Shown: piece after piece, positions 1 to 64,000 of the stretch
Numbering within the stretch: position 1 is the first letter of the stretch
Layout: each line of letters opens with the position of its first letter
Source of the DNA: Planctomycetota bacterium
GTDB taxonomy: Bacteria; Planctomycetota; Planctomycetia; Gemmatales; Gemmataceae
Assembly (NCBI GenBank): GCA_016177925.1
Contig: JACOUH010000278.1
Location: 1 to 64,000, forward strand
Reading direction: 5' to 3'
Length of the DNA stretch: 64,000 nt
Notes under the pieces: generated by a model
Databases searched by the model: none
Seen by the model: the letters and a program-made list of their open reading frames with translations, nothing else
What the model was told of the DNA's origin: nothing
Made by a program: the position numbers and the translations under genes

Positions 1-1818
1 TGGGAAGTGGACACGGGTAAGGAACGTCCGCCGCTGAAGGGACACCGCAAGGGGGTCTATGCCATTGCCTTTGCCCCCGACGGCAAGACGCTGGCTTCGG
101 CAGGCTGGGATGAGACGGTTCGCCTCTGGGAGGTGACTACGGTCCGCCTCTGGGACGTGGCTTCGGGCAAGGAGTTGCGACGGTGCAAGGGTCGGCCGGA
201 CTACTTCATGAGGGTCGCGTTCACGCCCGACGGCAAGACCCTGGCGGCCACGGGTGGTCGAGGCTGGATTCAGTTGTTCGACACGAGGACGGGCGAGCCG
301 CGCCGGGTGTCTGCCGAACCGCCGGACGGGCTCCGCCGGGTCCGTTTTCTCCCCGACAGCAAGAGGCTGATTTCTGCCGGCGGCGAGACCATTGCCTCGG
401 GCGACGGTGTCTCGGTGCGCCTCTGGGAAGCCGCCACCGGCAAGGAGCTTCGGCCGCTCGTCATCGGCACGGCCAGGGTCTCTGGCCTCGCACTGTCTCC
501 CGACGGAAAGGTGGCGGCTGTCGGCGCCTGGGAAGGAGAGGGCGACAACGCCCAAAGCAAGGTTTCGCTGTACCGGGTCGCGACGGGGAAGGAACTACTG
601 CGGATAACCGTTCCGTTCTCCCCGCTGGCCTTCACGCCCGACGGCAAGACCTTGATTGCCGCCCCCTGGAAGGAGGGCATCCGCCTGTATCAGGCGTCGA
701 CCGGGAAGGAAATTCGACGGTTAAAGAGCGGCAGGACCCGCTTCGATTACCTGGCGGTATCCCCGGATGGAACGATGCTGGCCGCCGGAGGGGAGGAGCG
801 GTGGGGTGGGGAGGGGCCGTCCTGGGATCCCACCGTTTGGCTGTGGGACCTGGCCAGCGGCAAGGAGCTGCGCCGGCTCCGGTTCCCCCACCGGCTTCCC
901 AAAACCTCGCTCCATGCCCTCGCTTTTTCTCCTGACAGCAGGCTGCTGGCCACCGTCAGCGAAGGGTGGTCCGGAAGGACCTGGTTGTGCATGGTCCAAC
1001 TCTGGGATGCCACGACGGGAAAGGAGCTGCGCCGGTTGGAAGAAGAGAACGATAGGTTGTACACCGTGGTGTTCTCTCCCGACGGTCGGACACTGGCCAC
1101 GGGCGGCAAGAGTCTCCGCCTGTGGGAAGTAGTCACTGGCAAGGAACGCCGGCAACTCCGGGGGCACGATGGCCCCATCACCTTGGTGGACTTCTCTCCA
1201 GACGGCCGGCTGCTGGTCTCGTCGAGCCAGGACCGGACGGCCCTGGTGTGGGACCTGACCGCAGGGACGCGGGGCGTCCCGGCCGCACAACTATCAGACG
1301 CCCAACTGCAACGGTACTGGGACGCTCTGGCGGGAGACGATGCGGCCAAGGCGTATCAGGCCGTCCGCGTTCTGGCGGCGACCCCTGGGCAGGCGGTGGC
1401 ACTGCTGCGCGAGCGCCTGCGGCCGGTGCCTTCGGCCGATTCCGTGCGGCTGGCCCGGCTGATCCGCAACCTCGACAGCGGCCGGTTCAGCGTGCGCGAG
1501 CAGGCAGCGAAAGAACTGGAGCAATTGGGCGACGTGGCCCTTGTGGCGCTGCGCAAGGCCGCGCAGGGCAGTCCGGCCCTGGAAACACGACGGCGCCTGG
1601 AGCGGCTGATCGAACGGGCCACGGGCTGGACACCAGAACGCCTGCAAGCGTGGCGGGCGCTCGAAGTGCTCGAAGCGATCGACACCCCGGAGGCCCGGAC
1701 GGTCTTGCAGGCCCTGGCCCGCGGGGCGGCCGAAGCGCGGCTAACACGAGAGGCCAGGGCCTCGCTGGACCGCCTGGTGAGGCAAGCCGCCCCGAACGAA
1801 CAAAAGCGGAAGGATTAA
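1..1818 (+). CDS. WD40-repeat protein with C-terminal helical domain (5' end outside window)
   Basis: The reading frame is already open at base 1 and begins inside a WD40 blade, so the N-terminus lies upstream. Roughly seven or more blades are visible, each with the planctomycete signature SPDGK/APDGK, then RLWD or RLWE, then TGKELRR. After about residue 425 (LSDAQLQRYWDALAG) comes a helical domain of about 170 residues with HEAT-like character. The same domain ends the WD40 protein at 15633-17210, so the two are paralogues. The propeller is probably a protein-binding scaffold; no enzymatic motif is visible. An in-frame 24-base duplication at about 115-162 repeats an RLW strand. The family is expanded in planctomycetes and its partners are unknown. 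Confidence 0.85.
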   Translation, partial: WEVDTGKERPPLKGHRKGVYAIAFAPDGKTLASAGWDETVRLWEVTTVRLWDVASGKELRRCKGRPDYFMRVAFTPDGKTLAATGGRGWIQLFDTRTGEPRRVSAEPPDGLRRVRFLPDSKRLISAGGETIASGDGVSVRLWEAATGKELRPLVIGTARVSGLALSPDGKVAAVGAWEGEGDNAQSKVSLYRVATGKELLRITVPFSPLAFTPDGKTLIAAPWKEGIRLYQASTGKEIRRLKSGRTRFDYLAVSPDGTMLAAGGEERWGGEGPSWDPTVWLWDLASGKELRRLRFPHRLPKTSLHALAFSPDSRLLATVSEGWSGRTWLCMVQLWDATTGKELRRLEEENDRLYTVVFSPDGRTLATGGKSLRLWEVVTGKERRQLRGHDGPITLVDFSPDGRLLVSSSQDRTALVWDLTAGTRGVPAAQLSDAQLQRYWDALAGDDAAKAYQAVRVLAATPGQAVALLRERLRPVPSADSVRLARLIRNLDSGRFSVREQAAKELEQLGDVALVALRKAAQGSPALETRRRLERLIERATGWTPERLQAWRALEVLEAIDTPEARTVLQALARGAAEARLTREARASLDRLVRQAAPNEQKRKD

Positions 1819-1885
1819 CCCGATCGACGGGTCTTCCTTGTTCCAGACGCCGCCAAGCCGTCGTAGGGACCTGCGGGAGTGTCCG

Positions 1886-1944
1886 CTCGATCTGGCCGGT
1901 TGGAAACCGGCCCCACGCTGAATGCAGGTTCGCACCTGCCCCAT
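1886..1944. repeat. Two adjacent hairpins, TTGGAAA type
   Basis: The first hairpin has 8-base arms GGCCGGTT/AACCGGCC around a GGA loop (1894-1912) and is followed by CCAC. The second has arms GCAGGT/ACCTGC around TCGC (1924-1939) and is followed by CCCA. It lies between two convergent genes and could terminate both. Its core TTGGAAA is shared with the elements at 5957-6012, 47078-47141 and 54822-54878, although the stems differ. Confidence 0.6.
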
Positions 1945-1960
1945 GTCGAAGGTGGTTGCG

Positions 1961-2812
1961 TCAGGCGCGGGCGTCGGCCACGGCGCTGCGCACCTCCGTC
2001 ACCAGGTCCTCGGGGAGGAACGGCTTGGTCAGATAATTGTCGGCGCCAAGCTCCCGGCCGCGCTGGCGCGACTCCTCGTCGTCGAGGGCCGTGACGATGA
2101 TCACCGGCAGGGCCCGCATCGGACGGCTGCGGCGAAGTTGCTCGTAGACCTCGAAGCCCGAAATGTCCGGCAGCATCAGGTCGAGCAGAACCGCCGCCGG
2201 CCGCACCTGCGCGGCCAGCTCCAGCGCCTCCCGGCCCGCGACCGCCCCGTGACAGGCGAAGCCCTCCTGCCGCAGGAGCTGGCAGACCAGGCGGTTCGTG
2301 TCCTCTTCATCCTCGACCACCAAGATGGTTGGCTCCGCGCCACGTCCCGTGTTCTCCGCGGCAAACCGGCCCACCCCCGGGCCGACCGCTCGATACCAGT
2401 CCCGGAAGCGGACCGCCACGGCGCCGTCGAGCGTGCCGGCCGCCATGACGATCTTACCCGCCGTCGCCAGCGAGCGGTCCATCATGACCCACTGATCGGC
2501 CCGCAACCGCAGCGGGGGCACCGCGTCCGGCGCCGCGCCCTTGAACCACGCGGTGACCTCGTCTGCCCGTGCCAGGTGAACGTCGCGACTGCCAAGCACT
2601 GCCCGCACGCGGCTCACGTCGAGCCGGGCCGACGCTGGCAGGACGACCGTCAGCGGCCGGCCGCCCACAGATAGCAGCCAGCTTCGCGCCGCCGGCGGCC
2701 CGGACGTCCGGCGGTCCGGCTCAGCGGCAGACAGGGTCGGCGGCAGCGGACACTCCTCGAAGGGTATTTCCAGATGAGTGAGGATGCGGCGGAACCAGTT
2801 AGGAACGGTCAT
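1961..2812 (-). CDS. YbaK-like domain fused to a response-regulator receiver domain
   Basis: The start is ATG at 2812, preceded by GGAGAG; an in-frame extension to 2956 has no support. The product is 283 residues. Residues 1-150 resemble the YbaK/aminoacyl-tRNA deacylase fold (VLPASARLDV, LGSRDVHLARADEV, VPPLRLRADQWVMMDRSL, and an AAG stretch near the end). The lysine that YbaK/ProX enzymes use is not evident: the position reads ARSWLLSV. Residues 160-283 are a complete receiver domain with VVEDEED, phospho-acceptor D in LLDLMLPD, and LTKPF. There is no output domain, so it may be a signalling adaptor. It lies downstream of 2892-3386 on the same strand and near the hybrid kinase at 3567. The YbaK assignment is by pattern only. 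Confidence 0.75.
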   Translation of the reverse strand: MTVPNWFRRILTHLEIPFEECPLPPTLSAAEPDRRTSGPPAARSWLLSVGGRPLTVVLPASARLDVSRVRAVLGSRDVHLARADEVTAWFKGAAPDAVPPLRLRADQWVMMDRSLATAGKIVMAAGTLDGAVAVRFRDWYRAVGPGVGRFAAENTGRGAEPTILVVEDEEDTNRLVCQLLRQEGFACHGAVAGREALELAAQVRPAAVLLDLMLPDISGFEVYEQLRRSRPMRALPVIIVTALDDEESRQRGRELGADNYLTKPFLPEDLVTEVRSAVADARA

Positions 2813-2891
2813 GCAAGTCTCTCCGCGGGAAAAGCGGCGAACGGTCGACCAGAGAGGTATAGTCCACCGTACCCGCCGACGTGCGGGCTTG

Positions 2892-3386
2892 TCAACGCCC
2901 TCCTGCCGCTTCCGGCGAAGAAGGCGAGCCCGGCGCGTCCTGGAGGGCCACGGCACGGCGCAGCAGGGCGTTGAGCGTCAGCAGGCCGTCGGCCTCCCAG
3001 GCCCGTTCGATTTCTTCCTTGAGGCGGCGGTTGGCGGTTTGCAGAAGAGCCAGGCCCTCCGTGTCGGGATTGCCGGGCGGCAAGCGCAACACGTCGTGCG
3101 TGTCGACCGCAAACACCCAGCGCCCGTCCGCCGCGCAGACCGCCTGCAACTTCAGATGCGGGTAGGTCGAACTGCCCAGCCGAAATGCGTAGCCGCGGAT
3201 GCCCCCGCCGACGGCCGGCAGCGCCTGACAGACCGGCGGCGCCAGCAACGGCCCCAGCGGCTGGTCGGGGGCGATGGCGAGGTAGGGTCGCTTGATGGCG
3301 GGAATGGCATCCGTACCGCCCGGGTAGCTCAGGGCCAGGAAGATCCGGCAGGCCCGGCTCAGTAGAGGGACCGGCAGGTCGGTCAT
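2892..3386 (-). CDS. Conserved hypothetical protein
   Basis: A 164-residue protein I do not recognise. It has a mixed alpha/beta look: a central WVFAVDTHDVLRLPPGNP strand region, then a helical C-terminus (TANRRLKEEIERAWEADGLL) rich in alanine and leucine. No signal peptide or membrane segment is seen. GAGG lies a few bases before the ATG at 3386. It sits 79 bases upstream of the YbaK-receiver gene on the same strand and is divergent from the hybrid kinase, so it may share a signalling role, but nothing in the sequence proves this. Confidence 0.6.
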   Translation of the reverse strand: MTDLPVPLLSRACRIFLALSYPGGTDAIPAIKRPYLAIAPDQPLGPLLAPPVCQALPAVGGGIRGYAFRLGSSTYPHLKLQAVCAADGRWVFAVDTHDVLRLPPGNPDTEGLALLQTANRRLKEEIERAWEADGLLTLNALLRRAVALQDAPGSPSSPEAAGGR

Positions 3387-3463
3387 GAGGAGCCCTCGGC
3401 GGCGATCACACTAAAATGGAGTATATCGCGCCGCGGCCTTGCTGTCGCAGTCCCTTTCGCCCG

Positions 3464-3540
3464 TCGGTGGTGAGGGGTGGGGTGGTGCGGTGGTGAGAGA
3501 AGGGGCGGCGTCTTCTCACCACCTCACTACCCCACCACCG
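3464..3540. repeat. Imperfect inverted repeat of GGTGGTGAG units between divergent genes
   Basis: The left half is built of GGTGGTGAGG and GGTGGGGTGGTG units, and the right half is the approximate complement (CTCACCACCTCACTACCCC). It occupies most of the 3387-3566 spacer between the divergent genes, close to where the promoter of the hybrid kinase would be expected. Confidence 0.5.
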
Positions 3541-3566
3541 GCTCTTTTGCCCTCCGCGAGGTACCC

Positions 3567-4943
3567 ATGTCCCGCGTACTCCTGATCGAGGACAGCCCGA
3601 CCCAGGCCTGCTGGCTGGCGGGCGTGCTGGAAGGTGCCGGCTTTGAGGTGGTGACGGCACCCGACGCGGCCACGGGATTCGAGTCCCTGTCGACCGAGCC
3701 TTTCGACCTGGTCCTGAGCGACCTGCAGCTGCCCGGCGAGAGCGGCTTCGACCTGTGCCGGCGGATCAAGTCGGACGCGCATCTCGCCCGGACTCCTGTG
3801 CTGATCCTGACCGCCGAGGCCGATCCCGCCAACGTGCTGCGTGGCTTGCAGGCGGGGGCCGACGGCTTCATGACCAAGGACCGGCCCGCGGAGGCAATCG
3901 TCGCCGGCGTCCGCCGGGTGCTCGAGCGCGTGACCCGGGACACTCCCGCCGCGGAAGACCGGACGCCGACGCGGGTCCCTTTCCTCGGCGAGGAGTTCGA
4001 GTTGACGGTGGGCCGGCAGCAACTGCTCGGCGTTCTGCTGTCCGCCTTCGAGGACGTGGTCCACCTGGGCCGGCGCTACCAGGCCAGCGCCGCCGCCCTG
4101 GCCGCGTCCAACACCGAACTGGAGCGGCGCAACGGACAGCTGCAGCAACTGTCCGACGAACTGGCGTCGCTGGCCCTCTCGGAGTTGCAGGCAAAGAACC
4201 AGGCCCTGGAGCGGGCCCGTGCCGAGATGCGCCAAACCGGCGAACTGAAGGACGCCTTCCTCCGCGTCGCCAGTCACGAGCTGCGGACGCCGCTGACGAT
4301 CCTGCTGGGACTGTGCGATTTGGCGGTGCGGGCGGCGCCGGCGGCGGGGGAGGAGTCGTCTTGGCTGCCCGGCATCCGCAAGGCGACGCTGCGCCTGGCC
4401 GGACTGGTGGAGCAGATGACGCGGATGCTGCGAGGGGGCCGCGCCGACCGTCCCCTGGAGCGGCGCGACGTCGAACTGGCCTCGCTCGCGGCCGAGGCAG
4501 CGGAGGAGGTGCGGCCGTTCGTGCGGCAGCGCGGCCAGGAACTGGTACTGGACCTGGCCAACGACCTCGGCAGCGCACGCGTCGAGCCGGGCATGATCCG
4601 CGACGTCTTGCAACACCTGTTGCCCAACGCGATCAAGTTCACGCCCGACGGCGGCCGCATCCGCCTCGGTGTCCGGCGGGCTGCGGATGGTGGCTCCGTC
4701 TTCGAGGTCCAGGACAGCGGGGTCGGCATCGATGCGGCCCGTTTGCCGCACGTCTTCGAGCCGTTCTTCACGTCGTTCGATGTATCGCGGCATCGCTCGG
4801 GGCAGTTCGAGTTCGGCCGGCAGGGAATGGGGCTCGGCCTGGCCCTGGTGAAGGCGTTCGCGGAGCTGCACGGAGGAAAAGTCGCGGTCGCCAGCGCGCC
4901 CGGCCGCGGCTCGACCTTCACCGTCACGCTGCCCGGCGACTGA
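3567..4943 (+). CDS. Receiver-histidine kinase hybrid (two-component signalling)
   Basis: A 458-residue soluble protein. The ATG at 3567 begins MSRVLLIEDSPTQ, the first strand of a receiver domain; the upstream in-frame extension is intergenic repeat. Order: receiver at 1-120 (phospho-acceptor in LVLSDLQLPG, MTKDRP at the end), a coiled-coil linker at about 180-240, HisKA with phospho-histidine in VASHELRTPLT, then HATPase_c with N box LPNAIKF, G1 box DSGVGID and G2 box GMGLGLAL. There is no transmembrane segment. The N-terminal receiver suggests it is itself controlled by phosphorylation. The neighbouring receiver protein at 1961-2812 is a natural partner candidate. Confidence 0.93.
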   Translation: MSRVLLIEDSPTQACWLAGVLEGAGFEVVTAPDAATGFESLSTEPFDLVLSDLQLPGESGFDLCRRIKSDAHLARTPVLILTAEADPANVLRGLQAGADGFMTKDRPAEAIVAGVRRVLERVTRDTPAAEDRTPTRVPFLGEEFELTVGRQQLLGVLLSAFEDVVHLGRRYQASAAALAASNTELERRNGQLQQLSDELASLALSELQAKNQALERARAEMRQTGELKDAFLRVASHELRTPLTILLGLCDLAVRAAPAAGEESSWLPGIRKATLRLAGLVEQMTRMLRGGRADRPLERRDVELASLAAEAAEEVRPFVRQRGQELVLDLANDLGSARVEPGMIRDVLQHLLPNAIKFTPDGGRIRLGVRRAADGGSVFEVQDSGVGIDAARLPHVFEPFFTSFDVSRHRSGQFEFGRQGMGLGLALVKAFAELHGGKVAVASAPGRGSTFTVTLPGD

Positions 4944-4978
4944 AACGCGCCCGGCTGCTGGGCCAGACTTGACGCCCC

Positions 4979-5938
4979 TCACGCGGCTTTCTTCCTCTTC
5001 TTTGGCGCCGGCTGGTGCTTCCAGCGGCGGTGCAGCCAAAAATACTGCTCCGGCGCCAGTCGAATAACGCGCTCCAGGGCGGTCGTGTAGCGCTGCGTGA
5101 TTGCCTTCACCGCATCGGGCCGCCCCTTGTACTCCTCCGGATCGATGTAGTCCGACAGGATGATGCGATAGCGTGCCGGCTCCTCGAACTGGAAGCCGTT
5201 GAACTCGGCCTCGCCCAGGCGCGGCACGCCGATGACCACGAGCGGTGTGTTGTACTCCAGCGCCAGCAGGGCGACGGCCTTGTGCGTCGACGCGGGCCGG
5301 CCGAAGAAGTCGACGAACAGGCCGCGCTGCCCCGCGTCCTGGTCGGCGAGGGTGGCGATCGCGCCCGAGCCAGCCAGCAACTCCTGGATCTGGTCGAAGT
5401 CGCCCTTCTTGGCGAGGACCTTCTGTCCGGTCCGTTCGCGGAAGCTGAGCAGGAAGTGATCCAGGTACGGATTGTCGAGCGTCCGCGCGATGGCGTAGGT
5501 CTTGAAGCCGAATACCCCCAGGGCGTAGCCGGCGATCTCCCAGTTGCCAAGGTGCCCCGTCACGATCAGCAGCGAGCGGTCCGACAGCAGCCCGGCCACC
5601 ACCTTGTCACCGCCGTACAGCCGGCCGTATTGCTTCCAGTTATGGATGTGAAACTTCCTCGGGAGTTGGATCAACTCGACCAGCATCGTGCAGAAATGGA
5701 CGTAGACCGCCCGCACCATCGCGTCGCGCTGCCGCTCATCGAGCTGCTCGCCGAAGGCGTGGCGGAGGTTCTCGCCGGCGACGAGGCGATGGCGGTGGTC
5801 GACCTTGTAGAGGAGCCAGGCAAGGCCGCGGGCGAATTGGCGAGCGCTCTCCCAGGAGAGGACCTGAATGATGCAGACAAAGACGCGGACCAGCAGATAG
5901 ACCGCGTAATCGGCGAGGCGCGAGCGAGCCTTGGACAT
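4979..5938 (-). CDS. LpxL/HtrB-family lipid acyltransferase
   Basis: A 319-residue protein. One N-terminal membrane segment (YAVYLLVRVFVCIIQVL) is followed by the LpxL/HtrB/LABLAT acyltransferase core: VTGHLGNWE near residue 133 carries the H-x4-E-type catalytic motif, and ADQDAGQRGLFVDFFG and YFWLHRRWK are also family-typical. Known members acylate lipid A or other lipid acceptors at the inner membrane. The C-terminal tail is lysine-rich. The ATG at 5938 has GAAGGA just upstream. The substrate cannot be told from sequence; no other lipid A gene is adjacent. Confidence 0.88.
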   Translation of the reverse strand: MSKARSRLADYAVYLLVRVFVCIIQVLSWESARQFARGLAWLLYKVDHRHRLVAGENLRHAFGEQLDERQRDAMVRAVYVHFCTMLVELIQLPRKFHIHNWKQYGRLYGGDKVVAGLLSDRSLLIVTGHLGNWEIAGYALGVFGFKTYAIARTLDNPYLDHFLLSFRERTGQKVLAKKGDFDQIQELLAGSGAIATLADQDAGQRGLFVDFFGRPASTHKAVALLALEYNTPLVVIGVPRLGEAEFNGFQFEEPARYRIILSDYIDPEEYKGRPDAVKAITQRYTTALERVIRLAPEQYFWLHRRWKHQPAPKKRKKAA

Positions 5939-5956
5939 TCCTTCGTCCTTTCTGGA

Positions 5957-6012
5957 GTGGGACGGATTTCCAATCCGTCGGGGGCGGGGACGGATTGGAA
6001 ATCCGTCCTACA
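5957..6012. repeat. Double-hairpin palindrome, TTGGAAA family
   Basis: Two facing mini-hairpins: GACGGATT-TCC-AATCCGTC (5961-5979) and GACGGATT-GGA-AATCCGTC (5989-6007), each with 8-base arms. Together they also form one larger inverted repeat. A second copy lies at 47078-47141. The stop codon of the oxidoreductase gene (6008-6010) lies inside the right edge of the element. Confidence 0.85.
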
Positions 6013-7066
6013 GTTCAATGGTCCGTCCCGTCTTCGCGGACTCGTAGATCGCCTGGATCAGGGCAACGGCCTTGCGGCCCTCGCGGCCGTCGACAACGGG
6101 CGGCCGCTTCTGCTCGATGGCCCGCACGAAGTCGGCGAGCTGGCGGGCATGGCCGACGTGCGAGATCGCCGCCGGGTTGCTCGACCCGCCAGACGCGCCA
6201 ACCTTCTGAGCGAAGCGCTGGCGCACCGCGTCGTCTTCCGGCGTCGGCGGGGTGAACTCCCAGCGCAGGATGTCGTCCTGCTCGACGACGACCGTGCCCC
6301 GGTCGCCGTGAAGGGCGACCGTCTTGGGCAGGCCGGGGTAGACGGACGTCGTCGCCTGGATGACGCCAAGCGCTCCGTTGGCGAAGCGCAGACAAGCAAC
6401 CGCGGTGTCCTCGACCTCGATGCGCTGGTGGGCGAGCGTCGCTTTGAAACCGCTGACGTGCGAGACTGGCCCCATCATCCACAAAAGTAGATCGACATTG
6501 TGGATCGCCTGGTTCATGAGCGCCCCGCCGCCGTCGAGCGCTTGCGTCCCCTTCCAGCCACCCTCGTCGTAGTACGACTGCGGCCGCCACCACTTGCACG
6601 TCGTCTCGCCGAGGGTCAGCCGTCCGAATCGGCCCGCCTCGACGGCGGCCTTGAGGGCCTGGTTGGCGTCGCCGAAGCGCGACGGGAAGATGGTACAAAG
6701 CTGCACCCCGTTGTCGTCGCAAGCCTTGATGATCTGGTCGCAGCGTTCCGCCGTGATTTCCAGCGGCTTCTCGACGACGACGTGCTTGCCGGCCTGCGCC
6801 GCCGCAACCGCCGGCTCAAGGTGGGCTCCCGACGGCGTCGTGACGATGACGAGGTCGATGTCCTTGCGCTCGAGGACGGGAGCGAGGTCGGTATGGATGG
6901 AGGCGGAGACACCGGCCGTCTTCATGAGGTTCTCGGCATTGGCACGGTTGCGGCTGACCAGGGCGAGGAGTCGGACGTCGGGCACTTCCTGAAGCGCCTT
7001 CGCATGGAAGCGCGCAATCATGCCACAGCCAACGATGGCAACGCCGAGGGGGCGGGTTTCTGACAT
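6008..7066 (-). CDS. Gfo/Idh/MocA-family NAD(P)-dependent oxidoreductase
   Basis: A 352-residue cytoplasmic protein starting at ATG 7066, which has GAGG nine bases upstream; ATG 7075 lacks spacing for a site. The N-terminal Rossmann fold begins LGVAIVGCGMIARFH. VVEKPLEI around residue 95 is the conserved EKP motif. The C-terminal substrate domain includes DGGGALMNQAIHNVDLL, with the active-site histidine region. The family oxidises or reduces sugars and cyclitols, and the substrate here is unknown. The stop codon is supplied by the palindromic repeat at 5957-6012. Confidence 0.92.
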   Translation of the reverse strand: MSETRPLGVAIVGCGMIARFHAKALQEVPDVRLLALVSRNRANAENLMKTAGVSASIHTDLAPVLERKDIDLVIVTTPSGAHLEPAVAAAQAGKHVVVEKPLEITAERCDQIIKACDDNGVQLCTIFPSRFGDANQALKAAVEAGRFGRLTLGETTCKWWRPQSYYDEGGWKGTQALDGGGALMNQAIHNVDLLLWMMGPVSHVSGFKATLAHQRIEVEDTAVACLRFANGALGVIQATTSVYPGLPKTVALHGDRGTVVVEQDDILRWEFTPPTPEDDAVRQRFAQKVGASGGSSNPAAISHVGHARQLADFVRAIEQKRPPVVDGREGRKAVALIQAIYESAKTGRTIEL

Positions 7067-7088
7067 GGCCGACATCCTCGCAGGTTTC

Positions 7089-7114
7089 GGCGAGCGGGGG
7101 GTGTCAGCCCCCTG
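7089..7114. repeat. Half copy of the GCGAGCGGGGGG palindrome family
   Basis: The sequence GGCGAGCGGGGGGTGT followed by CAGCCCCCTG matches one arm of the elements at 40980, 55824, 61565 and 63360; the opposite arm is missing. It abuts the outer edge of the attC-like site at 7123-7218, as if the cassette array had inserted beside or into this element. Confidence 0.6.
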
Positions 7115-7122
7115 TTAGGGCA

Positions 7123-7218
7123 ACCTAACGACGAAGTTCAGCAGTGGGGCCGGCATCACGGCTTTCCGCGGCGTGAAGCCTTTGCAGCCGGCCCCGCTGC
7201 TGAACTGTGTCGTTAGCC
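7123..7218 (-). other. attC-like recombination site A (end of cassette 3)
   Basis: Read on the minus strand, the site runs from R'' GGCTAAC to R' GTTAGGT, which fits the GTTRRRY consensus. Between them are nearly complementary arms, CTAACGACACAGTTCAGCAG against CTGCTGAACTTCGTCGTTAG, then GGGGCCGGC/GCCGGCCCC and a central loop. The TAA stop codon of the gene at 7213-7716 lies inside R'', as is common in integron cassettes. Overall length is 96 bases. Confidence 0.72.
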
Positions 7219-7716
7219 GCTCTCCTGCTCCGTGGCCGTAGACAGCCAATACTCCTTCGCGGAGAGCAACTCCGTCCGAAGTTCCGAGTCTTCCAGCGCG
7301 GCCATTTGCGGTACGAAGTCCAAGTCGTGCCGCGAGTGCCACCCCTCGATGCTGACGCGCTCAGCGTTCGCGGGAATCACCCACCCGTCGAGGTATACGT
7401 ACTTCTCGCCCGGCTGGATGCCCTTGAGCAGGATCTTCATGAACCCGACCCACTCCTCGACCTGCCCAGGCTCGGGCTCGCGCTGGAACAGGCCGCGGAT
7501 GGCGCGGTCGGCCGTCTCCTCCCACGATTCCTTGACCTCGACCGTCTCGGCGAACGTGAACGCCTTGCGGCAGCGGCTACAGATGAACAGCCAGCCGCAG
7601 CCGCACCACGGGCAGTCCATTTGGCTGGGGGCCGTAATCAGAGCGTCGGCCTTCGCACATCGGCAGTGGCTGACGAGGTCGTCGTTGGCCTTGCGCAGAT
7701 ACAGGTGCTTCGCCAC
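7213..7716 (-). CDS. Cassette-borne zinc-ribbon hypothetical protein
   Basis: A 167-residue protein starting at GTG 7716 with GGAGG six bases upstream. That ribosome site sits immediately after the R' end of attC-like site B, the usual compact layout of an integron cassette. Two CxxC-type pairs (CPWCGCG and CSRCRK) plus an upstream CRC suggest a zinc ribbon in residues 15-55. The rest is acidic and soluble. Its stop codon lies in attC-like site A. I do not recognise a function. Confidence 0.7.
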   Translation of the reverse strand: MAKHLYLRKANDDLVSHCRCAKADALITAPSQMDCPWCGCGWLFICSRCRKAFTFAETVEVKESWEETADRAIRGLFQREPEPGQVEEWVGFMKILLKGIQPGEKYVYLDGWVIPANAERVSIEGWHSRHDLDFVPQMAALEDSELRTELLSAKEYWLSTATEQESG

Positions 7717-7732
7717 GACGGACCTCCGCTTC

Positions 7733-7829
7733 GGCTAACGACCTAGCTCAGCAGCGGCCGCCCCCGGAGGACGGGAATAGCACGCAAAGCCGGGATGGGG
7801 CGGCCGTCTGCTGAAGCGACTTGTTAGCC
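7733..7829 (-). other. attC-like recombination site B (between cassettes 2 and 3)
   Basis: On the minus strand R'' is GGCTAAC (7829-7823) and R' is GTTAGCC (7739-7733). Inner arms CAGCAGACGGCCGCCCC and GGGGGCGGCCGCTGCTG pair except for one unpaired A, the kind of extrahelical base that orients attC folding. It is 97 bases long with an unpaired central loop. Primary sequence differs from sites A and C while the structure is kept, as expected of attC sites. Confidence 0.72.
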
Positions 7830-7849
7830 CCTAAACTCGGCCACGAGAC

Positions 7850-8806
7850 CTACTTGCCTAACATCTTCTTCAAATGAACGTCCAACTCCGCGTCCGTGAG
7901 TAACTTATCGAAGCCGTTCAGGGCAGGCTGGTTGATCTTTACTGATTTTGCGACGGAGTTCACGAACTCCTTGAAATCCGGATTCAAGGCCGCGATGCGA
8001 TCCACTGTTTTCCAGTCGATCTCAGACTTCTCGCGTGCAGCGAGTAGGACCGTGCTATCGACGGGCTCGGACGTGTTCAGCTGAATCACGCCGATTCCGA
8101 AACTCTGCGATAGCCTTGTAAGCTCCGCCCGGAAGTCCGGGTCATCGTCGATATCGACTGCGGCCAAATAGCCCTCATGCGCCCAGGAAGAGTTAGACAC
8201 GGCTTGAAAGAAGAACTCGCGCAGCGTAGGGAAGTCCAGCGAAATCTTCACTTCAAACGAGTAAAGGCGAGCGGCGAGAGCGCCACTGTTCTGTGCAAGC
8301 TGCACCACTTCGTGGGTCCAGTCTTGCGTTGTTAGGGAGAACCCGACCACATCCGGATGAATCCACTGGTTCTGCTTCTCTCCCCTCCTCAGCGATTTCT
8401 CGTGAAAAATGGTTCGGCAGTGGGCGCCGAAAGTGGCATCAGCAAACCACACTAAGAGCGGGTGGAGTTCACGTTCGCCGAAGGTCTTCTGCACGACCAC
8501 GGGGGAAGGCTGGGCCGCCAGCTGCTGCTGTAGGTTCGGGATGGAGCTGGCAAGCGATTTGAGCAGGAACTTCGCTGGACGGGAGCCGAGCTTGACAAAT
8601 TCGGAGGTTGGCTTCTGTACGTCGGTGTAAAGCCGCGCACCAAGCGATGCCTCCGGCGTCTTCCCCGTACTCTGGAGTAGAGACGCCAGGCCGGTTTGCT
8701 CGGCGTACTGCCAGATTTCACCAGCGGTCATGGGCTTGCCGGCCTTCTCGAGGACCCGTTTGGCAAGGTCCAAGAACGAAATTTTCTCGGCGACATCGAC
8801 CGCCAT
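7850..8806 (-). CDS. HARE-HTH domain protein, HrgA-like (possible defence or nuclease-associated protein)
   Basis: A 318-residue protein starting at ATG 8806 with GGAGG upstream. Residues 5-85 (FLDLAKRVLEKAGKPMTAGE, GLASLLQSTGKTPEASLGAR, FVKLGSRPAKFLL) match the HARE-HTH winged-helix found beside restriction and chromatin factors and in Helicobacter HrgA. Residues 130-300 resemble the HrgA/COG2958 C-terminal region (HPLLVWFAD, IHPDVVGF, YSFEVKISL, DDDPDFRAEL). The EVK strand could belong to a PD-(D/E)XK-like core, but this is inference. Base composition is visibly less GC-rich than the flanking chromosome. It lies between attC-like sites B and C, so it is probably an acquired cassette gene. 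Confidence 0.78.
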   Translation of the reverse strand: MAVDVAEKISFLDLAKRVLEKAGKPMTAGEIWQYAEQTGLASLLQSTGKTPEASLGARLYTDVQKPTSEFVKLGSRPAKFLLKSLASSIPNLQQQLAAQPSPVVVQKTFGERELHPLLVWFADATFGAHCRTIFHEKSLRRGEKQNQWIHPDVVGFSLTTQDWTHEVVQLAQNSGALAARLYSFEVKISLDFPTLREFFFQAVSNSSWAHEGYLAAVDIDDDPDFRAELTRLSQSFGIGVIQLNTSEPVDSTVLLAAREKSEIDWKTVDRIAALNPDFKEFVNSVAKSVKINQPALNGFDKLLTDAELDVHLKKMLGK

Positions 8807-8842
8807 GATGACCTCCTTCGCGGACCAGTGTTCTTGTGGGCT

Positions 8843-8937
8843 AACTAACGGCTGAAGCTGACCGGGGCCGCCATCCTGGTTTTTCGAGCTTCAACGTCCT
8901 TGCAGGCGGCCCCGGCAGCTTAGCCGAAGCGTTCGGT
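8843..8937 (-). other. attC-like recombination site C (between cassettes 1 and 2)
   Basis: On the minus strand R'' is ACCGAAC (8937-8931) and R' is GTTAGTT (8849-8843), both near consensus. The arms CGGCTAAGCTGCCGGGGCC and GGCCCCGGTCAGCTTCAGCC pair with one or two bulged bases around a central loop. Weaker than sites A and B at the R'' box, but the same size (95 bases), orientation and position relative to the genes. Confidence 0.62.
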
Positions 8938-8985
8938 CTTGGTGTCCTCGGGTCGGTGCCCGAGGCGCTCTTGCGGGGTAGCGTT

Positions 8986-9159
8986 TCAGGCCCGCCATCC
9001 CGGCAGTTGCGGGAGAAGTTTCTGTAGTTCCCCGTTGATGACCAGAAGCCTTTCAACCTCTTCTTCGGTCAACCGCCGTCGGGGGAACTCTTCTAGTTGT
9101 TGCCCCAACTCTTCCCATCGCTGCCGAATTCGGAGCAATTCCCTAAGCCTTTCGTCCAC
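8986..9159 (-). CDS. Small coiled-coil-like protein (57 residues, GTG start)
   Basis: An open frame from GTG 9159 to TGA 8986, with a strong GGAAAGGGG ribosome site nine bases upstream. The product is highly charged and helical: it begins VDERLRELLRIRQRWEELG and ends LLPQLPGWRA, with heptad-like leucines suggesting a short coiled coil. It lies 44 bases downstream of the HNH-HTH gene on the same strand and 48 bases before attC-like site C, so the two probably travel in one cassette. No function recognised; a small partner or antitoxin-like role is speculation. Confidence 0.5.
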   Translation of the reverse strand: MDERLRELLRIRQRWEELGQQLEEFPRRRLTEEEVERLLVINGELQKLLPQLPGWRA

Positions 9160-9203
9160 GTTGAACCCCTTTCCAGGTAGTGTCGTAGTATCGAGTTGCA
9201 GTT

Positions 9204-9947
9204 TCAGTCTAGGCGCTTGGGAGGCGGCGGAACGTGCGCCTTGAAGGCTGCTTCCAGTTTCCCCATATCATCCCACACCAGTCTCGCTTCCCGGCTCAGA
9301 GTTTCGATTTCTCCCTCCTGAGGCTCACGTACTCGAAATATCAAGGCCCTGCGATGGGACTGCTCCTCACACAACGCTCTCCACCCGTCAACCGGCTCTT
9401 TCTCGGTGGCGAGTTCGTCAAGAGGGATGCCAAGCGCCGTCGAGAGCTTCTTCGCCTCAAACAAGAGGGGTTCTTGGCGGCCGGCTTCAAAATCACGAAG
9501 CGTTTTTTCAGAAAGGTCAGAGCGTATCGCAAACAGCAGTAGCGAGCTAAACTTGGCCTCGCGAAGCTCCTTCACCCATGCACCCCAAGCCTCATGCTTC
9601 CGCCAGTTCTCCTCCTCATACAAGTCTCGGCAGGAGGACTTCTGAACCGAGGCAGCAAGCCAATCTTTGGTAACCGGATGGTACTTCGCGATCCAGCCCC
9701 AGTGGCGTTTCCCCTCGAGCGCGTCGTGGCACACCTCGCAAAGCGTGAAGCATTCGTCTGGTTTGGTGGAGTATTCGCTCCCTCGCACCTTGCGGTGAAC
9801 GTCACAGATTTGCCCGTACCGCTTCTCATGGGTCTGCTCGTCGATCTGGCAAACAACGCAGCGGTTTCCGTCCCTTCCACGAATGCGCCGCTTCGTGCGC
9901 AGTTCCTGATCCCGTGGCATTCCCAAACCCCAAACGCGCCGCTTCAT
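9204..9947 (-). CDS. HNH-type endonuclease domain fused to an HTH (XRE-like) domain
   Basis: A 247-residue protein starting at ATG 9947 with GAGGA seven bases upstream. Residues 24-75 have the HNH layout: RDGNRCVVC, then CDVHRKVRGSEY with the catalytic histidine region, then CFTLCEVCHDAL, giving paired zinc cysteines. Residues about 130-180 (LREAKFSSLLLFAIRSDLSE, TLRDFEAGRQEPLLFEAKKL, LGIPLDELA) fit a helix-turn-helix of XRE type. The C-terminus is charged and helical. HNH nucleases cleave DNA; with an HTH this could be a sequence-directed nuclease or a defence component. It is the first gene of the cassette island; base composition is lower in GC than the host. Confidence 0.72.
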   Translation of the reverse strand: MKRRVWGLGMPRDQELRTKRRIRGRDGNRCVVCQIDEQTHEKRYGQICDVHRKVRGSEYSTKPDECFTLCEVCHDALEGKRHWGWIAKYHPVTKDWLAASVQKSSCRDLYEEENWRKHEAWGAWVKELREAKFSSLLLFAIRSDLSEKTLRDFEAGRQEPLLFEAKKLSTALGIPLDELATEKEPVDGWRALCEEQSHRRALIFRVREPQEGEIETLSREARLVWDDMGKLEAAFKAHVPPPPKRLD

Positions 9948-10225
9948 GCTAGTTCCTCAACCCGTCTCATTGGGAAACCCCTCCTGCGGTGGTTGTCGCC
10001 TCCGGTGGCCGAACAGTGGAATAGGTCGCGCGCTGCGCAATCCTATTGGAAAACGGAGCTCGCCGCGATTACGCTAGCGGGCGCTGCCCGCTAGCGTAAT
10101 CGAGCGGTCAAGCCTCCGCAATAGCGCTGCGCAATAACCGCGCGCACCGGAAAGCCCGACCCCTCCGCTCCGACGTGAACAGAAACGCCGAACAGGGGGC
10201 TGACGTCGCGCCGCTCGCCGGGAAC
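9948..10225. other. Gene-free spacer upstream of the cassette island
   Basis: No convincing gene, integrase or attI site is seen here. The stretch holds the perfect palindrome at 10066-10102 and a weaker inverted pair AATAGG/CCTATT around 10020-10047. Several GCGCTGCGCAAT-like motifs recur on both sides, which suggests decayed repeat copies. Confidence 0.5.
10066..10102. repeat. Perfect 17-base-arm hairpin
   Basis: Arms CGATTACGCTAGCGGGC and GCCCGCTAGCGTAATCG surround a GCT loop. Each arm contains the self-complementary octamer CGCTAGCG, so the element has the same hairpin-within-hairpin build as other repeats here. It lies past the 3' end of pgsA and could serve as its terminator. Confidence 0.8.
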
Positions 10226-10828
10226 TCACGGCGTGTAGTTCTCGCTTCGGAGCAGGGCGACGGCGCGCCACAGGTACTGCAAGCCGCTCAGCAGCGTAGT
10301 CGCCAGCATTGCGTAGATGCAGACATCGCGCGTCCGTTCGATCCAGTCGCGCGGGGAAATCTCGTGGGCCTTGGCATCCAGCGCTACAAAGATGGCAATC
10401 AGGGCGGCGCATTGCAACACCATCTTGATCTTGCCGAGCCAGTCGGCGCCGAACTTCGCCCCGTGCATCTCCATGAAGCCGCGCAACCCCGTGATGACCA
10501 GCTCGCGCGCCACCACGACCGTCACCATCCAGGGCCACAGCCATTTGTCGTTGCCATAGGGTAGCAAGAAGATGTACGCCCCGCAGACGAGCACCTTGTC
10601 GACCAGCGGGTCGAGATTGCGGCCGAGCGTGCTCACCAGTCCCTGCTTGCGGGCCAGGTAGCCGTCGAGCCAGTCGGTGAACGACGCCAGCACGAACACG
10701 CCCAGACACGCCCGCCACTCCTGCACTTCGATCAGCACGAACAGAACGATGGCCAGGAAAAAGCGGCTGGCGGTTAGCTGGTTGGGCAGGTTGAACACCG
10801 GGGGCCGGGTCGGGGTCGTGGTCGCCAT
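10226..10828 (-). CDS. pgsA: CDP-diacylglycerol-glycerol-3-phosphate 3-phosphatidyltransferase
   Basis: A 200-residue integral membrane enzyme that makes phosphatidylglycerol phosphate from CDP-diacylglycerol and glycerol-3-phosphate. The CDP-alcohol phosphotransferase signature D-x2-DG-x2-AR-x8-G-x3-D-x3-D is complete: DWLDGYLAR, then G-RNL-D-PLV-D. About five hydrophobic segments are visible. ATG 10828 is chosen over 10834 because GGAAGG lies at good spacing. It starts two bases after the rimO stop codon, so the two are co-transcribed. Length is normal for the family. Confidence 0.93.
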   Translation of the reverse strand: MATTTPTRPPVFNLPNQLTASRFFLAIVLFVLIEVQEWRACLGVFVLASFTDWLDGYLARKQGLVSTLGRNLDPLVDKVLVCGAYIFLLPYGNDKWLWPWMVTVVVARELVITGLRGFMEMHGAKFGADWLGKIKMVLQCAALIAIFVALDAKAHEISPRDWIERTRDVCIYAMLATTLLSGLQYLWRAVALLRSENYTP

Positions 10829-10830
10829 GC

Positions 10831-12189
10831 TCACCTTCCTGGACCGAGGGCCCGTCCGACGAGATCGTAGCCGTCGGCGGCCGTCACCTTGACGCGCGCC
10901 AGGTCGCCGGCGCGCAGGTTCTTCGCCTTGACGCGGACCGTGCAGTCGATGTCCGGCGCGTCGGCGTGGCCGCGTGCCAGGACGTGGTTGGGCACTTCCG
11001 GATCGGCCGCGTCGACGATCACCTCGATCTCCTTACCAACCTGCCAGCGTGCCCACTCGAACGCGACCTCCTGCTGCACGGCCATTAGCGCGTCGCGGCG
11101 CTCGGCCTTGACCTCCTCCGGCAGGTGGCCGTCGAGGCGCGTTGCCGGGGTATCGGGCTCGAAGGAGTACAGGAAGACGCCGGCGCGCTCGAACTTCGCC
11201 TGGCGCACGAAGTCGACCAGCTCCTCGAACTCCGCCTCCGTCTCGCCGGGGAAGCCAACGATGAACGTCGTCCGCAGCGTCAGGTTCGGGATCGCCGAGC
11301 GGAGCCGGGCGAGCAGCTCTTCCGTCGCGGAACGGTTGACGCGTCGCTGCATGCGCTTCAAAACGCGATCGTTGATGTGCTGGAGCGGCAGGTCGAGGTA
11401 CGGGATGACCTTGCGGACGCTGGCCAGCGTGTCGATCAGTTCGTCGGTGAAGTGGATCGGGTAGGCGTAGAGGATGCGGACCCAGTCGAGGCCGTCGACG
11501 CCGTCCAGCTCGCGCAGCAGTTCCGCCAGACGGACGCGACCGTACAGGTCGAGGCCGTAGTAGGTGGTATCCTGGGCGACGACGATCAGCTCGCGGACGC
11601 CATCGGCGGCCAGTTCACGGGCCTCAAGGACGACTTCCTCGATCGGCTTGGTGACGTGCCTGCCACGCATGCCGGGGATCGCGCAGAAGGTGCAGAGCCG
11701 GTCACATCCTTCGGAGATCTTCAGATAGGCGTAGTGCCGCGGCGTGATGCGCAGGCGGGCGGTGTCCTCGAGGGCGCGGACCGGCGCAGGGCGGAACAGC
11801 GTCCTCTGTTCGAGGTTGTTGGCGAGGGCGCGGGCAACGACGGTGCTGATCTCTTCGCGGCCGAAGACGCCGACGAGGCCGTCGACGCCTTGGACTTCCT
11901 CCAGCAGCGCTTCGCCCTTGCGCTCGGCGAGACAGCCGGCAACGACGACGGCGCCGACACGGCCCTGCTCCTTCAGGGCGAGCATCTCGCGGATGACGGC
12001 GAGCGACTCCTGCCGGGCCGGCTCGATGAAGCCGCAGGTGTTGATGACGACGACGTCGGCGCCGTCGGCATCGGGCGTCAGCGTGTAGCCGTCCTGGGCC
12101 AGCTTGCCGAGCATGCGCTCGGAGTCGACAAGGTTCTTGGGACAGCCAAGGCTAACAAACGCGTAGGTCCGGGGGAGGGAGTTGCTCAT
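10831..12189 (-). CDS. rimO: Ribosomal protein S12 methylthiotransferase RimO
   Basis: A 452-residue radical-SAM enzyme that methylthiolates an aspartate of ribosomal protein S12. The N-terminal UPF0004 domain has cysteines in SLGCPKN, NTCGF and VAGCLAER. The radical-SAM cluster motif is CDRLCTFC near residue 158, followed by AIPGMRGRH, typical of RimO rather than MiaB. A TRAM domain ends the protein. ATG 12189 (MSNSLPRTYAFVSLGCPKN) fits the family start; the longer open frame upstream is non-coding in character. It heads a two-gene operon with pgsA and is divergent from lipA. Confidence 0.94.
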   Translation of the reverse strand: MSNSLPRTYAFVSLGCPKNLVDSERMLGKLAQDGYTLTPDADGADVVVINTCGFIEPARQESLAVIREMLALKEQGRVGAVVVAGCLAERKGEALLEEVQGVDGLVGVFGREEISTVVARALANNLEQRTLFRPAPVRALEDTARLRITPRHYAYLKISEGCDRLCTFCAIPGMRGRHVTKPIEEVVLEARELAADGVRELIVVAQDTTYYGLDLYGRVRLAELLRELDGVDGLDWVRILYAYPIHFTDELIDTLASVRKVIPYLDLPLQHINDRVLKRMQRRVNRSATEELLARLRSAIPNLTLRTTFIVGFPGETEAEFEELVDFVRQAKFERAGVFLYSFEPDTPATRLDGHLPEEVKAERRDALMAVQQEVAFEWARWQVGKEIEVIVDAADPEVPNHVLARGHADAPDIDCTVRVKAKNLRAGDLARVKVTAADGYDLVGRALGPGR

Positions 12190-12460
12190 GCGTGGCGGAG
12201 GCCTTCTCGACGGGAATCTCCTGGGGATGACACGCCCACATCCACACGGTCCCGCGAGCCATCCGCCCTCGAATGCACACTTCGTTTCTATTGTACGGTT
12301 ATAACGGAGTGCGCGCGAAGCCGTCAAGCTGGACGACCGGGCCCTCGGCACGTCCGCCAGCCGCTTGCCCTACGATTTGAACCGGGGCATTGCTAAACTG
12401 ACGGCGGAGATTACCAAGAGGATTCTCCACGCCAACCGCTTTCCGACCGAGAGACCGCGA

Positions 12461-13366
12461 ATGTTCTCGCTTCCGACCGTCCTTCCTCCGTCGCCCACGC
12501 GCCGGCTTCCCTCCTGGCTGAAACGCCGCCTGCCGCGCGGCAACGGCAACTTCTACACCGAACAACTCCTGCGCGAGCTGCGCCTGGAGACGGTCTGCGA
12601 GAACGCCCGCTGTCCCAACCGCCCGGAGTGCTACGCCCGCCGTACCGCGACGTTCATGATCCTTGGCAACGTCTGCACGCGGCCGTGTGGCTTCTGCTCG
12701 GTGCCGCGCGGCACGCCGGAGGCCCTTGAGGACGACGAGCCGCAGCGTGTTGCCGAGGCGTCGGCACGGCTCGGCCTGCGCCACGTCGTCATCACCTCGG
12801 TGACGCGCGACGACCTGCCCGACGGCGGGGCCGACCACTTTGCCCGTTGCGTCGTGGCGGTGCGGCAGCGCACCGGGGCCGTCGTCGAGGTACTGACGCC
12901 CGACTTCCTCGGCGACCGCTCGGCCATCGACCGCGTCCTGGAGGCAGCGCCCGAAGTCTACAACCACAACATGGAGACCGTGCCGCGCCTGTACAAGAAG
13001 GTGCGCGGCCGGGCCTCCTACCAGCGCAGCCTCGATCTGCTCGCCTACGTCAAGGAGCGCTCGCCCGGGGCGGTCACCAAGAGTGGGCTGATGCTGGGCC
13101 TGGGCGAAACGACCGACGAGTTGTTCGATGTCTTCGCCGACCTGCGCGAGGGGGGGTGCGACACGCTGACGCTGGGGCAGTACCTGGCGCCGACGCTGAA
13201 GCACATCCCGGTGGCGCGTTACGTCCCGGTCGAGGAGTTCGACGCCCTGGCAGCGCAGGCGCGGCGGCTGGGATTCAAGCACGTGGTCGCCGGGCCGTTC
13301 GTGCGGTCGAGCTACCACGCCGACAAGATGGTGCCGGGCCATGCGCACGCAAATCACCCTGCCTGA
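12461..13366 (+). CDS. lipA: Lipoyl synthase
   Basis: A 301-residue radical-SAM enzyme that inserts two sulfurs into octanoyl groups on lipoyl domains. Both iron-sulfur clusters are visible: the auxiliary C-x4-C-x5-C motif CENARCPNRPEC and the radical-SAM motif CTRPCGFC. Other family motifs are VTRDDLPDGGADHF, YNHNMETVPRLY and TLTLGQYLAPT. ATG 12461 is the usual family start; the upstream extension to 12365 has no support. The 271-base spacer 12190-12460 separates it from divergent rimO and shows no clear gene. It overlaps the next gene by 26 bases, suggesting translational coupling. Confidence 0.95.
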   Translation: MFSLPTVLPPSPTRRLPSWLKRRLPRGNGNFYTEQLLRELRLETVCENARCPNRPECYARRTATFMILGNVCTRPCGFCSVPRGTPEALEDDEPQRVAEASARLGLRHVVITSVTRDDLPDGGADHFARCVVAVRQRTGAVVEVLTPDFLGDRSAIDRVLEAAPEVYNHNMETVPRLYKKVRGRASYQRSLDLLAYVKERSPGAVTKSGLMLGLGETTDELFDVFADLREGGCDTLTLGQYLAPTLKHIPVARYVPVEEFDALAAQARRLGFKHVVAGPFVRSSYHADKMVPGHAHANHPA

Positions 13367-13598
13367 ACTGGGGCTACCGGAGGGCCGGACGGTGACGCTG
13401 AGCGTCTGGTACGCCAGACAGGGTGACTTCGTCTTCGAGGGCGACCGCCTCGTCGAGGTGCTGACCGACGGCGCCACCTTTGACGTCCCGTCCCCCGCCA
13501 ACGGTGTGCTGGTCGAATGGCGAGCCTATCCGCGCGATGTCCTGCAGCCGGGGCAGGTGCTCGGCGTGGTCGAGGCGGAGGAAGAGGGCACCCGATGA
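13341..13598 (+). CDS. Biotin/lipoyl-like single-domain protein lacking the modified lysine
   Basis: An 85-residue stand-alone domain with a lipoyl/biotinyl fold: ITLPELGLPEGRTVTLSVWY, GDFVFEGDRLVEVLTDG, then VPSPANGVLVEW and VLQPGQVLGVVEAEE. In true carrier domains the turn reads TDKA or MKM with a lysine; here it reads TDGAT, so no lysine is available at the tip. It overlaps the 3' end of lipA by 26 bases in another frame, so expression is tied to lipoate synthesis. It may bind a lipoyl-pathway partner without being modified, or be a degenerate paralogue. The call rests on pattern matching. Confidence 0.8.
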   Translation: MRTQITLPELGLPEGRTVTLSVWYARQGDFVFEGDRLVEVLTDGATFDVPSPANGVLVEWRAYPRDVLQPGQVLGVVEAEEEGTR

Positions 13599-13611
13599 AA
13601 GGAGGTCATCC

Positions 13612-14565
13612 GTGGCTGTCGATCACGATCAGCGTTTCAAGATCCTGCTGCGGGAGTTCTTCCGCGAGTTCTTCGAGTTGTTCTTCCCGAAGTACGCGGC
13701 GCTGTTCGATTTCTCGCCGATCGAGTGGATCGACAAGGAAGTCTTCACCGATCCGCCTACCGGGAAGCGGCGCTACGTCGACCTGCTCGCGAAGATTCCG
13801 CTGCGGCAGGCGTTGCCGACTCAGCGTCCCGGCGAGGCCAACGCTCTGTTGGCGTTGATCCACGTCGAGATCGAGCACGAGGACACCGTCGAGCCTCTGC
13901 GGTCGCGGATGTATCAGTATTACGAGCCGCTGCGCCGGCAGTATGGCATCCCGGTGCTCCCGGTGGCGCTCTACCTGAACGTCGGCCTCGATGGCATCGG
14001 CGTCGACGTGTACGAGGAGTACTTCGGTGACTTGCGGGTACTTCATTTTCAGTACCTCTACGTCGGGCTCCCGGCGCTCGATGCCCGAGAGTACGTCGGC
14101 CTGGCCAACTGGCTCGGCGTCGCCCTGTCGGCGCTGATGCGCTGTCCCGAGGATGAAAGGGTACAATTGACGACGGAGGCGGTGCGTCGGCTGATGCGCG
14201 CTCCGGAAACCGATCACCGGCGCTTCCTTCTGTGCGATTGCGTGAGTGCCTACGCGGTGTTGGTAGATTCACAGAAGGAAGAGGTAAGGCGATCCGTGGT
14301 CAGTACTGAGGAGGGCAAGGAGATGACGAAAATGGGCATTTTTGATCCCTGGGAGCAGAAGGGCGAGGAGAGGGGGCGGACGGAAGAGGCGCGGCGCTTG
14401 CTGCGGCTCCTTCTGCAGGAGAAGTTCGGCCCCCTGAGTCCGGAAGTCAGCGAACGGGTCAACGGGATGTCCCGAGAGGTGATCGAGCAGGTACTCCGGG
14501 CGGTCATCAGGGCGAACTCGCTCCAGGAACTCGGTCTGGAGAAAGGCAACGGGGCACCGGCGTGA
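13612..14565 (+). CDS. Rpn-family / PD-(D/E)XK nuclease-like protein
   Basis: A 317-residue protein starting at GTG 13612, which has a strong AAAGGAGG site at 13599-13606; the earlier in-frame region overlaps the previous gene. The N-terminal half has the Rpn/transposase-like PD-(D/E)XK pattern: KYAALFDFSPIEWIDKE, YVDLLAKI with the acidic residue, and LIHVEIEHED with E-x-E, then RMYQYYEPLRRQYG. The C-terminus is helical and charged. Known Rpn proteins cleave DNA and promote RecA-independent recombination, and many planctomycete copies are uncharacterised. It lies 13 bases after the lipoyl-like gene. Confidence 0.75.
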   Translation: MAVDHDQRFKILLREFFREFFELFFPKYAALFDFSPIEWIDKEVFTDPPTGKRRYVDLLAKIPLRQALPTQRPGEANALLALIHVEIEHEDTVEPLRSRMYQYYEPLRRQYGIPVLPVALYLNVGLDGIGVDVYEEYFGDLRVLHFQYLYVGLPALDAREYVGLANWLGVALSALMRCPEDERVQLTTEAVRRLMRAPETDHRRFLLCDCVSAYAVLVDSQKEEVRRSVVSTEEGKEMTKMGIFDPWEQKGEERGRTEEARRLLRLLLQEKFGPLSPEVSERVNGMSREVIEQVLRAVIRANSLQELGLEKGNGAPA

Positions 14566-14680
14566 GGGGCCTCGTTCTGTGCCTGGACGGCCTCGACGAC
14601 AGCGACAAGTCGACTCTGAGGACAGCAGGCGGCTCGCCTGACGCTGCGGTCCCCTCGTCGCTTGCCTTTGAATATCAGTT

Positions 14681-15517
14681 ATGTCCGCTATCCTGATCAT
14701 CGGCTGCGGCTATCTGGGCCGGCGCCTGGCGTCGCGCTGCCTCGCGGAAGGGCGGCGCGTCTTCGCCACCACGCGCCGCGCCGAGCGGGCCGAAGAGTTC
14801 CGCGCCGAGGGTCTCGAACCCGTTGTTTGCGACGTGACCGACCCGACCACTCTCGACCGGCTGCCCGTCGCGGAGACGGTCGTCCACTGCGTCGGCCTCG
14901 ACCGCTCGGCAGGCCACTCGATGCGTGCGGTCTACGTCAACGGGCTGCGCAACGTGCTCTCCCGCCTGCCTGCGCCACGCCGTCTCCTTTACGTCAGCAG
15001 CACCAGCGTCTACGGGCAGCGCGGCGGCGAGGAGGTGGACGAGACGTCGGCGACGGTGCCGCCCGAGGAGTCGGGGCGCGTCGTCCTCGAGGCCGAGAGC
15101 GTGCTGCGGTCCGCGTGTCCCGAGGCGGTCGTGTTGCGCTTCGCGGGGATCTACGGGCCGGGGCGGCTGATGCGCGAGCGAGCGATCCGAGCCGGCGAGC
15201 CGATGACCGCCGATCCCGCGGTCTGGCTCAACCTGATCCACGTCGATGACGGCGTCGAGGCCCTCCTCGCCGCGGAACAGCGGGCGCTTTCCGGGTCTGT
15301 GTTCAACGTCTGCGACGATCGTCCGGTCCGCCGCGGCGATTTCTACGCCCTGCTCGCCGAACGGCGGAACGCTCCTTCACCGCACTTCATGCCCTCTCCG
15401 CCGTCCTCACCCAAGGCGGCGAATCGACGCGTCGTCAACCGCCGCCTGCGGCAGGAACTGGGGGTGTCACTGCGCTATCCCGACTGCGAGGCGGGGCTGA
15501 GAGCGTCCTGCCTCTGA
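14681..15517 (+). CDS. NAD-dependent epimerase/dehydratase (SDR family)
   Basis: A 278-residue protein. It begins with the nucleotide-binding motif ILIIGCGYLGRRLA and continues with an extended-SDR fold. YVSSTSVYGQRGG near residue 108 contains the SST and the tyrosine of the active site; the usual YxxxK lysine is not obvious, so it may be atypical, like the YeeZ group. LNLIHVDDGVEALLAAE is a family motif. The substrate is unknown. It follows the Rpn-like gene after a 115-base spacer and ends 115 bases before the next gene. Confidence 0.85.
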   Translation: MSAILIIGCGYLGRRLASRCLAEGRRVFATTRRAERAEEFRAEGLEPVVCDVTDPTTLDRLPVAETVVHCVGLDRSAGHSMRAVYVNGLRNVLSRLPAPRRLLYVSSTSVYGQRGGEEVDETSATVPPEESGRVVLEAESVLRSACPEAVVLRFAGIYGPGRLMRERAIRAGEPMTADPAVWLNLIHVDDGVEALLAAEQRALSGSVFNVCDDRPVRRGDFYALLAERRNAPSPHFMPSPPSSPKAANRRVVNRRLRQELGVSLRYPDCEAGLRASCL

Positions 15518-15632
15518 GTTCGGCCTGTCACGCAGGCGAATGCACCCTGGCGAGTGCGAGCTTGCGGCGGTAATCTGGGGATACTTTCCGTCGCCGTTCA
15601 GGTTGGTGGTCCGCGCGATTCGGAGGTCCCCC

Positions 15633-17210
15633 ATGTCCGGCAACTCGCTCCGATGTACCGGCGCCCTCGCCGCGGTCCTGCTCCTTGCGGCGGCTGGGAA
15701 GCCGGCGGTCACTGCGATCAAGGACCCGGCCGGGCCCCTCTTCCTCCTTGAAGGACATACCGTCGAGGTCAGCACCGTCGCCTTCAGCCCCGACGGCAAA
15801 CGCCTCGCCTCGGCGAGTAACCGCGAAGTGAAACTTTGGGACGCCACCACGGGAAAGGAAGTCCTCACCTGCCCGTCCCGCGGTACCAACGTCTACGGGC
15901 TGGCCTTCAGCCCCGATGGGCAGACACTCGCCTTCGGTGTCTCGCGCGACGTCAAACTCCTGGAGGCGGCGACCGGCAAGGAGTTGCTCTGGATCAAGAA
16001 TGCCCCTCAGTTCCTCTTCCGCATGGCCTTCAGCCCCGACGGCCGGCGCCTCGCCGCGGCGGGCGGGCTCAGCAACGACAACCCGGGCGCCATTCACATC
16101 TGGGACCCGAAAACGGGAAAACAAGTCCTGGCCTTGGGCGGGCACGCCGAGGCGGTCCTCAACGTCGCCTTCAGCGCCGACGGCAAGTTCCTCGTCTCGT
16201 CCAGCGGTGGCACCATGAGGACGAAACCCGGGCAGGTGCGGCTCTGGGACGCCGTGACCGGACAGGCCCTCCGCACGCTCGGCGGCCACGCTGCCAACGT
16301 CTATGGGATCGCCTTCAGCCCGGACGGGCGGCGCGTCGCCTCGGCCGGCGGGCCCCGCTCCGGGCCAGGCCGGGGTGAGGTCAAGGTCTGGGAGGCAGCC
16401 ACGGGGCAGGAGGTACTCCGCCTCGCGGGCCATGCGACGACTGCCTACGGTGTCGTCTTCAGTCCCGATGGCCGTCTCCTCGCCTCGGCCGGGGAGGACG
16501 GCAAGCTCGCCTTCTGGGACGCCCACAGCGGCGACGCGGTCCGCTCCGTCGCAGCCCACACCGGAGCCATCTACAGCGTGTGCTTCAGCCCTGATGGCAA
16601 GCGGGTCGCGACGGCAGGACGCGACCGGACGATCAAGGTCTGGACCGTGGGGGCGCCGCCCGGACCGAGGCCGGGCCAGGCTGTCCCGGGGCCGAAGGAG
16701 ATCGAGGCCCTCTGGGACGAACTCGCCGGCGCCGACGCGGCTCGGGCCTACCGGGCGATCTGGGCCCTGACCGCTGCTCCCGCCCAGGCGGTGCCGTTTC
16801 TGAGCAAGCGGCTGCGCCCGGCCGCGACGCTGACTTCACCTCAGGCGCAGCGCGTGCAGCAGCTGGTCCGCGACCTGGACAACCGCCGCTTCTCCGTCCG
16901 CGAGAAGGCGACCCGCGAGTTGGCCGCGCTCGGCCCCCCCGCCGTTCCCCTCCTGCGTCAAGCGCTGGACGGCAAGCCGTCGGCGGAAGCTCGCCGCCGA
17001 CTCGAGCAGCTGCTGGAGGCCCTGAGCGGGACGGCCTTCGCGCCTGACGTATTGCAAGGACTGCGTGCCGTCGAGGTGCTCGAACACATCGCCACGCCGC
17101 AGGCACGCCGGGTCCTCGAGGCGATGGCAGCAGGGCTGCCGACCGCCCCCGTCACCCAGGAGGCGAGGGCCTCTCTGGAGCGTCTCGCCAAGCGCTCTCG
17201 GCTTCCCTGA
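15633..17210 (+). CDS. Exported WD40-repeat protein with C-terminal helical domain
   Basis: A 525-residue protein with ATG 15633 behind GGAGG. A signal peptide covers about the first 27 residues (ALAAVLLLAAAGKPAVTA). About seven WD40 blades follow, each with FSPDG, then LWD or VWE, then ATGKE/TGQE. From about residue 355 comes a helical domain (ALWDELAGADAARAYRAIWA, RRFSVREKATRELAALG) homologous to the tail of the protein at 1-1818. The export signal suggests a periplasmic or surface scaffold. No catalytic motif is seen. Confidence 0.88.
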   Translation: MSGNSLRCTGALAAVLLLAAAGKPAVTAIKDPAGPLFLLEGHTVEVSTVAFSPDGKRLASASNREVKLWDATTGKEVLTCPSRGTNVYGLAFSPDGQTLAFGVSRDVKLLEAATGKELLWIKNAPQFLFRMAFSPDGRRLAAAGGLSNDNPGAIHIWDPKTGKQVLALGGHAEAVLNVAFSADGKFLVSSSGGTMRTKPGQVRLWDAVTGQALRTLGGHAANVYGIAFSPDGRRVASAGGPRSGPGRGEVKVWEAATGQEVLRLAGHATTAYGVVFSPDGRLLASAGEDGKLAFWDAHSGDAVRSVAAHTGAIYSVCFSPDGKRVATAGRDRTIKVWTVGAPPGPRPGQAVPGPKEIEALWDELAGADAARAYRAIWALTAAPAQAVPFLSKRLRPAATLTSPQAQRVQQLVRDLDNRRFSVREKATRELAALGPPAVPLLRQALDGKPSAEARRRLEQLLEALSGTAFAPDVLQGLRAVEVLEHIATPQARRVLEAMAAGLPTAPVTQEARASLERLAKRSRLP

Positions 17211-17264
17211 GCCCGGCACGCGACTTGCATGTCTTCTAGCGATTGGGGGCAGAGGAAGAGCACG

Positions 17265-17744
17265 ATGAGCGAACGATCTCCTGACAAGGATTCTATACTC
17301 TCCCAACCGGAAATGGAGCTGAGCCGGCTGCTCGACGAGGCCCGCGGGCTATCGCAGCGGTCGCTGGAACGGGTGCGCCTCCTGAAGGAGCTGTTTCCCG
17401 GCGAGCTAAGGGGGACGGCCCTGGACGACCTCGAACGGCTCGAGGCCGATGCTCGGCATGACCGCCGCCGCACGCCGCGGTTCGCCGAGAATCCGGCGCG
17501 AGTGCTCGTTTCGCCGTCTCGGTCGCCGGGGGAAGGGGTAATCGCCAGGGTCCGCGACCATTCCGCGACCGGCGTCTGTCTCCGTCTCGACTGGCCAACG
17601 GAGGTGGGGACCATCCTCTGGATGCGGCCGACGACCGCCCTGCCCGAGGAACGTTGGGTGCCACTGGAGGTGAGACACTGCCGGTCCGAGACGCGCGGCT
17701 GGCTCGTCGGTTGCCAGTTCGTCTCCAAAGTCGATGCGACCTGA
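17265..17744 (+). CDS. PilZ-domain protein
   Basis: A 159-residue protein starting at ATG 17265 with AGGAAG upstream. After a charged N-terminal helix (residues 1-70, LSRLLDEARGLSQRS), a PilZ-like domain follows: DRRRTPRF supplies the arginines of the RxxxR c-di-GMP motif, and DHSATGVCLRL supplies the (D/N)xSxxG motif. The end VGCQFV is also typical. It probably binds cyclic di-GMP and passes the signal to a partner. It lies 54 bases after the WD40 gene. Confidence 0.8.
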   Translation: MSERSPDKDSILSQPEMELSRLLDEARGLSQRSLERVRLLKELFPGELRGTALDDLERLEADARHDRRRTPRFAENPARVLVSPSRSPGEGVIARVRDHSATGVCLRLDWPTEVGTILWMRPTTALPEERWVPLEVRHCRSETRGWLVGCQFVSKVDAT

Positions 17745-17759
17745 CGTCCACCTGTTTTC

Positions 17760-17999
17760 AACCCCGAAGGAGTGGCCGTTCATAGCCCGGGGCGTCAGCC
17801 CCGGGAACTTTAACCCCGAAGGGGTGTCCGTCAATAGCCCGGGGCGTCAGCCCCGGGAACAGACAAGAACAAAGAAAGAACCAAGCCCCGAAGGGGCGGC
17901 AGGACCCTCGTCTGACCCGGGCACTGCCGCCCCTTCAGGACTTGTGTGTTGTCGTTTTCGCTATCCCGGGGCTATTGACGGACACCCCTTCGGGGTTGA
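17760..17999. repeat. Cluster of AACCCCGAAGGGGTG...CCCGGGGCGTCAGCCCCGGG repeats, direct and inverted
   Basis: Two direct units of about 49 bases (17760-17808 and 17812-17860) each carry two mini-hairpins: ACCCC-GAA-GGGGT and CCCGGGGC-GTCA-GCCCCGGG. A third, shortened unit at 17963-17999 is inverted. Between them lies a different inverted pair, GCCCCGAAGGGGCGGCAG and CTGCCGCCCCTTC (about 17885-17937), so one repeat type sits inside another. It fills the 310-base gap between convergent genes and is probably non-coding. Confidence 0.85.
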
Positions 18000-18054
18000 A
18001 CTGCCCATCCCCTGCTGCGTCACGAGGCCTCTCGAAGTGTGAAAACCTTCGCGG

Positions 18055-19629
18055 TCAAGCGATGCGCGGCAGCAGCGGCCTGGGCTTGCCGCCCTCCAAC
18101 TTCGCGATGACGCGCAGGTCTTCCGTCTGCAGCGGGTGGACCCAGACATCCTCGTGCCGCACCTCCTCCCACGGCTGCGGGAAGTTGAAACTGCGGTAGA
18201 TCGCCTCGGCGGTCCGCGGCAGGAACGGCTTCAGCAGGATCGAGACGCAGCGCAGCTGCTCAACCAAGTCATACAGCACGCGCCTGGCTGCGTCGGCGTC
18301 GCTCTTGACCAGAATCCACGGCTTCTTCTGCTCAATGTACTGGTCGGACGGCTTGAGGATCTGCAGCCAGATGCGGTCCAGCGCCTGGTTGTACTGGCAC
18401 GCCTCGATGTGGGCCTGCATCTGCTGGACGGTGGTCTCCGTGTCCACCTCGGTGTAGATCACCCCCGGTTCGGCGTGTGCCGTTCCCTCCAGCAGGGCGT
18501 TGAAGTTCGTGCCGATCTGGGTGACCACCCGGCTGTAGAGGTTGCCGAGGCCACCGGCCAGGTCGGCATTGTAGGTGAGGCGGAACCCCTCCCAGCTGAA
18601 CTCGCCGTCCGCGGGGAACGGACACTTCCGCAGAAAGTAGTAGCGGAACGCCTCGCCACTGAACTGCGTGATGATGTCCATCGGCTCGACGACATTGCCG
18701 AGAGTCTTGCTGATCTTCTCCACGATGCCCGTCTCCTCGTTCTTGACGTAGACGAAGCCGTGGCCGAAGACCATGCGCGGCGGGTCGATGCCGGCGGCGA
18801 AGCACATCGCCGGCCACAGGGCGCAGTGGAAGCGCGTGATGTCCTTGCCGATGAAATGGATGTCGGCCGGCCACCACTTCTTGAAGCGCTCCTCGTCGCT
18901 GCCGTAGCCGATCGCCGTGACGTAGTTCAGCAGCGCATCGAACCAGACGTAGATGGTGAACCGCTCGTCGAACGGTACGCGGATGCCCCAGTCCTGGCCG
19001 ATCCGCGTGACGTTGACGTCGCGCAACTCGCTCTGCACCAGTGCGAGGATCTCGTTGCGGCGCGCCTCGGGCTGGATGAACTCCGGGTTGCGCTCGTAGA
19101 ACTCGAGCAGCGGGTCACGGAACTTCGACAGGGCGAAGTAATAGCACGGCTCGCTGCGGCGCACCGGCGCCACCTTGTGGTCGGGGCAGACACCGCCCGC
19201 CTCGTTGACCTCCTTCTCCGTCTTGAACGCCTCGCAGCCTTCGCAGTAGAGGCCCTCGTAGGTGCCCTTGTAAATGTGGCCGTTGTCGTAGACTTGTTGG
19301 ATGAATTTACGGCAGCCCTCGTGATGACGTGGCTCGGACGTCTGGATGAAGTCATCGAAGCTGATCTCGAGTGCGCGCCAAACTTCCTTGAACTGCCGGG
19401 CCATATCGTCGCAGTATTCCTTGGGGGCGAGGCCGAGTTCCTGGGCCTTGCGGGCGACCTTGTGAGCGTGCTCGTCGTTGCCCATCAGGAAGTGGACGTC
19501 GTAGCCCTCCATGCGCCGATAGCGGGCCTGGACGTCGGCGCCGATCTTCTCGAAGGCGGTGCCAATGTGCGGACGACTATTGGGGTAGTCGATGGCGGTG
19601 GTCAGGTAGAAGCGGTCGGGTTCGGCCAT
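18055..19629 (-). CDS. metG: Methionyl-tRNA synthetase
   Basis: A 524-residue class I synthetase charging tRNA-Met. The HIGH-type motif is PHIGTAFEK near residue 20, zinc ligands are CEGC and CPDH, and the KMSKS-type loop is KISKTLGN. The anticodon-binding helical domain is present; the C-terminal dimerisation domain of longer forms is absent. GGAAGGA precedes the ATG at 19629. The gene is convergent with the PilZ gene across the repeat cluster and sits 106 bases downstream of rnz. Confidence 0.96.
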   Translation of the reverse strand: MAEPDRFYLTTAIDYPNSRPHIGTAFEKIGADVQARYRRMEGYDVHFLMGNDEHAHKVARKAQELGLAPKEYCDDMARQFKEVWRALEISFDDFIQTSEPRHHEGCRKFIQQVYDNGHIYKGTYEGLYCEGCEAFKTEKEVNEAGGVCPDHKVAPVRRSEPCYYFALSKFRDPLLEFYERNPEFIQPEARRNEILALVQSELRDVNVTRIGQDWGIRVPFDERFTIYVWFDALLNYVTAIGYGSDEERFKKWWPADIHFIGKDITRFHCALWPAMCFAAGIDPPRMVFGHGFVYVKNEETGIVEKISKTLGNVVEPMDIITQFSGEAFRYYFLRKCPFPADGEFSWEGFRLTYNADLAGGLGNLYSRVVTQIGTNFNALLEGTAHAEPGVIYTEVDTETTVQQMQAHIEACQYNQALDRIWLQILKPSDQYIEQKKPWILVKSDADAARRVLYDLVEQLRCVSILLKPFLPRTAEAIYRSFNFPQPWEEVRHEDVWVHPLQTEDLRVIAKLEGGKPRPLLPRIA

Positions 19630-19735
19630 GTCGCGGTCCTTCCCGTTGGGCGAGATCCCTGGGAACGTCTCCTGTCTTCATAGCAGGAGAGGAAGGATCG
19701 GTCACGGGTTCACAGCCGCCCTTCGACAGAGCCGC

Positions 19736-20656
19736 CTACGCGCGGCGCCGGGGCACGGCCACGCGGGCCAAGTCCTCGGCCACGACAACATCGTCGTGGA
19801 TCGCGGATGCCTCCACGGCGAACGGTTCGAGCGACAGATAGCGCTGCGAGAAGTGCGTCAGGACGAGCCGACGCACGCCTCCCGCGCTGGCCAGTTGCGC
19901 CGCCTGTTCCGCCGTCATGTGGCAGTACACGTGGGCCTCCCGTGCCTCGCTGCTCAGGTAGGTCGACTCGCACACCAGCAGGTCGGCGCCCAAGGCCAGC
20001 CGGGAAGCCCCGGCACAGGGCCGCGTGTCCATCACAACGGCGAACGACTGGCCCGGCTTCGGCTCGCTCACCTCGTTAAGGGAGACCGTCCGGCCCTCGA
20101 CGGTGATCGTTCCTTGACGTATCAGCTCGCCGATCGCCGGGCCGCGCACGCCGGCGGCCTCCAGGCGTTCGGGAAGCATGCGGCGGCCGTCGTCTTCCTG
20201 CAGGCGGTAGCCGTAACAGTCGACACCGTGCTCCAGCGGGCAGGCGAACAGCCGCACGTCATCACGCCGCGTCACGGCGATCTCTCCTTCGCCCCGCACC
20301 GGCCGGGGCACGAGGGTGGCCCGGTCGTGGAAGATCGAGGCACGGCGCAGTCGCTCGAAGTAGACCTGCCCACTGGCCGGGTAGACGACCTCAACGGGGT
20401 GCGGCACGCCGTCGAGCGACAGCCGCTGGATGATGCCGGCCAGGCCGAGGCAGTGGTCGCCGTGAAAGTGCGTGATGGCGATGTGCGTGATCTGGCTGGC
20501 GCTGAGGCCGGCGAGCGTCATCTGCCGCTGCGTCCCCTCACCAGGGTCGAACAGGATGCCGAGGTCGTCCCACAGCAGCATCAGGGCATTGTGGCTGCGG
20601 CTGCGCGTCGGCACCTGACTCGCCGTGCCCAGAAAAACGACCTGCCGTGCGGACAT
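19736..20656 (-). CDS. rnz: Ribonuclease Z
   Basis: A 306-residue metallo-beta-lactamase-fold nuclease that trims the 3' ends of tRNA precursors. The zinc motif THFHGDHCLGL is at residues 63-73. Further metal ligands are in EHGVDCYGYR, the aspartate region VVMDTRPC and LTHFSQRY. Length and motif order match the short bacterial RNase Z. GAGGG precedes the ATG at 20656. It is divergent from the RHS gene and shares strand with metG. Confidence 0.94.
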   Translation of the reverse strand: MSARQVVFLGTASQVPTRSRSHNALMLLWDDLGILFDPGEGTQRQMTLAGLSASQITHIAITHFHGDHCLGLAGIIQRLSLDGVPHPVEVVYPASGQVYFERLRRASIFHDRATLVPRPVRGEGEIAVTRRDDVRLFACPLEHGVDCYGYRLQEDDGRRMLPERLEAAGVRGPAIGELIRQGTITVEGRTVSLNEVSEPKPGQSFAVVMDTRPCAGASRLALGADLLVCESTYLSSEAREAHVYCHMTAEQAAQLASAGGVRRLVLTHFSQRYLSLEPFAVEASAIHDDVVVAEDLARVAVPRRRA

Positions 20657-20735
20657 GGCATCCCTCTGCTGTCCTTCTCGCCCTCAAAGAAGAGCCGGGC
20701 GACGGCGAACGGGTTCGCCCGGGTAGTACCGCGGC

Positions 20736-20761
20736 TGTCACACTTGTGCCGGTCGCCCGTA
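20736..20761 (+). promoter_or_regulatory. Putative ECF-type promoter 1 (RHS gene)
   Basis: TGTCACACTTGT, nine bases, then CCGTA. The spacing from TGTCACA to CGTA is identical to sites at 26083 and 29870. TGTCACA resembles the known ECF41 minus-35 element, and a CGT(A/C) minus-10 is typical of ECF sigma factors. The start codon lies 69 bases downstream. Confidence 0.65.
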
Positions 20762-20829
20762 GGGAAGGACGACAGGCCCGCGCGAGGAGTGGGGCTGTCT
20801 CGAGTGGCCTCGCATTCAGGAGATCCTAC

Positions 20830-23800
20830 ATGGCTTCATTCGCATGTCCCCGGTGCAAGTCGGGACTGCCGCTCTCCGAAGGGCAGGACGGCGCGCCGTG
20901 GAACTGCCCGGCGTGTGGGCAGCCTCTGCACATCCGCGCCGCGTCGGTGGATTCGCTCTTCCCCACGGACTCATTGACAAATTCCTTCCTCTTCGGTCCG
21001 GCATCCACGAGCCCGGGGGCCGCCCCTGTCCCATCGCCCCGCAAGGGACGGCGCAGGCTCGGCCTCAAGGTTGCTGCCGTCGCACTGCTGTCGGTCGTCC
21101 TGGGCATCGCTGGACTGTACTGGCTCGGACCGAAGCCGGCAGAGCAATCTGAGGAGACGGCCGCCGAGATCGGCGAACTGAACTGGAGTTTCGAGCACGA
21201 CGAGGCAGGCCGCACCACCCGCATCGCCGACCCCGCCGGCCGAACAACGACGATCCGGTATGAGACCGACAAGCAGGGCAAGGTCCGCCGGGAACTCAAG
21301 GACCTGCCCGACGGCACGCACGTCACGCGCGAGTTCGACCGCCGCGACCACCTGGCCCTGCTGAAGGACGCTCACGGCGTCGTGCGCTACGAGTACGACG
21401 GTTTCGGCCGCCTCTCTGGAGTCCGCCGCGACAACGCCCCCGCCATCACCTACGGCTACGACACGCGCGACCGCCTCACCTCCGTCAGCGTGGGCACCGA
21501 GTGGACCGTCGCCTATGGCTACGACTTCCAGGGGCGCGTGGCCCGGATTGACACCCCTGTTGGCCGTGTCTCCTACGCCTACGAGACCAGCAGCAGCGGC
21601 GGCCGCGTGGTGGTCCGCCGGTTGCCCAACGGCGTCCGGACGACCTGGCAGTACCAGCTCAACGGCCTGCTGGGGTCGATCGACCACGCCAGCCCCGACG
21701 GCCAGGTCGTGGCCCGCTTCGCCCACACCTACCGGCCCGACGGGCTGATTGCCAGGGTCAAGGAGCGGACAGCGCAGGGCGAACGGACCCTTAGCTACGA
21801 GTACGACACGGTCCAGCGGCTGGCCTCCGTCACCGACTCGAAGAAGGGCACGATCCGCTACCGCTACGACCCGTTCGGCAACCGCATCGAAGTGACCCGG
21901 ACGGACGGGGAGCCAGTCGCGAGCAGCCACGATTGGGCCGGCCGCCTGATGCAGCACAACGGCCACGCCTGCCGCCACGACGAGGCCGGCAACCTGACCG
22001 AGTACGCCGGCACCAGTGGCCAGGTCGTTGTCAGCCACACCGCCACGGGACAGGTGAGCACGGTCCGGACAGACCGAGGCAGCGTCCGCTACGAGTACGA
22101 CGGCGATGGCAATCTCGTCGTGCGGGCGTCGGGAAAGGGCACGACCTCCTTCCTGCCTGACCCGCTGGCCGAGGCCTGGCGTCCGCTGCTGGCGGCCGGC
22201 GCCGACGGTGAAAAGACATTCTACCTCTGGGATGGCGAGTCGACGCTGGCGGCCGTAACCGGCGGCGAGGTGCGCTTCTTCCTGCCGGACCATCAAGACT
22301 CTGTCGCCTGCGTGGTGGACAGGGGCGGCAACGTGACGGAGCGGCCGGCCTACGGCCCCTTTGGCGAGCTGCAACGGGCGTCCCGAGGGGAAGGACTGCG
22401 GCCCGGTTTCGCCGGCCTGTTCTACGACCCGCAGGCGGGCCTGTACCTGACCCGGGCGCGAGCCTATGACCCGGCCCTGGGGCGATTCCTGCAGCGCGAC
22501 CCGGAGCACCGGGTTCCCGTGGACGACCAGGAGGACCTGTCGGCGTACAGCTATTGTGCGAACAACCCCGTCAACTGGGTCGACCCGGTCGGGGCGGCGA
22601 AGCAGAAGTCGGGCTCGAGCGGAAACCTGCCCTGGCAGCGCTTCGAGAAGGAAACCGTCGGCGAAGGGCAGACGGTCGTTCGCGGCGGTGGCGTGGAGTA
22701 CAAGAGTGACGGTCGCCCCTCGGCCGGGACCTTCTTCGACGCCAAGCACGTCGGCAATCCGTTAACAAGCCCCTACTTGTCCAGCAGCAACTGTAACCCA
22801 AAAGAACGGGCCAAGGTCGAGCAGCGAACCAACGACCTGTTCGACCGGGCGGCGAAGATCGTCAGGGACCCCAAATCCGGCTACCACTGGTATGAGGTCA
22901 TCACCAACCACCCGGACGCGAAAGCCGACTTCGAGCGGAAGCTGAAGGAGCGAGGCATCCTGGGCACGCACAGTTCGGTCCACCTGGTCGACCGAAATCG
23001 GCGCGGCCCGGATAACCCTCCGCCAGCGAGGAACATCGGCGGCCAGGGGCCTCCTTCGGGAGGCGGGGGTTCCGGCCCCCGCCGGGGGAGCGGTTCTGGC
23101 GGCGGTGGCAGCAACCCGCAAACGCCGCAGAAAGTCGGTGGCGTCTCGCTCAGGGGTGCCGGCGACGCGCTGAAAACCCTTGGCGCCCTCAAGGGTGTCG
23201 CCCTCGACGCCAACGGCAGGGTCGTCCTGCTGTCCGATGACAAGGGCGACATCGGCCTGCCGCCCTTGCGGCTGGATGACGTCGTGACCATTTTCCGCAG
23301 CGTCTACCTACACGGTCAGGCCCCGTTCGTCTCGATCGACCCGGACCCGAAGGACACCCGCGGGCCGATCCACACCGTCCGCCACGACAGCGAGACGGCC
23401 GACACCTACGTCGGCTGGGTCCTCTTCGAGGCGGACCGCGTCATGAAGTCCTACAACGTGGGCCTCGACACCGTCACCAGGCGGCCGATCCGCTCGCGCG
23501 TACACGGCTACAAGGACAAGATCGAACTGAGTTTCGAGTTCTGGGACGGGCAGGAAGAGAAGGACTCACAGTATCGCAACTGGATTGTTCCCTCCCGGGC
23601 GGTCCGCTCACGCGGCGACGGCGGCCGCCTGACGCTGCTCGACCTGGAGCTGCAGGTCCGGACGGAGCGAACGACCGTCCGCGACGGCAAACTCGTCGAT
23701 GCGCCGGAACTGGGCCGCGGCAAAGACTCCCTGGCGTTCGTCGAGTGGTTCACGAAGAATTACGAGGAGATCGCCGCCGAGGTCTCCCTGCTGCCGCCGT

Positions 23801-25935
23801 CCGAGAGCGGGATCACGAAGCCCGTCGCGGTGTTCAAGGAACTCCAGCGCTTCGCCCTGGTCACGGCCGTCGCCGAGAACCTGCGCGACAGCGGCATCCC
23901 CCTACCCACCTGGATGATCGACTACCCGGTCCGGCCCTGTCCGGTCCCGAAGACCACGCCCGCGGCCAGCCGGACGGAGACGCGCGAGGTGGGAGGCACG
24001 TCCCACAAACTCAGCATCTGGGGCGGCGCCGAGCTGTCGCCGCCACCCGCCAGGCTGACAACCGTGGCGTCCGCGCCGGCCGCCGAGGCGCTGGCTCCGG
24101 CCGTGAGCCGAGCCGTCGCCGGGGTGCCGTCTTTCCAGCCAGTGCGATTCACGGGGGACGGCAAGGAGTACCAGGCGGTGGCCCTGCCCGGCGACACGCA
24201 GGCCGTCGGCGGCGTCCAGTTGGAGGAGGCCGACGTGGTTGTCCCCGTGCGAGCCGGCACAGACCTCCGCCTGACGCGGAGCTTCCGTTCCTTCCAGCGC
24301 CCGCTGGGCGTGTTCGGCCGGGGCTGGGCCCTGGATCTGCCCTCCCTGGTGATCATGAAGCGGCCGTACCAGGATAGGGACGGTAAGAACTGGGTGCGCG
24401 AGGTCTACCAGTTGACCAGCCCGCTGGGCACCTGGTCCGAGATCTTCACGGAGCGGAAATTCATCCCCGAGTGGAAGGGCGAATTCCTGGTGCCGCGCAG
24501 CTCGTCCGAGATGCTGGGCATCTACCACGATGCCAAGGAGAAGACGACCGTTCTGGCCTTCAACGACGACCGTCGCTGGCACTTCGACGCGGCGGGCCGC
24601 CTGGTCGCCATGAAGGAAGGCCCTTTCACCGTCGCCTATCACCGCGACGGGATCGGCTGCATCACCCAGATCGAGGGCCGCCACGGCAAGGAGTCGCTGG
24701 CTCGCCTCGACGTCGAGTACGACAGTCTGGATCGCATCGCCTCAGTTCGCGGCAGCAACGGCGCGTCCGCCCGCTACGGCTACGACGCGGCCGGCCGCCT
24801 GGAACGCGTCGACAGGCAGGATGGCAAGTGGGAGTATCGCTACCGTGATACTCTCGTGAGTGGGGTGCTCCACAACGACAAGCTGGTGCGCGAGATGGAG
24901 TACGGCCCCGGCGGACAGTTGGTGCGCGACACTCGGGACGGCAAGGCCGTTTCCTACCAACTCGCTTCGGGGCCCAGCGGTGTTCGCGTCAAGACCTCGG
25001 GGACGGACGGCAGCGAGGAGATGACCTACGACAACGCCTTGCGGCCGGTCCGCCAGGTTGGTGCCGACGGAAGCCGTACCGAGTGGCGCTACGATGCCAA
25101 GGGGAACACCGACATTACCCTGACACTCGCGGACGGTGAGACGATGAAGGGGCGCCGCTCCGGCGACGGCCGTCAGGAGACGTGGCAGATGCCGGAAGGC
25201 GGCAGTTACGAGATTCGCTATGACGCCCGCGGCCGGCCCGCCGAAGTACTCCGGGGCGGACAGAGGGCGGTGCGTCGGGAGTGGGACGCCAACGGCAGGC
25301 TTGTTGCGGTCTTCTCCGAGACCGAGGTCCTTCGGCCGCAGTACGACGCGAACGGCATGTTGACCAGCGTCGTGACCGCGCCGCCGGGGAGCACGGACGA
25401 CGCCAAGGTGTGGCAGCAGGTCTTCTTCGATGAGGAAGGCCGGCCGGTGAAGGTGACCGATCACACCGGCGCCTTCGAGGAAATCGTCTACGACCGCGCC
25501 GGCAAAGCCGTGGCGCTGGCGCCGAGCAAGAACAGCCAGGTGCGGATCAAGCACAATCGCGCGGGCCGCGTCGAGAGCGTGCAGACACCGTGGGGCCAGC
25601 GTGAGGCCAACACCTACGATCCTGCCAGCGGAGAGCTGCGCAAGACCGTCCTCACCCAGGGGACGTTCCGGACCGAGGTGGAGTACGAGCGTGGCCGGCC
25701 GGCGCGAGTGCGCCAGCTCGACGGCGGCGAGTTCCGCTTCGCCTATCACAGCAAGGGCGCCCGGGAAGGGCTGCTCCGCGAGGTTAGTTCGCCCAACGGC
25801 CTGGTGCTGGCCTATGAGTACGACGAGGGCAAACGTCTGACGTCCGTCACCTGTGGTCAGGCCTTCCGTCTGCGGTACTCATACGATGGCAAGGGCCGGC
25901 TCACCGGCATCAGCCAGCTGCCCATCCGCCAGTAA
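20830..25935 (+). CDS. Giant RHS/YD-repeat membrane protein with internal core and nuclease-like segment
   Basis: A 1,701-residue protein starting at ATG 20830 behind AGGAGATC. Order: zinc ribbon with C6, C9, C26 and C29; one membrane helix at about 78-98; a first YD-repeat block (about 120-470; YEYDGFGRLSGV, YGYDFQGRV); an RHS core at about 480-592 (DHQDSVACVVDRGGNV, YGPFGELQRA, GLYLTRARAYDP). Next comes a segment of about 590-725 with VEYKSDGRPSAGTFFDAKHV, which looks like a restriction-endonuclease-fold toxin. A glycine-rich linker and a planctomycete-type domain (770-890, VGWVLFEADRVMKSYNVGLD) follow. A DUF6531-like start near 1120 leads a second YD block to the end. RHS shells normally carry the toxin at the extreme C-terminus, so having the core in the middle is unusual. 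N-in anchoring with an extracytoplasmic body is inferred. Confidence 0.85.
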   Translation: MASFACPRCKSGLPLSEGQDGAPWNCPACGQPLHIRAASVDSLFPTDSLTNSFLFGPASTSPGAAPVPSPRKGRRRLGLKVAAVALLSVVLGIAGLYWLGPKPAEQSEETAAEIGELNWSFEHDEAGRTTRIADPAGRTTTIRYETDKQGKVRRELKDLPDGTHVTREFDRRDHLALLKDAHGVVRYEYDGFGRLSGVRRDNAPAITYGYDTRDRLTSVSVGTEWTVAYGYDFQGRVARIDTPVGRVSYAYETSSSGGRVVVRRLPNGVRTTWQYQLNGLLGSIDHASPDGQVVARFAHTYRPDGLIARVKERTAQGERTLSYEYDTVQRLASVTDSKKGTIRYRYDPFGNRIEVTRTDGEPVASSHDWAGRLMQHNGHACRHDEAGNLTEYAGTSGQVVVSHTATGQVSTVRTDRGSVRYEYDGDGNLVVRASGKGTTSFLPDPLAEAWRPLLAAGADGEKTFYLWDGESTLAAVTGGEVRFFLPDHQDSVACVVDRGGNVTERPAYGPFGELQRASRGEGLRPGFAGLFYDPQAGLYLTRARAYDPALGRFLQRDPEHRVPVDDQEDLSAYSYCANNPVNWVDPVGAAKQKSGSSGNLPWQRFEKETVGEGQTVVRGGGVEYKSDGRPSAGTFFDAKHVGNPLTSPYLSSSNCNPKERAKVEQRTNDLFDRAAKIVRDPKSGYHWYEVITNHPDAKADFERKLKERGILGTHSSVHLVDRNRRGPDNPPPARNIGGQGPPSGGGGSGPRRGSGSGGGGSNPQTPQKVGGVSLRGAGDALKTLGALKGVALDANGRVVLLSDDKGDIGLPPLRLDDVVTIFRSVYLHGQAPFVSIDPDPKDTRGPIHTVRHDSETADTYVGWVLFEADRVMKSYNVGLDTVTRRPIRSRVHGYKDKIELSFEFWDGQEEKDSQYRNWIVPSRAVRSRGDGGRLTLLDLELQVRTERTTVRDGKLVDAPELGRGKDSLAFVEWFTKNYEEIAAEVSLLPPSESGITKPVAVFKELQRFALVTAVAENLRDSGIPLPTWMIDYPVRPCPVPKTTPAASRTETREVGGTSHKLSIWGGAELSPPPARLTTVASAPAAEALAPAVSRAVAGVPSFQPVRFTGDGKEYQAVALPGDTQAVGGVQLEEADVVVPVRAGTDLRLTRSFRSFQRPLGVFGRGWALDLPSLVIMKRPYQDRDGKNWVREVYQLTSPLGTWSEIFTERKFIPEWKGEFLVPRSSSEMLGIYHDAKEKTTVLAFNDDRRWHFDAAGRLVAMKEGPFTVAYHRDGIGCITQIEGRHGKESLARLDVEYDSLDRIASVRGSNGASARYGYDAAGRLERVDRQDGKWEYRYRDTLVSGVLHNDKLVREMEYGPGGQLVRDTRDGKAVSYQLASGPSGVRVKTSGTDGSEEMTYDNALRPVRQVGADGSRTEWRYDAKGNTDITLTLADGETMKGRRSGDGRQETWQMPEGGSYEIRYDARGRPAEVLRGGQRAVRREWDANGRLVAVFSETEVLRPQYDANGMLTSVVTAPPGSTDDAKVWQQVFFDEEGRPVKVTDHTGAFEEIVYDRAGKAVALAPSKNSQVRIKHNRAGRVESVQTPWGQREANTYDPASGELRKTVLTQGTFRTEVEYERGRPARVRQLDGGEFRFAYHSKGAREGLLREVSSPNGLVLAYEYDEGKRLTSVTCGQAFRLRYSYDGKGRLTGISQLPIRQ

Positions 25936-25945
25936 CGTCCAAGTT

Positions 25946-25999
25946 TTAGCCCGACGCGCCAGCGAGGTTGACGTGTTCCTCGCTGGCGCGTCGGGCTAA
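25946..25999. repeat. Perfect 22-base-arm palindrome after the RHS gene
   Basis: Arms run 25946-25967 and 25978-25999 (TTAGCCCGACGCGCCAGCGA and complement) around a ten-base loop. It starts 11 bases after the RHS stop codon and could act as a terminator, though no T-run follows. Confidence 0.8.
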
Positions 26000-26007
26000 G
26001 CCGCGAG

Positions 26008-26042
26008 CCTCGGGCGAGCGCGACGCCCGCGCTCGCCCGAGG
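26008..26042. repeat. Second palindrome in tandem, 15-base arms
   Basis: Arms CCTCGGGCGAGCGCG and CGCGCTCGCCCGAGG flank a short loop. Outer bases AGCC and GGCT extend the pairing with mismatches. Together with the preceding element it makes a two-palindrome tandem between the RHS and DUF58 genes. A TATAAT at 26059-26064 follows but has no good minus-35 partner. Confidence 0.7.
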
Positions 26043-26082
26043 TTCGTGGCTAAACGGATATAATTCATCCTTTTTACCTGCC

Positions 26083-26108
26083 TGTCACACTTGTCGGGGT
26101 CAGCCGTA
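26083..26108 (+). promoter_or_regulatory. Putative ECF-type promoter 2 (DUF58 gene)
   Basis: TGTCACACTTGT, nine bases, then CCGTA: the same motif and spacing as at 20736 and 29870. The first ATG of the DUF58 gene is 42 bases downstream. Confidence 0.65.
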
Positions 26109-26149
26109 TCGGAAGCAGAAGAGAACCTGCTTTCGACCTTACTGAACCA

Positions 26150-27350
26150 ATGAGACAACCGATGAGCGCACCTCCGCTTGTTGCACCTCCTCCCGCGGCA
26201 CAGCCTCCTCCGGCGGGGGCTGCTTCTCTTCCGCAGCTCCGCTTCGACAGACTGTGGCCGCGGCTGCGCGCGTGGGCCCGGCACGGTTGGCGCTGGGCCA
26301 GAGCGGCTGTGGGCTGGGTGCCCCTGACGCCCCTGGGGTTGCTGACCGTCGTGCTGCTCGTGTGGATGATGAGAACGTTCGGGATCGCTCGCAAGGACAT
26401 GGTCCTTCTGGCCGTCGCCCTGGGTGGCCTGGCGCTGGTCGGCGGCTCGGTGCTGTTCGTGGCCGCGACCGGCCTCTGGCTGAGGTTCGCAAGGGGCCCA
26501 CGCGGACAGGAGTGGCTGTCCCTCGAGGCGGGCTCGCCCTGCCGGACGGGCTACCTCCTGGGACGCATCACCTGGAACCCCCTGGTGAACGTCGGCCTGA
26601 CCTGGGAAACGCCGCCGGGCCTTTCCGTGCGGCTCGTTGCCACTTGGGAAGGCCTCGCCGAGGAAATCACGCCGTCGGAGCGAGCCCTGTGCGGCGACGT
26701 GGTGCGCCGCTTCACTCTCACCGACATCCTGGGTCTGGCAAGGTTGAGTTTCCGTCGCCGCGAGGCCCGGGAGGTCGAGATCCGGCCGGCGTGCGGGCGG
26801 GTGCCGGCGCTGCCGTTGCTGCCGCAGACGGTCGCCGGCGACGACAGGGAGGACCCCGAGCGAAGGGGATGAGGCGGCGGCCGGCATCGCTCGCACGGCC
26901 CTGGAGGCTGGCCTGCTCGGCACGGATTTTGTCTTCGCCGCCGGGGAGGGCTCACCGGCACGGTCGGGCCGCGAGGCGATCGACCAGGTTGTGCGTTCCG
27001 TCAACACCCGCGACCGCGCCGGCACCGGCCTCGAGGCGCTGCTGACCCACGGAGCGGGCGAGGGACTGAAAACCTGCATCCTGTTTGTACCGGGGGTGCC
27101 GGGCGCATGGCTGGATGACATCGTGTCGATCCTGGGTCGCCGGCCCGGGCCGTTCCGCGTGCTGATCGGCGTCGACGGCATCTCTTCCCATCCGCTCCGC
27201 CACTGGTTGCGCCGGCTGTTGCTGAAAGAGACGCAGGCTCCGGGCGCCCCGGCCGAGGGCGTGCGCCGCGTCTTCGAGGCACTGAGCCCGGTAGCTGCCG
27301 AGGTTTGGATGCTCGACCGATTCACCGGGGAGACGATCCTGCCCCAATGA
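26150..27350 (+). pseudogene. DUF58-family gene with frame break and apparent internal deletion
   Basis: The first part (26150-26872) encodes a proline-rich start, two membrane helices (LLTVVLLVWMMR, VALGGLALVGGSVLFVAA) and the start of a DUF58 domain (SPCRTGYLLGRITWNPL, VRRFTLTDILGLARLSFRR). It stops at 26870. Coding then resumes in another frame (DEAAAGIARTALEAGLLG) and runs to 27350, matching the C-terminal part of planctomycete DUF58 proteins. The central segment that normally carries the RxY-x2-GD and WK motifs is missing, so a deletion joined the two parts out of frame near 26850-26870. DUF58 proteins work with MoxR ATPases and transglutaminases, both of which follow here. The deletion is inferred from memory of the family; a sequencing error could explain only the frame change. 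Confidence 0.65.
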
Positions 27351-27423
27351 CTTCCGGTCACTTCCCGATTTCTTGCCCCTTACGGCTTTGCACACGCTTC
27401 CTGTATCACCAAGGAACCTGATC

Positions 27424-29847
27424 ATGCTCGGGAATAAACCGCCTGTGAAAGAGCCTGTGTATCTGCTGTTGTTGCGTCTCGTCGTGTACGGGCTGGCGGT
27501 ATCGCTGCTGGTCGGCCCGCTGGCCGGCAAGGCCGCCCTGGCTGGCGCCCTCGCTGGCGCCCTGGTCGGCCTGGTGCTGGCCCGACGGCTGGCGGTCTCG
27601 CGGCTGCGCTGGCCCGTCGTGGCCACCCTGGCACTGGGGAGCGTCTTGCTGGGGCTTGGCACCGAGGGCCTGCTCGGCGGGATCGACTGGCTGCCCCGCC
27701 TGCTCGGCACCCGCTGGGTGCTGCGGCTCCTCGATGTGCTCACCTTGGGTCTGGTGACGCTGGGCACCGTCCTCGGCGTGCGCAGCCTCGCCGCTCGGGT
27801 GCCTCTGCTGGCGATCCTTGAGGCGGCGGCGGTGGTCGGCGTGGTCGTCTACCTGGTGGGCGGACACCGGGATGGACAGATCCAGCAGCCGATGGCACTG
27901 GCGGACTGGGCATGGGCCAACGGCCACAACCCGCTGCACGTCCACCTTGGCATCGGTCTGCTCACCCTGGCCGCCGTCACCCTCCTGCTGGCGTGCGAAC
28001 AGAAGAAACGTCGGGCCCTGGCCGCCGTGCCCGTGCTCTGGCTGTTCGCCCTGCTTGGGTTCCTGGTCCTCCAGCGTCTCGTCCCGTCGGCACAGGACCA
28101 GGCACCCAGCCTGGTCGCGCAGGACAACCTGGGGCAAGATACGCCCCCGGACGATCCAGGGCAGCCCGAGCCTCAGCCACAGCCCAGGCCTCAGCCGAAA
28201 CCGGAACCGAAGCCGCAACCAGGCCCGGGACCCATCCCGCCGCCTCCGCCCCCGCCCCCACCGCAGCCGAAACCTCAGCCACAGCCCAAGCCCAAACCTC
28301 AGCCGCAGCCCAAGCCTGAGCCGAAACCGGAACCGAAGCCGCAGCCGGGCCCGGGACCCATACCGCCGCCTCCACCGCCTCCGCCCCCGCCGCCACCGCC
28401 CCCGCCATCGGACCCGCAGCTCGACCCCGGCCCGCGGCCGCCCTGGCCGGCCCAGCCGCGGCCCATGGCGATCGTCCTCCTGCACAAGGACCACGATCCC
28501 ATCGAACAGCTCTTCTACTTCCGCGAGCAGGCTTATAGCCAGTTCAAGGACGGCCGGCTCGTCCTGGCCAAGCGCAACGACGTCGACACCGACATCCTCC
28601 ACGGTCTGCCCGAAGAATACTTTGAGCTGCCGAGTGTCGAGGAGGCGATCGAACTGGCTACGGTGCGGACGACCGTGGCCCTGATCGCCAAGCACCGCAA
28701 CGCCTTCGGGTTGGTGAATCCGTCCAGCCTGGAGCCGTGCGACAACCCCAACCCGCAGGCATTCCAGGCGGCCTACCGGGTGACCTCGAAGGCCCTGACA
28801 GCACTGCGCCGCGACGGTGGCTGGGTCGTGCCCCACGAGGCCCTCGCTGCCTGCCAGGCCGGCGACCCGTCCTGGTCGGAGGCGGTCCGCCGCCACTACC
28901 TGGCCTGCCCGGACGATCCGCGCTACCGTAAGCTCGCCGAGGAGATCCTCGTCTCGCTCGCCGGCAAGAAGGCAGGCAAGGGGCCGCGCTACACGCAGTC
29001 GCCGTACCTGCGCGCTCTCACCGTGCGGCGCTGGATCGAGGAGAACGTCACCTACGCGCTGAGCGCGGACCACTCGAAGCCGGCGGACGTGGCGGCGTCC
29101 GTGCTGTTCGGCAGCCGACGCGGCCACTGCGTCCACGTTGGCTATGCGATGGCCTATCTGCTGCGCACCCAGGGAATCCCCTGCCGCGTCGCCTCGGGCT
29201 ACGCCTACGAGGGGGGAAGCCGCGGCAACGGCTCGGCCCTGCTGCTGCTCGACACACACCTGCACGCCTGGTGCGAGATCTACCTGGAGGGGGTCGGCTG
29301 GGTCGTGATCGACGCCGCCCTGAAGAAGTCCGAGAATCCCCCTCCGCCGGCCGTCGACCTGGACCTGCAGCGCCTGTATGGAGAGCTGGCGCGCGGCAAC
29401 AACCCCGACGGGTCCGAGCGAACGGACGCCAAGCGGAGCCTGCTTGCTCGCCTGCTGTTCTGGGCGGTGACGCTGACGGTGTTCTTGCTGGCGGGACTGT
29501 ACGCGGTCAAGGCGTGGCGGCGGCTGGGCCCGCGGTTCGCCCCGGCCGGCTGGCTGTACCGCGTTGGCTACCGGGCGGCTTTGGACCAACTCGCCGAGGT
29601 CGGCTTGCTGCGCGGCTTCGGTGAAACCCGTGAGGAGTTCGCCCAGCGCCTGGTCGGCCTGACCCCGTGCTTCCCGGCCCTCACCGCGGCGCACATGCGC
29701 CAGGCGGTCGGCGGGGCCGAGACATTCAGCCGGCGGCAGTGGCTGGAATTGCTCATTCGGCTTGATGAGGCACTGGCCGGGATGTTCCCTCTCTGGCGTC
29801 GCTGGCTCGGCCGTCTCAACCCCGTCAGCTGGCTCAGCGCTCGCTGA
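27424..29847 (+). CDS. Transglutaminase-like membrane protein with proline-rich linker
   Basis: An 807-residue protein starting at ATG 27424 behind AAGGA. The N-terminal 230 residues hold about six membrane helices. Residues about 240-345 are a low-complexity Q/E/K-P linker with two long proline runs. The transglutaminase-like core follows with the Cys-His-Asp triad: RRGHCVHVGYA near 568, DTHLHAWCEIYLEG near 610 and GWVVIDA near 629. A further membrane helix (LLFWAVTLTVFLLAGLYAV) and a DUF4129-like tail (RGFGETREEFAQRL) end the protein. The core probably faces the periplasm and acts in peptide crosslinking or proteolysis. It follows the DUF58 gene and precedes MoxR, a classic gene set. Confidence 0.88.
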   Translation: MLGNKPPVKEPVYLLLLRLVVYGLAVSLLVGPLAGKAALAGALAGALVGLVLARRLAVSRLRWPVVATLALGSVLLGLGTEGLLGGIDWLPRLLGTRWVLRLLDVLTLGLVTLGTVLGVRSLAARVPLLAILEAAAVVGVVVYLVGGHRDGQIQQPMALADWAWANGHNPLHVHLGIGLLTLAAVTLLLACEQKKRRALAAVPVLWLFALLGFLVLQRLVPSAQDQAPSLVAQDNLGQDTPPDDPGQPEPQPQPRPQPKPEPKPQPGPGPIPPPPPPPPPQPKPQPQPKPKPQPQPKPEPKPEPKPQPGPGPIPPPPPPPPPPPPPPPSDPQLDPGPRPPWPAQPRPMAIVLLHKDHDPIEQLFYFREQAYSQFKDGRLVLAKRNDVDTDILHGLPEEYFELPSVEEAIELATVRTTVALIAKHRNAFGLVNPSSLEPCDNPNPQAFQAAYRVTSKALTALRRDGGWVVPHEALAACQAGDPSWSEAVRRHYLACPDDPRYRKLAEEILVSLAGKKAGKGPRYTQSPYLRALTVRRWIEENVTYALSADHSKPADVAASVLFGSRRGHCVHVGYAMAYLLRTQGIPCRVASGYAYEGGSRGNGSALLLLDTHLHAWCEIYLEGVGWVVIDAALKKSENPPPPAVDLDLQRLYGELARGNNPDGSERTDAKRSLLARLLFWAVTLTVFLLAGLYAVKAWRRLGPRFAPAGWLYRVGYRAALDQLAEVGLLRGFGETREEFAQRLVGLTPCFPALTAAHMRQAVGGAETFSRRQWLELLIRLDEALAGMFPLWRRWLGRLNPVSWLSAR

Positions 29848-29869
29848 CGGGCCTGCGAGAGGATGCCTC

Positions 29870-29895
29870 CGTCACACTTGTTCCTTTGCCCCGTA
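29870..29895 (+). promoter_or_regulatory. Putative ECF-type promoter 3 (MoxR gene)
   Basis: CGTCACACTTGT, nine bases, then CCGTA; only the first base differs from the sites at 20736 and 26083. The MoxR ATG is 71 bases downstream, about the same distance as at the RHS gene. Confidence 0.65.
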
Positions 29896-29965
29896 CTGAG
29901 ACCAGACACGGAGGCAAGCGATCTCCGCCCCCAAGACACTGCCAAAGTCAACAAAGAGACAAAAG

Positions 29966-31018
29966 ATGAACGCCACCCTGAATCCTCTCCCCTCGAACAA
30001 CGGCAACCGGCCCCCCGCCGCCCCGGGTGGCTTCCCTCCCATGCAGACCCTCGATGATGTTCGTACCCTGGGAAGCGCCCTCGGCGGCCGCCTGCGCGCC
30101 GCTGTCCAGGGCCGCGACGATACCATCCGCCTGGTCCTGATCGCCCTCTTCGCTGACGGCCACGTCCTGCTCGAAGATCACCCCGGCTCGGGGAAGACAA
30201 CCCTGGCCAACGCCCTGGGCAGCAGCCTTGTCCGCCCCGCCGGCATGACGCGCGTCGCCGCCTACCGCCGCATCCAGTTCACGCCGGACAAGCTCCCCTC
30301 CGATCTGACCGGCGTGACGATGTTCGACACCGCCAAGAACAGCCTCGCCTTCAACCCGGGGCCGCTGTTCGCTAACATCGTCCTGGCCGACGAGATCAAC
30401 CGTACCCCGCCCAAGGTGCAGGCCGCCCTCCTCGAAGCCATGGCCGAGAAACAGGTCACGGTCGACAACCAGACGCATCCCCTCGAACCGCTTTTCTTCG
30501 TCATCGCCACCCAGAACCCCTTTGACCAGATGGGCACCTACCCGCTGCCGCGGGCCCAGCTCGACCGCTTCCTGTTCAAGATCAAGATGACCTACCTGTC
30601 GCGCGACAACGAGCTGGACGTGCTGCACCGGCGACACCTCGTCAAGTCGCCGCTCCCGCCGCTGGCAGTCGCCCCGGCAACCATCGTCGCCGCCCGCTTC
30701 CTCATTCAGCGCGCCGTCCGCGTGGCGCCCGCTGTGCTGGAGTGCCTGGTCGACATCGCGCAGGCGACGCGCCAGCACCCTCGCATCGCCCAGGGCATCT
30801 CGACGCGCTCGCTGGTCCTGGCGGTGCCGGCGCTGCAGACGCGGGCCGCCCTGCACAACCGCGATTATGTCTCGCCCGACGACGTCAAGGCCCTGGCGGT
30901 TCCCCTCTTTGCCCATCGCCTGGAATTGGCCGCCGGGGCGCGGGACGCCGTCCCGATCGTGATGGAGTGCGTCATGCCGGCCGTCGAGGCCACCAACCGC
31001 AAGACCCTGGCAGCGTGA
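29966..31018 (+). CDS. MoxR-family AAA+ ATPase
   Basis: A 350-residue soluble ATPase. Walker A is EDHPGSGKTTLA near residue 75, Walker B is IVLADEINRTPP near 145, sensor 1 is FFVIATQNPFDQ, and PRAQLDRFLFKI carries the arginine finger region. The C-terminal lid domain is present. MoxR proteins act as chaperones that mature partners, commonly with DUF58 and von Willebrand or transglutaminase proteins, as here. The ribosome site is weak. It sits 118 bases after the transglutaminase gene and carries its own predicted promoter. Confidence 0.93.
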   Translation: MNATLNPLPSNNGNRPPAAPGGFPPMQTLDDVRTLGSALGGRLRAAVQGRDDTIRLVLIALFADGHVLLEDHPGSGKTTLANALGSSLVRPAGMTRVAAYRRIQFTPDKLPSDLTGVTMFDTAKNSLAFNPGPLFANIVLADEINRTPPKVQAALLEAMAEKQVTVDNQTHPLEPLFFVIATQNPFDQMGTYPLPRAQLDRFLFKIKMTYLSRDNELDVLHRRHLVKSPLPPLAVAPATIVAARFLIQRAVRVAPAVLECLVDIAQATRQHPRIAQGISTRSLVLAVPALQTRAALHNRDYVSPDDVKALAVPLFAHRLELAAGARDAVPIVMECVMPAVEATNRKTLAA

Positions 31019-31060
31019 CGGGCCTTCGCCGTGGCTGTCCCTGGATGAGGAGATGAGACC

Positions 31061-33169
31061 ATGACGCTCTCGAAGCGAACCCGACTTGTGGCCGGGCTGG
31101 TGCTGGCCACCCTGCTGTCGAGCGGGGCAGTCGCCGCCCTGGTGATCCGCGCCTGTCTGCAGAACAACGAGTATCCCGATCCGCCTTTTGTGCCGGTCGG
31201 CAGGGACTTCCCGCGCCTTATCCCGCTGTCGGAGAGGCCCAACCACGAGGACGGCGAGGCGCTCGAGCGCTACCGGGCGGAGCGGAGGAAGATTGCCCGC
31301 TGGTTCAAGGAGCACGGAGCCTATGCGCGGGCGACGCCGGAGGAGAAGAAGGCCCTCGATGCCAACACGGAGGGCCGTTACATCGAGGCCCGCGAGCTGG
31401 CCGAGAAGGTCCTTGCTGAGTCCCCCGAGTCCGTGCCCGCCCTGTACGTCCTGGCGAACGCCCTGGCCGAGGCCGAGGGCAATCTGCCGCAGGCGCTACA
31501 CCGCATCCGCACCGCGCGGCACCTCCTGGAGGCACGGGGGCGGGCCGACTCCGAGGACGCCGACGCCCGTGAATGGTACATCCGCAGCCTGTGGCAAGAG
31601 AGCTACATCCTCCACTTGATGGACCTCCGGGCCGAGGAACTGCGGGCCGTCGAGGTCCTTGAAAAGGTCTACGGCGAGGAACTGCCCTGGATGAAGTCCT
31701 TCGCCCTGCTCAAGCTCGAGCGGTTCGACGAGGCACGTGAGGCGATGGAACGCACCGCCCAGACCGGCCGCTGGGTTCGCCGAGCGCTGAACGATCGCAT
31801 CCTCTATGCGTGGTATCAGAGCGACCGGGGCGAGATGTACCGGATCAGCAAGGAATGTGCCGAGCACAAGGCCGCCTCGGCGCTGATCTGGAACAACTTC
31901 TCCGGGAGCTGTCTGTCGGACTTCCGCTTCGACGAGGCGGATAAGGCCCTTGAGAAGTGCCTGTCCTTCAAGCATCGCGATTTTGTCCGCAGTCCCTACA
32001 TCTGGAGGTCCACCACCCACCTGGCTCGTGGCCGCCTCTCCGAAGCCTGGGATGCCCTCAACAAGGCCGACGCCGAGCGCAAGAAACGTGAGCAGAGCAC
32101 GCTCGAGCAGGACCGGGCCGAGATGGCCAACGCTGTCGCGGCGTTCCTGCTGGTGCTGGGCAACTCCGCCGAGGCCGAGGCGCGAGCCCGGCAGGCCTGG
32201 GAGCGCCCCGATCGCAACGGCTCCTCGACCGACAAGAAGGAGTATGCCACCTTCGCCAGCGGCATCCTGCTGTGGACCGCCCTGCACAACCGGGTCGAGG
32301 AACTGCACGAGAACGGCGAGTCGGGGGGCCTGCTGGCGTCCCGCGAGCAGAAGCGCCTCGAGCTGGAGGCCTGGACGGTCCGCCGTTCGCTGCTGAGCCT
32401 GCTCGACGACGAAACGTTCCTCAACCATGCCCTGCGCCCCTACTTGCCCGAGAGCCCCACGACAGAGTCCTGGCTGCTGGGCACGATGGTGCAGCTGCTG
32501 CCCCCGGGCGTCGCGGCGGAGGCCGTGCGCCAGGCGCGTGCCGCAGAGGACCACCCCAAGGCCGTGCCCTACTTCGACGCGCTGGAGGCGGAGCTGGCCC
32601 TGCGGCGGGGCCGTGCCGCACAGGCTCTCGAGCTGGCCCGGCAAGCTCTCGACGGGTTGCCCGCCGCCGAGCGGCTGCTGCGCGGGCGGGTCGCCGCCAT
32701 CGCCGCCGAGGCCGCCCGGCAGCAGGGACAGGCGGACGACTGCAAGGCTCACTGGGCCCAGGCCCTGGCCGATTTTCCTGCCGCCGCTCGACTGCTGCAG
32801 ATCGCGATCCCCGTGCAAATGGAGGACGACGGCAGTCCGCTGGCCCGGGAGCTGGCGCGACAGCTGCTGCGCTCCCCGCGCTTCCGCGCCGACCCCGCGG
32901 GGCTCCGCGTGGTTCTGAAGGGCGGCGACGGCCGGCTCGTCTTCGAGCTGTTCCGTAACGATCAGGCGATTCATTGCTCCGGCAGCGTGCCGGGCAACGG
33001 CGAGGATGAGGAGGTCGTGGGCGCTGCCCTGAAGCTCGCCCACGAGAAACTGATGTCGCCTTCGTTCAGTCTGACGCCGATTCAACTCAACCGTCTGGGC
33101 AGCACCTCGGCCGGCTCCAAGGCCAGCGAGGACGCCGAAGAGGTTCTGAAAAAAGTCCGGGGTGACTGA
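31061..33169 (+). CDS. Membrane-anchored TPR-like protein
   Basis: A 702-residue protein with one N-terminal membrane helix (LVAGLVLATLLSSGAVAALVI) that acts as anchor or signal. From about residue 90 it is almost entirely helical with TPR-like pairs: GRYIEARELAEKVLAESPES, FDEADKALEKCLSF, GRAAQALELARQAL. The last 90 residues look like a small mixed domain (LRVVLKGGDGRLVFELF). The bulk probably lies outside the cytoplasm and binds proteins. GAGGAGATGAG precedes the ATG. It lies 42 bases after MoxR and 19 bases before the beta-helix gene, so the three are likely one transcript. Confidence 0.8.
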   Translation: MTLSKRTRLVAGLVLATLLSSGAVAALVIRACLQNNEYPDPPFVPVGRDFPRLIPLSERPNHEDGEALERYRAERRKIARWFKEHGAYARATPEEKKALDANTEGRYIEARELAEKVLAESPESVPALYVLANALAEAEGNLPQALHRIRTARHLLEARGRADSEDADAREWYIRSLWQESYILHLMDLRAEELRAVEVLEKVYGEELPWMKSFALLKLERFDEAREAMERTAQTGRWVRRALNDRILYAWYQSDRGEMYRISKECAEHKAASALIWNNFSGSCLSDFRFDEADKALEKCLSFKHRDFVRSPYIWRSTTHLARGRLSEAWDALNKADAERKKREQSTLEQDRAEMANAVAAFLLVLGNSAEAEARARQAWERPDRNGSSTDKKEYATFASGILLWTALHNRVEELHENGESGGLLASREQKRLELEAWTVRRSLLSLLDDETFLNHALRPYLPESPTTESWLLGTMVQLLPPGVAAEAVRQARAAEDHPKAVPYFDALEAELALRRGRAAQALELARQALDGLPAAERLLRGRVAAIAAEAARQQGQADDCKAHWAQALADFPAAARLLQIAIPVQMEDDGSPLARELARQLLRSPRFRADPAGLRVVLKGGDGRLVFELFRNDQAIHCSGSVPGNGEDEEVVGAALKLAHEKLMSPSFSLTPIQLNRLGSTSAGSKASEDAEEVLKKVRGD

Positions 33170-33188
33170 CATCCCAAGGAGTGTACGC

Positions 33189-34904
33189 ATGGTCCACGAG
33201 AGATCGCAACTCCCTGCCGAGCCCTTCCGCTCGCCCGAATTCCTGCGTGAGGACGGTGGGCTCGATCTGTCCCCCGATCAGTACGCCGGGCTGCTCGACA
33301 GCGACCGTCCCCGAGCCGCCCCGACGACGTCTGAGTTGTGGGCGGAGGAGACGTCGCCTGAGCGCCCGCGGCCCGGGCGCAGACTCCTGCTTGCGGTCGC
33401 GGTAGCTGGCCTGGTGCTTGTCCTGCTCGGGATGGCGGCACTGCGGCTCTGGCGGCCGTGGCAGAGAGCAGGCGAACCGTCCACCGCAGACGGAGCGAGG
33501 ACCGCGAAGGCCAGTCAGGTCGGCCCATCCGAAGTCGTCGTCTCGCGCAACAAGGACGGCCAGTACGCCACCCTCGCCGAGGCCGTCCGCAACGCTTCAC
33601 CCGGCACGCGCATCCGCGTCAAGCCCGGTCGCTACCAGGGGGGCGTGGCCCTGGATCGGAAGGTCGAAATCGTCGCCGACGGTCCGCCCGGCGCGATCGT
33701 TCTCGAGAGCATTGGCTACGCCTGTGTCGACATGCAGACGGACGAGGCAGTCGTGCGCGGCCTGACCCTGAAGACCCACGGCGGGGCGATCAGCAAGGAC
33801 TTCGCCACCGTCCGGGTCGCCCGGGGACGGCTGGTCCTGGAGGACTGCGACATCACCTCCGATGCTCATGTCTGCGTCTCGGTTTCCGGCGAAGCGACCG
33901 ATGTCATCGTCCGTGGCTGCACGATCCATGACGGCCAGGTCGGTGTGTTCTTCTTCGCCGGTGCAACGGGCTGGCTGGAGGATTGCGATCTTTACGGACA
34001 GTCTCTCTCTGGGATAACCATCCGTGGGGGCAGCACGCCGGTCGTGCGCTGGTGCCATCTCCACGATTGCCGTTCGTTCGGGGTGGACGTCTTCGACAAG
34101 GGCGCAGGAGAGTTCGAGCACTGCACGCTCTACGCCAACGCTGGCGCGGGGGTGCAGCTGAGCGGAGGGGCGAGCACGGTCTTTCGCCATTGCGAGATCA
34201 GCCTCGGCAACGACTATGGTGTCCTCGTGACGCGCGAGGGCGATGGGACGCTGCTGTACTGCGATCTGAGTGCCAACGTCAAGGCGGGGGTGGTGATCCG
34301 CGACGGCAGTACCCCGCTCCTGGAGGGGTGCGAGATCGCCGGCAATCGGGAGAACGGTGTGCTCGTTTTCGCCAGGGGCAAGGGCGAGTTGGACGGGTGC
34401 CTCATCTCCGGGAACACGTCTGCCAGCGTGGTGGTCCACACGCAGGGCGACCCGAAGCTGAGGAATTGTCAGATCCGCAATGGGAAGAATGCGGGGATCT
34501 ACGTCAATGCAGGGGGCAGGGGGCAGTTCGAGGGCTGCACGGTCTCGGGGCACGCGATCGCGGAGGTGGCGGTCCAGTCTGGCGGCGATCCCGTCCTGCG
34601 CAACTGCACCCTGCAGAACGACAGGCGGCAGGGACTACTGGTCCTGGCGAAGGGGCGGGGGAGTCTCGTCGGCTGCCGCATCGTGGACAATGCGCAGGAG
34701 GGCGTGCTCCTTCAGAAGGCGGACGGTCCGAGTCTGAAGAGCTGCCGGGTCAGTCGCAACGGCAAGGCCGGGGTGTGGGCGGAGGACGGCAGCCGGGCGA
34801 CAGTGGAGGACTGCGACCTGAAGGACAACACGGGAGGCCCCGGCCGGGTCGGGGCCGGCTGCACGGTCACGGAGTCGGGCAACATGCCGCCCCTGGCGAG
34901 ATGA
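33189..34904 (+). CDS. Membrane-anchored right-handed parallel beta-helix protein
   Basis: A 571-residue protein. ATG 33189 has AAGGAG at good spacing; an earlier in-frame start would overlap the previous gene. A cytoplasmic N-terminus of about 65 residues precedes one membrane helix (LLLAVAVAGLVLVLLGMAAL). From about residue 115 the protein is a right-handed beta-helix of the NosD/pectate-lyase-like type: roughly 18 coils with repeats such as LEDCDIT, VVRGCTIHDG, LEGCEIAGNRENGV and LRNCQIRNGKNAGI. The opening SEVVVSRNKDGQYATLAEAV is typical of such domains. It may bind polysaccharide or protein outside the membrane. No catalytic site is recognised. Confidence 0.85.
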   Translation: MVHERSQLPAEPFRSPEFLREDGGLDLSPDQYAGLLDSDRPRAAPTTSELWAEETSPERPRPGRRLLLAVAVAGLVLVLLGMAALRLWRPWQRAGEPSTADGARTAKASQVGPSEVVVSRNKDGQYATLAEAVRNASPGTRIRVKPGRYQGGVALDRKVEIVADGPPGAIVLESIGYACVDMQTDEAVVRGLTLKTHGGAISKDFATVRVARGRLVLEDCDITSDAHVCVSVSGEATDVIVRGCTIHDGQVGVFFFAGATGWLEDCDLYGQSLSGITIRGGSTPVVRWCHLHDCRSFGVDVFDKGAGEFEHCTLYANAGAGVQLSGGASTVFRHCEISLGNDYGVLVTREGDGTLLYCDLSANVKAGVVIRDGSTPLLEGCEIAGNRENGVLVFARGKGELDGCLISGNTSASVVVHTQGDPKLRNCQIRNGKNAGIYVNAGGRGQFEGCTVSGHAIAEVAVQSGGDPVLRNCTLQNDRRQGLLVLAKGRGSLVGCRIVDNAQEGVLLQKADGPSLKSCRVSRNGKAGVWAEDGSRATVEDCDLKDNTGGPGRVGAGCTVTESGNMPPLAR

Positions 34905-35196
34905 ACAGTGAGCGACAGGTCACCGCTTGCCGCGGGAGACGAGTTTCTGAAAATCGTCACGGTTGCGGAGGAGGCAGCCAGGTCGCCGAACGCAACGATT
35001 CAGCCTCCGCGACAAGGAGACGAGGACGTTGTGTCGGTGCGTCCGCGCCTCCGGACGCCTCGATTGATCGTTCTACCCGGTCATCATCGTTGGGGGAGTT
35101 GGACACGGTTGGCCCTCGGGAACAAAAAGGAGGCTTCTCCTCTCCTTCTTCCCCGTCCCGTGTGTCCGTCAAGGGACGGGGAGGTGCGAACCGTTG
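34905..35196. other. Gene-poor spacer before the sigma factor gene
   Basis: An open frame from GTG 34908 to 35234 begins plausibly (VSDRSPLAAGDEFLKIVTV) but loses coding character after about 50 codons and has no good ribosome site. I see no other gene, repeat or RNA. The stretch ends in the predicted promoter at 35197-35225. Confidence 0.45.
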
Positions 35197-35225
35197 TTGA
35201 GCACCTTTCGGGGAGGAAGTATGAT
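35197..35225 (+). promoter_or_regulatory. Sigma-70-like promoter of the sigma factor gene
   Basis: TTGAGC, a 17-base spacer, then TATGAT matches the housekeeping consensus at nine of twelve positions. The start codon follows 45 bases downstream. It does not contain the GTCACACTTGT motif, so autoregulation through that motif is not indicated. Confidence 0.5.
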
Positions 35226-35270
35226 AGGAGGTGAAAGCAAGAAGAGGAGGTAGACCGAGGAGGGTGCCGC

Positions 35271-36110
35271 ATGAATGGGCCGGATGTGAGAGAGACCTTG
35301 TCGCGGATCAAGACGCAGTGGACGCTGCTGGGGGAGGCGCACGAGGGTAAGGGAGATGAGGCCCGCAAGATCCTGCACCAGCAACTATTGCGCTACTACG
35401 GCGCCGTCTATCGCTACCTGCTCGGCGTGGTGTGCGATGTGGCCGTGGCGGAGGACCTCACCCAGGACTTCGCCGTCCGTTTCCTGCGCGGCGACTTCAA
35501 GGGGGCGCGCCGCAATTTCGAGGGCGGTCACCGTCCTGGTGCTTCGTTTCGCAACTACCTGCGGACCGCTCTCCGCAACCTGGCACGCGACTACTGGGAT
35601 CGGCAGAAGCAGCGGGACAAGGAGGGAGGGCCTTTACCGGCCGACGACCGAGGGCCGGCCGCGGACTGGGACCGGATCTTCGACGACAGCTGCCGCGACG
35701 ACGTGCTCGACCAGGCGTATCAGGCGCTGGCACGGGAGGAGCAGGAGTCCTGGCTGAAGTTGGAGCGGCAGGACGATGTCTGCAAGGCGTACCAGGCGCT
35801 GGCACGGGAGGAGCAGGAGTCTGGCACCCTCTACTACACCGTGCTCAACCTCAAGACCCGGCAGCCAGAGTTAACAGCGCCACAGATGGCGGAAAGGCTC
35901 GCTCGGCAACTCGGCAGGCCCTTCAACGCCGCTGCCATCCGGAAGACGCTGCAGCGAGCCCGGGACAGGTTTGCGGAGCTGCTCCTTGACGAGCTGAGCA
36001 GGAGGCTGGGGACGTCCGAGCTGGACGATCTCGAACAGGAGTTGAGCGATCTGAACTTGCTTGTTTGCTGCCAGCCGGCCCTGCACCGCCGCCGGGCTGC
36101 CTCGTCCTAG
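35271..36110 (+). CDS. ECF-like RNA polymerase sigma factor, atypical region 4
   Basis: A 279-residue protein starting at ATG 35271 behind GAGGAGGG. Residues 20-110 match sigma region 2: YYGAVYRYLLGVVCDVAVAE, DLTQDFAVRFL, FRNYLRTALRNLARDYWDR. Region 4 is unusual: instead of the common LP-x-REV helix it reads YYTVLNLKTRQPELTAPQMA, AAAIRKTLQRARDRFAELL, as in several planctomycete sigma factors. Between the regions is an in-frame 24-residue tandem duplication (YQALAREEQES twice). No anti-sigma gene is adjacent. It is the only sigma gene in the window and the obvious candidate reader of the three GTCACACTTGT sites upstream. Its 3' end overlaps the convergent LRR gene by four bases. Confidence 0.85.
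   Translation: MNGPDVRETLSRIKTQWTLLGEAHEGKGDEARKILHQQLLRYYGAVYRYLLGVVCDVAVAEDLTQDFAVRFLRGDFKGARRNFEGGHRPGASFRNYLRTALRNLARDYWDRQKQRDKEGGPLPADDRGPAADWDRIFDDSCRDDVLDQAYQALAREEQESWLKLERQDDVCKAYQALAREEQESGTLYYTVLNLKTRQPELTAPQMAERLARQLGRPFNAAAIRKTLQRARDRFAELLLDELSRRLGTSELDDLEQELSDLNLLVCCQPALHRRRAASS
35713..35822 (+). repeat. 72-base-period tandem duplication inside the sigma factor gene
   Basis: The segment AGGCGTATCAGGCGCTGGCA and the 18 bases after it (to 35750) recur 72 bases later (from 35785) with only two or three differences. The near identity at DNA level points to a recent event that inserted 24 codons between sigma regions 2 and 4. Confidence 0.85.
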
Positions 36111-37222
36111 CGCCGGAACAGGCAGACCCGTTTACCGAAGCGCCGGCTCAGCTCTTCCATCATTGACGGGCTGATCGAGTTGTAGATCAAGTCGAGCTTG
36201 TGGAACTGCGTCGGGTACGGGTAGTCGAGCAAGGCCCGGGCACCGGCATCGCCAATGCGGTTGAGACTCAGGTCGAGAGAGTGCAGCTGACTCAGCAGCG
36301 GGCCCCTGGCCAGGGCGCGGACGCCGTCGTCGCCGATGTCGCCGAGGGCCCGGCTCAGGACCAGTTCGCGCAGGCCGGACAGGGCCGGTGCGGTCTCCAC
36401 CAGGGCCTCGGCCCCGGCAGCGCCAAGCGGGTTGAAACTGAGGTCGAGCCGGAGTAGTCGCTCGGTTGCCGGCGGGCCACCGAACAGCGACACCTGCTCG
36501 GCGGTCAGGTGATTGTCTCCCAGTCGCAGTTCCTGCAGCCGTTTGCAGTACTTCGAGCGGAGGACCTCCGCCCAGCCGTCCGGTCCGAAGCCGTTCTTCG
36601 CGAGCCCCAACGACGTCAGCTGCCCCAGCAGCGGCGAGTCGGCGAACTCCTCGATGCTCTGGCGCGACAGCCAGTTGCCTTCGAGGTTCAGACCCATCAG
36701 AGCGGGAAAGCAATCCCAGCGCGCCAGGAGCCCCAGGACCAGTCCCTTCCGCTCAATCCGTTCATATGCCAGGTCGATAGTTCGCCAATCGGGGGCGAAC
36801 TCGAGCAGCGGTTCCGTCCGTGCCGCGGCGTCGGGCTGGCTGGCGAACGACATCACCCCGCGGACTGCCAGGTGCCGCACGGGCGCCAGGCGGAAGATCG
36901 TCTGCGCGTGATAGACCAGCGGCTGGGCATTGACTGTGATCTCCTCGACGAAGCCGCGCCGGAAGCCGCAGCGCCGCACGAACGGCCGCAGCGCCGCCGT
37001 CCAGTTGGCCTCATGCTCGGCCAGCAGTTCCCGCTCGCGCTCGGCGAGGTCCCACTGCCGGGCATCGGTGTCCGGCAGACGGGCACGCTCGATCTGCACG
37101 CGGATGAACTCGGCGCGGGCCTCACCGCCGTGCTCCTCGAGCCAGTCGGCGTAGATCAGGCGCAGCCCGTCGTCGTCGGGCTCCTCGATAATGGCCTCCA
37201 GAAATGCATCCTCCCGCGTCAA
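36107..37222 (-). CDS. TIGR02996-domain protein with leucine-rich repeats
   Basis: A 371-residue protein. It opens with the repeat-companion domain TIGR02996, first defined in Gemmata (EDAFLEAIIEEPDDDGLRLI, YADWLEEHGG, AEFIRVQIE). From about residue 150 it carries ribonuclease-inhibitor-type leucine-rich repeats: LTSLGLAKNGFG, LQELRLGDNHL, LLRLDLSFNPLGAAG, LHSLDLSLNRIGDAG. It probably binds proteins; its function is unknown. Upstream, 37223-37392 holds no gene. The gene is convergent with the sigma factor. Confidence 0.9.
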   Translation of the reverse strand: MTREDAFLEAIIEEPDDDGLRLIYADWLEEHGGEARAEFIRVQIERARLPDTDARQWDLAERERELLAEHEANWTAALRPFVRRCGFRRGFVEEITVNAQPLVYHAQTIFRLAPVRHLAVRGVMSFASQPDAAARTEPLLEFAPDWRTIDLAYERIERKGLVLGLLARWDCFPALMGLNLEGNWLSRQSIEEFADSPLLGQLTSLGLAKNGFGPDGWAEVLRSKYCKRLQELRLGDNHLTAEQVSLFGGPPATERLLRLDLSFNPLGAAGAEALVETAPALSGLRELVLSRALGDIGDDGVRALARGPLLSQLHSLDLSLNRIGDAGARALLDYPYPTQFHKLDLIYNSISPSMMEELSRRFGKRVCLFRR

Positions 37223-37392
37223 CGTCCGCCTCCTCGCTCGCGTCGTGTTGGGGCCTCGTCCGTCTGCTTGCTCCTCCCTTCAGCATACAAGACCCCGCCC
37301 CGGGACGCCTACCGCGGCCCGGCGGCTCGCTGTGGGAAATAGGGTGAGGAGGGACAGGCGCCTGCTCGCGCCAGAGGAGGCATTCGGGAATG

Positions 37393-38836
37393 TTAGCGGA
37401 CGGCTTCCAGCGGCTTGAGGCGCATCGCCGACAGCGCCGGCAGCAGCCCGCCGACGCAGCCCATGCCGAGGGAGAACAGCAGTCCCGTCAGCAGGATGGG
37501 TCCGTCGACCACCAACTTCAGCACCACGCTCTTGCCGCCGCCCTGGCCGCTGCCGACGATGCTGCTCGCCGTCCAGCCGTCGGCGACCGAGCCGAGCGCC
37601 ACGCCCAGCAGCCCGCCCGCCAGCGCGATCAGGAGCGATGGTGCGCTGCGCAATGGCGGCGAACATCGTGTTCATGACGCCGAACGTCCCGCCGACCGCC
37701 ATCACCACCGCGACGAAGATGATCGCCACCAGGAACTGCTGGTTGGTCGCATTCAGCTTGTCGTAATACTCCGTCTCGACCACGGCCTGCACGGCGGACT
37801 TCTTGTAGTTGGCAGTCAAGTCCTTCGCCGCGTCCCGGGCCTCCTCGGCGCCAGCGGTGCGCAACACGACCGTCGTGTAACTGTCCTTGCCGAAGACAGG
37901 GCCGACGATCTGCCGCTTGGCCCAGACTTCCGAGTCGAACGTCGAGCCGGCGGACTGCAGGATGCCGACGACGACCCACCGGCGCGGTCCGGCCTCGAAG
38001 AGATCGCCGATCTCCAGTGTCTCCTTATGGTAATCCTTGCCCAGCTCGCGCGCGATGCCCGCGCCGAGGACTGCCTGGATCGCCGTGCCGCCGCCCCTGG
38101 CCGGCGGTAACCGCTGCACGCCAGCGTCGGAGAACCACGCTCCGCCGTCGTTCAGCGGCATCCCGTGGACCGTCCCCGACCGGGCCGGGTCGTCAAGCCC
38201 GCGCACTTGCAGGAAGCGACGCTTGCGGCCGCCACCGCGCGACTCGGGGATCGGCTGGTTGACGATCAGGTAAACCTCCCATGAGGCCAGCGGCCGGCCC
38301 CGTGCGTCGCGCAGGACCGCCGGGTGCCACTCGACCTCGCTGGTGTCGCGGTAGCCAAGGTTGCTGAACGCTTCATCGGTGGCCCCATCGGACATGACGA
38401 TCACGTTCTCCGGATGCCCACTGCCCTCGGTCAGCCGGTACATGCCGTTGACGAAGGCGAGCATGACCGTCATCAGTCCCACGACCAGGGTGAACGCGAG
38501 AGCGGTCAGCAGGGTCGTCCGCCAGCGCACGAACAGGTTGCGCAAGTTGTAGCTGAACGGCACGCGCCGCACCAAACCCAGGGCCTGCAAGAGGAGCAGC
38601 AGCAAGAGCCCCGCCGCCAGCGGGAAGGTCAGGGCGAGCTGCCAGCGCAGGGGAGGACGGTCGAGCGAGCGATGGACCCAGTCGGCGGTCCAGCCGCGCC
38701 AGTCCACGCCGATCAGCAGGAGCCCACGCTCGAGCAGGTACATGATGCTGACGCGGAGGACGAGGGTCAGCAGGAAGACCAGCCCGAGGGCCATCCCCAG
38801 CATCACGATCCGCAGCAGAAACGTGGTCGTGCTCAT
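37393..38836 (-). pseudogene. FtsX/MacB-type ABC permease with frame break near the C-terminus
   Basis: From ATG 38836 the product is a normal permease: two N-terminal membrane helices, a periplasmic domain (NVIVMSDGATDEAFSNLGYR), then the FtsX core VAIIFVAVVMAVGGTFGVMN and TMFAAIAQRT. Directly after this, at about 37640, the frame changes; the last two membrane helices (SLLIALAGGLLGVALG, GLLFSLGMGCVGGLLPAL) continue in another frame to 37393. About twenty residues that usually link these parts (the DIGVLRILGF region) are also missing, suggesting a small deletion. As written the frame-1 product has a nonsense tail. It is the last gene of the exporter operon and is 10 bases after the intact permease. 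Confidence 0.75.
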
Positions 38837-38846
38837 CTTCGCCGCG

Positions 38847-40202
38847 TCAGGAGATCTTCGAGAACACCTCGGACACCTTGACCGACCGCGCTGCCAGGGC
38901 CGGCGCGAAGCTGCCGGCAAACGCCGTCAGCCCGCCAATCATCGGCCCCCACCACAGGGCGTCGCGGGGAATCTTGAATGCCGGGAAGAACGCGATCGGG
39001 AACTTGACCCCACCCATGACTTCATTGATGAAATAATAGGTGCCGGCGGACGACAGCAACCCACCCACGACACCGACCAGCAGTGCCTCGCCGAGGACCA
39101 GGCCCATCACCTGCCCCGGCGAGTAACCGAGCACCTTGAGTACCGCCATCTCGGTGCGCCGCTCGCGGACGCTGATGCTGATGGCATTGGCGATCACCAG
39201 CGACATGGTCACCAGGATGGCCGGCACCAGCAGCCAGCGCATGCCCCAGATCAGGTCGCGGTAGGCATCGAGGAACGAGGCCACTCCCGACGAGGCCGTC
39301 TCGCACTTGACTGCCGGGTTCGTGTACAAACTCGACGACTCGATCTGCTCGGAAAGCCGGCGGAACGCATCCGTGTCGGGGATCTTCAACCAGACGAGGT
39401 TGAGGCTCTTTTCCGTCAGCGGGTGTTTGCCCTTGGACTTCGCGAGGCGGCGGTTGTAGTCGTCCATCGCGTCGTTGAGATAGTCGCGGTTCATCACCGC
39501 GCTTTGGCCATAGCGGCCCGCGGGGAACTCGCCAATGATCTCGACTTCCAGGTCGATGTCCTGGTAGTTCATGCCGGTGACCTTGAGGCGCTCGCCGACC
39601 TTCTTGTTCATTGCCTCGAGGCGTTCCTTCCCGATGACCACCTTGCGCTTGTCCTTCTCCATCTCGCTGATGGCCCTTTTCAGCTTTTCGAGGTCGGTCT
39701 CGGAGAATTCATCGATGCCGTCCATCATGGTCAGCAGCTTGCGCGGCTCCATGCAGAAGAAGAACACGATGTTTTCGCGGGTTCGCTTGGCGGGATCGAT
39801 GGTGCCGCCGAAGAACTGCCAGGTCATGTTGTCCTGCGGGACGATGTCGCCAGGGCGCGACGCGGCGCCCTCGGCGAGGCTGTTGCCGTAACTGACCGGC
39901 ATCTGGCTGGGCAGCTGCCAGCGCTCCGTGACGATTGCTTTGAAGTCCTTGGCCTTCTCCGTGGTCACCAGGTCAAGGAACCACAGGATCGACCAGATCA
40001 GCGTGATGATGAAGACGAGCACCGCCGTCGCCACGCCGGTCAGGCCGGTGCGCAGCTTGTTGCGGTTGAGGCTCTTGACGATGAAACGCAGCTGCTTGTA
40101 GTAGGCGACCGCCCCGGCAACGAGCAGAACGGCCACGCTGGCACAGGCCACGTACAGGGGCTCGCGCAGGGCGGCCTCCACGCATTCTTCAATGGAACTC
40201 AT
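38847..40202 (-). CDS. FtsX/MacB-type ABC transporter permease
   Basis: A 451-residue permease. The layout is typical: N-terminal membrane helices (YVACASVAVLLVAGAVAYY, VATAVLVFIITLIWSILWFL), a periplasmic domain of about 230 residues, then three C-terminal helices with the FtsX core (MSLVIANAISISVRERRTEM, AVLKVLGYSPGQVMGLVLGE). AGGAA precedes the ATG. With the ATPase at 40270-40962 and the fusion protein at 41054-42235 it makes a MacB-type, mechanotransmission exporter. The substrate is unknown. Confidence 0.92.
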   Translation of the reverse strand: MSSIEECVEAALREPLYVACASVAVLLVAGAVAYYKQLRFIVKSLNRNKLRTGLTGVATAVLVFIITLIWSILWFLDLVTTEKAKDFKAIVTERWQLPSQMPVSYGNSLAEGAASRPGDIVPQDNMTWQFFGGTIDPAKRTRENIVFFFCMEPRKLLTMMDGIDEFSETDLEKLKRAISEMEKDKRKVVIGKERLEAMNKKVGERLKVTGMNYQDIDLEVEIIGEFPAGRYGQSAVMNRDYLNDAMDDYNRRLAKSKGKHPLTEKSLNLVWLKIPDTDAFRRLSEQIESSSLYTNPAVKCETASSGVASFLDAYRDLIWGMRWLLVPAILVTMSLVIANAISISVRERRTEMAVLKVLGYSPGQVMGLVLGEALLVGVVGGLLSSAGTYYFINEVMGGVKFPIAFFPAFKIPRDALWWGPMIGGLTAFAGSFAPALAARSVKVSEVFSKIS

Positions 40203-40226
40203 GATCGGCTGTTCCTGGGTGTTTCT

Positions 40227-40267
40227 GCCGCTTGCGGCTTAGCACCTGATGCTAAGCCGCAAGCGGC
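40227..40267. repeat. Palindrome of the GCCGCTTGCGGCTTAGC family, copy 1
   Basis: Perfect 18-base arms GCCGCTTGCGGCTTAGCA and its complement surround the loop CCTGA. Each arm itself contains the mini-hairpin GCCGC-TT-GCGGC. It lies in the 67-base gap between the ATPase and permease genes. Copies 2 and 3 are at 46478 and 54197. Confidence 0.88.
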
Positions 40268-40269
40268 GA

Positions 40270-40962
40270 TTACACCGGCGCCGTCTCGCGGACGAGACAT
40301 CCCTTCTCCAGATGCAGCACGCGCTCAGCGCGGGCGGCGGCACGCGGGTCGTGCGTCACCATCAGGATCGTCTTGTTCAGCCCCCTCTTCAGCTCGACGA
40401 TCAGGTTGAGGATCTCCTCCGCCGAGCGAGCGGCGGGATCGCCGGTCGGCTCATCGGCGACGATGAGCGTCGGGTCGGTGACGATGGCGCGAGCGATGCC
40501 GACGCGCTGCTGCTGCCCGCCGGACAGCTGCCCGGGACGGTGCCGCAAGCGATCGGACAGGCCGACGAGGTCCAGGGCCGTCAGCACCTGTTGCCTGCGC
40601 TCCGCCGCCGACATCGGCAGCAGTAACAGCGGTAACTCGACGTTCTCGTAGGCGGTCAGCACGGGCAGCAGATGGTAGAACTGGAAGACGAAGCCGACGT
40701 GACGCGTCCGCCAGCGCGCGAGTTCCGCCTCGCTCATGGCGCTGATCAGGTGATCGCCGACCCAGATTTCGCCGTCGCTGGGCTGGTCGAGGCCGGCGAT
40801 CAGGTTGAGCAGCGTCGTCTTGCCCGAGCCGGACGGCCCCATCAGGGCGAGATACTCGCCCTCGGGCACGTCGAGGCTGAGGTCGATCAGCACGTCAATC
40901 TGCTCGCTGCCGCGCCGGAAATACTTGTGCAGGCCACCGACCCGCACGATCGGTTCCGTCAT
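40270..40962 (-). CDS. ABC transporter ATP-binding protein, MacB/LolD type
   Basis: A 230-residue ATPase starting at ATG 40962. Walker A is GPSGSGKTTLLN, the Q-loop is FVFQFYHLLP, the signature is LSGGQQQRVGIARAI, Walker B is LIVADEPTG, and the H-loop is MVTHDP. This matches the LolD/MacB subfamily that powers FtsX-type permeases. A longer frame to 41031 would be translated from the repeat at 40980 and is rejected. It belongs to the exporter operon 42235-37393. Confidence 0.94.
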   Translation of the reverse strand: MTEPIVRVGGLHKYFRRGSEQIDVLIDLSLDVPEGEYLALMGPSGSGKTTLLNLIAGLDQPSDGEIWVGDHLISAMSEAELARWRTRHVGFVFQFYHLLPVLTAYENVELPLLLLPMSAAERRQQVLTALDLVGLSDRLRHRPGQLSGGQQQRVGIARAIVTDPTLIVADEPTGDPAARSAEEILNLIVELKRGLNKTILMVTHDPRAAARAERVLHLEKGCLVRETAPV

Positions 40963-40979
40963 GACGATCACAACTCCCC

Positions 40980-41045
40980 GGCGAGCGGGGGGTGTGAACC
41001 CCCCGGTACTTTGACGGACCGGGGGGTTCACACCCCCCGCTCGCC
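40980..41045. repeat. Palindrome of the GGCGAGCGGGGGG family, copy 1
   Basis: Perfect 28-base arms at 40980-41007 and 41018-41045 around a ten-base loop (ACTTTGACGG). Each arm contains a mini-hairpin, GGGGGGT-GTGA-ACCCCCC-like. Copies with identical arms and different loops are at 61565 and 63360; variants are at 7089 and 55824. It lies inside the exporter operon. Confidence 0.92.
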
Positions 41046-41053
41046 GTCCCTGG

Positions 41054-42235
41054 TTACTGCCCCGGCTTCTTGAACGAGACGATGACGCCCATGTCCGGCT
41101 TAAGATAAACTCCCTCCTCTTCGGATGGGATCTCGCCGGGGTTCAGCTTGACGCGCACCGGGATCGCCCCCTTGGCGCGGTCGGCGATCGGCATCAGCCG
41201 CGACACCTTGCCCTTGTAGCCGCCCTTGTGTTTCTCCAGGAACTTCTCGTCCTTCAGGAAAGCTTCCGGCATGACGGTGCAGTTCTGCCCGACGAACACT
41301 AACGGGACGTCGCGCTCCTGGACGTTCAGATCGACCTCCAGGTCGCCGAGGTCGGCCATCTCGCACAGGCTGCTCGAGATGTTGAACGCGACCGGGTTGA
41401 CGAGATTGCCGAACTCGGCCTTCTTGGTCAGGATGGTGCCTTTGGCCGGCGGGCAGATGTAGCAACAGTCGAGGTGTTCCTGGGCCTTGGCGAGGTCGGC
41501 CTCGGCCTGCCGCACCTTCGCTTTCTCGGCGTCGATGGCCTTTTCCTTCGGCCCGCCCGGCGTGAACTCCTCCAGGCTCGCCTTGGCCTCCTTGCGTGCC
41601 TCGACCGCTCGCTCGAAGGCCGTGCGCGTGTCGTCGCGCTCCTTGGGGCTGGTGGTGACGCGCGGGTCGCCGACCCGGTCCCACTCGCGCCGCGTCCTCC
41701 CCTCCTCCAACTCCGCGGACAACAGTCGCGCCTTTATCTTCAACTCGTCGAGGGTCGTCTGGAATTCGAGCTGCGCCAGGTTCTTCTGTGCCACGGCCAG
41801 GCCCGCCCTGGCACGGGCAACGTCGGCCCGGTAGTCGACCGTCTTCAGCCGGGCGAGGACCATCCACGTCTCGAAGCGGCGCCCCTCCTCGAAGTCGGGG
41901 TGCAGCCACTCGATCTTGCCGGCCACCTCCGGCGTGACCTGGATCTGGTGCGCCGGAATGATGTAGCCCTTGGCCTGTAGCGCGATGCCCTGGGAATCGG
42001 CCTGTTTGCCCGCCGATGGGTCCACCGCCGGCTTGTTCGCCGTGTCGTCGCTTGTGGGTCGTCGAAAAGCCTGGTAGCCGAACGCGAGCGTGCTGCCAAA
42101 AAGCAGCAGGCACAGCACCCAGGGCATGCGCGAGCCGCCGCCCGCCGGCCGATCACCCAGGCGCAGCGAGCGCACTCGGTCGCTTAGCGTGGCGGGACGG
42201 GCCCGGCCGTCCTGCACCTCGTTCGGATTCGTCAT
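41054..42235 (-). CDS. HlyD-family membrane fusion protein of an ABC exporter
   Basis: A 393-residue protein with one membrane helix at about 38-57 (MPWVLCLLLFGSTLAFGY). A biotinyl-lipoyl-like half motif (IQVTPEVAGKIEWLHPDFEE) follows, then a long coiled-coil hairpin (about 130-255, rich in Lys/Glu/Ala) and a second half motif PPAKGTILTKKAEFGNLV. It links an inner-membrane ABC pump to an outer-membrane channel. A GGGGAG site precedes the ATG at 42235. It is the first confirmed gene of the exporter operon. Confidence 0.9.
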   Translation of the reverse strand: MTNPNEVQDGRARPATLSDRVRSLRLGDRPAGGGSRMPWVLCLLLFGSTLAFGYQAFRRPTSDDTANKPAVDPSAGKQADSQGIALQAKGYIIPAHQIQVTPEVAGKIEWLHPDFEEGRRFETWMVLARLKTVDYRADVARARAGLAVAQKNLAQLEFQTTLDELKIKARLLSAELEEGRTRREWDRVGDPRVTTSPKERDDTRTAFERAVEARKEAKASLEEFTPGGPKEKAIDAEKAKVRQAEADLAKAQEHLDCCYICPPAKGTILTKKAEFGNLVNPVAFNISSSLCEMADLGDLEVDLNVQERDVPLVFVGQNCTVMPEAFLKDEKFLEKHKGGYKGKVSRLMPIADRAKGAIPVRVKLNPGEIPSEEEGVYLKPDMGVIVSFKKPGQ

Positions 42236-42442
42236 GACTCACTCCCCTGTGGGACGGTCGGATCGGTTCTTCGGAAATGGTGGCGGTCGAAGCGCTGCCG
42301 CCATGTCATTCGCCAGCCCCGCCGACATATTGGCGCGCCACTCCTCGTCGAGAGCTGCCGAGAGCGGGGCCTGCGGGGCCGAGGGGTGCTGAAGTTGGTC
42401 ATGGTCTGCGCCGCTGGGTGCGCCAAGGGTTTGCGTAGTATC

Positions 42443-42472
42443 GTTAGACTCCGATCGGACCAGCAATGTCAA
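42443..42472 (-). promoter_or_regulatory. Sigma-70-like promoter of the exporter operon
   Basis: On the minus strand a perfect minus-35 TTGACA (42472-42467) is followed after 18 bases by TCTAAC (42448-42443), four of six matches. The start of the membrane fusion gene lies about 200 bases downstream, leaving a long leader that could hold a short peptide or regulation. Confidence 0.45.
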
Positions 42473-42509
42473 GCGGAGTTACTGCGCGAACCGGAGAAGG
42501 ACAGCGGGG

Positions 42510-43067
42510 TCACTTGGGCGGACGACAGATGGTCGGAGCGCCCTCGAGCAGCTCAGCCGGGAGTTTCACGGGCTTGGTGCTGGTGACACAGCCCGCGGCG
42601 AACAGTCCGCCGAGAATGAACGCCGCCACGACAGCCAGGCCGGTGCGCCCTGGTTCTCCAGCGGGCGACTCGCCAAGCCCCGCAACGGCTCCAAGGAAAA
42701 GAGGGATCGTCAATAACGCGAAAGCGGCCAGGCTCTGCTGCGGCGACGTCCCCACGCCAAGAATCCCACCGGGGCACTCCATTTTGCCGCGAAGCTCGAG
42801 CGACACGTGCCAGCCGGCAACGCCCAGGCCGCCGACGGCCAGGGGCAGCGCCAACAGACACAGCAGGCGCCCGCGCCGCGCCCCGCCCAGCAGGCCCAGG
42901 AAAAGCACGCCAAAGACACTCATGGCGAACGCCCGCTGGTAGAAGCAAAACGGACAGGCAATTAGGCCCATGCCGAGGCTCAGCCACAAACTGCCGGCGA
43001 CGGCGACCGCCGACACCAGCAGCGCCAGCCAGGTCCAGAGCGTGCTGTTCTCGTTCGAGCCGTTCAC
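42510..43067 (-). CDS. DsbB-family disulfide-bond oxidoreductase-like membrane protein
   Basis: A 185-residue protein with four to five membrane helices (LALLVSAVAVAGSLWLSLG, MSVFGVLFLGLLGG, LLCLLALPLAVGGLGVAGW). The motif CPFCFYQR after helix 1 matches the quinone-proximal CxxC-YQR of DsbB. Further cysteines are in MECPGG and near the C-terminus. DsbB proteins reoxidise DsbA by passing electrons to quinone. No dsbA-like gene is visible nearby. It is divergent from the TolC-family gene. Confidence 0.85.
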   Translation of the reverse strand: MNGSNENSTLWTWLALLVSAVAVAGSLWLSLGMGLIACPFCFYQRAFAMSVFGVLFLGLLGGARRGRLLCLLALPLAVGGLGVAGWHVSLELRGKMECPGGILGVGTSPQQSLAAFALLTIPLFLGAVAGLGESPAGEPGRTGLAVVAAFILGGLFAAGCVTSTKPVKLPAELLEGAPTICRPPK

Positions 43068-43259
43068 GGTTGCCCCCTCTCAGAGAAGCGGTTTCCCCTG
43101 TGCTTGATCTTCTCGCCCGGCACCGGAAAGTCAAGCGTTCGCTGAGGGGAAATGGCGAGCCGGCGGGGACCTCACGGCCGCATCGTTGCTTTCCCGATAA
43201 ACTGCGCGGTCCGAATAACCGATAACAAGAGAGGCGAGACTCCTTCGGAGAACGCAGGG

Positions 43260-44579
43260 ATGCGTGGCATCACTCCCATCGCGGGCAAGCGCGGATCGCT
43301 GCTGCTGCCTGCCCTGCTCGCGCTGGGCCTCGCCTGTCCCGCCCTTGCCGCCGATCCGCCCCCAGCCTCGACCGCCGAGGAGATGCTGACCCTGACACGC
43401 CTGCTCGACCTTGCCGCAGCCAGCCACCCCGACCTGGGCGTGGCGCGGGCGCGGGTCGAGGCAGCGCGGGGCCGCATGATCCAGGCAGGACTTCGGCTCA
43501 ACCCGGTCATCAGCATCGGCGACGAGGAGATCAACAATCCCTTCGGCCGCGCCGGCAAGATGTACGTCAACTTCTCTCAGGAAATCATCACGGCCCACAA
43601 GCGCGAATTGGCCCGCGCCGCCGCCGAGCAGGGTGTCGTCGCGGTCGACTGGCAGGCGGTCACGCGCTGGTACGATGTTGCCGTGCGCGTGCGCTCCGCC
43701 TACTACGAGGCGCTGACCGCCTGGCGCGAAGTACAGACCAACGAGGCGGCGGTGCGGCTGGCCGTGCAGGGACTGCAAGCCGCCGAAAAGCCCGAGAAGG
43801 CCGGCGCCGGCACCCGTCCGGACGTCCTCCGCGCCGAAGTGCAGCGCGACCAGGCTCGCGCCCGCCTCGATGTGTCGCGGCGCCGCTTCGAGGCCGCAGG
43901 CCGTCTGCTCGCTGCCGCAGTGGGCGTGCCGCACCTGCCCGGCGGCCCCCTGGAGGGCACCCTGAACGCGGCGGTGCCCGACTACGACTGGCCCGTCCTG
44001 CTCGGCACTGTGCTGACGCGATCGTCGGAGGTCCAGGAGGCGCAGGCCCTCGTCGTCGAGGCGGAGCACAACCTCCACCTTGCCATCGCCCAGCGGACGC
44101 CCAACGTCACCGTCCAGGTTCGGCCACTCTACTCCTACCCGGACCAGACCTTCGAGCCGATGATCCAGGTGGGGGCGCCGATCCCGATCTACAACCGCAA
44201 CCAGGGTAACATCCTGGCGGCCCGCGCCGACGTCGCTCGCACCGAGGAGCAGGTGCGCCTGGTCGAGTTGCGTCTAACCGAACGCCTCGCTGGCGCCTAT
44301 CAGCGCTACCAGGCGGCGCGCGAGCAGCGCGAGGCCTACGAGAAGCGCATCCTACCGCGGGCGCGCGAGTCGCTGCGCCTGGTGACGATCGGCTACGAGC
44401 GCGGCGACCCCAAGTACGACTTCACTGCCCTGCTCCAGGCCCAGACGACGCTGGTGCAGTCACAGCTGGCGTACGTCCAGCTACTGGGCGACGTGTGGCG
44501 TGCCGTCGCCGAGATCAAGGGCCTGATCCAGGACGAGCCGCCGCCCGCCGGCACGAGTTGCCCGGCCTGTCCCCCGTAG
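43260..44579 (+). CDS. TolC-family outer membrane efflux protein
   Basis: A 439-residue protein. ATG 43260 gives a clear signal peptide (GSLLLPALLALGLACPALAA); the longer frame upstream has none. The body has the duplicated outer-membrane-efflux-protein pattern: long helices with VEAARGRMIQAGLRLNP, AEQGVVAVDWQAVTRW, LVEAEHNLHLAIAQRTPN, then GAPIPIYNRNQGNI, a conserved OEP motif. It probably forms the periplasm-spanning channel for an exporter, most simply the divergent ABC pump at 37393-42235. It is followed 15 bases later by the thiamine-diphosphate enzyme. Confidence 0.9.
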   Translation: MRGITPIAGKRGSLLLPALLALGLACPALAADPPPASTAEEMLTLTRLLDLAAASHPDLGVARARVEAARGRMIQAGLRLNPVISIGDEEINNPFGRAGKMYVNFSQEIITAHKRELARAAAEQGVVAVDWQAVTRWYDVAVRVRSAYYEALTAWREVQTNEAAVRLAVQGLQAAEKPEKAGAGTRPDVLRAEVQRDQARARLDVSRRRFEAAGRLLAAAVGVPHLPGGPLEGTLNAAVPDYDWPVLLGTVLTRSSEVQEAQALVVEAEHNLHLAIAQRTPNVTVQVRPLYSYPDQTFEPMIQVGAPIPIYNRNQGNILAARADVARTEEQVRLVELRLTERLAGAYQRYQAAREQREAYEKRILPRARESLRLVTIGYERGDPKYDFTALLQAQTTLVQSQLAYVQLLGDVWRAVAEIKGLIQDEPPPAGTSCPACPP

Positions 44580-44594
44580 CCGCGAGGAGAAACC

Positions 44595-46448
44595 ATGAGC
44601 GAACCCGTGTCGCGGCGTACCGCCCTGAAGACGATGGCCCTGACCGGGCTGGCCGCCCTGCCCGGGCCCGAGGCGGAAGCCGGCCTGCTGCGCCGCGGCC
44701 CCGACGGCTCGGTGCGCGGCAAGCTGACCGGCGCCCAGGCCCTGGTCGAGACGCTTCTCGCCGAGGGGACCTGCTGCGTCTTCGGCATTCCCGGCGCCCA
44801 GGAGAACGAGCTGTGGGACGTCATGAAGACGAGGAAGCTCCCGTATCTCCTCGTCACGCACGAGTTCTCCGCGGCGGGGATGGCCGACGGTTGCGCCCGC
44901 AGCACCGGCCGGCCGGGTGTCCTGTGCGTCGTCCCCGGCCCCGGCCTGACCAACTCGCTGTCCGGCATCGGTGAAGCGCTGCTGGACAGTGTCCCACTCG
45001 TCTGCGTCGTCGGCGACGTCGCCCGCGGCGACAAGTACAAACCTTTCCAGGTGCATGAACTGCCGCAAGTCGGGATCTTGCAACAGGTGACCAAGGGCGT
45101 CTTCGAGGTGAAACACCAGGCCGAGATCCCCGACGCGGTCCGCAAGGCCTTCCTGCTGGCGCGGTCCGGCGAACCGGGGCCGGCCGCCGTCGTCGTCCCT
45201 TACACCCTGCTGATCGAGACGTTCAAGTACGACTCGCCACCACTCGGTGACCCGGGCGTCCCCTTCGACGACGAGGCGTTTGCCTGCGCCCTGCACCTGC
45301 TTGCCAACCGCCGCTGGCGCCTCGGCATCTACGCCGGGCTCGGCTGCATGGACTTCGCCCCGGCGCTTGCCGAGACCGCCGAACTGTTACAGGCGCCGGT
45401 GGCAACGAGCGTCTCGGGTAAGGGCGTCCTCGACGAGTGCCACCCTCTCGCCGTCGGCTGGGGTTACGGCGCCCAGGGCAGCGCCACCGCCGAGGAGGTC
45501 TTCAAGCACGTCGACCTCGTCCTGGCGATCGGCGTCCGCTACAGTGAGGTGTCGACGGCGTTTTACTCCATCCCGAAAGTCCCGCATCTGATCCACGTCG
45601 ACATCAACGAGCACAACCTCGGCCAGATCGTCAAAGCGGACGTTTGTGTCCATGCCGACGCCGGCGTCTTCCTCGCTCGCTTGCTCGAGCACGCCGACGA
45701 ACTGCGCCGCTGCCCCGACGCCAGGTTGCAGGCGAAGATCCGCAAACTCCGCGAGGCCGACACCAGGCGGCACCAGAAGCTCTATGCCCGCTGTGGCGCC
45801 GACCCGATGGGCCTGCTGCTGACGCTGCGCTGTCTGCTGAACCGCGACGCCCTCGTCTTCGTCGACGTGACGCTGGCAGAGCACTGGGCCGCGGAGGCAT
45901 TCGCGGTGTACCAGCCGCGCACCTACTTCAACCCGACCAACAATCAGGCGATGGGTTGGTCGATCCCGGCGGCCTTGGGGGCGCAGGTCGCCCACCCCGG
46001 CCGTCAGGTGGTGACGGTCACCGGCGATGGCTGCTTTCTGATGTCCGCGATGGAGATTTCGACGGCAGCGCGGGCTGGCCTGCCGGTCAAGTTCTTCATC
46101 CTGGACGATCAGGCTTACCACTACATGCAGGTGTTGCAGCACTCCGCCTACCGCCGCACGACGGCGACGACGCTGGCCCATCTCGACTACGCGGCGCTGG
46201 CGCAGGCATTGGGTGTTGGCTATCAGGAGATCAAGTCGACGGCCGAGTTGGAGGCGGGCATCCAGAGCGCCCTGTGCCAGGACGGCCCGGTGCTGGTCCG
46301 CGTTGTGACCGACTACGGCAAACGGCCGGTGCGCTGGATCGAGGCCACGAAGAAGCGCTACACCGATGAGCTGTCGGCGGAGCAGAAGGCCCGGTTCCTC
46401 GCTCGCATCGGCTCGCGGGCCCTGCAACCCCATCCCTGGAACGATTGA
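44595..46448 (+). CDS. Thiamine-diphosphate enzyme (acetolactate synthase-like) with Tat-type signal
   Basis: A 617-residue protein. The N-terminus SRRTALKTMALTGLAAL is a twin-arginine signal followed by an AxA-like site. The body is a full ThDP decarboxylase fold: the cofactor-activating glutamate in VTHEFSAAGMADG, a central domain (WRLGIYAGLGCMDFAPAL), and the ThDP motif VTGDGCFLMSAMEISTAARA followed by ILDDQAY, where the usual metal ligand NN or N is an aspartate. Known relatives are cytosolic (acetolactate synthase, benzoylformate decarboxylase, oxalyl-CoA decarboxylase). Export of such an enzyme is rare, and the substrate is unknown. GAGGAG precedes the ATG. Confidence 0.85.
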   Translation: MSEPVSRRTALKTMALTGLAALPGPEAEAGLLRRGPDGSVRGKLTGAQALVETLLAEGTCCVFGIPGAQENELWDVMKTRKLPYLLVTHEFSAAGMADGCARSTGRPGVLCVVPGPGLTNSLSGIGEALLDSVPLVCVVGDVARGDKYKPFQVHELPQVGILQQVTKGVFEVKHQAEIPDAVRKAFLLARSGEPGPAAVVVPYTLLIETFKYDSPPLGDPGVPFDDEAFACALHLLANRRWRLGIYAGLGCMDFAPALAETAELLQAPVATSVSGKGVLDECHPLAVGWGYGAQGSATAEEVFKHVDLVLAIGVRYSEVSTAFYSIPKVPHLIHVDINEHNLGQIVKADVCVHADAGVFLARLLEHADELRRCPDARLQAKIRKLREADTRRHQKLYARCGADPMGLLLTLRCLLNRDALVFVDVTLAEHWAAEAFAVYQPRTYFNPTNNQAMGWSIPAALGAQVAHPGRQVVTVTGDGCFLMSAMEISTAARAGLPVKFFILDDQAYHYMQVLQHSAYRRTTATTLAHLDYAALAQALGVGYQEIKSTAELEAGIQSALCQDGPVLVRVVTDYGKRPVRWIEATKKRYTDELSAEQKARFLARIGSRALQPHPWND

Positions 46449-46477
46449 GGACCAGGGACAACTCGAGTTCGCTCTTG

Positions 46478-46518
46478 GCCGCTTGCGGCTTAGCACCTCA
46501 TGCTACGCCGCAAGCGAC
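46478..46518. repeat. Palindrome of the GCCGCTTGCGGCTTAGC family, copy 2
   Basis: Arms as in copy 1 with two mismatches in the right arm (TGCTACGCCGCAAGCGAC) and loop CCTCA. It lies 30 bases after the thiamine-diphosphate enzyme stop codon. Confidence 0.8.
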
Positions 46519-46660
46519 GGAATCGCTTTCTCTGCTTTTCCGAGATTTCGCGCGGGCAGTCGCCGGGGCGCTGTGCTATGCTGACGCCCGCGCGAATGTT
46601 CCGGCCGCGCCGGGAGTTCCGGCGCCGGCCTTCTTCAACCACCTGCAGGAGGGAGCACCC

Positions 46661-47068
46661 ATGGCCGACTGGAGGAAACTCGCCATCGCCCTGACGCTGG
46701 CGGACGGAAAGATCGACGATGAGGAGGTGAAAATTCTCAAAAAAGAACTGTGGGCCGACGGCAAGATCGACAAGGAGGAAGTCAAGTTCCTCATCGAGTT
46801 GCGCAACGCGGCCCAGAAGAAGGCGAAGGCCCGCAAGGCGGAGCTGAACGCCGGCTTTGAGCGCCTGTTCTTCAAGGCCATCGAGGAGAACGTCCTGGCC
46901 GACGGCAAGATCGACGCGGGCGAGGCACGGTGGCTCAAGGACATGCTCTTCGCCGACCGCAAGATCGACGCGAATGAGAAGAAGTTCCTTGTCCGCATCA
47001 AGAAGGCGGCCAAGCAGACCAGCCCCGAGTTCGACGCCCTCTACAACCAGTGCATGAAGACGAAGTGA
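46661..47068 (+). CDS. Small TerB-like protein with ADGKID repeats
   Basis: A 135-residue protein starting at ATG 46661 with GGAGGG upstream; the longer frame runs through the repeat at 46478. Four copies of a motif such as LADGKIDDEEVKIL, WADGKIDKEEVKFL, LADGKIDAGEARWL and FADRKIDANEKKFL pack two by two around a lysine-rich linker. The ADG-x4-E pattern resembles TerB/DjlA-type helical domains, which may bind metal. No signal peptide. Function unknown. It stands alone between two repeat elements. Confidence 0.75.
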   Translation: MADWRKLAIALTLADGKIDDEEVKILKKELWADGKIDKEEVKFLIELRNAAQKKAKARKAELNAGFERLFFKAIEENVLADGKIDAGEARWLKDMLFADRKIDANEKKFLVRIKKAAKQTSPEFDALYNQCMKTK

Positions 47069-47077
47069 ACGAGGCGT

Positions 47078-47141
47078 TGTAGGACGGATTTCCAATCCGT
47101 CCGTGCGTGAAGCCCGGACGGATTGGAAATCCGTCCTACAA
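47078..47141. repeat. Double-hairpin palindrome, TTGGAAA family (same stem as at 5957)
   Basis: Hairpins GACGGATT-TCC-AATCCGTC and GACGGATT-GGA-AATCCGTC face each other across a spacer, flanked by TTGTAG and CTACAA. The arms are identical to those at 5957-6012, 41 kb away, while the spacer differs. It lies between convergent genes. Confidence 0.88.
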
Positions 47142-47145
47142 CCTC

Positions 47146-48501
47146 CTATTTCAGCTCCTTGATCCAGATATTACCGAACTCGACCGCGTCGCCGTGATGC
47201 TGCAGAGCGATCGGGCCGGTCCTGGCCACGCCGGGCAACTTCGCGTCCTCGATCACCGCTTGGCCGTTGAGGTTCACGTTGAGCCGGTCTCCCTTCATCG
47301 TGATGATGAAGCGGTTCCAGTCGCCCGGTTTCCGATCCGCCTTCACCTTCGGCGTCACCCCCTTGCGCACCTCCGGCGGCATGCTCTTATCGGTGCGATA
47401 GCCATACACCTCGCCCGAGCCGATCGGCCAGCACCACATGTTGACCTGGCTTTTACTGCTGCCGCGCAGATAGATGCCGCTGTCGCCGACGTCGTCGACC
47501 ACCACCATCTTCTGCTTGCCCGCCTCGTCCGTGTCGTAGTCCCCGTTCGGCAGGATGAGGGGACGCGGCGTCTTCTTCGGCTTGGCCGGGAAACGCCAGT
47601 CACAGACCATGACGAGATCGCCGTACGACTTCTCCGACCACAGGTCCTTGTCCTTTGCCTCGCTTTTGCCGTCGTAGCTCAGCACCGGCCCCTTTGCCAC
47701 CCAGTGCCCCCTGTGCCCGGGCTCCTGCTTCCAGTTGGTCAGGTCCGCGCCATTGTACAGCCGTTTGAACCCGGTGCCGTCGATGGCGATCTCCCCGGGC
47801 TTGGGCGCGGTGCTTGGAAGCTCCTTGATGCGCAGGTTGCGGAAGTGGCATTCGCTGCCCTCGGACTCGAGGGCGAGATAGCCCTTGCGCGGGTTGCACT
47901 TGCTGACACCGGAAACGACCTTGCCGTTGACGGCCAGCGTGATGCGGCCGTCGTTGCCCTCGACGCGGTAGTGGTTCCACTCGCCGGCGCCCTTGCAGCG
48001 GCGCTCGCTCGGCAGGCAGCGCTCCCAGCCTTGCGGATGGGGCCGGTCCGGCACGCAGCGAGCTCCGTGGATGCTGAACAGGTCGCCGTGACTCGTGTAG
48101 GAATCCTTCTTCTCCAGGTTGACCAGCACCTGCACCTCGATGCCGCGCGAGAACGGGTTCAGACCGGGGCCCCCCGTCGCGGCGGGGAAGGCGTCGCACC
48201 AGACGAAGAACCCCGAGTTGCCGACCGCGTCGGGCGCCGGCGGGACGTGCTTCCACTCAAACTCGCAGAGGAAGTTCTCGTACTGCTTCGCCGTGCGCAG
48301 GAAGCCGATCGGCTGGCCGGTCGTGATGATCTCGTTGCCCTTGACGTAGAACGTGTCCGGCGCGCAGTTGACGTTGACCCAGCCGTCGAGGTTCCTGCCG
48401 TTGAACAGCGGGCCCCACTCGCCCGGCGGCTCGTCGGCCCGTGCCGGCAGCGCCAGGCCGAGCGTCAGCAGTAGCGCCAACCCAATCGCTCTCCCCCTCA
48501 T
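47146..48501 (-). CDS. Exported protein with two DUF1080 (3-keto-disaccharide hydrolase-like) domains
   Basis: A 451-residue protein starting at ATG 48501 with AGGAGAG upstream. A signal peptide (AIGLALLLTLGLALPARA) leads two DUF1080 jelly-roll domains. The first begins GPLFNGRNLDGWVNVN and the second begins GFKRLYNGADLTNWK; each ends in a GYLALESEGSECHFRNLRIK or ALQHHGDAVEFGNIWIKEL strand. Some DUF1080 proteins hydrolyse 3-keto sugars; others only bind carbohydrate. It is extracytoplasmic. Tandem duplication in one chain is common in planctomycetes. Confidence 0.9.
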   Translation of the reverse strand: MRGRAIGLALLLTLGLALPARADEPPGEWGPLFNGRNLDGWVNVNCAPDTFYVKGNEIITTGQPIGFLRTAKQYENFLCEFEWKHVPPAPDAVGNSGFFVWCDAFPAATGGPGLNPFSRGIEVQVLVNLEKKDSYTSHGDLFSIHGARCVPDRPHPQGWERCLPSERRCKGAGEWNHYRVEGNDGRITLAVNGKVVSGVSKCNPRKGYLALESEGSECHFRNLRIKELPSTAPKPGEIAIDGTGFKRLYNGADLTNWKQEPGHRGHWVAKGPVLSYDGKSEAKDKDLWSEKSYGDLVMVCDWRFPAKPKKTPRPLILPNGDYDTDEAGKQKMVVVDDVGDSGIYLRGSSKSQVNMWCWPIGSGEVYGYRTDKSMPPEVRKGVTPKVKADRKPGDWNRFIITMKGDRLNVNLNGQAVIEDAKLPGVARTGPIALQHHGDAVEFGNIWIKELK

Positions 48502-48751
48502 GACGTCTCTCTCCTTGGTGCCGATGTCCCGGGCTTTGTCGTCGCGCCCGCCGCCCGCCCGGGAGAGGGACGGCCGCGGACTCTCAGTGTACGCCGTGCT
48601 CACTGCCGTTCCACGTCAAATCTTTGCAGAACGTGCAAGGGCCTCCGGCAGGCTTTCACCCCAGGCGTTCCAGAGGTAGAATGCCCTTCCCCGCCACGCG
48701 GCATGGAAGAACCACGCTGCGTCGGGAAGAAACCTTCGCTGGAGAGTGATG

Positions 48752-50368
48752 ATGGTTCCCCCGCCCCCGCCTGGCATCCCCGAGGAGTTCGACCGAGGCG
48801 TCGCCCTGGTCGACGAGGGGAAGTATGACGAGGCCATTACCGTCTTCAACGCCGTCCTGCGCGATGATCCCACACATGCCGGGGCGTTCCTGCATCGCGG
48901 CCGGTGCTGGGACCGCAAGGCGGAGCACGATCGCGCCATCGAGGACTTCAGCGCCGTGATCCGTCTCTCACCCCACGAGGCGCGGGCGTACCACTTTCGC
49001 GGCGTCTCTCACGCCAAGAAGGAGGAATTGCCCGAGGCGATGGCGGACTACGAGCGCTGCCTGGAGCTGGCGCCAACGGACGCCCGTTGCCTGAACAACC
49101 GCGGCGCCCTGTTCGCGCTGCGCGGCGACACCGATCGCGCCATGACCGACTACAACGACGCGATCGCCATGGAACCGGAACTGGAGCTTTCCTATCTCAA
49201 TCGCGCCGGCGTCTACTTCTCCCTGGACCGGGACGACGACGCGCTCGCCGACATCGAGCACCACCTGGAGCTGCGGCCGAACAGCTCGCTCGGGTTCCTT
49301 TCGCGCGGCCGGGTGTTCCAGAAGCAGAAGAAGGCTCAGCAGGCGCTGGCGGATTTCGAGAGAGCCCTGGAAATCGAGCCGACCCTGGGCGAGGCGCGCG
49401 CCTGCCGGGCTGCCCTCCTGGTCGTTCTGGACCGCGTTGACGAGGGCATCGCGGAATTCGACACCTTCTTGAAGGACCACCCGCGTGAGGCCGAGGCGTG
49501 GTTTCACCGGGGCAAGGCGTACATCGCCAAGGGACAACACACCAAGGCCCTGTCCGACCTGTCGGCTGCCCTGCGTCTGAAACCGGGCCACGCCGATGCG
49601 CTGCTGTGCCGGGCGCTGGTGTACGTGCATTTGAACGATCTGGAAGGGGCATTGAAGGACCTGAACGAGCGGATTCGTCTGAAGCCGCCCGAGGCCCTGG
49701 CCTACTTTTCGCGAGGCATGGTGCGCAGTCAACTCGACCATCCGGAGCAGGCCGTCGACGACTTCGAGCAGGCGCGGCGGCTGGACCCCAAGCACGTCCC
49801 CACGCTGGTCGGCCGCGCCATGGCCTGGGAGCAGCTGGGGAACTTCGACCGTGCCCTGGCCGACTTCGCCGAGGCGCTGCGTCTGGACCCGGCTCACGCG
49901 GGGGCCTACTACAGCCGGGCGTCCATGAATCAGCGGCGTGGCCAGTATCGCGCGGCGCTGGCTGACTTCGAGCGGGCCGTGGCCCTGCAGCCGGAGGACG
50001 CCTCGTATCGCAATCAGTTGGCCTGGCTGCTGGCCACCTGTCCGCAAGACGACGTCCGCGATGGGGCGAAGGCCGTGGAACACGCCACGAAGGCCTGCAC
50101 GCTGATGCACTGGCAGGATGGCAACTTGCTCGACACGTTGGCGGCGGCGCTGGCGGAGTGCGGCCGCTTTGCCGAGGCGGTGGAGCACGCCCGCAAGGCG
50201 GAGCTGCTGGCGCCGGAGGCTCTCCGCGCCGACATTCGGGCACACGTGCAGCTATTCCAGAGCGGCAAGCCCTTCCGCGGCAAACCCGCGGTCACAACGA
50301 GGCCATCGAACCCGAGGCGCTCGAAACCACTGCCGCCCGGCAAGCGAAAAAAACGCCCTCCGCACTGA
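48752..50368 (+). CDS. TPR-repeat protein
   Basis: A 538-residue protein. Three possible starts lie together (GTG 48746, ATG 48749, ATG 48752); 48752 has the best spacing from GGAGAG. Nearly the whole chain is about fourteen tetratricopeptide repeats (KYDEAITVFNAVLRDDPTHA, HDRAIEDFSAVIRLSPHEA, FDRALADFAEALRLDPAHA). A basic tail (SKPLPPGKRKKRPPH) closes it. There is no signal peptide, so it is probably a cytoplasmic scaffold. The 250-base spacer to the divergent DUF1080 gene shows no extra gene. Confidence 0.9.
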   Translation: MVPPPPPGIPEEFDRGVALVDEGKYDEAITVFNAVLRDDPTHAGAFLHRGRCWDRKAEHDRAIEDFSAVIRLSPHEARAYHFRGVSHAKKEELPEAMADYERCLELAPTDARCLNNRGALFALRGDTDRAMTDYNDAIAMEPELELSYLNRAGVYFSLDRDDDALADIEHHLELRPNSSLGFLSRGRVFQKQKKAQQALADFERALEIEPTLGEARACRAALLVVLDRVDEGIAEFDTFLKDHPREAEAWFHRGKAYIAKGQHTKALSDLSAALRLKPGHADALLCRALVYVHLNDLEGALKDLNERIRLKPPEALAYFSRGMVRSQLDHPEQAVDDFEQARRLDPKHVPTLVGRAMAWEQLGNFDRALADFAEALRLDPAHAGAYYSRASMNQRRGQYRAALADFERAVALQPEDASYRNQLAWLLATCPQDDVRDGAKAVEHATKACTLMHWQDGNLLDTLAAALAECGRFAEAVEHARKAELLAPEALRADIRAHVQLFQSGKPFRGKPAVTTRPSNPRRSKPLPPGKRKKRPPH

Positions 50369-50779
50369 TCTCCTCCCTCCGTTCCGCCGCACTCCGCACT
50401 TCCAGACGCAGAAAACCGGGAACGTGATGTGGGGACATCCTGCCGGCCGGAGATGATTCAGGCAGGCCGAAGCAAGCAAACCACCAGCAGCCCCTTGACA
50501 GGGCGTCACGGGTGGATTTATCCTCCATTCACCTTCTCCGCAGAACCGGCCGAACGGAGAGGCTGTTCTCGTCAGCGGCTACTCCGTTCCCGAACTTCAC
50601 GGACGGAATTCCTCTCATGACGCCGAACCCCCGCCGCTGTCAGCGATGCTGCTGTGTCCTCCCCACGAGCCACTGGCAGGCAAACAAGCCGAACATCTGC
50701 CCGGCCTGTCACGGTCGTGTTAAGGTCGGAGATTGTGTGAGCTCAGTCGCTCAACCAGCACTGGAATCAGGAGTCAGCT
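50369..50779. other. Gene-poor spacer with a possible short zinc-ribbon frame
   Basis: An open frame from ATG 50618 (MTPNPRRCQRCCCVLPTSHW) has CxxC pairs like a zinc ribbon. It has no ribosome site and overlaps the start of the next gene, so I do not call it. No repeat or RNA gene was recognised in the rest of the spacer. Confidence 0.4.
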
Positions 50780-51331
50780 ATGCGATCTTTCTGGATGGGG
50801 ACTTCGCTCCTCCAGGCACTCGTCTTTGCGTCCGGTACACTCCAAGCCCAGGTTGAGTCCGGGCCGAGCGCTGGGAGCAAAACGGAGGTCCTCAAGGCCG
50901 TCGCGGCCACTGGGGATGCTGCCGGCAAGGAGGTGGACTACGCCAGCGAACGCAAGGAGAAGCCCACCCTGTTCCTCTTCGTCCAGGCCGACAAGTGGGA
51001 CCGTCCCGTTGCCCGGTTTCTGCGAACGTTGGATCAAGAGTTGGCCAAGTCCCGTACCGACGTGCAGATCATAGCCGTCTGGCTGACGGACGACGTGGAG
51101 AAAGCGAAAGCGTACTTACCCAAGGCCCAGGAGTCGCTCAAGCTGTCGCAAACCACGTTCGCCGTCTACCGCGGCGACAAAGGGGGGCCGCCGCGCTGGG
51201 GGATTAATGCCGACGCCCACCTCACGGTGGTGGTGGCTCAGGACCAGAAGGTCAGTGCGAGCCTCGGGTTCCGCTCCGTCAATGAGACCGACGCGCCTTC
51301 GGTGCTCAAGAAATTGAAGCCGAAGAAGTGA
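50780..51331 (+). CDS. Exported thioredoxin-like hypothetical protein
   Basis: A 183-residue protein with a probable signal peptide ([20 protein letters not shown]). The mature part resembles a thioredoxin fold: [20 protein letters not shown] strand and helix, [39 protein letters not shown]. The CxxC active site is absent (ADKWDRP instead), so it is unlikely to be a redox enzyme. Planctomycetes carry many such proteins; function unknown. AGGAG lies before the ATG. Confidence 0.7.
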
Positions 51332-51429
51332 CGCTCCTCCAGAAGTCAAAGGACGGTCGAATCGCTCCACCTATCGGGATAAGGACGGCCCCCGCCAGGG
51401 TCAAGGGCAGACCCGATCGTCAAGACGGC

Positions 51430-51458
51430 TTGGACGTCTCCCGGCGCCGGGGTATGAT
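51430..51458 (+). promoter_or_regulatory. Possible sigma-70 promoter of guaA
   Basis: TTGGAC, a 17-base spacer and TATGAT (five of six matches at minus-10). The guaA start is 152 bases downstream. No purine riboswitch fold could be recognised by eye in the leader. Confidence 0.4.
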
Positions 51459-51609
51459 ACTTTTTTCCCTCTCCCCGCATCCCGGCTGTGCATCCTGGGC
51501 CAGCGCTCGCGAGGCAGGGTCGGGGTATTTTCCGCAGCGGGGGGGCGGGTATTCTGGACAAACAGGGAAACCTCGTCGGAAACGAGATTTGCCCGGCGAA
51601 GGCTTTGCC

Positions 51610-53178
51610 ATGACTTCCGCCGCCTCCGCGCTCGCTCCCGAGAGCGAGCGCATCCTGATCTTCGATTTCGGCTCGCAGTACGGGCAGCTGATCGCCCGCC
51701 GCGTCCGCGAGCAGAACGTCTTCTGCCAAGTCGTGCGGCACGACCTGCCGGCGCAGCGCGTCGCCGAGCTGCGGCCGCGCGGCCTGATCTTCTCGGGCGG
51801 TCCCGCCAGCGTCTACCAACCCGGCGCCCCGCGCTGCGACCCGGCGGTGTTCGACCTCGGCGTGCCGATCCTGGGTATCTGCTACGGCATGCAGCTGGCG
51901 TGCCACGTCCTGGGCAGCGAGGTGCGGCCGGCGCCCAGCCGCGAATTCGGCCGCGCTCACTGCCACGTTGAGGAGGCCGCTGGCCTGTTCGCCGGGGTGC
52001 CGCACGACACCGAGGTGTGGATGAGCCACGGCGACCAGGTGCAGTCGATCAACGGCGAGTTCGTACCGTTGGCCAGCACGCCGACCTGCCCTGCCGCAGC
52101 AGTCCGCCACCGCAGCCGGCCCGTCTACGGCCTGCAATTTCACCCCGAGGTCAGCCACACCCCCGAGGGCAAGCGCATCCTCCACAACTTCCTCTATGAC
52201 ATCTGCGGTTGCCAGGGACTGTGGAAGATCGAGTCGTTCATCGAGCGCACCGTCGCCTCGGTGCGCCAGCGCGTCGGCGACCGTCGCGTCATCTGCGGAC
52301 TTTCCGGAGGCGTCGACTCGTCGGTGACAGCAGCGCTGCTGGTCAAGGCGATCGGGCAGCAGGTGGCCTGCATCTTCGTCGACAACGGGCTGCTGCGCAA
52401 GGCCGAGTCGGACGCGGTGCGGCGCACCTTCCGCGACAACTTCCACGCCGACCTGCACGTCGTCGACGCCCGCGACCGTTTCCTGAAGGCGCTGGCTGGG
52501 ATCAGCGATCCGCAGGAGAAGCGGCGTGTCATCGGCCACGTCTTCATCGACGTCTTCAAGGATGAGGCCCGGAATATCGACAATGCCCATTTCCTCGCTC
52601 AGGGCACTCTCTACCCCGATGTCATCGAGAGCGGCGGATCGCCCGACGGCCCGGCGGCCAACATCAAGATGCACCACAACGTCGGCGGGTTGCCGAAGGA
52701 ATTGGGGTTCGAGCTGATCGAGCCGCTCAAAGACCTGTTCAAGGACGAGGTGCGCGAGCTGGGGCTGGCGCTGGGGCTGCCGGAGACGACGGTGTGGCGG
52801 CACCCGTTCCCCGGCCCGGGGCTGGCGGTGCGCTGCCTCGGCCCGGTGACGGCGGAGGGGCTGGAGATCGTGCGCAATGCCGACGCGATCTTGTTGGAGG
52901 AGTTGAAACAGTCGGGTTGGTATCGCAAGACGGCCCAGGCGTTTGCGGTGCTGCTGCCGGTGCAGTCGGTCGGCGTGATGGGCGACGGCCGGACCTACGA
53001 GCGTGTCATCGCCGTCCGTGCCGTCCAGACCGACGACTTCATGACCGCCGACTGGGCGCATCTGCCGTACGAGTTGCTGGCGAAGATCTCGACGCGTATC
53101 ATCAATCAAGTGCAGGGCGTCAACCGGGTGGTCTACGACATCAGCAGCAAGCCGCCGGCGACGATCGAATGGGAGTAG
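51610..53178 (+). CDS. guaA: GMP synthase (glutamine-hydrolysing)
   Basis: A 522-residue enzyme converting XMP to GMP with glutamine and ATP. The class I amidotransferase domain has nucleophile C in [11 protein letters not shown] and the His-Glu pair in [11 protein letters not shown]. The ATP-pyrophosphatase domain has the PP-loop [12 protein letters not shown] near 235. The C-terminal dimerisation domain ends [18 protein letters not shown], the highly conserved GuaA ending. ATG 51610 fits the family length; the upstream frame is non-coding. Confidence 0.97.
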
Positions 53179-53223
53179 CGAGATCTGATTACCGCCGACC
53201 TCCAGGGGCAGCGATGGGAAACA

Positions 53224-53322
53224 GGGGGCGAGGGGTCTCCACGGCAGCAATGCCGTGGCCACATTGAAGCGAACATGCACGGGGCTGGCAATGACTAGAG
53301 CTACGTGCATCCCCTCGCCCCC
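53224..53322. repeat. Interrupted inverted repeat with an inner hairpin
   Basis: Outer arms GGGGGCGAGGGG (53224-53235) and CCCCTCGCCCCC (53311-53322) are 75 bases apart. Inside is the hairpin CCACGGCA-GCAA-TGCCGTGG (53239-53258). It lies between guaA and dapF and continues the hairpin-in-palindrome theme. Confidence 0.7.
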
Positions 53323-53353
53323 TCCGCAATAACGAGGAAAGGACTAGGGATCG

Positions 53354-54190
53354 GTGCGATTCTGGAAGCTTCATGGCTGCGGCAACGACTACATTTATCT
53401 TGACTGCTTCCGCCAGTCCCCGCCGCGTGATCCGGTAGCGCTCAGCCGCGCCATGAGCGACCGGCACTTCGGCATCGGCGGCGACGGCCTCATTCTCATC
53501 TGCCCGTCGGAGCGGGCCGATGCCCGCATGCGCATGTTCAACGCCGACGGCAGTGAGGCCGAAATGTGCGGCAACGGCATCCGCTGCGTCGCCAAGTTCG
53601 TTCACGACCACGGCATCGCCGTCAAGCCGACACTGACCATCGAGACGGGCCGCGGCATCCTGACGCTCGACCTCGAAGTCAAGAACGGCAAGGTGCAGCG
53701 AGTCCGCGTCGACATGGGCGAGCCGATCCTTCAAGCCGCACGCATCCCGACGACCCTGCCGGGCGATCCGCCGGTCAATGTGCCCCTGACCGTTGGTGCT
53801 CGGACACTGACCGTTACCTGCGTGTCGATGGGCAACCCGCACTGCATCAGTTACGTCGACGAACTGAGCGATGGCCTCGTCCTGGGCATCGGGCCGCAGG
53901 TCGAGCGCCACCCGGCGTTCCCGCGCCGGGTTAACGCGGAGTTCGTGCGCGTCAATCGACCCGACGACGTGACCGTGCGCGTCTGGGAGCGCGGCTCGGG
54001 CGAGACGCTGGCTTGCGGCACGGGGGCGTGTGCCGTCTGTGTCGCCAGCGTGCTGACGGGTCGCACGGGACGGACGATCACCGCCCATTTGCCTGGCGGC
54101 GACCTCGAATTGCACTGGTCGGAGAAGGACAATCATGTCTTCATGACGGGCCCTGCTGTCGAGGTGTTCAGCGGCGAATGGCCCGAGTAG
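53354..54190 (+). CDS. dapF: Diaminopimelate epimerase
   Basis: A 278-residue cofactor-independent epimerase interconverting LL- and meso-diaminopimelate for lysine and peptidoglycan synthesis. Both catalytic cysteines are visible: EMCGNGIRC near residue 73 and LACGTGACA near 220. Other family motifs are [16 protein letters not shown] and GRGI. The start is GTG 53354 with AGGAAAGGA upstream. Its presence fits a peptidoglycan-containing planctomycete. Confidence 0.96.
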
Positions 54191-54196
54191 TCGGCG

Positions 54197-54267
54197 GCCC
54201 GCCGCTTGCGGCTTAGCGTTCGCGCCACCTGCCGGGTGGCGCGAACGCTAAGCCGCAAGCGGCGGGC
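54197..54267. repeat. Palindrome of the GCCGCTTGCGGCTTAGC family, copy 3 (33-base arms)
   Basis: Perfect 33-base arms (54197-54229 and 54235-54267) with a five-base loop TGCCG. The GCCGCTTGCGGCTTAGC core is shared with copies 1 and 2; the inner half (GTTCGCGCCACC) is new. It begins seven bases after the dapF stop codon and would make a very stable terminator-like hairpin. Confidence 0.92.
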
Positions 54268-54300
54268 TCCGACGTGATTCTGGTCTTGCAATGAGACAAG

Positions 54301-54813
54301 GTGGTCGCTATCGTGCCCCCCTCTTTGCTCAATACCGAAGAAAGATCGCCCCAGACCAAGGTGGGGCAGCCGCCCCCGACGTGGTCGGTGCGCGGCGCCC
54401 TCGTGCTCGTCGTCGCCGGCCTGCTGGCCGTCTTTGCTGTCGCCGGCTGGATTCAGCCCTACGACCAAGAGGGCCACGCCGAGCTTCTGGCAACGCATCG
54501 CCAGCTTGGCCTGCCGGAATGCTCCTTCAAGGTGATGACCGGCAAGCCCTGCCCGTCGTGCGGCATGACGACGAGCTTCGCCCTGCTCGTTCGCGGCGAT
54601 GTGGTCAACTCGGCCCGCGCTAACTTCGTGGGCACGCTGCTGGCGGTCGTGTGTCTGCTGGCCATCCCCTGGGGGGTGACCAGCCTGGTGCGCGGCCGGC
54701 TGCTCTACGTGCGGTCGCTGGAGTGGGCGCTGACCTGGGTCGTGGGCATCTTTCTGACGCTGCTGCTGGTCCGCTGGGCCCTCGTGGTCGGGGCGGACTT
54801 CTTGAGGCACTGA
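54301..54813 (+). CDS. DUF2752 membrane protein
   Basis: A 170-residue protein starting at GTG 54301. Three membrane helices are visible (ALVLVVAGLLAVFAVAG, FVGTLLAVVCLLAIPWGV, VVGIFLTLLLVRWALVVG). The DUF2752 motif KPCPSCGMTTSFALL lies near residue 83 between helices 1 and 2. The family's function is unknown. It begins about 33 bases after the palindrome at 54197. Confidence 0.85.
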   Translation: MVAIVPPSLLNTEERSPQTKVGQPPPTWSVRGALVLVVAGLLAVFAVAGWIQPYDQEGHAELLATHRQLGLPECSFKVMTGKPCPSCGMTTSFALLVRGDVVNSARANFVGTLLAVVCLLAIPWGVTSLVRGRLLYVRSLEWALTWVVGIFLTLLLVRWALVVGADFLRH

Positions 54814-54821
54814 ACCTCTGG

Positions 54822-54878
54822 TGTGGGGCAAGTTTCCAACTTGCCGAGAGAAGATGGTAAGTTGGGAACTTGCCCCAC
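54822..54878. repeat. Double-hairpin palindrome, TTGGAAA family with a different stem
   Basis: Left hairpin GGCAAGTT-TCC-AACTTGCC (54827-54845) and right hairpin GGTAAGTT-GGG-AACTTGCC (54856-54874), with GTGGGG and CCCCAC outside. The single change in the right stem keeps a G-T wobble pair. It follows the DUF2752 stop codon by nine bases. Confidence 0.82.
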
Positions 54879-54912
54879 AGCAGCGAAGGCGCGCACTCAC
54901 GGAGGAGAGGCG

Positions 54913-55605
54913 ATGTCTACCTTCTGCCGGCGATTCCTGCTCGTGCTCGGCCTGCTCGGCCTGGGCGGTGCCTGCAATCCGCTGTATCTGCCGTTCTTCC
55001 TCGCCGGCGGCGAGCCGAAGTTCCCCGCGGAGTACCAGCGCCTCGCCAGCGACGACAAGAAGAAAGAGGTCCGCGTCGCCATCCTTACCTACATGGGCGT
55101 GCCCGAGAGCGAAGATGTCCTCCACGCCGACCGCGACCTCGCCCTGAGTGTCGCCAACCAACTGCGGAAGCTGTGCAAGGAGAACGAGGAGAACGTCGCG
55201 GTCATCAACCCATTCAAGGTCGAGGAGTACAAGGCGTCGCGGCCCGACTGGCACCACCATCACGTCGACCTGGAAACGGTCGGCAAGGACCTGCACGCCG
55301 ACTACGTGATCTACATCGAGATCAACTCGCTGTCGTTCTACCAGCCCGGCACCGCCCGGCAGCTCTACCAGGGCAAGGCGAACCTGACCCTGTCGCTGGT
55401 CCACGTCGGCAAGCCGGACGACGTTTCGGCCGGGCCGCGTGAGCTGCCGTTCAGTTACCCTGGCGAGAGCCGCGGTGGAAACATTCCTGTTGACGATGAC
55501 ATGCCGCCGCACGTGTTCCGTCAGAACTTCTTCGATTCCATCGGGCTGAAACTGGCATGGAAGTTCACTGCCCATCCGACGAGTCAGCACCACTGGGCCG
55601 AGTAA
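54913..55605 (+). CDS. Lipoprotein, hypothetical
   Basis: A 230-residue lipoprotein: hydrophobic leader and lipobox LGGAC with the lipidated cysteine at residue 21. The mature part has VRVAILTYMGVPESEDVLHA, DRDLALSVANQLRKLCKENE and YVIYIEINSLSFYQPG; the pattern resembles lipoproteins annotated in planctomycetes without known function. GGAGGAGAGG precedes the ATG. Its stop codon overlaps the next start (TAATG), so the two are translationally coupled. Confidence 0.82.
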   Translation: MSTFCRRFLLVLGLLGLGGACNPLYLPFFLAGGEPKFPAEYQRLASDDKKKEVRVAILTYMGVPESEDVLHADRDLALSVANQLRKLCKENEENVAVINPFKVEEYKASRPDWHHHHVDLETVGKDLHADYVIYIEINSLSFYQPGTARQLYQGKANLTLSLVHVGKPDDVSAGPRELPFSYPGESRGGNIPVDDDMPPHVFRQNFFDSIGLKLAWKFTAHPTSQHHWAE

Positions 55606-55841
55606 TGTCCGAACCGATTGTCATCCGTTGTAGGGAGAACGGCCCGTACGTGCTCGAGGGCCCGGTCAAGGTGGTCGACCACCTTGGCAATGCGTTCACG
55701 ATTCCGGCGGGGAAAAACAACGTGGCGCTGTGCCGCTGCGGACACTCGAAGAACCGCCCGTTCTGCGATGGCTCGCACCGCGACTGCGGCTTCCAGGCCG
55801 CCGAAGTTGCGCCCGCCGACGTTGGCGAGCGGGGGGCGTGA
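55605..55841 (+). CDS. CDGSH iron-sulfur domain protein
   Basis: A 78-residue protein. The motif CRCGHSKNRPFCDGSHRD at about residues 45-62 gives the 3Cys-1His ligands of a [2Fe-2S] CDGSH cluster. The preceding part (IVIRCRENGPYVLEGPVKVV) matches bacterial single-CDGSH proteins. These carry redox or iron-sulfur transfer functions. Its last residues (GERGA) are encoded by the left arm of the repeat at 55824, so the repeat supplied the C-terminus. Coupled to the lipoprotein gene. Confidence 0.92.
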   Translation: MSEPIVIRCRENGPYVLEGPVKVVDHLGNAFTIPAGKNNVALCRCGHSKNRPFCDGSHRDCGFQAAEVAPADVGERGA

Positions 55842-55991
55842 GCCCCCTGGTTAGAGCGTTTTGCAGTCGGCCGTAGCACATAGCACAGGCGTCTCGCCTG
55901 TGCCGAACCGCGACAGCGCACAGGCGAGACGCCTGTGCTACGAGCAAATGCAAACCGCTCTAATCAGGGGGGCTCACGCCCCCCGCTCGCC
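55824..55991. repeat. Three-level nested palindrome
   Basis: Outer arms GGCGAGCGGGGGGCGTGAGC and complement (to 55991) belong to the GGCGAGCGGGGGG family. Inside are arms TTAGAGCGTTTTGCA and TGCAAACCGCTCTAA with one mismatch. Innermost are perfect 23-base arms at 55881-55903 and 55918-55940, each containing the mini-hairpin GCACAGGCG-TCT-CGCCTGTGC. The whole occupies the gap between the CDGSH and FHA genes. Confidence 0.92.
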
Positions 55992-56021
55992 AACAGCGGG
56001 CTCGGTGCGTTTCGGGCCGGA

Positions 56022-56948
56022 TCATCTCGGAAGGCGTTCGCGGTGTCCCGATCCTCGCTTGCGCTCCGGCAGTTCGCTAGTCCGTGCCGCGGACAGGACC
56101 TGGCGAAAGTCTCGAAGCAGGCGTTCGAGTTCGGACTGCTGCTTGCGGAAGGCGGCTTCGGCCTGGGCGAGAAGTTTCTGCTGGGGCGCCTGGCCGGCCG
56201 GCTCGGGATCGTGTCCTTTCTGCGGCTGTTCTTCCACAAGCAGCGCCGCACTTCTCTGTTCCAGCTCGCGCTCCTTGCGGGCGGCGTGTGCCTCGAACGA
56301 CTGGACGCTCGCCGTGTGGCGCTGGATCTCCTCCTGCAGCGCCTTATATTCTCTGTCAAGCGTGGCGCGGTCGGTCGCCAGGTCGCGCTCGGACAGCTCC
56401 AGGCGCGTCATGCGCAGTTCGTACTCGCGCTGGTGGAGGCGCAGCGACTCGACCTGCTGGTTCAGTTCCGCCCGCTCCAGTTTCAGTCGGGCACTGGCCT
56501 GGTGGAGAAGGAAGCGGTCGCCCAGCCGCTTCCGCAAGCGCAGGGCAAGGCGGCCGAGGCGGCGACGCGATCGCTGCAGTCGCTCGATCAGCACCGGGAC
56601 CGGCAGGGCGCCTTTCCCGGCGGGGTCGACGGGGAGGCGAGCCTCGAAGCTGAAGGCCCCCACCTGGATGACGTCGCCGTCCTCGAGTTCGGTTTCCTGG
56701 ACCGCCCGACCGTTGACGCGCGTCCCGGGCCGCCCGCTGCAGTCGCGCAGCAACCAGCCCGACGAACGACGCACCAGCACACAATGGACCGGGGCCACGT
56801 CGGGCGAAACCAGGTGAATGTCGCAAACCGGACTGCGTCCCATCACCAGCAGGTCGGCGTCCAGCGGCCGGACCTTCCGGGCGGCGTTGCCGTAGGTGAT
56901 GACCAGCGCCGGCGTGCCATCGATCGGCTCTTTCTCTTCGTTCCGCAT
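56022..56948 (-). CDS. FHA-domain protein with long coiled coil
   Basis: A 308-residue protein starting at ATG 56948 with GGAAGGG upstream. Residues 10-105 form a forkhead-associated domain: VMGRSPVCDIHLVSPDVAPVH carries the GR-S-H pattern and RPGTRVNGRAV the later NG motif. Residues 125-295 are an almost continuous coiled coil rich in Arg, Glu and Gln. FHA domains bind phosphothreonine, so it may act downstream of Ser/Thr kinases such as the one at 58816-60795. No membrane segment. Confidence 0.85.
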   Translation of the reverse strand: MRNEEKEPIDGTPALVITYGNAARKVRPLDADLLVMGRSPVCDIHLVSPDVAPVHCVLVRRSSGWLLRDCSGRPGTRVNGRAVQETELEDGDVIQVGAFSFEARLPVDPAGKGALPVPVLIERLQRSRRRLGRLALRLRKRLGDRFLLHQASARLKLERAELNQQVESLRLHQREYELRMTRLELSERDLATDRATLDREYKALQEEIQRHTASVQSFEAHAARKERELEQRSAALLVEEQPQKGHDPEPAGQAPQQKLLAQAEAAFRKQQSELERLLRDFRQVLSAARTSELPERKRGSGHRERLPR

Positions 56949-57324
56949 AGTACCCTTCCCGGGGCGATTCCCGACGGACGCCTGGGCGTTCCCTCAGCGT
57001 CCGAGGCAGTGTGGGGTCGTTGAAGAGGGGAGTTCAAGGGCAACAAACGGGGAATCGGACGGGATGTGAAAAGTCTAGCCCACGAAAAGAGGACGTGCGC
57101 CGCCGCGCGGGAAAAATGCGGTCGAATCTCTCCCGCTCGGCCGCCTCCCCCAACAGAACCCCACCTGCCGATGCCTAACGGCTGTGTCCGCTGCTGCCCC
57201 CTTGCCCTCCGCAACCCACCCGGTTACGATTCAGTCGGTAAGTCGATTAGTCGATCAGTCGAACAGTCGGGATGTCAAGGCCGGGTTTGCCGACTAATCG
57301 ACTTACCGACTGGGAGAATGCACT
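56949..57324. other. Divergent spacer between FHA and DUF1501 genes
   Basis: No gene is seen in this 376-base stretch. It holds the inverted repeat at 57232-57312, which ends 12 bases before the DUF1501 start codon, so the promoter of that gene probably lies in or above the repeat. Confidence 0.5.
57232..57312. repeat. Inverted repeat with 22-base arms upstream of the DUF1501 gene
   Basis: Arms CAGTCGGTAAGTCGATTAGT plus CG and the complement (57291-57312) are perfect. The 37-base loop contains further AGTCG units. The right arm directly adjoins the GGGAGA ribosome site of the next gene. Confidence 0.88.
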
Positions 57325-58728
57325 ATGCGGAGCCAGGGAACCACGCGGCGCGGCTGCGCGGACTTCGAGCAGACGCTGCGCCTGGACCGCCGCGGTTTCC
57401 TCCGGGCTGGCGCCCTGGGTGCCGCTGGCCTGACCCTGCCCCAGCTGCTCCATGCCGAGCAATTTGCAACGGACCACGGACAACGGACCAAAGTCAGCTC
57501 GGTCATCCTGCTGTGGATGCGCGGCGGGCCCAGTCACATCGACATGTGGGACCCCAAGCCGGACGCCCCCGCCGAGTATCGCGGCGAGTTCGGCGTCAAG
57601 TCGACCCGGGTGCCCGGCATTCTCCTGGGCGACCTGCTGCCGATGTGCGGTCGCATCATGGACAAGTGGTCGATCGTCCGCAGCCTTTACCACAACGATG
57701 CCGGCCACTCCTCCGGCGATCAGATCTGCTTCACCGGCTACCCCGCGGGCCCCAACCCCGACGAAAACGTCCACCCCAGTTGCGGTTCGATCGTGTCGAA
57801 GCAACTGGGCCACCTGAGCCCTCAGCTGCCGGCCTACGTGATGATCCCGCGGCACCTGCCCGGGGCCGGGCCGGCCTACCTCGGCGTCGCCCACAAGGCC
57901 TTCGAGACCAACGCCGACCCGGCCATCCCGGGGCCGTTCCGCGTCCCCAACTTCACCCTGCCGCAGGGCGTCACCTTCGATCAGGTCAGCGATCGTCGAT
58001 CTCTGCTGAAGCGCTTCGACGGGGCCCGCCGTGAGATGGACCGTTCGGGGCAGTCGGGGCACCCACGCGAGTGGGTCGCTTTGGACCGCTTCCAGCAGCG
58101 GGCCTGGGACATCCTGACCTCGAGGGCGGCGCGGGACGCTTTCGACCTCGACCGCGAGCCGAGGGCGGTGCGCGAGCGCTACGGGTTCATGCCGCCGTTC
58201 GACCCCAAGGCGGCCAACCGCTGCGGTGCTCCTGCCTGGAGCCAGCGCATCCTGCTGGCCCGCCGTCTCGTCGAGGCGGGCGTGCGGCTGGTCACCGTCG
58301 ACCTGCGCTGGTGGGATACACACGTCAAGGGCTTCGAGTCGCTGCGCCTGGGCTTTCTGCCGCGCTTCGACCGGGCGTACTCAGCACTGATCGAGGACCT
58401 CGACCAGCGCGGCCTGCTGGCGACGACGCTGGTGCTGGCCTGGGGCGAGTTCGGCCGCACGCCGCGCGTCAACAACGACGCCGGCCGCGACCACTATCCC
58501 AACGTCTTCAGCGCGGCGCTGGCGGGCGGGCCGGTCAAGGGCGGCCGTATCGTCGGCGAGTCGGACGCCAAGGGGGCGTTCCCCAAGAGCAATCCCAAGA
58601 CGCCGCAAGACGTACTCGCCCTGCTGTACCGTCACCTCGGTGTCGACACACGCGCGCAGTACGTCAATGAGGCCGGCCGCCCGATCAGCGTCCTGCCCAG
58701 CGGCGAACCAATCGACGAGCTGTGCTGA
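57325..58728 (+). CDS. DUF1501 protein with Tat signal
   Basis: A 467-residue protein. A twin-arginine signal is at residues 20-40 (DRRGFLRAGALGAAGL). The body matches the planctomycete DUF1501 family, distantly related to alkaline phosphatase/sulfatase folds: LLWMRGGPSHIDMWDPKPD, SLYHNDAGHSSG, VTVDLRWWDTHVKGF, LAWGEFGRTPRVNNDAGRDH, then PSGEPIDELC at the end. These proteins are exported and usually sit beside a DUF1549/DUF1553 cytochrome-like gene; here no such partner is adjacent. The substrate is unknown. Confidence 0.93.
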   Translation: MRSQGTTRRGCADFEQTLRLDRRGFLRAGALGAAGLTLPQLLHAEQFATDHGQRTKVSSVILLWMRGGPSHIDMWDPKPDAPAEYRGEFGVKSTRVPGILLGDLLPMCGRIMDKWSIVRSLYHNDAGHSSGDQICFTGYPAGPNPDENVHPSCGSIVSKQLGHLSPQLPAYVMIPRHLPGAGPAYLGVAHKAFETNADPAIPGPFRVPNFTLPQGVTFDQVSDRRSLLKRFDGARREMDRSGQSGHPREWVALDRFQQRAWDILTSRAARDAFDLDREPRAVRERYGFMPPFDPKAANRCGAPAWSQRILLARRLVEAGVRLVTVDLRWWDTHVKGFESLRLGFLPRFDRAYSALIEDLDQRGLLATTLVLAWGEFGRTPRVNNDAGRDHYPNVFSAALAGGPVKGGRIVGESDAKGAFPKSNPKTPQDVLALLYRHLGVDTRAQYVNEAGRPISVLPSGEPIDELC

Positions 58729-58729
58729 A

Positions 58730-58801
58730 TTAGTAGGGGTCAGGGGTCAGGGGTCAGGGAAGAAAAGTCTCCCCTGACCCCTGACCCCTGACCCCTACTA
58801 A
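58730..58801. repeat. Inverted repeat of GGGGTCA units, 30-base arms, touching a start codon
   Basis: Arms at 58730-58759 and 58772-58801 are TTAGTA followed by three to four GGGGTCA units, and the complement. The 12-base loop is AAGAAAAGTC-like. It fills the gap between the DUF1501 stop codon and the kinase gene; its last base is the A of an in-frame ATG at 58801. Confidence 0.9.
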
Positions 58802-58815
58802 TGAGGGTTTGTGTC

Positions 58816-60795
58816 ATGGCCGGCAAACCAGACCCGCCCACGTCCTTGACGCAGGAGGTCTTGCCGGCGCAGACGCAGGACACGAAGCCGCCCAGCACGC
58901 GCCTCGGCCCGGCCGGGCACGAGTCGGTCGCGGCCGCCTCCGCGCATCCCGAACCCACCCGCATCATCGACCTGCCGCCCGACGAGGAGTCCGTCACCGC
59001 CGACCAGCCCGCGCCCAAGCAGATCCTCGGCGACTTCCGATTGCTCGAGGTGCTCGGCTCTGGCTCGTTCGCCACAGTCTACCTGGCGCAGCAGATCTCC
59101 CTGGGCCGCCAGGTCGCCCTCAAGGTGGCCACCAACCAGGACAGCGAGGCGCGCACGCTGGCAAGCCTCGAGCACGAGCACATCGTCCACGTCTTCTCGG
59201 AAACCATCGACGAACAGCGCGGGTTGCGACTGCTGTGCATGAGCTTCGTGCCCGGCACCGACCTGGAACGCGTCATGCGCGCGCTGGGCCGGCGCGGCCC
59301 GACAGAGTGGAACGGGCCGGCGATCCTCGATGCCATCGACGCCCAGTGCCGTCACGAAGCCATGTTCGACCTGGCCGCCTTGCGCGACCGCGACCGGCTG
59401 GCGGACATGAGCTTCGACGAGGCGGTCTGCTGGCTGGGGGCAAGGCTGGCCGAAGCGCTGGCGCACGCCCATAGCCGTGGCGTGCTGCACCGCGACATCA
59501 AGCCGGCCAATATCCTCCTCAACCGCTACGGCCGACCGCTTTTATCTGATTTCAACCTCGCCCAGTGCGCCCACCGTGGCCTCGGCCGCGAGCACTTCGG
59601 CGGCACCATCCGCTACATGGCTCCGGAGCACCTCGACGCCTTTAGCCACACCGGCGAGAAGGAGGCCGTCGACGCGCGCTCGGACATCTACTCACTGGGC
59701 GTCGTGCTGTACGAGCTGCTGACGGGCCGCCCCTTCCTGACCGGCTTGCCGCCCGGGGGGCGCATGCAGCTGTTGCAAGAACTGGCGGCGTATCGGCGTG
59801 AGAAGGCACCGTCGCCGCGCGAGGCGCGGGAGGCGGTCCCCGAGGTCGTCGACCGCGTCATCCGCCGCTGTCTCGAGCCCGACCCGGCCCGCCGCTACCA
59901 GAAAGCGGAGGAGCTGGTGCGGGCCCTCGATGGGTGCCGCGAGCTGCTCCAGATGGAGCGCGACTTCCCGCCCTCCCTGCGCCTGACCGGTGCCAGCGAA
60001 CGGCGCCCCGGGCTGATGATCACTCTGCTGGCCCTGATCCCCCATCTGCTCGGAAGCATCGTCAATATCACTTACAACAAATTGTCCGTCGTGGAGAACC
60101 TTTCGCCCGCCCAGGAGCAGGCCTTCGGGCAGGTGCTCTTGGCCTACAACATCCTCGTCTATCCGCTCCTGGTCTGGGTCTGGTGCCGTGGCATCGTGCC
60201 GGTCCTGCAGCTGCGGCGGCGGCTGAGCGGGACGGGAACCGTGGACGCCGAGGAGGTGCGTCGCCTTCGGCGCAAGAGCCTGAAGCTGCCGGCGCTGCTG
60301 ATCATCTTGTCGTGTTTGGGCTGGCTGCCGGGCGGGCTGCTCTTCCCGTTGGGAATTAGCCTGCTGTCTGAGCCGGTCCGTGCTAAGGTGTTCGGACACT
60401 TCCTCATCTCGTTCACCGTCTCGGGGCTGATCGCGACGACGTACTCCTACTTCGGCACGCAGTTCTTCGTGCTGCGCATCCTGTACCCGCGGCTGTGGGT
60501 CGACCCGCAGGCGCCGCGGCAGCAGGCGCGCCGGGAGCTGGGCTCGATCGAGGGACGGCTGCGCGTCTTCCAGTTCGCGGCGGGACTGATTCCCCTGTCG
60601 GGCGCGATCTTGATGGTGAGTGTTGGCGAGGTGGAGCAGTTCACGCTCGGCTTTCGGCTGCTGGTGGTCGGGCTGATCGGGCTGGGCATGGCCGGCTTCG
60701 GCGCGGCGCTGCTGGCGAGCAGCCGCCTGAGCCGGACGCTGAGCGTCCTTGTCGGCGCCAGCTCCCGTCCCAATGCCGGCGAACGGCCGGCGTGA
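58816..60795 (+). CDS. Ser/Thr protein kinase with C-terminal membrane bundle
   Basis: A 659-residue protein. ATG 58816 is chosen because GAGGG lies eight bases upstream; ATG 58801 is in frame but overlaps the palindrome. The kinase domain spans about 75-370: glycine loop GSGSFATV, VALKVA lysine, HRDIKPANILL, then SDFNLAQ where DFG is usual, and YMAPEHLDAF. A stretch with no equivalent in the core fold (WNGPAILDAIDAQCRHEA) is inserted in the N-lobe/C-lobe junction. Residues 390-640 hold five or six membrane helices. The kinase domain is cytoplasmic and N-terminal. It may phosphorylate threonines read by nearby FHA proteins. Confidence 0.92.
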   Translation: MAGKPDPPTSLTQEVLPAQTQDTKPPSTRLGPAGHESVAAASAHPEPTRIIDLPPDEESVTADQPAPKQILGDFRLLEVLGSGSFATVYLAQQISLGRQVALKVATNQDSEARTLASLEHEHIVHVFSETIDEQRGLRLLCMSFVPGTDLERVMRALGRRGPTEWNGPAILDAIDAQCRHEAMFDLAALRDRDRLADMSFDEAVCWLGARLAEALAHAHSRGVLHRDIKPANILLNRYGRPLLSDFNLAQCAHRGLGREHFGGTIRYMAPEHLDAFSHTGEKEAVDARSDIYSLGVVLYELLTGRPFLTGLPPGGRMQLLQELAAYRREKAPSPREAREAVPEVVDRVIRRCLEPDPARRYQKAEELVRALDGCRELLQMERDFPPSLRLTGASERRPGLMITLLALIPHLLGSIVNITYNKLSVVENLSPAQEQAFGQVLLAYNILVYPLLVWVWCRGIVPVLQLRRRLSGTGTVDAEEVRRLRRKSLKLPALLIILSCLGWLPGGLLFPLGISLLSEPVRAKVFGHFLISFTVSGLIATTYSYFGTQFFVLRILYPRLWVDPQAPRQQARRELGSIEGRLRVFQFAAGLIPLSGAILMVSVGEVEQFTLGFRLLVVGLIGLGMAGFGAALLASSRLSRTLSVLVGASSRPNAGERPA

Positions 60796-60804
60796 GCCGG
60801 GGAA

Positions 60805-61550
60805 TCAATACGGAAAAGTTTCGTCCATCTTCTCCCCAGACGCTCGACCAGGGCGTCCATCAGTTGATGTCCCTTCTCGGCGGTTGCGGCGGAGGGGTCG
60901 CCCATGCCGGTGTTCGTCGTCGCCAGGTGCCACGGCCGCGTGATCGACACCCAGCCGCGGTTGACTGCCTCCAGGCGGCAGGGCTTCGCCTCTCCCGCGT
61001 CGGCCTGCTCGGGTTTCACCAGCGCGGGAAAGAACGCCAGTCCCAGGCTGGTCTCGACTTCGTCGGCGTGCTCGCCGGGCCGCTCGAAAATCTTCGCATA
61101 GAGGTCGGCCACCATGCGATACCAGTCGCACACGCACAGAAAGACCGCCGTGCGATGGTGCAGTTCGCGCATTAGCGGTTTCAGTTCGTTGCCGCCGTGG
61201 CCGTTGAGCAGAACCAGCTTGCGCAGTCCCTGCCGCTCCAGTGAGTCAACCAGATCGCCAAGCAGACGCAGCAGCGTAGTCGGCGTCACGCTACAGGCCA
61301 GCGCGCCGGGAATCTTGAAGTAATTCGTGTTAACCCCGTAAGGGATCGTCGGCAGGAGCAGTACCTTCGCTCCCTGGCGGTACGCCCACTCACAGGCGCG
61401 CTGGCCGAGGACGTCGACCTGGTAGTTATCGGTGCCGTAGGGCATGTGCAGGTTGTGCGGCTCGGTCGCTCCAAAGGGAAGAACGCCGACCTCCCAACGC
61501 TCAGAACGCAGGCCGGCATGGTTCTGCTCGGCGAGGATCCATTCGCGCAT
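60805..61550 (-). pseudogene. Creatininase-family amidohydrolase with a frame break near its 3' end
   Basis: ATG 61550 starts a creatininase-fold protein: LPFGATEPHNLHMPYGTDNY supplies the metal-binding Glu, His and Asp, NGHGGN the next ligand, and GEHADEVETSLG the last. About 230 residues are intact. After MDALVERLG the open frame shifts and runs on for over 100 residues antisense to the kinase gene. In the other frame the same DNA encodes EKMDETFPY and a stop at 60805, which matches the usual family ending. A one-base change in the GGGG run near 60835 would restore it. The enzyme may still be active or the change may be a sequencing error. Confidence 0.75.
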
Positions 61551-61564
61551 GCTGACCTCACACA

Positions 61565-61630
61565 GGCGAGCGGGGGGTGTGAACCCCCCGGTGGACGCAG
61601 TTACCGGGGGGTTCACACCCCCCGCTCGCC
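61565..61630. repeat. Palindrome of the GGCGAGCGGGGGG family, copy 2
   Basis: Perfect 28-base arms (61565-61592, 61603-61630), identical to those at 40980 and 63360, around the loop GGACGCAGTT. It lies between two minus-strand genes. Confidence 0.92.
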
Positions 61631-61632
61631 CT

Positions 61633-63219
61633 TTACTCAAGCCGCGAACTGGTGTTCCTCTCGGCGGGGTCCTTGCCATCGATCCACGGACCGGCGAGCT
61701 TCTGATATTCCGGCGGCACCAGCACGCTGCCGCTGGTGCCGCCCTTCCAGCCGATTACGTGGCTCGGCTTGCCGCGGTCCTTGCTGCGCTGCTCCCACTG
61801 CTGCGCCCAGCTGGCGTCGGCCTCAGCAGTTTTGCGATCGTCCTTATTCCAGAACAGCACCTTGCCCTGGCGGTAGCTCTGCACGCCCATCGCGACCGTC
61901 GTGAACGCGGCGGCGCCCAGCTCCGGCGGACTCAGCAGCTTGTCGCGGTTGCGGTCGGCGACGCATTGCAGGAAGTTCTCCCACAGGGCATACGTTGCCC
62001 CTTGCTCGACCGGCAGCTCCTTTTCCGGCTCGGGTTGGCGGTACTTCTCGTTGGCGAAGGTGTGGACCGGCTTGCCGGAGCCCTCCTTCGGCTTGGCCGG
62101 TCTGCCGCCGGGCTCCTGGCGGTAGACCTCGAAGCCCTTCATGAAATCGCCGCCGCCGGTGAAGCGGATCGTCGCCAGGCGGCCACGGATCATCTCGCCC
62201 AGCTGCGTGTCGTTACACATCGTTGCCGAGATGATGACCTGGCAGCCCTCTTCGTAGTCGGCGACCACGGTAGCCACGTCCGGCACGTCACGGCCATCAT
62301 ACTCGAGGAAGATGCCGCCGGCGCCGACCACGCGGCGCGGATAGCGCACGCCCATCGCCGAGATCAGGTGCGTCGTCTGATGCACAAACAGGTCGGTGAA
62401 CATGCCGCCGCCGAACGGCCAGTAACAGCGCCATTGTGCCCATACGGCGCGGTCGAACGGCTGCTTGTCCTGCGTCGGGCCGATCTTCTCGCCGCAGCAC
62501 TCGAACTTGCTGCCCAGCCACATCGGCCAGTCGATCGTTCGGGGCGTCATCTCCTTGGTCAGCGGGTAGTAGCGCCACTGCCCGACGAGGGAGTTGCGGT
62601 AGTAGCTCGTCTGCCCCTGCAGGACCTTGCCGAGTTTGCCGGCGATGATGTACTGGTACGCCTCGCGCCAGGTCGGATCGGCCATCGACTGCACGCCGAC
62701 ACACATGATCCGCTTGGCGTCGCCGATCGCCTCGACGACGGCCTGGGCCTCGGGAATGGTCCGGGTCATCGGCTTTTCGCAGTAGACGTCCTTGCCGGCC
62801 TTGGCGGCATCGAGGACCATCCGCGCGTGCCAGTGGTCCGGCGTGGCGATGCAGACGATGTCGACGTCTTTCAGATCGAGGATGCGGCGGTAGTCTTTGG
62901 TGACGTGGTCCTTGTCGTCCTCGCGGAGGCCGCAGCGTTTCGCCGAGGGATACAAGCCGCGGCCCTTGATGACACCCGGCTTCACCTGACCGTCCCAGAC
63001 GTCGCAGACGGCGACGGGAACGACGTTCTTGCCCTCTTTCTGCATTTGCAGGATCACGTCGAGATGCTGCTGACAGCGTCCGCCGACGCCGAGGAAGGCG
63101 ACGCGGACATTTTCGTTGGCGCCGTAGACGCGGCGGGCGCTGGCGGCGGTCAGGCCCAGCGCGGCGGCGCCCGCGGCGGTGCCCTTGAGGAAATCGCGGC
63201 GGTCCAGGCTATTCGACAT
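61633..63219 (-). CDS. Gfo/Idh/MocA-family oxidoreductase with Tat signal
   Basis: A 528-residue protein starting at ATG 63219 behind GGAGG. A twin-arginine signal (LDRRDFLKGTAAGAAALGL) precedes the Rossmann fold (VRVAFLGVGGRCQQHLDVIL). The EKP motif is in VYCEKPMTRTIPEAQ; HWHARMVLDAAKAG and GGGMFTDLFVHQTTHLI are typical of the long planctomycete exported subgroup. These act on sugars in the periplasm, with cofactor bound before export. The C-terminal extension of about 100 residues fits this subgroup. The substrate is unknown; the creatininase-like gene follows downstream. Confidence 0.93.
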   Translation of the reverse strand: MSNSLDRRDFLKGTAAGAAALGLTAASARRVYGANENVRVAFLGVGGRCQQHLDVILQMQKEGKNVVPVAVCDVWDGQVKPGVIKGRGLYPSAKRCGLREDDKDHVTKDYRRILDLKDVDIVCIATPDHWHARMVLDAAKAGKDVYCEKPMTRTIPEAQAVVEAIGDAKRIMCVGVQSMADPTWREAYQYIIAGKLGKVLQGQTSYYRNSLVGQWRYYPLTKEMTPRTIDWPMWLGSKFECCGEKIGPTQDKQPFDRAVWAQWRCYWPFGGGMFTDLFVHQTTHLISAMGVRYPRRVVGAGGIFLEYDGRDVPDVATVVADYEEGCQVIISATMCNDTQLGEMIRGRLATIRFTGGGDFMKGFEVYRQEPGGRPAKPKEGSGKPVHTFANEKYRQPEPEKELPVEQGATYALWENFLQCVADRNRDKLLSPPELGAAAFTTVAMGVQSYRQGKVLFWNKDDRKTAEADASWAQQWEQRSKDRGKPSHVIGWKGGTSGSVLVPPEYQKLAGPWIDGKDPAERNTSSRLE

Positions 63220-63634
63220 CAGATGCTTCCTCCCACGATGACGGTGCGGTACTCGGGCGGCTGGAAGGGCTAACGTACCATTTTAGAGATCCGGCCGCCA
63301 CAGGCCGGCCGAAAAACTGCACGTGCGGCCTCGCCTGCGCGGCAGCCCCTCCTGTTTTTGGCGAGCGGGGGGTGTGAACCCCCCGGTACTTCGACTCACC
63401 GGGGGGTTCACACCCCCCGCTCGCCAAAAAAAGTTAGTTGCTTTTTCCGGCGGATCGAGTACAACCCCTTTCACTCCTCTTGGGCTCCGGACCGGGCGGA
63501 ATCTTCAGGCATGACGCGAACGAGGGCGACGAACAAGAGAATCCGCGCCGATACCGCCCTTTCCGGTTGACGAAGGGGGGGTAGGGGAGTATTCTAACCG
63601 TTGGACTGTTGTTGCTCTGTCCCGAGTATCTGTC
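63220..63634. other. Divergent spacer with one palindrome
   Basis: No gene is seen in this 415-base stretch. It holds the palindrome at 63360-63425. Short open frames here are translations of the repeat (GGVNPPV-type peptides) and are not genes. The promoter of the FHA gene should lie between 63426 and 63634. Confidence 0.5.
63360..63425. repeat. Palindrome of the GGCGAGCGGGGGG family, copy 3
   Basis: Perfect 28-base arms (63360-63387, 63398-63425), identical to those at 40980 and 61565, around the loop ACTTCGACTC. Flanked by runs of T and A (GTTTTTG on the left, AAAAAA on the right). Confidence 0.92.
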
Positions 63635-64000
63635 ATGGCTGACCCGCGTCTGAACAGCGTTCATCTCGAGTTCCCGCGCCGCGAGCAGTTTCGCCAGGCC
63701 CGGGATGTGTTGCTCAATGCGCGCGGCTGGCAGACCGTGCTCGCCGAGCAAAAAGACATCGAGGCCGAGGCCGACCGCCCCAACACGATCGTCCAGAACG
63801 AGCGCGGCCAGGCGCCGGCCGGCGTCCGCTTCTGGCTGATGGACGAGAGCTATATTTACCCTCTCAAAATTGGTCTGAACACAGTCGGCCGTTCGCCCGA
63901 CAACGACGTCATCGTCCAGGATGGTTTCGTGTCGCGCCGCCACTGTGCCATCCTCGTCCACGCCAGCAAGGGCGCCGAGTTGTACGACACCGCTTCCAAG
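63635..64000 (+). CDS. FHA-domain protein (3' end outside window)
   Basis: The open frame starts at ATG 63635 and is still open at the window end (122 residues seen). After a helical N-terminus (FPRREQFRQARDVLLNARGW) comes a region FWLMDESYIYPLKIGLNTVG, then RSPDNDVIVQDGFVSRRHCA, which supplies the GRS and SRRH signature of a forkhead-associated domain. The next residues (ELYDTASK) lead into the usual NGT motif. It probably recognises phosphothreonine. It is the second FHA protein within 8 kb, near a Ser/Thr kinase. Confidence 0.8.
   Translation, partial: MADPRLNSVHLEFPRREQFRQARDVLLNARGWQTVLAEQKDIEAEADRPNTIVQNERGQAPAGVRFWLMDESYIYPLKIGLNTVGRSPDNDVIVQDGFVSRRHCAILVHASKGAELYDTASK

Follow-up and report, generated by a model that had tools for sequence, protein, structure and literature searches.

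The locus described here raises the question of why one and the same two-part sequence stands before three neighbouring groups of genes, and by which factor it would be read. In the window, i.e. the whole stretch of 64,000 nucleotides that was analysed, a pattern scan for GTCACACTTGT-N9-CCGTA recovers exactly three exact copies, all on the plus strand and with identical spacing, at the positions originally predicted:

20737 to 20761, plus strand: motif copy 1, GTCACACTTGT-GCCGGTCGC-CCGTA, exact match, preceded by CT, 5' of the RHS gene
26084 to 26108, plus strand: motif copy 2, GTCACACTTGT-CGGGGTCAG-CCGTA, exact match, preceded by CT, 5' of the membrane-protein/transglutaminase unit
29871 to 29895, plus strand: motif copy 3, GTCACACTTGT-TCCTTTGCC-CCGTA, exact match, preceded by CC, 5' of the MoxR gene

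Counted from the last base of the motif to the start codon, the distances are 68 bases for copy 1 (to ATG 20830, in a gap between divergent genes), 41 bases for copy 2 (to ATG 26150) and 70 bases for copy 3 (to ATG 29966, in the 118-base intergenic gap that follows the transglutaminase gene). All three are thus intergenic and 41–70 bases 5' of the start codons of plus-strand genes, in agreement with the prediction. The impression, gained by eye, that the window holds no further copy proved correct even when up to three mismatches were allowed: the next best match agrees at 13/16 positions, graded weaker copies are absent from the window, and shuffled windows gave a mean of 0.26 matches at this threshold, with 0/100 shuffles reaching three.

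The same holds for the assembly that contains the window (7.35 Mb, 484 contigs, 83% complete), whose gene content points to a planctomycete. In the whole genome, at up to two mismatches, matches occur only at the three intergenic window sites 5' of genes, the reversed control pattern giving one match, and the bare 11-mer GTCACACTTGT has only three occurrences in 7.35 Mb, at the same three sites. All copies in the genome are confined to 9.2 kb, each before a start codon; simple arithmetic puts the chance that three sites out of ~14.7 million strand positions fall within 9.2 kb on one strand at about one in a million. The more general TGTCAC-N16-CGTA promoter class has one further match only in this genome. 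When the surroundings of ~35 other sigma-like loci were crudely screened for further repeated motifs of this locus-private kind, many sets came up, which among the matches listed are mostly coding repeats and interspersed hairpins. The three copies, exact, equally spaced, unique in the genome and set in the same orientation before three genes, are a real, locus-private cis-element. Their nine-base spacers agree in 1/9 columns and their flanks differ except for a C two bases 5' of the motif, which makes them unlike a recent duplication.

The genes that follow the three copies, and the hairpins that lie between the first gene and the second copy, are these:

20830 to 25935, plus strand: RHS/YD-repeat protein of 1701 aa (Pfam RHS_repeat, 4.7e-49; NCBIfam YD repeats and Rhs_assc_core)
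25946 to 26051, no strand assigned: two long hairpins (arms of 22 and 24 bp), 3' of the RHS gene and 5' of copy 2
26150 to 26872, plus strand: putative membrane protein, with a continuation in another frame at 26862-27350
27424 to 29847, plus strand: membrane transglutaminase with a DUF4129-like tail (Pfam Transglut_core, 1.3e-18; DUF4129 below cut-off)
29966 to 31018, plus strand: MoxR-type AAA ATPase (Pfam AAA_3, 1.2e-54)
31061 to 33169, plus strand: TPR protein (Pfam TPR matches)
33162 to 34904, plus strand: right-handed beta-helix protein (Pfam Beta_helix, 3.6e-56)

The names RHS, transglutaminase, MoxR, TPR and beta-helix, first given from the translations, are supported by the Pfam and NCBIfam matches, while the label "DUF58" for the gene at 26150 finds no support in Pfam, neither this segment nor its continuation frame having a match at E<=0.5. 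The frame of this gene breaks near 26862-26872, and its two segments lie in different frames of one strand, each with high third-position GC, which points to a frameshift, to decay of the gene or to an error of assembly. The RHS open reading frame can be extended upstream to a GTG at 20647, across motif copy 1; ATG 20830 is the likely start because it is preceded by an AGGAG ribosome-binding site and because the zinc-ribbon-like N-terminus begins there. In the same protein one membrane span is predicted by eye. Its Rhs-associated core extends to about residue 588, beyond which come ~500 residues with no Pfam match and then a second run of YD repeats, an arrangement unlike the usual C-terminal tip. 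The hairpins at 25946-26051 are a likely terminator, and since they part the RHS gene from copy 2, the latter probably begins an independent unit. The first of the two hairpins, at 25946-25999, belongs to an interspersed repeat with many copies in the genome, the arm CCCGACGCGCCAGCGAGG recurring at L083, L092, L107, L117, L123 and elsewhere. A second interspersed, REP-like hairpin element, GGCGAGCGGGGGGTGT, has nine occurrences in the window at up to one mismatch, most of them arranged in inverted pairs that measure ~66 bases between their outer ends (7089-7104, 40980-41045, 55824-55991, 61565-61630 and 63360-63425). A reading of the block as a defence system was also tried and set aside, PADLOC giving a weak TRIP13 match to the MoxR protein only.

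As to the function of the element, an identical signal before three neighbouring units and nowhere else in the genome suggests that the units are probably switched on together by one specialised factor. It is considered rather probable that all three copies serve as promoters for a single alternative sigma factor, of ECF type, with a small regulon confined to the locus. In its geometry TGTCACA-N15-CGTA agrees with ECF sigma promoters, and in its –35 with ECF41, and the divergence of the spacers, with both halves and their distance fixed, is what would be expected of contact by a two-domain sigma factor. Within this scheme an extended –35 element would be contained in CYGTCACACTTGT, the –10 element would be CCGTA, and the expected start of transcription would lie ~8–9 bases after the C of CGTA; counted from this C, 3/3 copies have G as the seventh base and purines as the eighth and ninth, as would suit such a start. 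The regulon would consist of the RHS unit, the membrane-protein/transglutaminase unit and the MoxR-TPR-beta-helix unit. To judge from the sequence, the element is probably a promoter and not an operator, its reader is probably a sigma factor, and the units are probably expressed together. The prediction of one regulon finds support in position, orientation, spacing, uniqueness and diverged spacers; the reader that was proposed for it, the sigma factor at 35271, is not supported.

The resemblance to ECF41 promoters, also part of the original prediction, is upheld at the level of the sequence. The ECF41 signature is TGTCACA-n16+/-1-CGTC (PMC3426412); its –35 is exact in copies 1 and 2 and reads CGTCACA in copy 3, the spacing of 15 fits 16+/-1, and its –10, CGTC, is absent, with CGTA in 3/3 copies. 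The genome has 37 matches to the SigX4/ECF41 model TIGR02957, none over the cut-off and all ending by model position 170/281, and no ECF41-type sigma was found in this 83%-complete genome. This last result counts against promoters of an ECF sigma factor, as do the invariant left half of 11 bases (against 7 in the –35 of ECF41), the absence of graded copies and the absence of conservation. A more specific form of the proposal, offered tentatively as a rather unlikely refinement, is a fast-evolving, locus-private promoter class: a single sigma factor whose –35 specificity extends over 11 bases would serve this island only, and would join the RHS/YD-repeat protein and the MoxR-transglutaminase machine in one functional system.

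Conservation is indeed the weak point of the regulon reading, as the motif is not conserved. In the 95 genomes of the family, at up to one mismatch, it has 4 non-self matches vs 5 for the reversed control, so that there is no enrichment over control among the 94 other members, and the relaxed exact pattern TGTCACACNNGT-N9-CCGTA shows no excess in 398 genomes of the class (~300 of them beyond the family). A scan of 84,980 species, in which close relatives of the window's own record may be missing, gave ten single, scattered matches where ~30 are expected by uniform-base arithmetic, none of them in a record labelled as a planctomycete. Copies with one mismatch, both preceded by CT, are intergenic in two family genomes, L004 (G004:C28) and L007 (G093:C374), the former ~700 bases before an ECF sigma gene and the latter with the ATG of a PKD/fn3 protein ~64 bases downstream; they are placed like promoters, but two such copies are not above chance. 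The TPR and transglutaminase proteins have one family relative each at the thresholds used, both in genome G088, where transglutaminase, MoxR and TPR follow one another in the same order (L013, G088:C13, 1968-6698; 42%, 66% and 40% identity). This order was found in only one other of the 95 family genomes, which belongs to another genus, and suggests a rare, possibly transferred module; the motif is absent from the G088 contig that carries the set.

The main rival to promoters of an alternative sigma factor is a binding site for a transcription factor, activator or repressor, acting on ordinary promoters of the three units. An invariant half of 11 bases suits a DNA-binding protein better than a –35 of 7 bases, the left half includes a small dyad, ACA-CT-TGT, and a promoter of its own could be fitted in between each copy and its start codon; a TATAAT is located upstream of copy 2. 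However, the motif as a whole is neither a palindrome nor a direct repeat, no DNA-binding regulator gene was recognised within the block, and no sigma-70-like promoter was found beside the copies on the coding strand, nor one common to them. A transcription-factor site is thus considered possible, though doubtful.

A special case of the sigma reading is that the motif is read by the product of the sigma gene in the window, as the original prediction held:

35271 to 36110, plus strand: ECF-type sigma factor, candidate reader (Sigma70_r2; TIGR02937)

No other sigma gene lies closer: the distance to copy 3, on the same strand, is 5.4 kb, and local ECF regulons are common. On the other hand, only sigma region 2 and TIGR02937 are seen in the protein, with no ECF41 C-terminal domain or SnoaL-like extension, and the 37 TIGR02957 matches of the genome do not include it; it belongs to an ECF family other than ECF41. 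The copy of the motif that autoregulation would require is absent upstream of the gene, and there is none upstream of the homologues examined; the gene has a sigma-70-like promoter match at 35197-35225. Homologues are present in 29/95 family genomes, its own included, and the two genomes with the closest ones, G050 and G029, have no motif at one mismatch. Since dozens of other sigma-like matches were found in the genome, what links this gene to the motif is its proximity, and the proposal is not supported: taken over all readings it is unlikely, and if a sigma factor is granted as the reader, this neighbour is a possible but doubtful choice, with dozens of others also candidates. No solved structure matching the protein was found. 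At 35700-35821, between the two conserved regions, its gene has a stretch of 72 bases duplicated in tandem and in frame (AYQALAREEQES twice).

A third explanation is that the motif acts in RNA, as part of a leader bound by a protein or a small RNA. The copies are close 5' of three start codons, and the TATAAT upstream would put copy 2 within a leader; no Rfam family was matched at the family cut-off, though, and the three leaders have no fold in common, nor is their stability out of the ordinary (z -0.5 to -1.5), which leaves this very unlikely. Chance repetition, or a duplication relic with no function, might be suspected from the 244 plain 11-mers that are repeated three times in the window and from the lack of conservation in relatives, but it is hardly credible for a full gapped pattern (11-mer, fixed gap and 5-mer) of which no triple arose in 60 second-order Markov windows, whose copies all lie in 9.2 kb and before start codons, and whose spacers and flanks differ. 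With an ECF geometry, no sigma-70-like promoter found alongside, no Rfam family at its cut-off and leaders that fold differently, promoters of an alternative sigma factor are the best reading of the three copies.

If this is true, a very large RHS/YD-repeat protein and the transglutaminase-MoxR-TPR-beta-helix set form one system, and the motif would at once serve as a reporter by which one of the many ECF sigmas of the genome could be paired with its promoter. The literature searched yielded no promoter mapped for an ECF sigma from a planctomycete, and no target promoters of groups of the ECF59, ECF61 and ECF62 type.

Three known systems invite comparison. The first are kinase-associated ECF sigma factors of planctomycetes, with ECF59, ECF61 and ECF62 among their groups, which PMC8999054 lists as phosphorylation-regulated. 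The sigma factor at 35271 is homologous to ECF-type sigmas that adjoin Ser/Thr kinase genes in the two relatives checked, whereas no such neighbour was found for 35271 itself; the likeness is one of homology. ECF41 promoters are approached in the –35 TGTCACA (2/3 copies), in a –10 of the form CGTN and in the spacing of 15, and are departed from in CGTA instead of CGTC, in a conserved CTTGT after the –35, and in targets that are not COE genes adjoining an ECF41 sigma gene. As in MoxR-DUF58-transglutaminase clusters, finally, the MoxR ATPase is preceded by two membrane proteins, one of them a transglutaminase; in contrast to those clusters, DUF58 is not detectable by Pfam, and the set is enlarged by a TPR and a beta-helix gene.
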